DNA of 41,271 nucleotides from an uncultured Bdellovibrionales bacterium (GTDB lineage Bacteria > Bdellovibrionota > Bdellovibrionia > Bdellovibrionales > UBA1609), in the NCBI GenBank assembly GCA_937936325.1, contig CALGWV010000003.1, positions 1 through 41,271 of the forward strand, in the 5' to 3' direction. A program made the translations under genes and the position numbers. Every line of letters starts with the position of its first letter. The first letter of the stretch is position 1. Below are positions 1-41,271 of this stretch, one piece after another. A model generated the notes under the pieces. It saw only the letters and a list, made by a program, of their open reading frames with translations. It was not told where the DNA came from and did no database searches.

Positions 1-84
1 TCTATTATTAGTTTGGCATTTATCTTTTAATTATTGGACTCATGATGCCCCGAGCATAGGCTAGTTTTATAAATAAATCACAGA

Positions 85-100
85 TGTTCCACGTGGAACA
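85..100. promoter_or_regulatory. parS: parS site 1 (ParB-binding palindrome)
   Basis: TGTTCCACGTGGAACA is a perfect 16-bp palindrome, extended to 18 bp by the flanking A and T. It matches the known parS family (consensus TGTTNCACGTGNAACA) bound by chromosomal ParB. It sits about 9.5 kb from oriC, the usual neighbourhood for chromosome partition sites. Confidence 0.9.
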
Positions 101-462
101 TCCTAATAGAGGCTTTGATACTTCACACAGACTTAATAATCATGCTTAATAAATTGAATTAAGACTAACATGAATCACTTAATAGAGGAGTTTCAAATAA
201 CTCTCAGTTTTCACGTATTCTTACGCTTTTTCATACTTAATGCTCTTTTCAAATTAACTCGCTTCATGAATGTTTTATATCCGATCTTGAGTTAACTTTC
301 AGTATATATATGAAATTTTTGTTTCAGAGAGTGGCTAGAGCCAGAAAAAGCCTTGTCGCGGCCTTAGACTTCCCTATTTAGCACATAATAAATTATATTT
401 TTGTTCAAATACTAGTACAAAAAATTGGAACAGGGAACATAAGGTAAAGGAAGACAAAGGAG

Positions 463-478
463 TGTTCCACGTGGAACA
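463..478. promoter_or_regulatory. parS: parS site 2 (ParB-binding palindrome)
   Basis: A second perfect copy of TGTTCCACGTGGAACA, identical over 16 bp to the site at 85-100. Two identical 16-bp palindromes within 400 bp cannot plausibly be chance. Confidence 0.9.
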
Positions 479-1014
479 TAATGTAGAAGTACTTATTAAC
501 AAGATAATGAGTCCATGAAAATATTATAAGATCTAACAGACTAGGGCTTTTCTCGAATTCAACATAGCGCTATAAAACCAATCTCACACCCAAGTTAAGC
601 AATGATCGCCCTAGTGAATAAGTAAGTAATCTTATGGATACGTAAAAATTTATTCTACCTGCGCTCACTTGATTTGAGTTTGACCAGAATTTTTATGCAA
701 GTGTAACGAATTTAGGAGAGACCCTAGTCAGTAATGGATCAGGCTATCAAATCTAAAGCAAAGCTGAACTTGAAAATCTAGAAGACTCTAATTATATAAA
801 TTCATTCTGCTAGGCCATTAGGCGAAAAAAAGATAAAAATATGGAAAGAAAATATATCCTACGATTGAAGATTTCTGAACAAAAGAATAAGTGGGAATAG
901 ATGTTTCATTACATAATTAGTCATGAAAAAATATATGGACACATTAATGTCAAAATAAAAGAAATCAATTCACAGAGATGTATAAAAATTAAGTATATAT
1001 GTAATTCTTTGAAT

Positions 1015-1030
1015 TGTTCCACGTAGAACA
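1015..1030. promoter_or_regulatory. parS: parS site 3, one mismatch
   Basis: TGTTCCACGTAGAACA differs from the other two copies at a single position (A for G in the right half-site). It may be a weaker ParB site; position within the same spacer supports it being part of the cluster. Confidence 0.7.
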
Positions 1031-1260
1031 TGTTAAAAACAATAAACATAGCGAAATGGGGTTTAAGTGTCGATTAAAATTTGGGTAGCTGTATGTAAAA
1101 ATTGAAAAAATTAACCGCAACTAAACTTTCGAATAAGCTAAAAAAAGTGGACAATTATTTGAAAAATGATTTAGGGTAATGATAATAAAATAAAAACTAG
1201 AATTCTCAATGAAATCAACAACTTGCAGACTTTTCAGGTTTAGGTAATAGGTTTAGAAAA

Positions 1261-1803
1261 TTAGAGCATGCCATGTTCAATATATCGTGTTGAGTGCAAA
1301 ACCCTGTAATCATAAAACCTGTTCGAAGATGAAGAAGAATTAGAAAAGTCATAATCACTCACATAATTAAAGGCGTGACTTCCCTTCGGCAAACTAGTGA
1401 AGAGATCTTTCGACTTCATAAAGGCCTTTGAGATAAAAATATTAGGTTCTTCTATAAGTAAATAGTTTTTATTTACAACAGTAGAATTTAAATTCAGTTT
1501 GTGTACCATAGATTTTAGAAAAGTACATTTGCGCTCATCAGTATCAAATAAAACGACCCTTAAATGGGGATATAGAATCGAAAACACAATTCCAGGTAAT
1601 CCGTTGCCAGAGCCTAAATCAACGACACTATGATTATAGCTAGGGGCAATGTCTTCTATAGCTTCAAATATAACTTTAGATCCATGGATAGAATCTAAAA
1701 GATGAACGCGAAGTTCATGCTGAGACATGTTTCTAGAATACAAGTTTATGGCCTTGTTATAATGCTCAAGATGATTTTTATAATCTATGATTTTTTGCAG
1801 CAT
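1261..1803 (-). CDS. rsmG: 16S rRNA (guanine-527-N7) methyltransferase RsmG
   Basis: RsmG uses S-adenosylmethionine to methylate N7 of G527 in 16S rRNA. The SAM-binding motif [14 protein letters not shown] is visible in the first half of the protein, followed by the acidic strand end [10 protein letters not shown]. It is the last gene of the leftward mnmE-mnmG-rsmG cluster, a common arrangement. I start it at the ATG at 1803 because AGGTGG lies five bases upstream; a GTG at 1812 in the same frame would add three residues. Either start overlaps the mnmG 3' end. At about 180 residues it is shorter than the E. coli protein (207), and the C-terminal third is divergent and serine-rich (five serines in a row), so the end of the fold may be reduced. 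Family assignment is secure; full activity is assumed. Confidence 0.88.
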
Positions 1804-3658
1804 TTTTACCACCTCTATGAAGGTAGAGCATTATATTTTTAATGGCGCTTGGCGTGATACCGCGCATATTTTTAGCTTGAGACATATCTCTAGGTAAGAT
1901 TAATTTAAGATTTTCAACCTCTTCAGAGGATAAACCTGGTATATCGTCATAATCTAAGTGATCCAAAAAAGTATTTTCAAATTTTTGAAACTCTTGGATC
2001 AATAGTCGCTCTTGTTCAATATAAGCTTGATACCTGATGTTGACGTGGCAAGAGTAAATATCGTCATCGTCGTAAACTTCATCAGTGAAATACTTAAGAG
2101 CTTTATGAAAGTTGACCTCAGGACGTCTACATATATCAGCCAGGCTTTGCGGCTTTTTGAGAGGGGTGGTTTCAAGCTCTTTGAGTATCTCTTGTGTTTT
2201 GGGTTGAGGAGTTAAAATGTAATCGTTTGAAAATTTATAAAGCTTCTCTCTTTGAGATAACTTATGTGAAATGACTTCTAAAGATTTAGCTGAAAGACAG
2301 CCCATAGACTTAGAATCTTCAAATAATCTCTCATAAACATTATCCTCTCTTAACGAGAGTCGAAACTCTGCTCTAGAAGTAAACATGCGATAAGGCTCAA
2401 GCGTCCCTTTAGTCGTTAAATCATCAATCATGACACCGATATAAGAGAGACTTCTTGAAAATATATAAGGATCTTTGTTCGTAATTTTTAGAGCTGCATT
2501 GAGTCCTGCGACTAAACCCTGTGCTGCAGCCTCTTCATAACCACTCGTTCCATTAATTTGACCTGATAAATAAAGATTATTTATCTTTTTAGTTTCCAAT
2601 GTTTTTAGTAATTCTGTAGGCTGTATGAAATCATATTCAACGGCATAGCCAGGTCTTATAAGTTCAACATTTTGCAAACCTTTAATAGTTTTTAAAAATT
2701 CGATTTGAACCCTCTCAGGTAATGAAGTTGAAATACCCTGAAGATAAATTGAATCTGTGGTTAAACTTTCTGGCTCTAAAAAAGTTTGATGTCTAGATTT
2801 ATCAGTAAAGCGGGTGAGCTTATCTTCAATGCTCGGGCAGTATCTTGGACCATGTCCTTTAATTTGACCATTATACAGTGGAGAAAGGTGTATGTTTTCT
2901 TTAATAATATCATGGGTGTTCTCGTTCGTATAAGAGAGGTAACAAGGGCTTCGTTGAAGAGCCATTTTATCAGGAGAAAGATGGGAAAAAGGAACAAATT
3001 TTTCATCCCCCCACTCTTCAGTGAGTTCAGAAAAATCAATACTGGATTTCTTAAGACGAGGAGGTGTCCCGGTCTTGAGTCTTGAAATATCGAAGCCATA
3101 ATCCTTTAGCTGATCAGAAATCCCATATGTGGCTTCCTCTCCCACTCGGCCACCACTCATTTGCTGGTCCCCAATATGCATCACAGCACTCATAAAAGTA
3201 CCGGTACATATTATGACGGAGTGGCTTTTTATTGAAACTCCATTATTTAAAGTCACACCTTCACAGTTATTAGCATTTAAAATAAGACTAGTAACATCAG
3301 CCTCTACTAAAGTCAGATTTTTTTTTGATTTCAAAAAACTTTGAGCAGTTTTTAAATAGATATTTTTATCGCACTGAGCTCGAGACCCTTGAACTGCTGG
3401 TCCTTTTCGAGTATTCAATTTTTTAAACTGAAGACAAGACTGATCAGAAATAAGAGGCATTAAGCCTCCGAAGCTGTCCACCTCTTTAACAATATGGCCT
3501 TTTCCAAGACCACCAATAGACGGGTTGCATGACATGAACCCAATAGTATCAATTCGGCTCGTTACAAGAGCGACTCGAAGGCCCAAAGAGTGGGCAATGT
3601 TACTGGCTTCAATACCAGCATGGCCCCCGCCGACAACAATAATATCAAAATCAAGCAT
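1778..3658 (-). CDS. mnmG: tRNA uridine-5-carboxymethylaminomethyl modification enzyme MnmG (GidA)
   Basis: With MnmE, this FAD enzyme installs the carboxymethylaminomethyl group on U34 of several tRNAs. The N-terminal Rossmann FAD motif GGGHAG is at residues 10-15, followed by the family stretch [13 protein letters not shown] near residue 44. Mid-protein features typical of GidA include [10 protein letters not shown] and the PGYAVEYD and [16 protein letters not shown] segments. At 626 residues it matches the family length. It starts one base after the mnmE stop codon and overlaps rsmG at its 3' end, so the three genes are almost certainly cotranscribed and may be translationally coupled. Confidence 0.97.
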
Positions 3659-3659
3659 T

Positions 3660-4994
3660 TTATTTACCTATGCAAAAACTAGAAAAAATTTTATCACGAA
3701 CTGCCTCGTCATTCTTTTCATAAAAAAGTTCATTCAAAGCGGATCGAGCTCTGTTTAAATGAAAAAGAATAAACTCAAAACTCTCATCAGATTTTAAAAG
3801 TGAAAAGGCCTTCTGAAATTCATCAGAACAACTCTTAAGGTGTGAATACGCTCTTTTAGATACCATCAGGCCATCGTCTGCCTGAAAATTTTGGTTTAAA
3901 AAATATTCATGTATTTGATCTAAAATAAAAGTTAAATTTTCACCGGTCATGCTGGAAACACAATGAGAACCACGAATTTCATCCGTCATAAGATCTGATT
4001 TAGTTTGAATTTGAAGTTCTTTTTGATTGCTCCCCAATACTAGCTTTTGATTCGAAAAATCACCAGTGTCAGAAAGATTTAATATCACGTTCATTTGAGG
4101 TATTAAATTCAGACTTTCTGTTATCCCGAGTTTTTCTAAACCCTCTGCTGAGCTGTTAAGACCGGCAGAATCGTAAAGCTCAATTTCTAAACCCTTATAG
4201 TAAAGTTTTTCAGATACATAGTCTCTAGTAGTCCCTTCAATCGGTGAAACAAGAGCTCTGTTATACCCCAACAAACCATTAAGTAAGGAGGACTTTCCAA
4301 CATTTGTGGGGCCATAAAGTAATACCCTTACACCTTGTTGCACAAGCTCATGGTTTATATAGTTACCCAACAAATCCGAGAGTTGTTTTTGGCTTTCACT
4401 CATTTGTTCAATGAGCTCTCCTCTATGATCTACTTCAATATTTTGCTCATTAAAATCAATATCGGCTTCCATATGGGCCGAAATTAAAAGCAAATCATTA
4501 TAAAATTGATCTAACTTTAAACGCAGTCCTTTATTGACTAAATTTAAAGCAGATTGATAACCCTGTTTACTTTTCGAACTGATAATATCATGTACAGCTT
4601 CTGCCTCTGTAAGGTCTATTCTACCATTTACAAAAGCTCTATAAGTAAACTCACCGGGCTCTGCTAATCGCAAACCTAGGCTTTCAAAAACTTCGAATAT
4701 TTGATTAATAATAATAGGATTGCCGTGGGTGGCAACTTCTATGACCTCTTCATTTGTATAAGATCGCCCGGCTTCAAAGTATGAAACAATAACCTCATCG
4801 AGTATCTTGTTTTTCTCTAAAGGAGAGTGAAGTCGTCCATACTTTAAAGTATGAGATTTAAAGTCTTGAATACTTGGACGAAATAGCTTCTTAATAACGT
4901 TTAAGGCTTCCGGGCCAGACAGTCTCACCATTGATACTGCGGAACGACCTGGTACAGTCGTTTGAGCAAAAATAGTGTCGTCGAGTTTATACAT
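3660..4994 (-). CDS. mnmE: tRNA modification GTPase MnmE (TrmE)
   Basis: MnmE is the GTPase partner of MnmG in wobble-uridine modification. The N-terminal folate-binding domain begins with the family pattern [22 protein letters not shown]. The inserted G domain shows G1 GPTNVGKS (228-235), G2 GTTRD (254-258), G3 DSAG (275-278) and G4 TKSD (331-334). The protein ends in the signature FCIGK, whose cysteine is conserved. The 444-residue length is normal. Two G-motif residues deviate: serine for threonine in G3 (usual DTAG) and threonine for the asparagine of NKxD in G4. The second changes a base-recognition residue. Upstream, 57 bases separate it from the jag-like gene. Confidence 0.96.
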
Positions 4995-5051
4995 GGGTTA
5001 TGAATCAGTTTAAAAATTAAATAAAATAAATACTTTGTACTTTATAATAAA

Positions 5052-5576
5052 TTAATGATTTTGCTGCTGCTCTCTTGCTGGTGAAATTTTAACCTTTTTA
5101 TAGTTTCCATCTCCAATGGAACGAGTCACAATACGTTTATCATCAGATAAGTATTTATGGATGAGCTTTCTTTCTCTAGCGGGTAAAGGTTTGAAAAAAA
5201 CAGGTTTGTTTTTTTTAAGGGCAGATAACTTAAGCTTCTCAGCTAAGTCGAGTAGATTTTGCTCTGATTGCTCACGAAAACCATCACAGTCAGTATGTAT
5301 TTGTGAACGTTTATCTTTAACCTGAGACTGGACTGATCTATTATAAAAAATTTCTAGAGCATCTAAGAGCGCTCCATCATTTCTTTTAAAAAGATTTTCA
5401 TCTTCTCCATAAAATTCTAAAAGGAATTCATTATCTCTTTTGTCAGAAGTCTTCACCTCATAAGAGATATCAAATCCTGTTTTATCTATGAGATCCTCTG
5501 TAGTTTTAACAAGAAGAGATTCAACTCCAGAGACTTTTTGGCCAAAGCCAAATAAAGATTTTATTGTACTTAACAT
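5052..5576 (-). CDS. jag: Jag/KhpB-type KH-R3H RNA-binding protein
   Basis: This protein sits between yidC and mnmE, the usual place of jag (khpB). The C-terminal R3H domain is recognisable in PLPARERKLIHKYLSDD followed by RIVTRSIGDGNYKKVKI, with the paired arginine and histidine that give the domain its name. The middle looks like a KH-type segment (residues roughly 30-90). It is 174 residues long and lacks the separate N-terminal Jag_N domain seen in Firmicutes. Jag/KhpB proteins bind RNA; the targets here cannot be told from sequence. A ribosome-binding site AAGGA lies upstream of the ATG. Confidence 0.85.
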   Translation of the reverse strand: MLSTIKSLFGFGQKVSGVESLLVKTTEDLIDKTGFDISYEVKTSDKRDNEFLLEFYGEDENLFKRNDGALLDALEIFYNRSVQSQVKDKRSQIHTDCDGFREQSEQNLLDLAEKLKLSALKKNKPVFFKPLPARERKLIHKYLSDDKRIVTRSIGDGNYKKVKISPAREQQQNH

Positions 5577-5601
5577 TTGTTTTATTCCTTTTTACTTATT
5601 G

Positions 5602-5637
5602 CACGTAGAGGGATTCCTGAAGATTATCATCTACGTG
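5602..5637. repeat. Inverted repeat between yidC and jag
   Basis: CACGTAGA (5602-5609) and TCTACGTG (5630-5637) are perfect 8-bp inverted copies separated by 20 bases. They lie in the 87-base gap after yidC and before jag. On the minus strand, the transcribed direction, no T-run follows, so a simple intrinsic terminator is unlikely. It could be a processing hairpin or operator. Confidence 0.5.
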
Positions 5638-5663
5638 ATTTTTATCAAATTTATACTTATTAT

Positions 5664-7235
5664 CTAGGTCATCTTTAAAAATATATACTGTTGAACGATC
5701 CCAAACAAAGTGCTTACGAATATATAGAGAGTCAACGCACTGGGCAAGGAAATCATGAAAAAAGAAAACGCAATGGGCATTAACATCATCATCTTTTTTT
5801 GTAGGGGCTCCATGGACATAGGAGTCAGCTTTTGCTGAATAAACATAGCCAACCCCATCAAAACAGGCAAAATAAAATAAGGATCTTTCAAGCTTAAATC
5901 CTGTATCCAGCCGATAAAAGGGGCTTGATACATGACTACACTTTCTGAAAGCAAACTATAAAAAGCAAACAATACAGGTATTTGCAGTAACATTGGAAGA
6001 CATCCCCCCACAGGATTCACCTTATTTTGCTTCATAAAGGCCATAGTTTCAGTATTCATTTTTTGAGGATTATCTTTGTATTTCTCTTTTATCTTTTTTA
6101 ACGCCGGCTGTATGGTTTGCATTTTCTTCATAGATTTATAGCCTGTAAAAGCTACAGGGAAAACCAGAAGTCGGATAACTAGAGTTAGAAGTACAATGGC
6201 CCAACCCCAATTACCAAAAATAGAGTGAAAAAACTCAAGAGTCTTCATCAACGGCCGAGATAAAATCTCAAAAAATCCATAATCAATAACGCTCCCTAAA
6301 TCTGAGTCTACCTGTGCCAGGAGTGATTCTTTTTTTGGTCCTAGAAAGAGCTCATACTCTAACCTTAGCTGGTCTACATCAATACCTTCTAAGCTCTGGG
6401 TCTGTTTAAATAGGACTACTGGTTGGGCTTCAGGCTTTACTAGCTGTGGTAAAACCTCAACAACTCCTGAAACACTGGAGCGGTTCACCACAGACTCAGT
6501 AAAGTAACGACTGCCTAAGGCCAAGATTTTGGTGTTTTCATGTTGAGAGGCGCTATTAAAATCTAACCCCATAGTCTCTCTGAACTCTTGGTCTTTTTGT
6601 AATACAAAGAATTCTTGTCTTTCGTAAGAAGGGGAAAATATACTATTTTTAATTTCCTTAAGCTTCATCTGACTGAGATAGCTTATGCTTTCAGGCTTTT
6701 CTTGCCCTTTGAGTTCTACCTTTACACTTAAGGCATAAGAACCTGGGTTTAAGCTGATCGTCTTACGAAGGAGTTCGGACTCTCCCACAATTTCTGTTGC
6801 GGAGTTTTCAGTGAGGTTAAAGACAATGGGTAAACCTGTACTCGGATGAATACTTTGAAAAAACTGGGTGTCTAAATTAACATATTTCGAATTTTCACCA
6901 GTGAATTTTTTGAGCTCTACGTTTTCAATGCCCATACCTAGACTTGAAACCTGTACATTGTACAGATCGTTTGAAACTGTAATCAAACGAGCCTCTACAT
7001 TATTTAAAACTGAAGGAGCTGCAGCTTTAAACTTTTTTGAAGCTGTCACCTGTGTGACCGAGGATCCAGAGACAGGCTGAGTTTTTTCTTTAAGCTCAGT
7101 AGCAGTATGTAGTTTGACTTTATAGTGATCAGGATACTTTTGTTGTAGGTAATATTGCCATCCCATAAAGAAGAGGGACACAACAAGAAATGAAATTAAG
7201 ACTGGCGGGTTATTAAAATTATTTTCACTTTTCAT
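5664..7235 (-). CDS. yidC: Membrane protein insertase YidC
   Basis: YidC inserts and folds inner-membrane proteins, alone or with SecYEG. The protein begins with a transmembrane helix (about residues 10-28), followed by a large periplasmic domain to about residue 320, the Gram-negative architecture. The insertase core starts near residue 335; the conserved hydrophilic-groove arginine is R355 within LTLVIRLLVFP. It continues with the cytoplasmic hairpin MKKMQTIQPALKKIKEKYKD and further helices containing GGCLPMLLQIPVLFAFY. Length 523 is close to that of E. coli (548). It lies 12 bases after yidD in the rpmH-rnpA-yidD-yidC operon. Confidence 0.97.
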   Translation of the reverse strand: MKSENNFNNPPVLISFLVVSLFFMGWQYYLQQKYPDHYKVKLHTATELKEKTQPVSGSSVTQVTASKKFKAAAPSVLNNVEARLITVSNDLYNVQVSSLGMGIENVELKKFTGENSKYVNLDTQFFQSIHPSTGLPIVFNLTENSATEIVGESELLRKTISLNPGSYALSVKVELKGQEKPESISYLSQMKLKEIKNSIFSPSYERQEFFVLQKDQEFRETMGLDFNSASQHENTKILALGSRYFTESVVNRSSVSGVVEVLPQLVKPEAQPVVLFKQTQSLEGIDVDQLRLEYELFLGPKKESLLAQVDSDLGSVIDYGFFEILSRPLMKTLEFFHSIFGNWGWAIVLLTLVIRLLVFPVAFTGYKSMKKMQTIQPALKKIKEKYKDNPQKMNTETMAFMKQNKVNPVGGCLPMLLQIPVLFAFYSLLSESVVMYQAPFIGWIQDLSLKDPYFILPVLMGLAMFIQQKLTPMSMEPLQKKMMMLMPIAFSFFMISLPSALTLYIFVSTLFGIVQQYIFLKMT

Positions 7236-7247
7236 ATTAGAGTAATC

Positions 7248-7484
7248 CTAGGTACGTGAGGGACTTCCTTGGCTCTCTTTAGAGGTAACCCAAGGCTGAC
7301 AAGATAACAATCGTTTTGAACTAAAATAAATGGCTTTATATAGGGGTTGTTCTAAAAAACACTGTTGAACATAAGCAGAGCAACTGGGTTGATGTCGACA
7401 ACAACCATGCCCTAAATGATTCTTAATTATACTTTTGTAAAAAGAATCCATAAGAAGAAGAGTATAGGCAAAAAATTTATTCAT
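7248..7484 (-). CDS. yidD: Membrane protein insertion efficiency factor YidD
   Basis: YidD is a small amphipathic protein that associates with YidC. The conserved cysteine-rich core is visible as CCRHQPSCSAYVQQC and RLLSCQPW (family form CRFxPSCSxY and KRLLRCHPF). The start ATG overlaps the rnpA stop codon as ATGA (7481-7484), so translation is probably coupled. The usual C-terminal HPGGxDPVP segment is missing and replaced by a serine-rich tail; I found no obvious frameshift that would restore it. It is 78 residues long, normal for the family. Confidence 0.9.
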   Translation of the reverse strand: MNKFFAYTLLLMDSFYKSIIKNHLGHGCCRHQPSCSAYVQQCFLEQPLYKAIYFSSKRLLSCQPWVTSKESQGSPSRT

Positions 7485-7861
7485 GATTGTGTTTTTGAAA
7501 TTAAAGATAAGTTTACTTTTTGAAATACTTTAGAAAAAGTTTTTTTATAAAAAATATTAAAGCTTTCAACATCTTTATGAGTGCAAGATTGAAAAATAAA
7601 ATTACAATCCATAGGGTATTTATTTTTATCAGGGAATTTATTCAAAGATTCTCGTAAATATCTTTTGACTTTATTTCTATCAACGGCGCCCCCAGATTTA
7701 CGGCTGAGAGTCCATCCTACTCTGAGATGGCCTAAGGAGTTTGGCTTAAAAACTACAAAAAAAGCAGGACTTACTCTCACTTTTTTTGAATTCGTTCTTA
7801 AATAATTAAATTCACTTGTCTTTTTTAAAACAAATTTATTTTCCACCCACGCTGACCGCAA
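7481..7861 (-). CDS. rnpA: Ribonuclease P protein component
   Basis: RnpA is the protein subunit of RNase P, which trims the 5' leader of tRNA precursors. The signature [11 protein letters not shown] (RNR motif) is present after [13 protein letters not shown]. The N-terminal [10 protein letters not shown] fits the family start. The frame opens at a TTG (7861), which overlaps the end of rpmH; a GTG at 7846 gives a start closer to the family norm and is equally possible. The gene is in the conserved rpmH-rnpA-yidD-yidC order. The start is uncertain; the identity is not. Confidence 0.92.
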
Positions 7862-7985
7862 GTCGCTTACGTCCTTTTAATCTACGACGAGCAATCACAT
7901 CACGTCCACCTGAAGTGGCCATTCTTTTACGAAACCCATGGGTGTTTTTTCTTCGTCTACGACTGGGTTGAAATGTGCGTTTCAT
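7836..7985 (-). CDS. rpmH: 50S ribosomal protein L34
   Basis: L34 is a very basic structural protein of the large ribosomal subunit. The 49-residue translation starts [20 protein letters not shown], continues with [20 protein letters not shown] and ends RLAVSVGGK. It matches the family along its whole length. The end is slightly longer than usual and overlaps the start of rnpA by up to 26 bases. The ATG is preceded by GAGGAG at a good ribosome-binding distance. It is the first gene of the leftward operon and is divergent from dnaA. Confidence 0.97.
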
Positions 7986-8023
7986 TATGACTCCTCAAGT
8001 AATGAGTTGAAAACAGTAGTCCT

Positions 8024-8053
8024 AAAATACACAGAATTTTATATTAAGGTCAA
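8024..8053 (-). promoter_or_regulatory. Candidate promoter of the rpmH operon
   Basis: On the minus strand TTGACC (8053-8048) and TATTTT (8029-8024) are separated by 18 bases, resembling sigma70 -35 and -10 elements. They lie about 40 bases upstream of the rpmH start. The -35 is good, the -10 is only fair. Confidence 0.4.
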
Positions 8054-8178
8054 TAGATTGATCGTTTTATAAATATAATTTAAAAATAAGGCTATAGCTC
8101 TAAACTTTGTGACCCCTTTCTAATTAATTAGGAAACATTATAGGTAAAGCTGATATTAGAGATTTTCAAGGTAGGACC

Positions 8179-9582
8179 ATGACCCAGACCAATGAATTTT
8201 GGCATAGCATCAAATCAAAGATTTCTGAGAATCAGGGCGGTAAGCCCATTAAACTTTGGTTTGAACCCACAATTTTGATGGATATTCAAAATAATGAAGA
8301 TGGCAGCCTTAGTTTTTACTTAGGAGTGCCCACAGAGCTTCATAAGTATTGGATATCCCAAAACATACTCATGCTTATCCACGATGAGATAGCCAAGATT
8401 TATACCCATAAATTCAATATTGAGTTTATTATCACTGGTGGACAGACTAAGTCTGATGAAGAGGTTAAGGTCCAGGAGTTACATCAAAAAAACTTTATTG
8501 AACCTAAATTCACACCTCAAACCCAAACTCCTAAGAATATTCTGACTAAATCAGAGCAATTGAATTCGAACTATAGCTTTAGTAGCTTCGTAGTAGGAAG
8601 AAACAATGAGTTCGCCCATGCTGCTTGTCATAGCGTTGCCGAGAATCCTTCTACTAAAAACTATAATCCTCTTTTTATCTGTGGACCAACAGGAATGGGT
8701 AAAACTCACCTTATTAATGCTGTTGGTAATCATGTCTTTAAAAACCAGACTAATTATAAAATTTGCTATGTCTCTGCTGAGCGTTTTTTAAATGAATGTA
8801 TAACTGCTATTCGTAAAAATGAAATGCATAAATTTAGGAGTAAGTATCGTGATCACTCCAATATGTTACTCATGGATGATATCCAAATACTGGGTCGCAC
8901 AGAGGCTGTCCAAGAAGAGTTTTTTCACACCTTAAATGAATACCTAGAGACTAACCGGCAGGTGGTCGTGGCTAGTGATCGTATGCCTCGTGATATTAAA
9001 GGCTTAGAAGATCGAATACGCACACGATTAGAGTGGGGACTCATAGCAGATATTCAAATGCCAGATATGGAAACCAGAGTAGCCATCTTAAGATATAAGG
9101 CTGAATTGAATAGGATGAACCTCACCAAAGAGGTTATTCATCACCTAGCCAGGATATCCAAAAGATCTATTCGAGAGCTTGAAGGGAACTTAAATAAGAT
9201 TAGAATCTATTCAGAGCTCAATCGTGTTCCTATAAATCTCAGTTTATGTGAAAGAGTTCTCGCGTCTCATAAAGAAAAAGACAATATTGATATTGAAGAC
9301 ATTCAAAAAATGGCCTGTGATCATTTTAATATTAGGTTGAATGACCTTAAGTCTAAGTCTAGGCTTAAGCCTATTGTTTTAGCCAGGCAGGTTTCGATGT
9401 ATCTCATTAAAAAGCACTTAGATCGTTCACTTGTAGATATTGGTCAATCTTTTGGAGGAAAAGATCATACCACTGTTTTGAATGCTGTAAGAAAAATACA
9501 GAATCAACATACGACAAATTCTGAATTATCTAAAGATATCGAGGACTTAGAGCAGAGAATCCACAATATCACAGGGGTGTGA
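8179..9582 (+). CDS. dnaA: Chromosomal replication initiator protein DnaA
   Basis: DnaA binds the origin as an ATP-dependent filament and melts it. Domain I (1-80) contains the helicase-interaction fold; a short linker follows. The AAA+ domain has Walker A GPTGMGKT (169-176) and Walker B LLMDDI (230-235). The C-terminal DNA-binding domain shows the DnaA signature GGKDHTT (426-432), which contacts DnaA boxes. Length 467 equals that of E. coli DnaA. The stop codon lies right at the start of the DnaA-box cluster, so the protein's targets follow immediately. The ATG is preceded by an AAGGTAGGA ribosome-binding region. Confidence 0.98.
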   Translation: MTQTNEFWHSIKSKISENQGGKPIKLWFEPTILMDIQNNEDGSLSFYLGVPTELHKYWISQNILMLIHDEIAKIYTHKFNIEFIITGGQTKSDEEVKVQELHQKNFIEPKFTPQTQTPKNILTKSEQLNSNYSFSSFVVGRNNEFAHAACHSVAENPSTKNYNPLFICGPTGMGKTHLINAVGNHVFKNQTNYKICYVSAERFLNECITAIRKNEMHKFRSKYRDHSNMLLMDDIQILGRTEAVQEEFFHTLNEYLETNRQVVVASDRMPRDIKGLEDRIRTRLEWGLIADIQMPDMETRVAILRYKAELNRMNLTKEVIHHLARISKRSIRELEGNLNKIRIYSELNRVPINLSLCERVLASHKEKDNIDIEDIQKMACDHFNIRLNDLKSKSRLKPIVLARQVSMYLIKKHLDRSLVDIGQSFGGKDHTTVLNAVRKIQNQHTTNSELSKDIEDLEQRIHNITGV

Positions 9583-9590
9583 ATGTGGAT

Positions 9591-9599
9591 TGTGGAAAA
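9591..9599 (-). promoter_or_regulatory. Weak DnaA box TTTTCCACA
   Basis: One mismatch to TTATCCACA, in the oriC cluster directly after dnaA. It partly overlaps a second near-match (TGTGGATTG, 9585-9593). Confidence 0.5.
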
Positions 9600-9602
9600 C
9601 TA

Positions 9603-9611
9603 TGTGAATAA
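9603..9611 (-). promoter_or_regulatory. DnaA box TTATTCACA
   Basis: Fits the TTATNCACA consensus on the minus strand. A further near-match, TTAATCACA, follows at 9614-9622. Confidence 0.75.
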
Positions 9612-9625
9612 GCTGTGATTAAAAA

Positions 9626-9634
9626 TGTGGACAA
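9626..9634 (-). promoter_or_regulatory. DnaA box TTGTCCACA
   Basis: One mismatch to the consensus on the minus strand, a variant also present in the B. subtilis origin. Confidence 0.65.
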
Positions 9635-9642
9635 GCTTTCGG

Positions 9643-9651
9643 TGTGGATAA
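9643..9651 (-). promoter_or_regulatory. Perfect DnaA box TTATCCACA
   Basis: Exact consensus on the minus strand. Confidence 0.9.
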
Positions 9652-9670
9652 GTCCCTACTTAGACACAGT

Positions 9671-9679
9671 TTATACACA
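9671..9679 (+). promoter_or_regulatory. DnaA box TTATACACA
   Basis: Fits TTATNCACA on the plus strand. Confidence 0.8.
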
Positions 9680-9725
9680 AAGAGGTTTGGAGAAAATAAT
9701 AATATAAAACAGGAGCTTAAGTGAC

Positions 9726-9734
9726 TTATCCACA
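9726..9734 (+). promoter_or_regulatory. Perfect DnaA box TTATCCACA next to the trios
   Basis: Exact consensus on the plus strand, 12 bases before the DnaA-trios. This is the position of the strand-loading box in the basal unwinding system. Confidence 0.92.
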
Positions 9735-9746
9735 TAATCACAGGGC

Positions 9747-9780
9747 CTACTACTACTACTAACTTTTAATATATATAATA
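9747..9780 (+). promoter_or_regulatory. DnaA-trios and AT-rich unwinding element
   Basis: Five CTA trinucleotides in perfect tandem (9747-9761) follow a GC-rich patch CAGGGC, then an AT-only run ends at 9780. CTA on this strand is TAG on the other, the known DnaA-trio unit bound by DnaA on single-stranded DNA. The neighbouring 9762-9780 tract is the likely first melted region. Confidence 0.88.
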
Positions 9781-9790
9781 GGGAAAAAGA

Positions 9791-10900
9791 ATGAAGATAA
9801 AAGTCCAAAAAGAAGCCTTACAAAGCTTGTTATCCAAAATACAAAATATTGTTGAAAGAAAAACATCCATGCAGGTCTTGGTTCATGTTCTAATGGTCGC
9901 CAAAGATAGTAAATTACAAATTTATGCAACGAATCTGGAAGTGAGTTTAACAAGCTCTATTGATGCTGAAATTATTGAGCCAGGAACAGTCGCCATTCAT
10001 GCCAAAAGCTTTTTTGATCTAGTCAGAGAGCTTCCATCCACAGAACTAGTTTTAGAAAAAATTGAAAACTCTTGGCTCAAACTTAAGCAAGGTCCTAATA
10101 ATTATAAAATCGCTGGTGTCGACCCTTCTGAATACCCTGTGTTTCCTGAATTTAAAAAAGAAGGCTTTCACCAAGTCGACCCGCAGTCTCTAGGTGAGAT
10201 GATTCAAAAAACAATTTACAGCGTGGCCAACGATGAAGCACGCTTTCACCTCAATGGGGTTTACTTCGAAATCAAAGATCAGCTCTGTAAAATGGTTTCT
10301 ACGGACGGCCATAGGTTGAGCTACATCGAAAGAAAGTTAGAAGCTCAAACAGGTGCAGAGTTTTCTACAGGAGTGATTATTCCCAAAAAAGGAATATTAG
10401 AAATTAAAAAGCTTGTAGAAACCGGCTCTGAAAATATGGGGCTGTTGCTAGATGGAGCACAAATCGTAGTTCAATCTGACGAAACTGTTTTACTCATTCG
10501 ATTGATTGAAGGCAAATACCCCAATTTTGAGGAGCTTATACCTAAACCCACTACACCGACCCTTAAACTGACTAAAGAAGCCTTAGGATCCAGCCTGAAG
10601 CGTGTGGCGCTACTCACAAATCAAACATCCATGGGAGTGACATTCAATTTGGACTCTAAAAAAATAGAATTATTATCTTCAGGGTCAGAATTAGGCCAAG
10701 CAAAAGAAAATGTGGAAGGAGCTTATACCGGAGATTCGCTATCTGTAGGTTATAATGCTAAATATATTCTAGATGTGCTGTCTGTTTTGAAAGAGGATCA
10801 AAATTTAAATATTTTTATTGAAAACGAATCTTCTCCCACTTTAATTCAGCCCGATGATGACAGTTCTTATTCCTGCGTTGTGATGCCAATGAGGGTTTAA
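9791..10900 (+). CDS. dnaN: DNA polymerase III beta subunit (sliding clamp)
   Basis: The beta clamp encircles DNA and tethers polymerase III and other partners. The 369-residue protein has the family length and opens MKIKVQKEALQSLLSKIQNI. It shows typical clamp stretches such as RFHLNGVYFEI, VSTDGHRLS, LIEGKYPNFEELIP and the C-terminal end SYSCVVMPMRV (E. coli YVVMPMRL). It starts right after the AT-rich end of oriC with a modest GGGAAAAAG ribosome-binding site, and is followed 20 bases later by recF. Confidence 0.98.
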   Translation: MKIKVQKEALQSLLSKIQNIVERKTSMQVLVHVLMVAKDSKLQIYATNLEVSLTSSIDAEIIEPGTVAIHAKSFFDLVRELPSTELVLEKIENSWLKLKQGPNNYKIAGVDPSEYPVFPEFKKEGFHQVDPQSLGEMIQKTIYSVANDEARFHLNGVYFEIKDQLCKMVSTDGHRLSYIERKLEAQTGAEFSTGVIIPKKGILEIKKLVETGSENMGLLLDGAQIVVQSDETVLLIRLIEGKYPNFEELIPKPTTPTLKLTKEALGSSLKRVALLTNQTSMGVTFNLDSKKIELLSSGSELGQAKENVEGAYTGDSLSVGYNAKYILDVLSVLKEDQNLNIFIENESSPTLIQPDDDSSYSCVVMPMRV

Positions 10901-10920
10901 GACCAGGGAGTTCTGTTTTT

Positions 10921-14522
<3,602 letters not shown>

Positions 14523-14585
14523 TTTACTATATTGCAGCTAAATATTTTGAATCTAAAATAAAAATTTTAAATTTACGAGGACAAA

Positions 14586-17051
14586 ATGGCAGAAATGTAT
14601 ACCGAAGATATTACCCAAATTGATATCAATCAGGAAATGAAAGATGCCTATCTTCAGTATTCCATGAGTGTCATTGTTGGAAGAGCTTTGCCGGATGTGA
14701 GAGATGGTTTGAAGCCTGTGCATCGTCGCATATTGTTTGCAATGAGTGAGCTTAAAAACACATATGATAAGGCCTATAAAAAATCAGCCCGTGTTGTTGG
14801 TGATGTTATTGGTAAATACCATCCACATGGTGATAAAGCCGTTTACGATACCATGGTAAGAATGGCTCAAGAGTTTTCAATGAAAGAAATTCTTGTAGAT
14901 GGGCAAGGAAACTTTGGTTCCATTGATGGAGATAGTCCGGCTGCTGCTAGGTACACTGAAGTCCGAATGACCAAGCTAGCTCAACTTTTATTAGAAGATA
15001 TCAATAAAGAGACTGTGGACTTTGCCCCAAACTACGATGATTCACTCCTAGTACCAGCGGTGCTTCCGGCTCAATACCCCAACTTACTTGTGAATGGGAG
15101 TTCAGGAATTGCTGTTGGTATGGCAACAAATATCCCGACGCACAATTTAGGTGAAGTTGTAGATGCCTGTCTTCATTTTATTAATAACCCTGATTGTACT
15201 TTGTCTGATTTGATTCAAATTATTCCTGGTCCTGACTTTCCAACTGCCGCTACAATTTCTGGTAGAAAAGGAATTTTAGACGCATACCGTACTGGTCGAG
15301 GAATCATTAAACTTAAAGCTGTTGCAGAAATTGAAGAGCTTAAAGACCACTGCAATATTATTGTGACGGAGCTGCCTTACCAAGTGAATAAAGCTAAGCT
15401 CATCATATCTATGGCAGACTTAGTCAAAGACAAAAAAATTGAAGGTATTGCAGATCTTAGAGATGAGTCCAGCAGAGAAGGGATTCGTATCTTAGTGAAA
15501 CTGAGACGTAATGCAAATCCACAGGTTATTTTAAATCAGCTCTTTAAATATACAAAAATGCAAACCAGTTTTGGTATAATAATGTTGGCCTTGGATTCTA
15601 GAAACCAACCTAGAGTCTTTAACCTTAAAGGAATTATTGAATCCTTTGTTGAGCATAGAAGAGACGTCATCACTAGAAGATGTATTTTCGACCTCAAGAA
15701 AGCACAAGCCCGAGAACATATCTTACTGGGCCTCCAAATAGCTTTAGATCATATTGATAAAATCATTAAAACTATTCGGGCGGCAAAAGAAACTAAAGAA
15801 GCTAAATTAGGATTGATTAAAGAATTTGATTTTTCCGATCGACAAGCTCAAGCTATTTTAGAGATGAAGCTTCAAAGGCTGACAGGTCTGGAAAGAGAAA
15901 AAATAGCTAATGAACTCAAAGAGGTTCGTGAGTCCATTGAATACTTTAAAAAAGTATTAGGTGATGTTTCAGAAGTATACCGAATCATCTCTGAAGAACT
16001 TATCGAAATTAAAGAAAAATTTGCCACTCCTCGAAAAACTCAACTTGTAGAGGCTCAAGAAGATATAGACATTGAAGACATGATCCCAAAGGAAAAAACC
16101 ATTGTGACACTCACTCACTCTGGAACGATCAAAAGGATTGCCACCGAAAGTTATAAGCTTCAAAAAAGAGGGGGCAAAGGTCTCAAAGGTGGAGGAGCTA
16201 AGGATGAAGACTTTGTTTCGGAAGTTTTCTTAACAGAAACCCACTCTACACTTTTAGTTTTTTCTGACAAAGGAAAATGCTATTGGGTTAAGGTTTATAA
16301 AATTCCAAAATCTACTCGTACTGGAAAAGGAAAATCAATTAGAAATGTCATACAGGTTGATGGAAATGAGAATGTTCAATCCGTGCTCCCTGTGGAAGCT
16401 TATTCAGATGATCAATTTTTAGCTTTTGTTTCTAAAAATGGAATTATAAAAAGAACAAGTTTGTCTCAGTTTTCAAACCCTAGAACTTCTGGTCTGATAG
16501 CCACAAAAATAGATTTAGATGATGAGATTTCAAACGTAAGCCTGACAGGCGGAGATCAGGAGATCTTTTTGACAACCAGAAATGGCCTTTCTATACGATT
16601 TGATGAAAATGATGTGCGTGTTATGGGAAGAACAGCTCGAGGAGTCAAAGGCATCAACTTGGGTAAAGATGATTATGTTGTAGGTTGTGATGTGATCAAA
16701 AAAGATGACGATAGAACTGTACTCATCATTACAGAAAAAGGTTATGGGAAGAAAGCAAAGCTTGCAGAATACCGGACTCAAACTCGTGGTGGAATGGGTG
16801 TGATCACCCAAAAAGTTTCCGATAAAGTTGGAAAATTGGCTACGGCAAGACTTGTTGAAGAAACCGATCATGTGGTCATTATGACTAATATGGGACAATC
16901 AATCCGAATGAAAGCTTCTGGGATTTCGACTTTAAGTCGCAACACTCAAGGGGTTAAACTCATCTCACTCAACGAGGGAGAGTTTGTCACATCATGTGCT
17001 TTGGTTAAAGATCATGACGAAGACGAGCATGAAGATCATTCAGACGATTAA
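14586..17051 (+). CDS. gyrA: DNA gyrase subunit A
   Basis: GyrA cuts and rejoins DNA during supercoiling. The catalytic tyrosine is Y123 in AARYTE. The quinolone-determining region reads [17 protein letters not shown]: residue 84, equivalent to E. coli Ser83, is lysine, while the Asp87 equivalent (D88) is kept. The C-terminal beta-pinwheel carries the GyrA box QKRGGKG, confirming gyrase rather than topoisomerase IV. The protein ends in an acidic tail rich in Asp, Glu and His. Length 821 is normal. The 3' end overlaps the start of the next gene, a lipoprotein. Confidence 0.98.
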
Positions 17052-17748
17052 GTTTATTATTATTTTTTCTTTTTGTTTGTCTTGTGTAAAACAAGGCCAA
17101 AAAAATAAGAAAATTCCCCAAGCCAAAAAAGAGCTCAACTCTTGCTTGGCTGATCATAATACCCAGTGCAGTTTAAACGCATTGGATTATCTTATTCAAA
17201 ACGATAGATCTGAAAGGCATACTTGGTATTACAAAAAAGCAGAAATTTATCAAAAAAAAATGAAGCTTTGTAATAAAGCTGTAGAGTCTTATCAAAAAAG
17301 TTTGAGTTATTGCTCAGGAAAAACCTGTGAACCTCAAACTTATTACGAGTTAGGTCGATGTTACTTTTTCATAGGCGAATACGACCAGGCCGTGGTAGAG
17401 TTAGATCAACTCATGGGCTTGAGCTGGGCATCTCCTAACTTAGTCTCTAAGGCTAAATGGCTAAAAGGACAGGTTTACTTTTCTACTGGAAAAAGCGATG
17501 TGGCCTTAAAAAACTGGCTACAACTTTATGAGAAGTCGCCAGAGTTTTCAAAAAAATACAATATATTACAAGATATGATTCTGGCTTATCAAGATTTAGA
17601 GGACTTTCAGCCTGCCATCAGCCTTCTTGAGACCGCACAGAAAGAAATGAGCGAGGCTGAAAGCAAGGCCGCAGATGCCAAGCTGGTTCTACTAAAAAGA
17701 AGGCTCAGTCAGCAACCCGGTGGTTTAACAGGGAGGCTTAAGAGATGA
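17029..17748 (+). CDS. TPR-repeat lipoprotein
   Basis: The protein starts with a signal sequence [19 protein letters not shown], where cysteine 19 after LS fits a lipobox, so it should be lipid-anchored in the cell envelope. I chose the ATG at 17029 for this reason; upstream in-frame starts at 16984 and 17014 would bury the signal. The rest contains tetratricopeptide-like helices, for example [33 protein letters not shown] and [21 protein letters not shown]. TPRs form protein-binding scaffolds; the partner is unknown. Its 5' end overlaps gyrA and its stop overlaps the next gene, suggesting a transcript running from gyrA toward the ATP synthase genes. Confidence 0.75.
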
Positions 17749-18038
17749 TTGCTTTTTTAAACGCACTATTTGGTTTTTTACTTATGACAAGTATATTTGG
17801 ACTCTATTATTTAATGATAAAGCATTTCCTGAGCCCAGAAAAAGCCAAAGAACCTGGACCCTTCAAGTTTTACCTTATTCTGGCCTTTTTTCTTAAGATT
17901 CCTTTTACAGTTCTGGCTCTTTATCTTCTAGTCACATGGTCTGAATTTTCTGTGGGGATTTTCTTGGGGAGTTTCATACTGGGGTTGATTCTTTGGTCAG
18001 GGGTTCTTATAACCTGTGGCTCAAAAACTAAAACCTAA
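17745..18038 (+). CDS. Small membrane protein, probable AtpI-like ATP synthase accessory protein
   Basis: The 97-residue product has three hydrophobic segments (about residues 3-25, 42-64 and 68-90) with a charged loop KHFLSPEKAKEPG after the first. Directly upstream of atpB many bacteria have a small hydrophobic AtpI (UncI) protein that helps assemble the c-ring. Position, size and topology fit that role, but no motif proves it. It overlaps the upstream lipoprotein gene by four bases. Confidence 0.5.
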   Translation: MIAFLNALFGFLLMTSIFGLYYLMIKHFLSPEKAKEPGPFKFYLILAFFLKIPFTVLALYLLVTWSEFSVGIFLGSFILGLILWSGVLITCGSKTKT

Positions 18039-18192
18039 GCTCCCGCAGATTTCAAATAAATCTAAGGCTTTTGCAACTTTAAGAGTACATATAAAAAACT
18101 GTATTTATACAGAGCAGCAAAGCTAAGAAAATAGCTAAACAAAGTCCATACTGCAGCTTCGTAACCCTGTCTTATAGTATGTAAGGTGATTC

Positions 18193-18882
18193 ATGGCTTC
18201 CTTTAACTTTATTGAGATGATCCCAGGTGTTGACCACTCCAACCTTCATGTGGCCACGGCCGTTATTGCAGTGAGTGCTATGGTTGTCGTTGGGATTGCA
18301 GCAAGGCTCGCTCTAGGCACAGGTGAATCTGCAATAGTACCGTCTTCAAGGTTTTCATTGAAAGGCTTTTTTGAACAGCTTACAGAGTTTATAACAAATT
18401 TATCTGTTTCCGTGATTGGTCCTGAGGGACGAAAGTTTGTCCCTATGTTTACGACAATATTTTTCTTTATCTTCTTTAATAATATTTTTGGTTTAATACC
18501 TGGTCTAGCTCCGGCGACTGAGAATATGAATACGGGTGTTGCTGTAGGGTTATTTGTTTTCGTTGTTTATAATGCCTATGGTTTAGCCGTAAATGGTTGG
18601 GCCTACCTCAAACATTTTGCAGGACCTATTGCTTTACTGGCCCCTTTAATGATTTTGGTAGAACTCATCTCTCATATTGTACGTCCTATCAGCTTAGGGC
18701 TAAGACTTAAAGCAAATATGACAGCGGATCATATGCTTTTAGGAATATTTACTGAGATGACACATTATGTGATTCCAGTAGCTTTTTACTTTTTGGGCCT
18801 GTTTGTTTGTGGCATGCAGGCTTTTATTTTTACTATTTTGACAATGATCTACATCTCTATGTCGATAGCCCATGAACATTAA
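18193..18882 (+). CDS. atpB: ATP synthase F0 subunit a
   Basis: Subunit a forms the proton half-channels beside the c-ring. The essential arginine is R171 in SLGLRLKANMTADH, replacing the common RLFGNM form with RLKANM. Other typical parts are the early FVPMFTTIFFFIFFNNIFGLIPG region and several long membrane helices. The 229-residue length fits. A good AAGGTGA ribosome-binding site precedes the ATG. It is followed by atpE, but b, delta, alpha, gamma, beta and epsilon genes are not in this window. Confidence 0.95.
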   Translation: MASFNFIEMIPGVDHSNLHVATAVIAVSAMVVVGIAARLALGTGESAIVPSSRFSLKGFFEQLTEFITNLSVSVIGPEGRKFVPMFTTIFFFIFFNNIFGLIPGLAPATENMNTGVAVGLFVFVVYNAYGLAVNGWAYLKHFAGPIALLAPLMILVELISHIVRPISLGLRLKANMTADHMLLGIFTEMTHYVIPVAFYFLGLFVCGMQAFIFTILTMIYISMSIAHEH

Positions 18883-18914
18883 TTTAATTTTTTTATAATA
18901 AAAGAGGAGAAACA

Positions 18915-19241
18915 ATGAAAAAAATGAACTTATTCCTACTGTCTTTCTTAGCGGGTTCAGCTGCATTTGCAGAAGATGCAGTTGAAGTGGCTAATACTGT
19001 TGCTTATGCAGGTATTCCAAGTGCTGTCTATTATGCATTTGCTGCGGCATTTACAATTGGACTAGCCGCTTTTGGTGGTGCTTTAGCTCAAGGAAAAGTG
19101 GGATCAGCGGCAATGGAAGGTATTGGACGCAATCCAAACTCTGCAGAGAAAATGCAAACACCTATGATTTTAGGTTTAGTATTTATTGAAACAGTTGTTC
19201 TTTTTGGTTTAGTTATTGCTTTACTATTAGTATTTAAATAA
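18915..19241 (+). CDS. atpE: ATP synthase F0 subunit c
   Basis: Subunit c forms the rotating ring. Two transmembrane helices are joined by the polar loop GIGRNP (RNP at 72-74). The ion-binding carboxylate is E92 in LGLVFIETVVLF. I see no Glu-Ser/Thr pattern with the helix-1 glutamine typical of sodium-binding rings, so protons are more likely. The protein is 108 residues rather than about 80 because it has an N-terminal signal-like extension ending SAAFAED. AGAGGAG precedes the ATG. Confidence 0.95.
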   Translation: MKKMNLFLLSFLAGSAAFAEDAVEVANTVAYAGIPSAVYYAFAAAFTIGLAAFGGALAQGKVGSAAMEGIGRNPNSAEKMQTPMILGLVFIETVVLFGLVIALLLVFK

Positions 19242-19288
19242 GTGAATGTATGAGCATATGGAGATCCCTACTCAGTCAGTCGTGATCT

Positions 19289-20719
19289 TTATAGGTTCAA
19301 TTTTATTTTTTTAATTAGTACTCCTAAAAGAGGTAATAATAAAAAATAAATCATAATACCGGCGTCGTTAGAATTTGACTTCTGACAGCCGGTTTTTTTT
19401 TGCTCGACAGCCAAAGATTGAGACTGTTTTGGAAAGGCTTTAGCAATACCTGAAGCAGTTTTTGGAATTGGCTTTAAGAAATGAGTTTGAAGTTGTGGTC
19501 CGTCGGTGAGTTGTCTAAAAAAGCTATGAATATTTAAAACGGATAGAGAAACTTCTTTACCTGGATCATAAAAAACTGAAGAGTGAGATTTCGAGGCACT
19601 TTGAACTAGGCTGTGACTCAGTGTATTGATGTCAAAATCAAACTGAGACAAAGCCATGGCCATAATGGCAGAGATAATAGGCGCAGACATGCTGGTTCCT
19701 TTTTTGTAGGCTAACTCCCGTCCTATTGATTGAGACTCAAGCAGCTCCAACTCACGTTCAACTCCATCGCCACCATAAGTGTATATATCTACACCTTTTC
19801 CAAAGTTTGAAAATGTAGAAATTTGATTTTGGCTATTAATTGACCCCACACTTAACACATTAGGAAGCCCAGCTGGACTACTACGTTCAAGACCGTCTAA
19901 GGCCTCGTTTCCAGCGGCAACGATGGCCAGTGCCCCATGAACCCTTGCATATTCAAAGGCCTTGAACTCAGAAAGAGAATTTCTCTTTGTAACGCCCCAG
20001 CTGCAATTGATAACTTTAGCCCCTTGGTCTGTAGCTAAATAAACAGCTTTCAAAAGGTCACTCATATGGGTGGGGCGACGGCTGGAAAAAGCTTTTATAG
20101 GCAGGAGTTGTATATAATCTTCAGAATTTGAAAATTGATCTAAAATATTTGTAATAAAGCCCGAGACATGTTGGCCATGGTCTGAGTCCTGGTTCTGATA
20201 ATCAGGACTGACATTAAAATCTTGGTCGGCGACATCAAAAGCTAGGGTTTTATTACCAAGTGTTCTTTTAAACTTTTGAAAGCCTGAGCTACTAATGTCA
20301 AACCCAACATCAATAAGAGCAATCAGAACTTCATTTTTAAAATTAGATTTTAATTTAAAGTTTGTAAAAAGCTGTTCATACCAAGGAAATGAATATTGGC
20401 TTAAAATTTTGGAGCGAGTGGGAGACTGAGGACGACGAACAACACAATCTGGTTCAACATGGTTCACAATACTCTTAGGAAAATACTGGTGAATATCTGC
20501 CAGTGATTCTTTAAATGCAAACACAAACTCTTTTTTCAAATTTGAAGCTTTATGATTCGATGCTTGGTGAATACGGGTGATCTTTGTGGATTTGAATGTG
20601 ATATCTTGTGAAGTAGAGACAATATACTGGTTTGTATCACATTGAGACATTTTTTGGGCAACTGCAGTGGAAAGTATAAATTGAGCTAATATAGAAGAAA
20701 GTAAGACATTCAGAGGCAT
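19289..20719 (-). CDS. Secreted subtilisin-like serine protease (S8 family)
   Basis: The catalytic triad is visible: D137 in ALIDVGFD, H181 in DSDHGQHVSG and S343 in KKGTSMSAP, with the oxyanion asparagine N271 in AAGNEA. An N-terminal hydrophobic stretch (about residues 1-21, ending TAVAQ) is a signal peptide. Residues 30-130 look like a propeptide or linker region. The end of the protein is a cysteine (C445), a short polar stretch, a hydrophobic helix (about 453-469) and a basic tail KKIKLNL, a layout resembling C-terminal sorting or anchoring signals. The substrate is unknown. The gene converges with atpE. Confidence 0.9.
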   Translation of the reverse strand: MPLNVLLSSILAQFILSTAVAQKMSQCDTNQYIVSTSQDITFKSTKITRIHQASNHKASNLKKEFVFAFKESLADIHQYFPKSIVNHVEPDCVVRRPQSPTRSKILSQYSFPWYEQLFTNFKLKSNFKNEVLIALIDVGFDISSSGFQKFKRTLGNKTLAFDVADQDFNVSPDYQNQDSDHGQHVSGFITNILDQFSNSEDYIQLLPIKAFSSRRPTHMSDLLKAVYLATDQGAKVINCSWGVTKRNSLSEFKAFEYARVHGALAIVAAGNEALDGLERSSPAGLPNVLSVGSINSQNQISTFSNFGKGVDIYTYGGDGVERELELLESQSIGRELAYKKGTSMSAPIISAIMAMALSQFDFDINTLSHSLVQSASKSHSSVFYDPGKEVSLSVLNIHSFFRQLTDGPQLQTHFLKPIPKTASGIAKAFPKQSQSLAVEQKKTGCQKSNSNDAGIMIYFLLLPLLGVLIKKIKLNL

Positions 20720-20864
20720 AATGACTCCTCGGTATTATAATCACTGAATCACATTAACTTTTGTCTGGTGTTAATAAATGAGTTCTACTTTCGGGTATTT
20801 AAATTTAGAATATGTCTTTGATCCACTATTTAATGAAATTTATTTTAAGTCATTGAGGTAAAAT

Positions 20865-21878
20865 ATGTTTTCAGAACTCTTTAGTCGAAGAGAACCAAGG
20901 GGTGACTTTTCATTAAGTCTTCTTCTTTTAGCGCTTATGAATCTACATCTTAGCGCTGAGCTTTATGTTTTATGCTTTTTTGATTTTGCACTCATTTCAG
21001 TGTTTGCAGGTTCCGAGTATTTTAAAAAGTATTCACGTTGTATTGTGAGTGTTTATGGATTAGCGCTAAGTCTCATTGCCGTTTATCAGCAATCCTATCA
21101 AATGCTGCCATTAATGCTCTCAGCTCTTTTTGGTTTTTATTTTGTACTTCATGTTTGGAGTTTAATTCGTAAAACAAAAACAAATATTGAAGTCTGGAGT
21201 TTGAGCTTTAAACTATGTTTTATTTTTTGGATTTTTTATATCTCTAAAAACATTTTTGTGAGACAAGATATTGCCTTGTCTCTGGAGAAACTAGTAGGGC
21301 TAGCCAATATAGATTTAGCCTATGTTTTTATAGCCGCTATACTTTTGTTAAGTGCCGTTTGTCTCTGTATAAAAAAATTCAGGTGGTTAGGCTTGATGAT
21401 TAATTTTTTGAGTTTTCTGTTTATTTTTGGGGCTCAAGATACTCATTTCATTATTCTTGCAATGGCTTTATCTATATGGTTTATCCCTATAGATTGGGTG
21501 GAGTCCTCTAGTCGTCAGATAAATATTTTTATTATAATTACAACAATGATCTATATCTTAGCTTCAAGTGTAGGGCATTTTACAGAAATCACGACATTTC
21601 CTTGGGCCAATCTTTCTGTAATTTTTATGTCTCTGATGGGCTTTTCTTATATTTATATATATCTGCAAGAAGAAAGCAGACTAAAGAAAAACACACAATT
21701 AAAAGCCATGAATATGGTCACAATAAATTCAGCAGCTGTAGCCTTAGATAGTGAAAGCCTATCAGACCAAAGCTTTACCCTGTCACAAAAAGAAGCCCTG
21801 GTAAAATTCTTTAAAGCCAAGAATCTTCCAAAGCTAATATTACCAGCCTTAGTTCTCTACATTTTGTATATCAATTGA
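20865..21878 (+). CDS. Polytopic membrane protein of unknown function
   Basis: I do not recognise this 337-residue protein. It is strongly hydrophobic with about nine to ten predicted membrane segments between residues 15 and 265, and one more at the extreme C-terminus (about 321-335). Between them lies a soluble stretch of about 50 residues rich in Gln, Ser and Lys. The start at 20865 follows GAGGTAAAAT. It is divergent from the protease and shares a 145-base intergenic region with it; whether they function together is unknown. The reading frame is intact and codon use looks like that of its neighbours. Confidence 0.65.
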   Translation: MFSELFSRREPRGDFSLSLLLLALMNLHLSAELYVLCFFDFALISVFAGSEYFKKYSRCIVSVYGLALSLIAVYQQSYQMLPLMLSALFGFYFVLHVWSLIRKTKTNIEVWSLSFKLCFIFWIFYISKNIFVRQDIALSLEKLVGLANIDLAYVFIAAILLLSAVCLCIKKFRWLGLMINFLSFLFIFGAQDTHFIILAMALSIWFIPIDWVESSSRQINIFIIITTMIYILASSVGHFTEITTFPWANLSVIFMSLMGFSYIYIYLQEESRLKKNTQLKAMNMVTINSAAVALDSESLSDQSFTLSQKEALVKFFKAKNLPKLILPALVLYILYIN

Positions 21879-21955
21879 TTTATTAATTTATAGGTTACTT
21901 AAGATTCAATAAATGAACTATTTTTTTTGAGTCTAGTGAATGTTAAAAGTAACTA

Positions 21956-22324
21956 TTAGTGTTTTTCTAAATAAATAATAAATCCTGTAAAATTTTTACC
22001 AATGAGACTCTTAGGTTTGTTGTATATTTTTGCTATTTTATCAGTGATAACTTGAGACTCTGTAGAGAGATCACACGCTGCAATTTTAAGATCCATAACA
22101 TCATCTTCAGCTTTTTTTAAGTAAACTCCTAATGTCTCATAACATTTCTTCATTACATCTGCAGGTCCTATGACCTCTTCGGGAGTACTAGGAAATAAAA
22201 GGAATAGTGAATTAAAAGTTTTACTATTTCCAAACCAATTTTGTTCTAGGTCTTTTATCTTTAGCTCAGCAAGAGTCAAAGATGAAAAAGTTAACAAAAG
22301 ACAACAAACTAGAAATTTAAACAT
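21956..22324 (-). CDS. Small secreted protein of unknown function
   Basis: The 122-residue product has a signal peptide (residues 1-19, MFKFLVCCLLLTFSSLTLA then E). The mature part is mostly polar and has two cysteines, at about residues 61 and 83, that could pair. It contains no motif I recognise. It converges with the membrane protein gene and stands alone, with 278 bases separating it from the next gene. Confidence 0.6.
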   Translation of the reverse strand: MFKFLVCCLLLTFSSLTLAELKIKDLEQNWFGNSKTFNSLFLLFPSTPEEVIGPADVMKKCYETLGVYLKKAEDDVMDLKIAACDLSTESQVITDKIAKIYNKPKSLIGKNFTGFIIYLEKH

Positions 22325-22602
22325 TTTAACTCTCCAAAGTTAAAGGTGAAGGAACTCGTGGAATATATAGATAAAAAATCAGTCTTTAAAAGACAAAATA
22401 AGTAAATTGTAATATTTATAGGGATTATGAATGTAAAAATGATATTTAAAGCATTCGAAAGGAAATACTACATGCAAAATGTGATTTTTTTATTTGATAG
22501 TAAGGAATATACAACCTTTTATACTCTTTATAGATGGATATACTTGAAGAGTTTCAAAAGCTAATGCATTTGAAAAAGGCGAAAATTTTAATAAAAAATT
22601 TT

Positions 22603-24012
22603 CTATTGGATTTTATTAACAAAATTGAAACCTGAAGATTCAAAAATCCAGTGAATAAATTTTTGCTTCAACTCTTCAAGTTGATCTTCACTTTGTGCTT
22701 CGAGTCGAATTGTAATGGCCGGTTGGGTGTTTGAAGCCCTTGCTAAAGCCCAACCCCCAAATGCCTTAATTCGAATTCCATCGACGTAGCTCACTTCATC
22801 CATAAACGCAGGCTTATTACTTTTTGTTTCAGTAACGAGTTGTTCAATGAGTTCAAATTTTTTATCATCATCAACATCGAGTCGATATTCTGGGGTTGTA
22901 AAAAGCTCAGGAAGATTTACCACTTCGCTGAGTTTCTTTTTTGAGCTTTCTAAAATTTCAATGAGTCTTAGTGCTGCGTAAAGGGCATCATCATAACCGT
23001 AGTTTCTGTCAGCAAAAAAGATATGACCTGAGAGTTCTCCGCCAAAAGGGGATTCTTCTATACGGACTTTATCTTTGACTAAGCTATGTCCCGTTTTCCA
23101 CATGATTGGGACACCACCTTGCTGTTTTACTAAATCATAAAAAGATTGTGTGCACTTTACATCCCCGATAATTTTAGCACCGGGGTGTTTTTTTAAAATA
23201 AATTCTGCATAAATAGCGAGAAGACTATCTGCGTAGAGCATCTTGCCGTTTTCATCAACCACGCCTATTCGGTCGGCGTCGCCGTCAAAGCCTATGCCCA
23301 CAAAAGCACCTATCTCTTTTACCTTGTCGGCAAGTTGAACCATGTTTTCAGCGACTGTGGGGTCAGGGTGATGAGCTGGAAATCTTCCATCAGGAGTTTC
23401 GTTGATAAAAGTAACATCTAACCCAACAGTTTCAAAAAGTTCACGACAGATCACACCTGCAGCTCCATGGGCACAATCAACCACTACAGGGATCCGGTTA
23501 TCAAAGTGGAATTCTTTTTTATATCTATTTAAGTAAGGTTCAAAAACATCAAGTTGGCACAAAGTCCCAGGGTTTTCAGAAACTGTATCCCAAAGGAGTG
23601 GATTTTCAATTCGTTTTTTTAAATCTTGGATTTGTAAACCATGTAAGGTTCTCTTCCCATAAGACATCTTGAATCCGTTATACTCTGGTGGGTTATGGCT
23701 GCCGGTGACCATAATAGATCCATCGACTTCTGGAAAATGAAAGCAAGAAAAGTAAGATAAAGGAGAGGTGATCATGCCCATGTCTAAAACATGTCCACCC
23801 ATTATTTGAATGCCTTCGGTCAAAGCTTGAAAGAGCGACGGACTAGAGAGTCGAGCATCATAACCTAAGCTGACATTAGGAGGTCTCCCTAACTTCATTT
23901 CAAGGCTCAAGCAAAAAGCAGCGCCTAAGCATTTGGCAAACTCTTCATCATAGTCTTTTCCGTAAACTCCACGTATATCGTACTCTCTATAAATTTGTGT
24001 ATTCCACTGCAT
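22603..24012 (-). CDS. Phosphomannomutase/phosphoglucomutase
   Basis: This alpha-D-phosphohexomutase interconverts hexose 1- and 6-phosphates and supplies sugar nucleotides for envelope polysaccharides. The phosphoserine loop is TGSHNP (S105), the magnesium loop is DGDADR (243-248), the sugar-binding loop is GGELSGH (324-330), and the phosphate-binding end carries RASNTQP. The start MQWNTQIYREYDIRGVYG and the 469-residue length fit the ManB/AlgC bacterial type. Sequence alone does not tell mannose from glucose preference. It follows pdxA by 20 bases on the same strand, so it is probably in the surA-pdxA transcript. Confidence 0.93.
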   Translation of the reverse strand: MQWNTQIYREYDIRGVYGKDYDEEFAKCLGAAFCLSLEMKLGRPPNVSLGYDARLSSPSLFQALTEGIQIMGGHVLDMGMITSPLSYFSCFHFPEVDGSIMVTGSHNPPEYNGFKMSYGKRTLHGLQIQDLKKRIENPLLWDTVSENPGTLCQLDVFEPYLNRYKKEFHFDNRIPVVVDCAHGAAGVICRELFETVGLDVTFINETPDGRFPAHHPDPTVAENMVQLADKVKEIGAFVGIGFDGDADRIGVVDENGKMLYADSLLAIYAEFILKKHPGAKIIGDVKCTQSFYDLVKQQGGVPIMWKTGHSLVKDKVRIEESPFGGELSGHIFFADRNYGYDDALYAALRLIEILESSKKKLSEVVNLPELFTTPEYRLDVDDDKKFELIEQLVTETKSNKPAFMDEVSYVDGIRIKAFGGWALARASNTQPAITIRLEAQSEDQLEELKQKFIHWIFESSGFNFVNKIQ

Positions 24013-24032
24013 ATGATTTACCCCTTAAGACC

Positions 24033-24980
24033 TTAAAATTCTATCTTATTGGCCGACATTTGATAAGCACCAAGAAGGGCGTCCATCATAGACCTGGGAT
24101 TGGCTTGGTTTAGGCCATAAAGTTCGAAGGCAGGTCCGTGATCCACACTGGTTCTTATAAAGGGAAGCCCCAAGGTCATTTGGTAGCCTGACATACCGTG
24201 GGCAGTTTTAAAAGCTATAAGGCCTTGGTCATGATAAAGGCTTAAGTATAAATCATATCTGTTTACAACTTCAGGAGTAAAAGCAGAATCAGGAGGAAGT
24301 GGCAATGAGTTATGTCCTAAATCCTGAAGCCAGGGTTTGAGTTTGTGATCTTCAAAAGAACCAATCAGTCCTGCATCGCCAGCATGAGGATTTAGACCTA
24401 ATACAGCTAATGTTTTTTTAGAATCATAGAGTTTAGAATTCAACTCTGAAGCCAAGTTGAAGCAAGATTTGAAGTTTTTTTGAGTGAGAGAGTCTTCAAC
24501 ATCTTTTAAAGGGATATGATCAGTAACTAAAACTACTGAAAATTTTTGACCAATGAAAGACATAAATAAATCTGATTTACCATGCAATTTTTTAAACAGT
24601 CCAGTGTGACCCATGACATTAAATCCAGCAGAGATAAACGATTCTTTGGTCAGTGGCCCTGTCACTAAGGCTTGCCAGTCATCAGGTGAATTTAAACAAA
24701 GTTTTGTGGCTAGCTCAACTTGTTGAGCTGCTAAAAGATTATTTTGAATCACCTGAAGACTAGGGGAAAGTGATTCAACTAGAGTTGGGGCTATAAATTC
24801 ATGAGTATTATAAGAGTGATCCAGTTTGGAGATAAAATCTTGGGGAGAGTCCAGGCCTAAAATACACCAATGAGCTTTAATTCTTTGTAAAGAGGGGGAG
24901 TTAAAGGCTTTCAGTAAAATTTCTGAACCCACACCCTTGGTTTCACCTGATGTAATAAGTATGTGCGGGAGTTGATTCAC
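24033..24980 (-). CDS. pdxA: 4-hydroxythreonine-4-phosphate dehydrogenase PdxA
   Basis: PdxA oxidises 4-phosphohydroxy-threonine in the DXP-dependent pyridoxal phosphate pathway. The likely metal-binding histidines are H155 (TDHIPL), H199 (NPHAG) and H250 (YHDQG), and the family segments VMGHTG, and SVDHGPAF at 278-285, are present. The 315-residue length is normal. It starts four bases after the SurA-like gene; surA-pdxA adjacency is also known in Escherichia coli. Confidence 0.94.
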   Translation of the reverse strand: MNQLPHILITSGETKGVGSEILLKAFNSPSLQRIKAHWCILGLDSPQDFISKLDHSYNTHEFIAPTLVESLSPSLQVIQNNLLAAQQVELATKLCLNSPDDWQALVTGPLTKESFISAGFNVMGHTGLFKKLHGKSDLFMSFIGQKFSVVLVTDHIPLKDVEDSLTQKNFKSCFNLASELNSKLYDSKKTLAVLGLNPHAGDAGLIGSFEDHKLKPWLQDLGHNSLPLPPDSAFTPEVVNRYDLYLSLYHDQGLIAFKTAHGMSGYQMTLGLPFIRTSVDHGPAFELYGLNQANPRSMMDALLGAYQMSANKIEF

Positions 24981-24984
24981 GATT

Positions 24985-25890
24985 TTAAACTTTTAGGTCG
25001 CTGGATTTTCTTTTAAGCCAACTACGAATATTATCAAGCATGTACTTTTGTCTTAACTCTGCTTTGAGTTTCATAATTTCAGGCGTATTGGGTAAAGCTT
25101 TGATCTTACTCTTTTCTTCAATTTTAAGAATATAGTATTTATCTTCCACAGCAATGGGTTGAGTGACACCGGAAGAATCCACCTCGTCTAACGCTGCTTG
25201 GAAATCATCCATGAGATCTCCTTGGTTAAAATTTCCAAATGGAGCATTCACTTTGACTTTTGCATTCAGACTCACAGATTGCCAACCTTTGGCTATGGCT
25301 TGAGATCTAGTTTTTAAGGCGTCGCCTTGGCTTCCTTTCACGATGATATGAGAAAGCTTATATCTAAAGGAGGGGACAAGTGTCGCGCCAGTTTTGAGCT
25401 TCTGTAGTACATCTTGGTCATTCACCTTAACCCTTGGTGAAATTTCGACTCCAATTACACGGCTGACTTGAAGAGAGTTTTTTAAAAACTCTCGATAGTC
25501 CTCATAGTCAATGTTTTCTCTGGCCAGTTGAACTTTAAATTCTTCTAAACTGAGATTGCTCCTTCCTGCAATGGAATTAATTTTTTGAGTGATTTCGTCA
25601 TCGCTGACTTTGCCTCTGAGGTCTTTGCTAAAATGGTTCTTAAAGATCTCAAGATACTTAAAATAATTAATTTGAGTTTGTTTATCCGTTTTTAAAGACT
25701 CCAGCTCAAAGACTTGAGCTATAGCTTGCTCCACAAGCACTCCTCTTTCTAAATTCTTTTTAAACCGAGTAAGGTCTGAAGTCAGTATGGGTCTTTTTAA
25801 AACCACAGCTTCAACCTGATCAATGATTTTAGAAAAAGAAGGAAGGCAAAAGACGGAGCTAAGAAGTAAGACAAATAGATTTTTTTTCAT
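24985..25890 (-). CDS. surA: SurA-like periplasmic chaperone
   Basis: The 301-residue product starts with a signal peptide (MKKNLFVLLLSSVFCLPSFS) followed by KIIDQVEAVVLKRPIL, the typical SurA N-terminal opening (IDxVxAVVNxxxI). Residues 20-160 form the helical chaperone module. A single C-terminal parvulin-like domain (about 170-270, with YKLSHIIVK) is degenerate: the usual GGDLG is reduced to NQGDLMDDF. It probably acts as a chaperone for outer-membrane proteins rather than an isomerase. Location next to pdxA supports the SurA assignment. Confidence 0.82.
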   Translation of the reverse strand: MKKNLFVLLLSSVFCLPSFSKIIDQVEAVVLKRPILTSDLTRFKKNLERGVLVEQAIAQVFELESLKTDKQTQINYFKYLEIFKNHFSKDLRGKVSDDEITQKINSIAGRSNLSLEEFKVQLARENIDYEDYREFLKNSLQVSRVIGVEISPRVKVNDQDVLQKLKTGATLVPSFRYKLSHIIVKGSQGDALKTRSQAIAKGWQSVSLNAKVKVNAPFGNFNQGDLMDDFQAALDEVDSSGVTQPIAVEDKYYILKIEEKSKIKALPNTPEIMKLKAELRQKYMLDNIRSWLKRKSSDLKV

Positions 25891-26002
25891 CCCTTCTTTA
25901 TATCAAAAAATTCTCTAATTGTAATATAGATTAAGTCTAAAATTAGGGGTTCATGACTTAATGAGGAAAGTGAGCTCTTATATCATACCTGGCTTCCAAT
26001 GA

Positions 26003-26944
26003 TTAAAATAGCTTTGGGTCAAATTGAATGTCTTCGATGAGTTTATAGGCTATTTGGACCTCTTCAGCCTCAATTTGGCTTTGAAGCCAAGAGGCCAAAA
26101 GTCGGCTTTCTTGAGCTGCCAGGTACTGGGCTGTATATTCTTTTTTAAAATCTTCATAGTTATGAGTGATATACTTCTGTTTTTTTGTTGAAAAAAACAA
26201 ATGATATTGGTCATTGATTTCTTTTGGGTCAGTCACTTTATTCAAAGACGATGAAGTACAAGTTTTATAGAAAAATGAGGTCTCTTCCAGCCATCCTAAA
26301 TCCCCGCCTTTAAACTTGGACGGGCTTAGTGAATACTTTGTGGCAAAAGTTTTGAACTTTTCTAGGTTTGCTGCTTTAAGCTCAGTTTGAATGTCTTTGG
26401 CTTTGTCTTCAGTGTCGACCACTATATGAAATAGTCGACAGTAGGGGCCCGTTCTTTTTTGAAATTTTTTCTTGATTTCAGAATTTTCAAGAGGCTTCCA
26501 GTCTCCATAACCAGGAAGTTTTTCAATTACTTTTTGAGTTAGGATTTCAAAAGAGGCGTTTTTTTTCCACTGATTATAATCTGTTTGAGTTTCTCTGGCG
26601 AGGCTACGGAAAGACATCAGATCTGGAAAGTATTCCTTTTCTTGCGAAAGTTTTAAATCTAAGTCTTCTTTTTTAACAAAAATGCTGTTGTCTTTGGCGT
26701 ACTGTAAAATCAAAACTTCTTGAAGGAGTTCTTTTAAGCTGAGAGTTTTTATTTGTTGTAAGGATTCTGGAGAATGGTTTTTGAGTTCAGTATTATCAAG
26801 CTTAGAGTGAACTTGTGAAATAAAGTCATTAAGATATAAAATTTGGTCTTTATACTTTATTAATTCTGGGTTTGAGTTGAGTTGTTTTTTTTCACAACCT
26901 AGAAACAAAAATATAAAAAAAAAGAAAACCCAGATGTATTGCAT
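26003..26944 (-). CDS. PpiC-type peptidyl-prolyl isomerase lipoprotein
   Basis: The N-terminus MQYIWVFFFFIFLFLGC is a lipoprotein signal; the lipobox cysteine is residue 17. A SurA-like helical region follows, then a parvulin domain with YCRLFHIVVD, FATKYSLSPSKFKGGDLGW and the family layout, at about residues 172-255. The C-terminal part is helical. It is probably a membrane-anchored folding factor in the periplasm. It is the second of three folding genes in a row. Confidence 0.82.
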   Translation of the reverse strand: MQYIWVFFFFIFLFLGCEKKQLNSNPELIKYKDQILYLNDFISQVHSKLDNTELKNHSPESLQQIKTLSLKELLQEVLILQYAKDNSIFVKKEDLDLKLSQEKEYFPDLMSFRSLARETQTDYNQWKKNASFEILTQKVIEKLPGYGDWKPLENSEIKKKFQKRTGPYCRLFHIVVDTEDKAKDIQTELKAANLEKFKTFATKYSLSPSKFKGGDLGWLEETSFFYKTCTSSSLNKVTDPKEINDQYHLFFSTKKQKYITHNYEDFKKEYTAQYLAAQESRLLASWLQSQIEAEEVQIAYKLIEDIQFDPKLF

Positions 26945-26995
26945 AAGACAAACAGTCTGGGTCTAAATCAATTAAAACTCAATACAGATAAAGGC

Positions 26996-27823
26996 TTATC
27001 GCACCTGGCTTAAAAGCTTTTGATTGACCTGAATTTTATATTTAGGTTTGATTTGTTTAAAGAAGCCATCAAAGATTCTCTTTCTTTTGGCATCAAAGAT
27101 GGCCATTCGGATGGGTTCTTTTGGAGCACTGTCGTAGGACATGCGACCTGTGACTTTCAAAATATGAAAACCAAATTGAGTCTGTATAATTCCAGCAACG
27201 CCGTTTTGTGGAGTTTTAAGAGCGGCCTGATAGTACTTAGGGTTTATGCTATGCATAGAGTGGTATCCCACATCTCCACCAGAATTTTTATTAAGCTCAT
27301 CTTCACTATAAAGTTTCACTAAGTCTGCAAATTTTCTTTTAGAAGCTTTTACATCTCTATAAATTTTAGTCGCCCTGGATTTGGCCTCATTAACCTGAGA
27401 GGCTTTAGCTCCAAAGGGGATTCTCACCAAAATATGGCTTGTGCGTATATTGGGATACTTTGAGTAATAGGCTCTCATCTCGTTGGGGCTTGGCACTCCA
27501 ATTTTTTCTACAGAAGGTCCAATTTTTTTCTCTAAATAGGCTTTATAAAGAGTTTGCTCTAACATTTTTTTGACTTCTGTATCTTGGCTCACTCCATTTT
27601 TTTTAGCTTCTTGGAGGCCCACCTTAAAACGAATCCAGTCTTCCATAAACTCGTTTGCTGTTGGTGGAACGGGCATAGAAGCCATAAGCCTTTTGGCTCT
27701 GCTATAGTCTTTTTTGAACTCAGAAAGCTTCACCCTTTCGTTGCCTATTTGGGCAATTGTGGGATCTGCCGCAAAAGCTGACTTAGCAAATAAAATGATT
27801 AAAATAATTTTGAATAAACCCAT
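26996..27823 (-). CDS. Secreted PpiC-type peptidyl-prolyl cis-trans isomerase
   Basis: The product has a signal peptide ending AFA at about residue 18, then a helical N-domain and a full parvulin domain: SHILVRIP, FADLVKLYSED, NSGGDVGYHS and QTQFGFHILKV (about residues 130-235). All typical parvulin motifs are present, so this one should be an active isomerase. I start it at the ATG at 27823, which has GAGGGG upstream; a GTG at 27832 would be too close to that site. It is the first of the folding-factor run. Confidence 0.88.
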   Translation of the reverse strand: MGLFKIILIILFAKSAFAADPTIAQIGNERVKLSEFKKDYSRAKRLMASMPVPPTANEFMEDWIRFKVGLQEAKKNGVSQDTEVKKMLEQTLYKAYLEKKIGPSVEKIGVPSPNEMRAYYSKYPNIRTSHILVRIPFGAKASQVNEAKSRATKIYRDVKASKRKFADLVKLYSEDELNKNSGGDVGYHSMHSINPKYYQAALKTPQNGVAGIIQTQFGFHILKVTGRMSYDSAPKEPIRMAIFDAKRKRIFDGFFKQIKPKYKIQVNQKLLSQVR

Positions 27824-27878
27824 ATCTAGCACCCCTCACCACTTAAATCACTAGGAAAACTGTTTCAAGCCATAGTGT

Positions 27879-28550
27879 TTAGTTTATAGAGTTATATTCG
27901 GCGTTTTTCTCAGTTTGTATGAGCTGAGCCTTCAAAAGCTCCTTGTTGGCGGGAGATTTTGGATCTTGGTCCAGGCCTTCAAGAGGGCCATCAATACGAA
28001 AGTGAACCCTGCTAAATGGTAGAGGGATTTGTGTTTGATCCCAGGTGTTTTTTAAGATTTTTAATGAGCTAGAGTGGACCGAGGCTGTAAAAATGGGAGC
28101 CCCTGTTTTAATCGCCATATCAAAAATGCCTGGCTTCACAGTTCTTCGAGGGCCTTTTCGCCCACCATCTACGGCGACACCGCCCCAGTGGGTCCCAGTA
28201 TGAATATGATCGAGCATATATTTAAGGGCTCCGACCCCTCCTGAACCTGAAGAGCCCCTAGCTACTTTGGAGCCAAAATGCTTCAGGACTTCGGCTATAA
28301 ATCGTCCGTCTGAGCTTTTAGAAACCACGGTAATGATCTTATGATATCGAGTGATAAATAAAGAAGTGAATAAATGCTCATGCCAGAAAGCAATAAGTAA
28401 GGGCTTATTATTATCGCTAAGTTTAGTGAATTCAGGAGAAAATACTATTTTTTTACTCCAGCTAAAGGCTAAGAGTCGGTAAGCCCAGCAAAAAAGCCAG
28501 ACTCCCAATCTGAAAATCACTCTATTAAAGAGCTTTTTTAAAGGCTTCAT
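27879..28550 (-). CDS. DUF374 lysophospholipid acyltransferase-like protein
   Basis: The protein shows the DUF374 layout: a membrane-associated N-terminus, FWHEHLF, the segment [23 protein letters not shown] with a GSGG turn, and [16 protein letters not shown]. In this family acyl chains are attached to envelope lipids or lipid A precursors; the exact acceptor here is unknown. The frame opens at a TTG at 28565, but I prefer the ATG at 28550 (224 residues). It overlaps the etfA 3' end, so it belongs to the etf transcript. Confidence 0.8.
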
Positions 28551-29478
28551 TGAGTTTTGGAACAAGCTCTAAAGCATCGCCAACAATCCCATAAGTGGCT
28601 TTTTCAAAAATGGGGGCCTCTTTATCTGTATTAATAGCCACGATGACTTTGCTGCTACTCATTCCAGCTAAATGCTGAATAGCTCCTGAAATCCCGCATG
28701 CAATATAAAGGTTTGGTGAAACCGTTTTTCCTGTTTGCCCAACTTGCATGGAGTGCGCCACCCAACCGACGTCCACAACAGCTCTTGAGGCTCCCACTGT
28801 GGCACCGAGAGTGTCCGCCAAGTCTTCTAAAAGTTTGAAGTTTTCAGGTTCTTTCATTCCACGCCCACCAGAAACAATACGGCTGGCTTCAGTAAGATCT
28901 TGTTTTTCTGAGCTGCCTTTAACTGAGATTTTTAGAACGCAACCAGGAGCTGATGGAGAAGCCTCAAAAGTTTCAATCTGGATTGTGGAAGGGGACTCTG
29001 GCGTCTGCACTTGGATTTGGTTGGGGCGCATAAGGATCCCCACCGGCCCTTCGCCTTCAAATTTAATAGAGCTTATACACTTTCCAGCGTAGAGAGGTTT
29101 TTGAGCCTTAAACTGCCCAGCGTCGAGACTCAGCGCAATCACATCTGAAACCACACTGCCCTGACTCTTATAAATACCCGCAGCCACGAACTCCTTAGTC
29201 TGTGTGTTAGAAGTCGCTAAAACGGCTTTAGATTGTTTTGCTGAAACCAAATTGGCTAAGGCTTCCCCCCAACCCATGGAGCTATATGAATCTCCAGTAT
29301 TCGTCATTTGGATATAACTAGGGACTCCCGCATTTTCTAAATCCGTTTTTTGCTCTGGAGTGAGTTCTGCAAATCCAAAGCAGGCAAAATTCTGTTTTTG
29401 CTCAAGGCACCATGAAGAAAGTTCTTTAGTGCTGTTTTTTAATTTATTTTGATCAAATTCCGCATAACATAAAATCAT
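28525..29478 (-). CDS. etfA: Electron transfer flavoprotein alpha subunit
   Basis: EtfA binds FAD and passes electrons from acyl-CoA and other dehydrogenases to the quinone pool. The C-terminal FAD domain has [39 protein letters not shown] and [12 protein letters not shown]. Length 317 is normal. It follows etfB by 51 bases on the same strand and runs into the DUF374 gene. Confidence 0.95.
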
Positions 29479-29529
29479 AATTCAGATCTCCTCAAGTTTT
29501 TTTTTCTACCAGATAGCCTCGGGCGCGAT

Positions 29530-30300
29530 TTAAATGACCTTGGCTTCATTTCTCAGTTTTTCAACAAGTTCTTCTACAGAGTGATCTCCATCAAGCATTT
29601 GAACGGTGGCCTTAGCTGGAGGCATTGTAAAATCATAATAAACAGATTTTGTTGGTACATCTGAAAGCTCTAAAGAGGCTAGATCTATCTTTTCCAAGGG
29701 TTTCTTTTTGGCTTTCATGATTCCTGGTAAGCTCACAAAACGAGGTTGATTTAAACCTTTGTTGGCCGTAACCACACCAGGTAAGGTCATTTCATAGGTT
29801 TCTGTGACTCCACCTTCAATTTGTCGCGTCAGCTCAAGGCTTGTTGGAGATTGAACCTCAAGTTTTGAAACAGCTGCAACATAGGGAAGGCTCATTTCTT
29901 GAGCTAACTGAGCCCCAAGAAAAGCTTCGTTAGTGTCTATGGCCAGTTTGCCAAGAAGCACTAATCCAGCGTCTCCTTTTTTAGAGATACAGCGAGCTAA
30001 GGCTTGGGTGAGTTGGCGCGAGTCTAAGTTCTCAGGAGTTTCAACATGAAGGGCCTCGTCACAACCCATGGCTAGGGCAGATCTTAAGGCTTTTGTGACT
30101 CTTTCTGGTCCAACGGAAAGAGCGATGACTTTATCAGCACCTAGAGCCTCTTTTTTTTGAAGAGCCTCTTCAATGGCAAATTCGTCATAGGGGTTCAAGA
30201 TCCAATTCACACTGGAGGTTTCAATTCCTTGGCCATCAGATTGAATTTGAATTTTAGTCTCAGTATCAGGGACTTGTTTTATACAAACAAAAATATTCAT
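29530..30300 (-). CDS. etfB: Electron transfer flavoprotein beta subunit
   Basis: EtfB holds AMP and helps the alpha subunit bind and release electrons. The start MNIFVCIKQVPDTETKI is the family opening, followed by NPYDEFAIEEAL and the ALAMGCDEALHV segment. LARCISKKGDAGLVLLGKLAIDTN and VVTANKGLNQPRFVSLPGIMKAKKKP are also typical. The 256-residue length fits. The gene is divergent from sdhC; the 156-base gap should hold promoters for both operons. Confidence 0.95.
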   Translation of the reverse strand: MNIFVCIKQVPDTETKIQIQSDGQGIETSSVNWILNPYDEFAIEEALQKKEALGADKVIALSVGPERVTKALRSALAMGCDEALHVETPENLDSRQLTQALARCISKKGDAGLVLLGKLAIDTNEAFLGAQLAQEMSLPYVAAVSKLEVQSPTSLELTRQIEGGVTETYEMTLPGVVTANKGLNQPRFVSLPGIMKAKKKPLEKIDLASLELSDVPTKSVYYDFTMPPAKATVQMLDGDHSVEELVEKLRNEAKVI

Positions 30301-30456
30301 GTGTGTTCTCCCAAAACTAATTAAAGAAAATATTTGAACAAGATTTAATATAGAAAAATACTATTTTTTAAGCCTATGGGCACGACTCATTATGGACAAA
30401 ACAGACAAGCTCATTTAGTTTAGAAGATCTTTTCTCAAAAGCTCAAGGATAAATTC

Positions 30457-31125
30457 ATGATTAAATTTTTAAAATCTTCTATAGGCAGCAAGCAAGTGAT
30501 TGGTCTTGCCGGCCTGGGTTTAGCCGTTTTTGTGTTCGCCCATATGGCTGGGAATATGCTAATTTTCGTCAGTCCCGAGGCTTACAATAAATATGGACAT
30601 GCCCTGACCAGCAATCCCTTAATTTATTTTGCTGAGGCAGGTTTGGTGGCCATATTTTTGGGGCACGTGATCTTAAGCCTTTGGCTCAGCTGGAAGAACT
30701 GGAAGAGTCGTGGCTCCCAAGCCTACACTTATAAAAAACCAAAAAAAACAAAAGCTTCTCTAGCCTCAAGAACTATGTGGGCCCAGGGCTTAGTCATTTT
30801 GGTTTTTATTATTTTGCATCTGCTCACATTTAAATTCGCTAACGATGGTTACTATGTTGAGTACGGTGGCGAGAAAATGAGAGATCTTCACCGCCTTATG
30901 ATTGAAGTCTTTCAACAGCCTCTTTATGTTGTGGGTTATACATTCTGCTTACTTCTTTTATGGGGGCATCTCAGCCATGGAGTCTCTTCAGTGTTTCAAT
31001 CTTTAGGGATGACAGGTGAAAGATCTGCTCCTGCGGTTAAAACGATTGGATGGATTTACGCACTTGTTGTGTGTTTAGGTTTTATCTCTCAGCCTCTTTA
31101 TGTTTACTTCTTTTACTCAGCTTAA
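30457..31125 (+). CDS. sdhC: Succinate dehydrogenase cytochrome b subunit
   Basis: This 222-residue subunit anchors the dehydrogenase in the membrane and carries b-type hemes. It has five hydrophobic helices and several conserved histidines in membrane segments (FAHMAGN near residue 29, LGHVILS, ILHLLTF, LLWGHLSHG). The single large anchor and pattern match the di-heme type found in Bacteroidetes, Firmicutes and delta/epsilon groups, so no sdhD is needed. AAGGATAAATTC precedes the ATG. It ends nine bases before sdhA. Confidence 0.93.
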   Translation: MIKFLKSSIGSKQVIGLAGLGLAVFVFAHMAGNMLIFVSPEAYNKYGHALTSNPLIYFAEAGLVAIFLGHVILSLWLSWKNWKSRGSQAYTYKKPKKTKASLASRTMWAQGLVILVFIILHLLTFKFANDGYYVEYGGEKMRDLHRLMIEVFQQPLYVVGYTFCLLLLWGHLSHGVSSVFQSLGMTGERSAPAVKTIGWIYALVVCLGFISQPLYVYFFYSA

Positions 31126-31134
31126 GGTGAAATT

Positions 31135-33054
31135 ATGAATTTTGATTCTCACTCTCCAACAGGTCCAATAGAAACTTCTTGGGAAAGACATAAATTTGAT
31201 ATCAATTTAGTGAACCCCTCCAACAAAAGAAAATTCGATATTATTGTTGTAGGGACAGGTTTAGCTGGAGCTTCAGCTTCGGCCACTTTGGCTGAACTAG
31301 GATACAAAGTAAAAAGTTTTACTTTTCATGATTCCCCTAGGCGTGCTCATTCGATTGCGGCCCAAGGTGGGATCAACGCAGCTAAGAATTATCAAAATGA
31401 TGGGGATTCAGTCAAAAGACTTTTTTACGATACAGTGAAAGGGGGAGACTTTAGATCTCGAGAATCCAATGTGTATCGTCTGTCGCAGGTTTCAAATGAA
31501 ATTATTGATCAGTGTGTGGCTCAAGGGGTTCCTTTTGCTAGAGACTACGGCGGTCTTTTAACAAATAGATCTTTTGGGGGAGCTCAGGTTTCTAGAACCT
31601 TCTATGCTCGAGGACAAACAGGGCAACAGCTTTTACTTGGAGCCTATTCCGCCATGATGAGACAGGTGGATAAGGGGAACATCGAACTCCACACTCGTCG
31701 TGAAATGATGGATCTCGTAACCATCAACGATCAAGCCCGAGGAATCACGGTTAGAAATCTTGTGACTGGCGAAATTGAATCCCATAGTGCCCACGCTGTT
31801 TTATTGGCAAGTGGTGGGTACGGAAATGTATTTTATTTATCTACGAATGCAAAAAATTCAAACTGTTCTGCTTTATGGAGAGCTCACCAAAAAGGGGCGG
31901 CTTTTGCCAATCCTTGTTACACCCAAATACATCCTACGTGTATTCCTGTTTCAGGGGAGTATCAATCCAAGCTGACTCTTATGTCCGAGTCCTTAAGAAA
32001 CGACGGACGTGTTTGGGTGCCAGAGGATAAGTCTGATAAAAGACATCCTAGTGAAATCAGTGATGCCCAAAGGGATTACTATTTAGAAAGAGTTTATCCA
32101 AGTTTTGGGAACCTGGCGCCACGTGATGTGGCCTCTAGACAGGCCAAATACAGAATTGATGAAGGCCGTGGTGTGGGTAAAACTGAAAAAGCCGTTTACC
32201 TGGATTTTCGCGATGCTATAACTAGGCTTGGTGAAAACACTATAAAAGAGCGTTATGGAAACCTCTTTCAAATGTACCAAAAGATCACTGGTGAGAATCC
32301 TTACAAACAACCTATGAGAATTTATCCGGCAGTCCATTACACGATGGGGGGCCTTTGGGTGGATTACAATTTACAAAGCACAATTCCTGGCCTTCATGTT
32401 TTAGGTGAAGCCAACTTTTCTGATCACGGAGCTAATCGCTTGGGAGCCTCAGCTTTGATGCAAGGTTTGGCCGATGGCTATTTTGTGATCCCAGCAACCC
32501 TGGGACATTATTTAGCCTCTCATAGTTTGCAGGATGTGAGCCTCTCCCATGAGGCCTTTAAGCAAAGCCAAGAGGATGTAAAACAGCGTCTTTCTGCCAT
32601 GCTCAGCAATAAAGGGAGCAAGACTGTGGATGAGTTTCATAGAGAGTTAGGGCTAATCATGTGGGAGCATGTAGGCATGTCTCGAAACGCAGAAGGTTTG
32701 AAAACCGCCATCACTCAAATACAAAAACTCCGTGAAGAGTATGAGCATCAGGTTTTGATACCAGGAGATGAAAACTTTAAAAATGATGAACTAGAAAAAG
32801 CAGCCCGAGTTCAGGACTTTTTAGAATTAGGTGAACTCATGGCTTTAGACGCCCTTAAGCGTGAAGAAAGCTGTGGGGGACACTTTAGAGAAGAGTATCA
32901 AACTGCTGATGGTGAAGCCCTGAGAAACGATGAAGAGTTTTGCCATTCCGCCGCCTTCACTTATGATAAAGGAACGGGTAAAGCCAGCTGGACACGGCAT
33001 GAAGAAAAACTTGAGTTTGAAAACGTAAAACTCAGTACAAGAAGTTATAAATAA
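31135..33054 (+). CDS. sdhA: Succinate dehydrogenase/fumarate reductase flavoprotein subunit
   Basis: SdhA oxidises succinate using covalently bound FAD. The Rossmann motif is GTGLAG (40-45), the FAD-linked histidine is H72 in [15 protein letters not shown]. Other family segments include [29 protein letters not shown] and [21 protein letters not shown]. The 639-residue length fits the Bacteroidetes/Bacillus-like long type. After it, 259 bases separate it from sdhB, unusually long for this operon and filled by a large palindrome. Confidence 0.97.
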
Positions 33055-33112
33055 AAAATATTTACAATATATCTTGTAAATAAAAAAAGTTTATAAAAAT
33101 TTTAGATTACTT

Positions 33113-33293
33113 GGTGCTGTTGAAGATTGGTAAGTGCAAACGAAAAAATCAGCTCACGAGAAATTAAAATGTACGCTACCAAAATTAAGAGAAGGCTTAG
33201 TGGTTACTAAGTCGAGCTTTATTTTGGTAGCGTACATTTTAATTTCGACTTGAGATGGTTTTTGCAGTGCACTTACCAATCTTCAATAGCACC
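33113..33293. repeat. Long foldback palindrome A in the sdhA-sdhB gap
   Basis: The outer arms 33113-33138 and 33268-33293 are inverted copies over 26 bases with one G/A difference that pairs as G-U in RNA. The inner arms 33160-33185 and 33221-33246 are perfect inverted copies over 26 bases. The centre is a hairpin CTTAGT-GGTT-ACTAAG (33196-33211). The segments between outer and inner arms pair only partly. The whole thing is a 181-base, nearly symmetric hairpin. It ends about six bases before the AAGGA ribosome-binding site of sdhB. Confidence 0.9.
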
Positions 33294-33313
33294 TAGAACA
33301 AGGAAACAAGCTC

Positions 33314-34060
33314 ATGAAAATTCATCTTAAAGTTTGGAGACAAAAAGGCCCTGAAGATAAAGGCTGTATGGAAGATCACACTCTTGATGACGTGAGTTCT
33401 GAAATGTCTTTTTTAGAAATGATGGACGTGCTCAATCAAAAACTGATCAAAGAAGGCCATGATCCTGTCACATTTGATCATGACTGCCGCGAAGGCATTT
33501 GCGGGTCTTGCTCTATGGTGATTAACGGAGATCCCCACGGTCCTCAAAAAGCCACCACCACATGTCAGCTTCACATGAGAGCTTTTAAAGATGGAGAAAC
33601 CATTTATGTGGAGCCTTGGAAGGCCAAGGCTTTTCCAGTGATTAAAGACCTTATGGTTGATAGATCGTCTTTTGATCGTATTCAGGCTGCCGGTGGATAT
33701 GTGTCTGTTTCCACTGGGAATGCCCCAGACGCCAATGCTATTGCTATCCCTAAGCTCACATCTGATGAGGCCTTTTTATCAGCAACCTGTATTGGTTGCG
33801 GCGCTTGTGTGGCCGCCTGTAAAAATGCGTCAGCGATGTTATTTGTGTCAGCCAAAGTTTCCCATTTAGATTTGTTACCCCAGGGTCAAGAAGAAACCCA
33901 TCTTCGTACCCAAAGAATGGTAGCCCAAATGGATGAAGAAGGTTTTGGAGCTTGCACAAATACGGGTTCGTGTTCAGCAGCCTGCCCAAAAGAGATCAAG
34001 TTGGAGAATATTGCTCGAATGAATCGTAGATATACGGGCTCTCAGATTAAATCCTCTTAA
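33314..34060 (+). CDS. sdhB: Succinate dehydrogenase/fumarate reductase iron-sulfur subunit
   Basis: SdhB carries electrons from FAD to quinone via three clusters. The 2Fe-2S cysteines are C58, C63, C66 and C84; a second set is C159, C162, C165 and C169 ([11 protein letters not shown]); a third is C214, C220 and C224. The 248 residues fit the family. The ATG is preceded by AAGGA nine bases upstream. The gene is flanked by two long palindromes, so its expression may differ from that of sdhC and sdhA. Confidence 0.96.
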
Positions 34061-34064
34061 TGAA

Positions 34065-34258
34065 TTAATTTTTTGAGTGCTATTTTTCAGAAATCTTAAG
34101 CCCAACCTCATAAAAAAAAACACTTTCGGTCGCAGAGCGTCTCCTGGAATGTACTATGGTTACATAGTGCACCCCACGATACGCACTGCCGCGACGTTTA
34201 AAATTTTTTTTATTAGGTTGGGCTTAAGATTTCTGAAAAATAGCACTCAAAAAATTAA
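34065..34258. repeat. Long foldback palindrome B downstream of sdhB
   Basis: The arms 34065-34108 and 34215-34258 are perfect inverted copies over 44 bases. A further 10-base pairing (34110-34119 with 34204-34213) follows one mismatch. Partial pairing continues inwards, and the centre is ACTATG-GTTA-CATAGT (34153-34168), extended by two pairs. It begins five bases after the sdhB stop codon. It lacks the T-run of a plain terminator after the right arm, though such a hairpin could still stop or stabilise a transcript. Confidence 0.9.
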
Positions 34259-34611
34259 AAAATCTAACCAATTCAATCTTCAATAAATAAGTCATTATTG
34301 AGACTCTGGACTATAGTCTCGCAAGCTGGGGAGTTAGACCTAGATATAGGAAATGGCTAAAAGCGACATTCTAAATTTAGTGGACTAATCCCCATCAATC
34401 CCCACAGTTTTCCACATATAAAATAAAATGAACTCCTAACTGCTTAAAAAATGTACAAATACAGCATTTAAATCATAAGTAAATATTATAAGCAGCATGT
34501 CACCTAGATCAGACTAAAGTCGTTAGTGGGGCTTATTTTTACAAGCTCTGGCTCATAAAAGCATAAATGAACTGGGCTTTCTATTCAGCTCAAATCTGTC
34601 GATAAGAAGCT
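34259..34611. other. Intergenic stretch before the transglycosylase-like gene
   Basis: I see no gene here on either strand. A small hairpin GAGACT (34300-34305) with AGTCTC (34315-34320) and one weak DnaA-like word at 34408-34416 are present. It should contain the promoter of the following gene, but I cannot point to a clear one. Confidence 0.4.
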
Positions 34612-36012
34612 ATGAGAAAACTTAAACTTTTAGTATTTTGCGTTATGACTTCAAGTTTTGTTTTTGAGGCCTATGCAGATGAGTGTTCATATATTATTAA
34701 TCCTTCATCAACAATCAAACGTTATCCGAATTCAAAAGGTGCTGGTCCATTATCTTTAGAGCAAGAAGATAAAAAGTTTCTAAAAAAATATGATTTAGAT
34801 GTAGATAATATTGCTGGCAGTCAGAGCAAGCTTATTGTTGGCAATTGCGACCCAACTTCTGATATTAATGGCTATATGCTTATCGACGACCAATTCAGTG
34901 AATTCACAAATTACTGTGGAAAGACCTCCAAAAAATACTCTTGCTATATAAAGCGCTCTTCAGTAACTCCAAAGGACAGTCTAGAATCTATCACTACAGC
35001 TCTTAATGGGCTAAACCCTGTACCTGCTGATTGTAATCCGAGTGATAAATCGACTTTTGCTAAAGGCCTCAATGACTTTACTGATGACCGATATAAAAAA
35101 TATAAATTTGCTTTAGACAATTTAACCCAGGTGTTGAATCGAAAACCTGGACAGCTGGAATGCCTCTTTGCTGTTGAATCAGGTTTTAAATCTAACCCAT
35201 CATCTTATACAGCAGTCAGAGGTTTTGCACAGATGACAGAGAAGGCGATGAAGGGTGTAAATGAGTTTCTTGTGCCAAATATTAATATTTCAGAAGAGTT
35301 AGATCAGGCAAAGAGAGCTAGAAATATAAAGACAAAAGCTAGATTGGAATGTAGGTCTGGTGCATATAATAGGGCTTTTAAAAAGCATGTGACTCACTTA
35401 AAGAATGCATTATTTTCCGAAGAGTTAGAAAAAAAACTTAATGAAGATGTTAAATTAGAACTTAAGGAGTTTCTAGATTGCCATATAAAAGGGGGTTATA
35501 CTAATAATAGAATTTACAAAAATATTGAAGAAAAAATCTCAATTGAAGCACAAGACACATGTGAAGATAAAACCAAGCATATGGCAAACCCATTTTATAA
35601 TATGTTCGTGGGATCAGTACATGATATGAGAAAACTAGAAGAGAGCTCTGAAGTTAATTTTAGCTTTTCACAATTAAAGTACGATTCAGCAAAGAATATG
35701 TGTGTGGAAAATAAAGGCTCAGTTCCATTCCCACCAGATGATAGGCTAAATTTACTTTCCAATGTGATTTACAATGCTGGCTATGCAGGGAAAAGTGGAC
35801 TCTCTGCAAAGTTTCAGAATATATTTCTTCAGGTTATTGATTCAGAAGATTCTAAGATGTCAGAGAGCAACATCAATTATTTCATAAGTAATTATGATAA
35901 GAAAAATAATAAGATTACCGATGAAATGAGAAGAAAAAAAGTGGGTGAAATTGAAAAACATGTCAAAAGGTTGAAAGCTTGTCATAGAGCTATTTCAGAT
36001 ACGGCTACTTAA
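34612..36012 (+). CDS. Secreted lytic transglycosylase-like protein
   Basis: A signal peptide (about residues 1-22, ending EAYA) exports the protein. The region LECLFAVESGFKSNPSSYT then AVRGFAQMTE matches the SLT transglycosylase pattern, with E189 as the candidate catalytic glutamate and GFAQ (204-207) in the usual place. A YNAG motif follows at 387-390, but some 180 residues later, far more than in typical SLT domains, so a helical insertion separates the two halves. The mature protein has eleven cysteines, suggesting disulfides. The likely role is cleavage of peptidoglycan. It stands alone, and its sequence appears more AT-rich than that of its neighbours. Confidence 0.68.
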   Translation: MRKLKLLVFCVMTSSFVFEAYADECSYIINPSSTIKRYPNSKGAGPLSLEQEDKKFLKKYDLDVDNIAGSQSKLIVGNCDPTSDINGYMLIDDQFSEFTNYCGKTSKKYSCYIKRSSVTPKDSLESITTALNGLNPVPADCNPSDKSTFAKGLNDFTDDRYKKYKFALDNLTQVLNRKPGQLECLFAVESGFKSNPSSYTAVRGFAQMTEKAMKGVNEFLVPNINISEELDQAKRARNIKTKARLECRSGAYNRAFKKHVTHLKNALFSEELEKKLNEDVKLELKEFLDCHIKGGYTNNRIYKNIEEKISIEAQDTCEDKTKHMANPFYNMFVGSVHDMRKLEESSEVNFSFSQLKYDSAKNMCVENKGSVPFPPDDRLNLLSNVIYNAGYAGKSGLSAKFQNIFLQVIDSEDSKMSESNINYFISNYDKKNNKITDEMRRKKVGEIEKHVKRLKACHRAISDTAT

Positions 36013-36869
36013 CCCAAAAACCCCTCAACCAGCATCGTCACATTTTGTGGGTGATCCAACTGTGTGCAGTGGCTGCCAGTGGGAAATATTTCAAGCTTTG
36101 AGTTTAATAATAAATCATGAAGTTCATATTGATACTTTAAAGGTGTGATTTTATCTTTGGATCCGGCCAAAATGAGTTGGGGCTGTTTAAGAGTTGTAAG
36201 CTGTTCTACTAAATTCAATTTTAATATTTCTTTTAAATAAAATAAGACATCGGTGGCTTTTTGGTGTTTTAAAAAGCTGGCGTAGATCTCAATATCTTTG
36301 TGTTCTGTGAGCTCTAAGTTAAATCCACCGATCCAGCCCGCTACTTTAAAACCTAAGCTGTGATCCATGCCGATATTCCAGATTCGATTTGCGATATTAG
36401 GAAATTCTTCTGCAAAGTTTTTAATTTGTGTCAGTCTGTTTTCTAAAAATTGGGACTTAAAAAGAGTCAAAGGGTTTTTAGCAAAGCCATTGATATGCAC
36501 TAAGGCCTCAAATTGCCTAGGCTTTTTTAAAGCACACATTAAAGCCAGTGGGCTTCCTAGGCTATGGCCAATAATAAACGATTTTTTGATCTTAAAAAAA
36601 TCTAAGACTTCAAGAACTTCATTAACTATATAATCAAAAGATCGAGGCTCTTGGGGCAGGCTTTCGTGTCCAGGGTAGATGACAAAGTAAATATTATAGT
36701 TTGCCTTGAGATGCTCAATCTGGTGGTGGTAGTGATTCCACGGGCAAGAAAGCCCTGGCAGAAAAATTATAGACTTTTTTCTTTTATGATTTCCAAACTG
36801 CAAAATCTCTAAATACCCAAATTGAGTTTGGACCTGATGAGTTTTAAAGCTTTTGGCCGAGTCTGTCAC
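36009..36869 (-). CDS. Alpha/beta hydrolase
   Basis: The alpha/beta-hydrolase triad is readable: nucleophile S103 in GHSLGS, acid D239 in AGSKDKITP, and H267 in GSHCTQ. The oxyanion segment is FLPGLSCPWNHY. Length 286 fits this fold. The substrate cannot be told. Its stop codon shares TTAA (36009-36012) with the convergent upstream gene, and its start overlaps the FHA gene stop by four bases, so the two leftward genes form an operon. Confidence 0.85.
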   Translation of the reverse strand: MTDSAKSFKTHQVQTQFGYLEILQFGNHKRKKSIIFLPGLSCPWNHYHHQIEHLKANYNIYFVIYPGHESLPQEPRSFDYIVNEVLEVLDFFKIKKSFIIGHSLGSPLALMCALKKPRQFEALVHINGFAKNPLTLFKSQFLENRLTQIKNFAEEFPNIANRIWNIGMDHSLGFKVAGWIGGFNLELTEHKDIEIYASFLKHQKATDVLFYLKEILKLNLVEQLTTLKQPQLILAGSKDKITPLKYQYELHDLLLNSKLEIFPTGSHCTQLDHPQNVTMLVEGFLG

Positions 36870-37576
36870 AGGTCTAAAACCCCAAAACTATAAATAATCC
36901 TTTCGTTTTGATAAAAGTGGATAAGGTCTCCAGCACGGATGAGGGCGGCTTCTTTAAGTGGAGCCCCACCGTTAAGCGAGAGGGCGTTCATGACCTCAGG
37001 GTTTATGAGAGCTAAGCCACTTGTGCTGGGCTCTAACCTAAAGATGACATCCGGAAGCTTCAACCCCATGAGTTGCCCCTCAAGAGGGAGTTTACCAAAA
37101 GTATAGGGTGCAAAATAAATAGGCCAAACCTCATCAAGGTGAAGACCCGAGACACATTTAATTTGAAAAGGCTTTTGCAATATCTCGACATTATTACCCA
37201 TACCTGTGTCAGTAATTTTGATCTTTTTGAGTATTTGATACAGTTGAGAAGATAAAACCTGAGATTCAGGGCTTAAGGCCTCCCACTCATCTGTTGAAAT
37301 CTCAACGACTTCTAAGGAGCTTTGTCCAATTCGGATTTTTAATCCAGGAAAAAGAAGGCTTTCCTTAATGGGCTTTTTGTTAACAATAAGCCCATTGGCA
37401 GAGCCCTGATCCTGTATAAACAAATGTCCAGAGTCATTTTCGATGACTTTGGCATGGATACTAGAAGCATTGGGGTCTTGGAGACGGATCTCACAGTCCT
37501 TCCCACGCCCAATAAAATGACCCGAGACCAGAGGATAAAACCTATTTTCAGAGAGATGTTTAAAAGCTAGCGGCAT
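36866..37576 (-). CDS. FHA domain protein
   Basis: Residues about 15-90 form a forkhead-associated domain: GRGKDCEI (GR at 23-24), SSIHAKV (S39, H41), and SANGLIVNKKPI with N61. These are the residues that bind phosphothreonine peptides. The second half (about 130-236) looks like a worn FHA copy: it keeps SLNGGAPL and GDLIHFY but lacks GR and SxxH. So it may be a two-FHA protein with one working domain. The partner kinase is not in the window. It is translationally linked to the hydrolase. Confidence 0.82.
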   Translation of the reverse strand: MPLAFKHLSENRFYPLVSGHFIGRGKDCEIRLQDPNASSIHAKVIENDSGHLFIQDQGSANGLIVNKKPIKESLLFPGLKIRIGQSSLEVVEISTDEWEALSPESQVLSSQLYQILKKIKITDTGMGNNVEILQKPFQIKCVSGLHLDEVWPIYFAPYTFGKLPLEGQLMGLKLPDVIFRLEPSTSGLALINPEVMNALSLNGGAPLKEAALIRAGDLIHFYQNERIIYSFGVLDL

Positions 37577-37600
37577 TAAAATCTACTTTACACCTCTAAA

Positions 37601-37664
37601 AACTTTGGTGCCAGTCCCTTTTGAGCATGCGCTGCATCCTCAAAAGGGGGCTGGCACCAAAGTT
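37601..37664. repeat. Hairpin repeat C between the FHA gene and rpsF
   Basis: Arms 37601-37625 and 37639-37664 pair as AACTTTGGTGCCAG with CTGGCACCAAAGTT, then a small bulge, then CCCTTTTGAG with CTCAAAAGGG. The loop itself can pair as ATGC with GCAT. It lies between divergent genes, so it is not a terminator of either. A short, strong palindrome of this size in an intergenic region resembles REP-type repeats. Confidence 0.8.
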
Positions 37665-37700
37665 CACTAAGCAGAGTGGGCTTTAAATCAATACAAAGCC

Positions 37701-37729
37701 TTGTTTTTAGGACAAATACATATTATACC
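37701..37729 (+). promoter_or_regulatory. Candidate promoter of rpsF-rplI
   Basis: TTGTTT (37701-37706) and TATACC (37724-37729) are 17 bases apart, which fits a sigma70-type promoter about 75 bases before rpsF. Confidence 0.4.
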
Positions 37730-37804
37730 TTTTTACTTCCTTGTCAGATTTTAAGGGTGACCCCTATTTGGATTTCTGACTGATAAACCATAAGGAGACG
37801 CTGA

Positions 37805-38245
37805 ATGTCTTTCAAATTTGTACTTGAACCTCGCAACAGATCTTATGAGGGTGTGATTATTCTTCACCCAGAAGCATCAGTTGAAGATCAACAAGCTGTT
37901 TTTAAAAAAAACAAAACCATTCTTGAGTCTTTCAAAGGCGAGATCCAAGCCGTAGAGTCTTGGGGAAAAAGAAAACTCGCCAACCCCATTAACAAACAAA
38001 GAATGGGAACTTACTTTTACTGTATTTTTACGGCTGATTCTCAAGCGGTTAAAGAGCTAGAAAGAAACCTTAAAATCAACGATAAGGTTTTTAGATTTTT
38101 GTTCACTCGTTTGGATGACAAGATGGATGCTCAAAAACATCATGACAATTACAGAACACTTCTAGTAGATTCGCAAAAACGTCATAAAGAAGCCGAAGAA
38201 AAAGCCGCTTTGAAAAAACAAAGACGTACGGGAGGACACCGATGA
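37805..38245 (+). CDS. rpsF: 30S ribosomal protein S6
   Basis: S6 is a small-subunit protein. The family core runs from SYEGVIILHPEASVEDQQ through WGKRKLANPINKQRMGTYFYCIFTA to LERNLKINDKVFRFLFTRLDD. It has about a dozen extra residues before the usual start and a lysine-rich C-terminal tail, 146 residues in all. AAGGAGACGCTG precedes the ATG. The stop overlaps the rplI start as ATGA. The usual rpsR (S18) gene between S6 and L9 is missing. Confidence 0.95.
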   Translation: MSFKFVLEPRNRSYEGVIILHPEASVEDQQAVFKKNKTILESFKGEIQAVESWGKRKLANPINKQRMGTYFYCIFTADSQAVKELERNLKINDKVFRFLFTRLDDKMDAQKHHDNYRTLLVDSQKRHKEAEEKAALKKQRRTGGHR

Positions 38246-38721
38246 AAGTGATTCTTCAAAAAGATGTGAAAGATTTAGGTAAAGTGGGGGACATGGTCAA
38301 TGTGTCTCCTGGTCACGCACGTAACTTTTTATTTCCAAAAAAATTAGCAGAAATGGCCACAGACCGTCGATTAAAGCAGTTTGAGCATTTAAAGCGTATG
38401 GCTGAAGTCAAAAAATCAAAAGCTACGGGTGAGCGTAAGCAAGTGATTGATAAGCTTCAAAGCGTAGTTTTAAGTTTTAAAGTGCAAGCCAGTGAAACAG
38501 AAAGATTGTTTGGTTCCATCACCACTCATAATCTTTCTGAAGCTTTTGCAAAGTTAGGCTTTGAAATCGACAAAAAAGATATTTTCCTCGAGGACAGCAT
38601 TAAACTTTTGGGCCAATATAAAGCTGTAGTTCAGCTAGGACCTGAAGACGAGCTTAAAACAGAAGTCGCTGTCAGTGTTGAACGCGAAGGCGGCAACCTC
38701 CTAACAGACACAGAAGACTAA
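38242..38721 (+). CDS. rplI: 50S ribosomal protein L9
   Basis: L9 is a two-domain large-subunit protein. The N-terminal pattern MKVILQKDVKDLGKVGDMVN then VSPGHARNFLFPKKLA is the family signature, followed by the long connecting helix and the C-terminal domain with ERLFGSITTHNLSEA. The 159-residue length is normal. Its ATG overlaps the rpsF stop by four bases. Confidence 0.97.
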   Translation: MKVILQKDVKDLGKVGDMVNVSPGHARNFLFPKKLAEMATDRRLKQFEHLKRMAEVKKSKATGERKQVIDKLQSVVLSFKVQASETERLFGSITTHNLSEAFAKLGFEIDKKDIFLEDSIKLLGQYKAVVQLGPEDELKTEVAVSVEREGGNLLTDTED

Positions 38722-38757
38722 AACCTAAACTTAGTTTTTTAATACTTCAAAGAAAAC

Positions 38758-38790
38758 AAAGACTCACTATTTATTTGGTGAGTCTTTTTT
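38758..38790 (+). terminator. Intrinsic terminator after rplI
   Basis: AAAGACTCAC (38758-38767) pairs with GTGAGTCTTT (38778-38787), with a ten-base loop that can be closed further, and a T-run continues directly after the stem. It lies about 35 bases after the rplI stop. Confidence 0.88.
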
Positions 38791-38924
38791 TATTAAAAGT
38801 AGGTATTAAAAAATTTGAGTGTCTCTCCAGTTTCCTGGCTTGATTAAAATCCGTTCTGCTCACATCCTTAATTGTGGTTTGTGGAAAATTTATCTAAAAT
38901 TATTTAAATCAAGGAGAAAAAGTC

Positions 38925-39584
38925 ATGCATCAAATAGTTGTTTTCTTATCAGCGATATTTTTAAGTTTAAATCTAGGTTTTGCTAAAGTGCAAAAAGCTT
39001 CAGATATCACGCATCAAATGTCGATGGATATAGCGCAAAGTGAAATCTTGTGGGAGGGCTGTAAAAAGTCAAATTTTATAGGTGGAACTATGAGTCTTCT
39101 TGCCGGTGGAAAATGCCATAACGGGAGTATGAAGTTCAAAAAAGCAAACTTAAAGCTTGAAAACGGAATGCTTAAAAGAGGAAGCGTAGTTATAGATATG
39201 GATTCCATTCTTGTTTTGGATTTAGATGCTAAAACGAATAAAAAGAGTCATGACAAACTTATGGCACATTTGAGAAACGAAGATTTCTTTAATGTGAGCG
39301 CTCATAAGGAAGCCACTTTTAAAATTACCGAGGCCACTTTACAAAAAAATAAAACTTATAAAGTCTCTGGAGTTTTAGAGCTGGTAAAAAATAGAGCTGA
39401 AATAAAAGATATCGTATTTAATTTAAGCCCTGCTGGAAAAGACCAGGTGCGCGCCAAAGCCTCATTTTATATTGATCGTAAAAAATGGAAAGTGGGCCAA
39501 GAAGGCTTTATGAACAAGGCCGCCATCAACCCCAATTTTAAAATCGATTTGAATCTAGTCTTTAAGAAGACTGAGGTAAAATAA
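38925..39584 (+). CDS. YceI-like domain secreted protein
   Basis: The 219-residue product begins with a signal peptide (about residues 1-20, ending GFA). The rest matches the YceI-like lipocalin fold: KRGSVVIDMDSILVLDLDAK, HLRNEDFFNV, EATFKITEATLQKNKTYKVSG and KASFYIDRKKW. YceI proteins bind polyprenoid or other hydrophobic ligands in the periplasm. AAGGAG precedes the ATG. It converges with dnaB. Confidence 0.85.
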   Translation: MHQIVVFLSAIFLSLNLGFAKVQKASDITHQMSMDIAQSEILWEGCKKSNFIGGTMSLLAGGKCHNGSMKFKKANLKLENGMLKRGSVVIDMDSILVLDLDAKTNKKSHDKLMAHLRNEDFFNVSAHKEATFKITEATLQKNKTYKVSGVLELVKNRAEIKDIVFNLSPAGKDQVRAKASFYIDRKKWKVGQEGFMNKAAINPNFKIDLNLVFKKTEVK

Positions 39585-39633
39585 GAATTCATAAGAGTTC
39601 TTAAAAACAGGACTTTCTAGAAAAATCTCATTG

Positions 39634-41061
39634 CTAACCCGGGGCAAAGTTTTTGTTGGGCTCTTTAAACCTAGGGTCATTGCCGGATTTTTTTTGTGGT
39701 CTCATGTCAGCATCGGTAGGCGGTGGGGCGTTAGGGTTGATTTGCCCTTGGGAGTTATTTTCAAAGCGACCGTACATGGGAGTCCAGAGAAGATTCACTT
39801 TGCCTGTAGGTCCGTTTCTTTGTTTCGCTACGATGACCTCGGCTTGGCCTGTAGGATTATCTCTTTCGTAGTAATCCTCTCTGTAAAGCATCATGATCAC
39901 ATCGGCATCTTGCTCGATAGATCCAGACTCCCTGAGGTCAGACAGCATGGGCCTTCTGTCGGAACGCCCTTCCACACTTCGGTTGAGCTGAGCCAGTGCA
40001 ATGACTGGGATCTTGAGCTCTTTAGCCAGGGCCTTTAAAGATTTTGAAATCTCAGACACCTCGCGCTCTCGACTTTCCACCCTTTGCTTTAAGCTCATTA
40101 ACTGCAAGTAATCGATGATAATAATGTCTAAACCTTTTTTAGATTTAATTTTTCGGGCTTTGGATCTGATTTCAAATGGGGAGATACCACTGGTGTCATC
40201 AATATAAATATTAGCTTTAGTGATCTCATCAGCTGAGGTGAGTAAATAATTCCACTCATTGGTATTGAGCCCTCCAGAGCGAATTTCAGACAAAGACACG
40301 CTGGCATTCGAGGCCAGAACCCTCATCATCATTTGCTCTTTAGGCATCTCCACAGAAAAATAAAGAACTGATTTTTTTTCTTTTAAAGCCATGTGGCTTA
40401 AAATATTTAAACTAAAAGCCGTTTTTCCCATGGAGGGGCGGGCGGCAATAATGCTCATTTCTCCGGAGTGTAGGCCTGAGAGCATTTCATCGAGCTCATA
40501 AAATCCGGTGGCGATCCCTGTGATATTACCTTCAAGGGTTTGTATATACTCCAAGTGATCAATAGTATTTTTAACAAGCTCAGGAGCAGCCATCAAATTA
40601 TCGGACTGATCTCCTTTTTGAGCCACTTTAAAAATTGAAGCCTCAGAAGTTTCTAAATAATGATCCAAGTTTTCAAAATCTTCAGAGATCCCCACTTCAG
40701 AAATCTTTTGCCCGGCTTTTATCATTTGGCGTGTGAGTGATTTTTCCTTAACGATATTGGCATAAGAAGCAATGTTGACGGTAGAGGGCGTATCCTCAAT
40801 GAGCTGGACTAAATAATGCATCCCCCCAATACGGTCGATGAGACCAGCTTGGGTTAGGTGATTTGAGACCACCACAATATCAGCGCGCTGACCCTTTTTG
40901 TTCAAATCAAAAATAGCTTCAAAAATCAGTTTGTGAGCGGGGACAAAAAAGTCACCGGCAGTGACCTTATCTGCCACTTCATCCCAGGCTTCCATATCCA
41001 TCATAAGCCCTCCAAGTATGGAGACTTCGGCTTCAGAGTTAAAAGGAAGGGATTTTTTCAT
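39634..41061 (-). CDS. dnaB: Replicative DNA helicase DnaB
   Basis: DnaB is the hexameric helicase at the replication fork. The N-terminal collar contains SEAEVSILGGLMMD and the motor domain contains Walker A ARPSMGKTAF, SVEMPKEQM, and Walker B IIIIDYLQLM, with the arginine-finger region SDLRESGSIEQDADVI. Length 475 is normal and there is no intein. The C-terminal tail is rich in Pro and Asn. It is often found near rplI, here in the opposite orientation. Confidence 0.97.
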   Translation of the reverse strand: MKKSLPFNSEAEVSILGGLMMDMEAWDEVADKVTAGDFFVPAHKLIFEAIFDLNKKGQRADIVVVSNHLTQAGLIDRIGGMHYLVQLIEDTPSTVNIASYANIVKEKSLTRQMIKAGQKISEVGISEDFENLDHYLETSEASIFKVAQKGDQSDNLMAAPELVKNTIDHLEYIQTLEGNITGIATGFYELDEMLSGLHSGEMSIIAARPSMGKTAFSLNILSHMALKEKKSVLYFSVEMPKEQMMMRVLASNASVSLSEIRSGGLNTNEWNYLLTSADEITKANIYIDDTSGISPFEIRSKARKIKSKKGLDIIIIDYLQLMSLKQRVESREREVSEISKSLKALAKELKIPVIALAQLNRSVEGRSDRRPMLSDLRESGSIEQDADVIMMLYREDYYERDNPTGQAEVIVAKQRNGPTGKVNLLWTPMYGRFENNSQGQINPNAPPPTDADMRPQKKSGNDPRFKEPNKNFAPG

Positions 41062-41076
41062 GAGATCTATCCAACT

Positions 41077-41232
41077 TTATAAAAATTCTAAAATAAACTG
41101 AGGTTTCCAGGGAGAGGCTTGTATAGTGAGATCAAACGCTTCAAACGCCTCCATAGCAAGACCTTTAAGAGTAATAGACTCCCAAGCATATGCCCAGTCC
41201 TAGCGCTTATAAACCTTAAATAAAACTCTCAT
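41077..41232 (-). pseudogene. Short reading frame upstream of dnaB broken by an amber codon
   Basis: On the minus strand, an ATG at 41232 opens a frame of ten codons (MRVLFKVYKR), then a TAG at 41200-41202, then about 40 codons with protein-like content (it starts DWAYAWESITLKGLAMEAF and ends FILEFL) to a TAA at 41077. I do not recognise the protein. It could be a decayed gene end, an amber-readthrough product, or chance. Confidence 0.25.
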
Positions 41233-41271
41233 GCAGAGCTTCAGCAGTATTTTAAAAAAAATAAAAAGTTA

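Follow-up and report, generated by a model that had tools for sequence, protein, structure and literature searches.

A probable palindromic MITE between sdhA and sdhB of an uncultured Bdellovibrionales bacterium, with a second, unrelated palindrome behind sdhB

Several small palindromic repeats with some of the properties of miniature inverted-repeat elements (MITEs) have been described in bacteria. RUP of Streptococcus pneumoniae is a 107-bp, non-coding, intergenic repeat with terminal inverted repeats (TIRs), TA ends and many copies, and it matches a resident insertion sequence, IS630-Spn1, according to the account in PMC2229807. ERIC/IRU and Correia/NEMIS are palindromic MITEs with TA ends that form long stem-loops once transcribed; RNase III cleaves Correia/NEMIS transcripts, and ERIC can make the mRNA upstream of it less stable, as those sources summarise them (PMC2229807, PMC10969869). 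YPAL/RU-2 of Yersinia is a palindromic repeat of ~168 bp described as having no TA ends and duplications of 3-26 bp (PMC2229807). The target of IS630-family elements is TA, which is duplicated on insertion (PMC2170065).

The DNA analysed here, which we call the window, is a 41,271-nucleotide stretch of an uncultured Bdellovibrionales bacterium (GCA_937936325.1, contig CALGWV010000003.1). It carries a long palindrome between sdhA and sdhB that is very probably one copy of a palindromic MITE of ~185 bp, with 28-bp TIRs and TA ends, inserted between the two genes by a transposase acting in trans. The best reading is a new family (family 1) of an already known kind, the palindromic MITEs with TA targets such as RUP, ERIC and Correia. 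It shares RUP's general properties, but is ~185 bp long and no matching insertion sequence was found. It resembles ERIC/IRU and Correia/NEMIS in being a palindrome with TA ends that would form a long stem-loop in RNA, but differs in sequence. YPAL/RU-2 is of similar size, but differs at its ends and in its duplications. Insertion at TA is shared with IS630/Tc1-mariner elements, although no cognate transposase with matching TIRs was found in the element's own genome. The features of the region are as follows.

30457 to 31125, forward strand: sdhC-like gene (open reading frame; weak Sdh_cyt match)
31135 to 33054, forward strand: sdhA (open reading frame; Pfam FAD_binding_2 and Succ_DH_flav_C)
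33111 to 33295, minus strand (its canonical orientation): family-1 palindromic element, whole copy (model R1, 200.8 bits; 35 relatives)
33111 to 33138, forward strand: terminal inverted repeat, sdhA side, 28 nt (alignment A1 and fold)
33160 to 33189, forward strand: inner arm, 97% complementary to 33217-33246 (inverted-repeat search)
33194 to 33213, forward strand: apical hairpin (fold)
33217 to 33246, forward strand: inner arm, partner of 33160-33189 (inverted-repeat search)
33268 to 33295, minus strand: terminal inverted repeat, sdhB side, 28 nt (alignment A1 and fold)
33300 to 33304, forward strand: AAGGA, presumed sdhB ribosome-binding site (sequence; unpaired in the predicted fold)
33314 to 34060, forward strand: sdhB (open reading frame; Pfam Fer2_3 and Fer4 domains)
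34065 to 34258, forward strand: family-2 palindrome, core 34113-34210 with copy-specific arms on both sides (inverted-repeat and model searches, fold)

The first-pass annotation had marked a near-perfect palindrome of 181 bases at 33113-33293, touching the sdhB ribosome-binding site. The palindrome is real, and the family model sets its bounds two bases further out on each side. Its outer arms (33110-33147 and 33259-33296, 38 nt) are 84% complementary, and its inner arms, of 30 nt, are nearly perfect. The predicted RNA fold of 33054-33330 has an energy of -115.9 kcal/mol, against a mean of -47.6 (sd 4.6) for shuffled sequences (z -14.75), none of 200 being as good. The wording 'near-perfect' was slightly generous: the subfamily consensus has 70 stem pairs, of which this copy keeps 64 as Watson-Crick pairs, and its interior contains mismatched blocks, which are conserved across the family. 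The right arm had been placed about six bases before the AAGGA, and this is about right, as the AAGGA begins at the fifth base past the arm, leaving 4 nt between. The copy lies in reverse orientation relative to the family's canonical strand, is overlapped by no open reading frame longer than 41 aa, and is the single match of the family-1 model in the window.

No U-tract follows the stem after 33295, so the hairpin as a whole does not qualify as an intrinsic terminator. The two terminator-like calls made in the region are at chance level (1.5 expected), a scan of 32950-34650 gave no promoter-like sites, and nothing in the window matched Rfam 15 at gathering score.

Searching the organism's own genome (2.06 Mb in 138 contigs) with the element, a check that the first-pass annotation had proposed, revealed a dispersed repeat. 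The window copy gave 39 BLAST matches, itself and reverse matches counted, another copy used as query gave 58, and a covariance model from 22 aligned copies gave 53, some copies being counted on both strands. The repeat, ~185 bp long, lies on both strands of the genome, and we analysed 35 distinct near-full-length places, leaving out shorter fragments (such as C7, C8, C35, C52, C77:7244, C95, C71:544 and C97) and deletion derivatives on C13, C31 and C83. The element ends in TAGGGGCTGTKGAAGATTCG and its complement; this TIR pattern, with up to three mismatches, matched 43 times in the genome and the reversed control not at all. TIR-bounded stretches measured 181-188 bp in 27 of 37 cases. The 28-bp outer stem is followed by imperfectly paired conserved blocks and then by the inner stem and apical hairpin, a structure taken from single folds, as RNAalifold on alignment A1 gave a poor consensus owing to gaps. 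The conserved blocks read CACTRCAAAAAnCATCTCAAGTCGAAA on one side and TTTCTCGTGAGCTGCTTTTCTCGTTTG on the other, and they lend the element a direction. Several internal-deletion derivatives have lost the interior and kept the ends, which fits recognition of the element by its ends.

The family has three features of MITEs: terminal inverted repeats, a short length with no transposase gene, and many dispersed copies. A matching autonomous element is typical of described MITEs and not required. The premise of the first-pass annotation, that long hairpins inside essential operons are rarely kept unless useful, fails for repeats of this kind, and the locus serves as a caution against reading long operon hairpins as designed.

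Within the bacterial family, 9 of 47 genomes and 7 of 26 genera have the same type of TIR, with a single control match. Three of these genomes (G021, G020 and G008) and another subfamily in the own genome have 182-bp elements or shorter derivatives with the same TIR and other interiors. This is a TIR superfamily in which ends and size are fixed and the interiors change, here uncovered in several genera of one bacterial family. In the own genome, a subfamily with the same type of TIR (TAGGGTGTGTTGACAATTCATCTAG) is ~182 bp long, with near-perfect ends and a different interior, and lies at the following places.

Own genome (G000), C34:20261-20442, C71:8166-8347, C77:34124-34305, C117:19886-20067, C8:5386-5570 and C73:10858-11038: subfamily with TAGGGTGTGTTGACAATTCATCTAG TIR

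A third repeat, CCCAGATCCGCGGAT..., lies beside or inside palindromic elements at four places in the own genome (L008, L027, L054 and L061). The flanks of two other loci, L010 and L042, carry short CTAGG...TGTC inverted repeats (CTAGGGTGTGTC...GACACGCCCTAG; CTAGGACCTGTCCCGAATTCG), which look like yet another small family.

TA stands at both ends of 23 of the 35 copies, the 12 lacking it at one or both ends being excluded from the target count. Among the 23, a pyrimidine precedes in 22 and a purine follows in 20, and the full YTAR context is found in 19, against a background of 30.7% (NTAN in the window; p 4e-7); when the set is widened to relatives, it is found in only 16 of 27. Judged by these flank statistics only, the family appears to insert at TA. 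Tenzen and Ohtsubo reportedly saw a preference for CTAG in 1991, with an IS630 composite transposon. Most copies are intergenic: 31 of the 35 overlap no open reading frame of at least 70 aa by more than 40 nt. Relative to the canonical strand, both neighbours are sense in 12 cases, antisense in 9, divergent in 8 and convergent in 4, with one neighbour missing in 2. The position between co-directional genes seen at sdhA-sdhB is a setting common to many other copies.

Comparison of the sdh locus with that of relatives dates the insertion to the window's own lineage. SdhB was matched in 43 of 45 genomes searched, and 29 relatives had loci that could be compared, the gap being taken from the sdhA stop to the base equivalent to the window's sdhB start. 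In all 29, sdhA lies directly 5' of sdhB across a gap of 10-42 nt that holds no palindrome; in the window the gap is 259 nt. The element is thus an insertion, one of the options that the first-pass annotation had offered, and comparison of this gap in related genomes had been among its proposed checks. Its word 'recent' is more doubtful, as the nearest copy is 85% identical and the others at most ~75%. Removing the element leaves 74 nt, so the spacer has also grown in other ways. The relatives belong to other genera, which puts a base-level empty site beyond their reach. Short gaps are the rule near the window's lineage, not everywhere: in more distant named loci (77 of 80) the gap varies, with a median of 27, an upper quartile of 95 and a few above 400. 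In the AT-rich remainder of the window's gap, at 33059-33082, lies a spacerless 12-nt inverted repeat.

We propose that the element was inserted between sdhA and sdhB in the window's lineage by a transposase supplied in trans. This enzyme was most likely of the TA-targeting Tc1/mariner-IS630 type, although none with matching ends was found. Gene order suggests that sdhC to sdhB are co-transcribed; the only domain support for the sdhC-like gene is a Sdh_cyt match below threshold. Transcripts crossing the element would gain a ~185-nt hairpin, with the sdhB ribosome-binding site left just outside it. Translation of sdhB may well be coupled to that of sdhA in the short-gap relatives; with sdhB now so far past the sdhA stop, such coupling would probably be lost here. 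By analogy with Correia/NEMIS and ERIC, cleavage by RNase III or altered mRNA stability might follow, and the element may affect sdh mRNA.

The autonomous partner typical of such elements did not appear in the 138-contig assembly, where four Pfam-family or pattern routes found none with matching ends; an assembly in so many pieces may have missed a multi-copy transposon. DDE_Tnp_1 matched in four places, two of IS5 type (both at contig edges), one of IS1634 type and one of IS4 type, and these elements were rejected as a source because they had other ends, or no end pair, in the stretches examined. The sole IS630-type (DDE_3) transposase gene found in the genome lies at 1408-2328 of L105, its 5' side cut by an IS1634-type insertion. 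With the other end lost, only the surviving end could be compared, and its best TIR match was 11 of 20, with background windows reaching 13, so this gene too was rejected. No larger TIR-bounded element emerged: the only pair above 200 bp with good ends was a stretch of 1021 bp in which two separate copies flank a 4HBT thioesterase-type gene. A phage or plasmid origin found no match (the viral-contig pattern gave 0), nor did an ERIC-like sequence of E. coli in 20,395 E. coli records. Rfam families gave only sub-threshold matches, for example TwoAYGGAY on the minus strand of L259 (38.3 bits against 43), and sub-threshold matches to plant microRNA models are taken as the scoring of long hairpins. 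Among the papers searched, none on Bdellovibrio turned up for miniature inverted-repeat, or for inverted repeat, repetitive or transposase.

The alternative that survives best is that a MITE insertion was later co-opted, the hairpin serving as a cleavage site (RNase III is one candidate) or shielding the 3' end of sdhA, and so setting the sdhA/sdhB ratio. Its place in what looks like an operon, with a ribosome-binding site 4 nt further on, its largely intact stem and the mRNA-processing precedents described for Correia and ERIC (PMC2229807, PMC10969869) speak for this, but the frequency of copies between co-directional genes, the lack of conservation of the insertion in relatives and the way in which young copies decay speak against it, and we consider it unlikely. 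Decay was followed in the young subfamily A, 16 of the 35 copies, each at least 83% identical to one reference. Stem changes in these were one-sided in 147 cases and compensated in 11 (permutation mean 6.5, maximum 15), G-U pairs were not in excess (36, with 47 A-C), and 116 of 1065 left-arm differences between copies (11%) were compensated. Because the changes are mostly one-sided and there is no G-U excess, pairing in young resident copies is not visibly under selection. A designed sdhA/sdhB switch is not supported, and evolution lends no weight to the two other roles that the first-pass annotation had offered, setting the sdhA/sdhB ratio and marking a processing site. With simple insertion as the preferred reading, what looked like a regulatory hairpin in an operon of core respiration becomes a natural MITE insertion with a measurable cost or benefit.

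A multi-copy structural RNA gene or riboregulator would explain the conserved mismatched internal blocks and the strong covariation across all subfamilies, where 22 aligned copies had 123 both-sided cells against 46.5 in shuffles. It is a very unlikely reading, however, given the one-sided decay within subfamily A, the absence of any Rfam match at gathering score, and TA/YTAR flanks and deletion derivatives that fit a transposon. The covariation means instead that the palindrome is important to the lineage of the element itself, and the pattern as a whole looks like neutral decay after insertion, with source copies that would keep their symmetry.

A REPIN/RAYT-type palindrome moved by a Y1 transposase would also be palindromic, intergenic and present in many copies, but Y1_Tnp gave no match in the own genome, while 5 of 14 control genomes scored, and long TA-bounded TIRs do not fit, so that this origin is scarcely credible. 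Palindromes trouble assembly, and four contigs (C7, C35, C52 and C86) end inside family-1 repeats, but ~35 distinct, diverged copies with unique flanks, arms that are diverged and not mirror copies, and related elements in other genomes make a read-through inverted duplication extremely improbable. The repeats do appear to break the assembly, since contigs end inside them.

A second palindrome begins four bases past the sdhB stop (-107.5 kcal/mol, z -16.5) and belongs to a family unrelated in sequence to the first, which is the more surprising object of the two. Its core model matched 48 times in the own genome, with both strands hit in some copies, and in 5 of 46 other genomes of the bacterial family. 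We examined 54 copies, 34 from the own genome and 20 from relatives. They lie on both strands and in mixed contexts, and two contigs (C43 and C96) end inside them. The family has a conserved core of ~98 bp, and nearly all copies have near-perfect arms of 35-60 bp; in arms aligned over at least 20 columns, 90 of 2150 paired columns were mismatched, 23 as G-U and 37 as A-C.

The core and the arms of this family evolve differently. Among 30 own-genome copies with arms of at least 30, cores were 65% identical between copies. Left arms were 31% identical, with 24% for shuffled ones, and agreement between the left and right arm of a single copy was 86%. Core identity between copies of one genome reaches 96%. 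The nine copies of G021 have cores that are 91% and arms that are 62% identical; comparison of the left arms gave 429 differences, 404 of which have a mirrored counterpart in the right arm. In G020, where six of the eight copies were used and two short-armed ones dropped, 197 of 209 were mirrored. The resulting 94% for these two genomes is an upper estimate, as the choice by arm length favours well-paired copies, and it contrasts strongly with the 11% of family 1.

The mirrored differences and the rarity of G-U pairs point to copying of one arm onto the other at the DNA level, which might occur by replication template switching or by fold-back synthesis at each transposition. Perfect stems are known to arise and be maintained through template switching during replication (PMC8794818). 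Such switching fits family 2 better than slow compensatory selection on RNA, which would be expected to leave a larger number of G-U pairs on one of the strands; rewriting of the arms at each transposition would fit too. Our literature search found no description of a dispersed bacterial hairpin of this kind. We suggest, tentatively and with more doubt than conviction, that sdhB lies between two unrelated palindrome families that evolve in opposite ways, the second being an undescribed kind of hairpin whose core is inherited and whose arms are rewritten as a matched pair. With arms that change in concert, family 2 would be a test bed for the upkeep of palindromes by template switching or by selection.

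Other explanations of family 2 found less purchase. We found no sign that the arms were captured from the host: when 10 of the 16 left arms were used jointly as queries, they returned nothing but the places they came from and one weak 29-nt match (E 0.003). Five exact 18-mer matches of the core in viruses, none of them a model match, are taken as chance. A 3'-UTR orientation rule was not convincing, 20 of 33 own-genome copies being sense to the upstream gene. Beyond both families, the window contains an inverted repeat at 37601-37664, with 22-nt arms that are 91% complementary and a loop of 20 nt.
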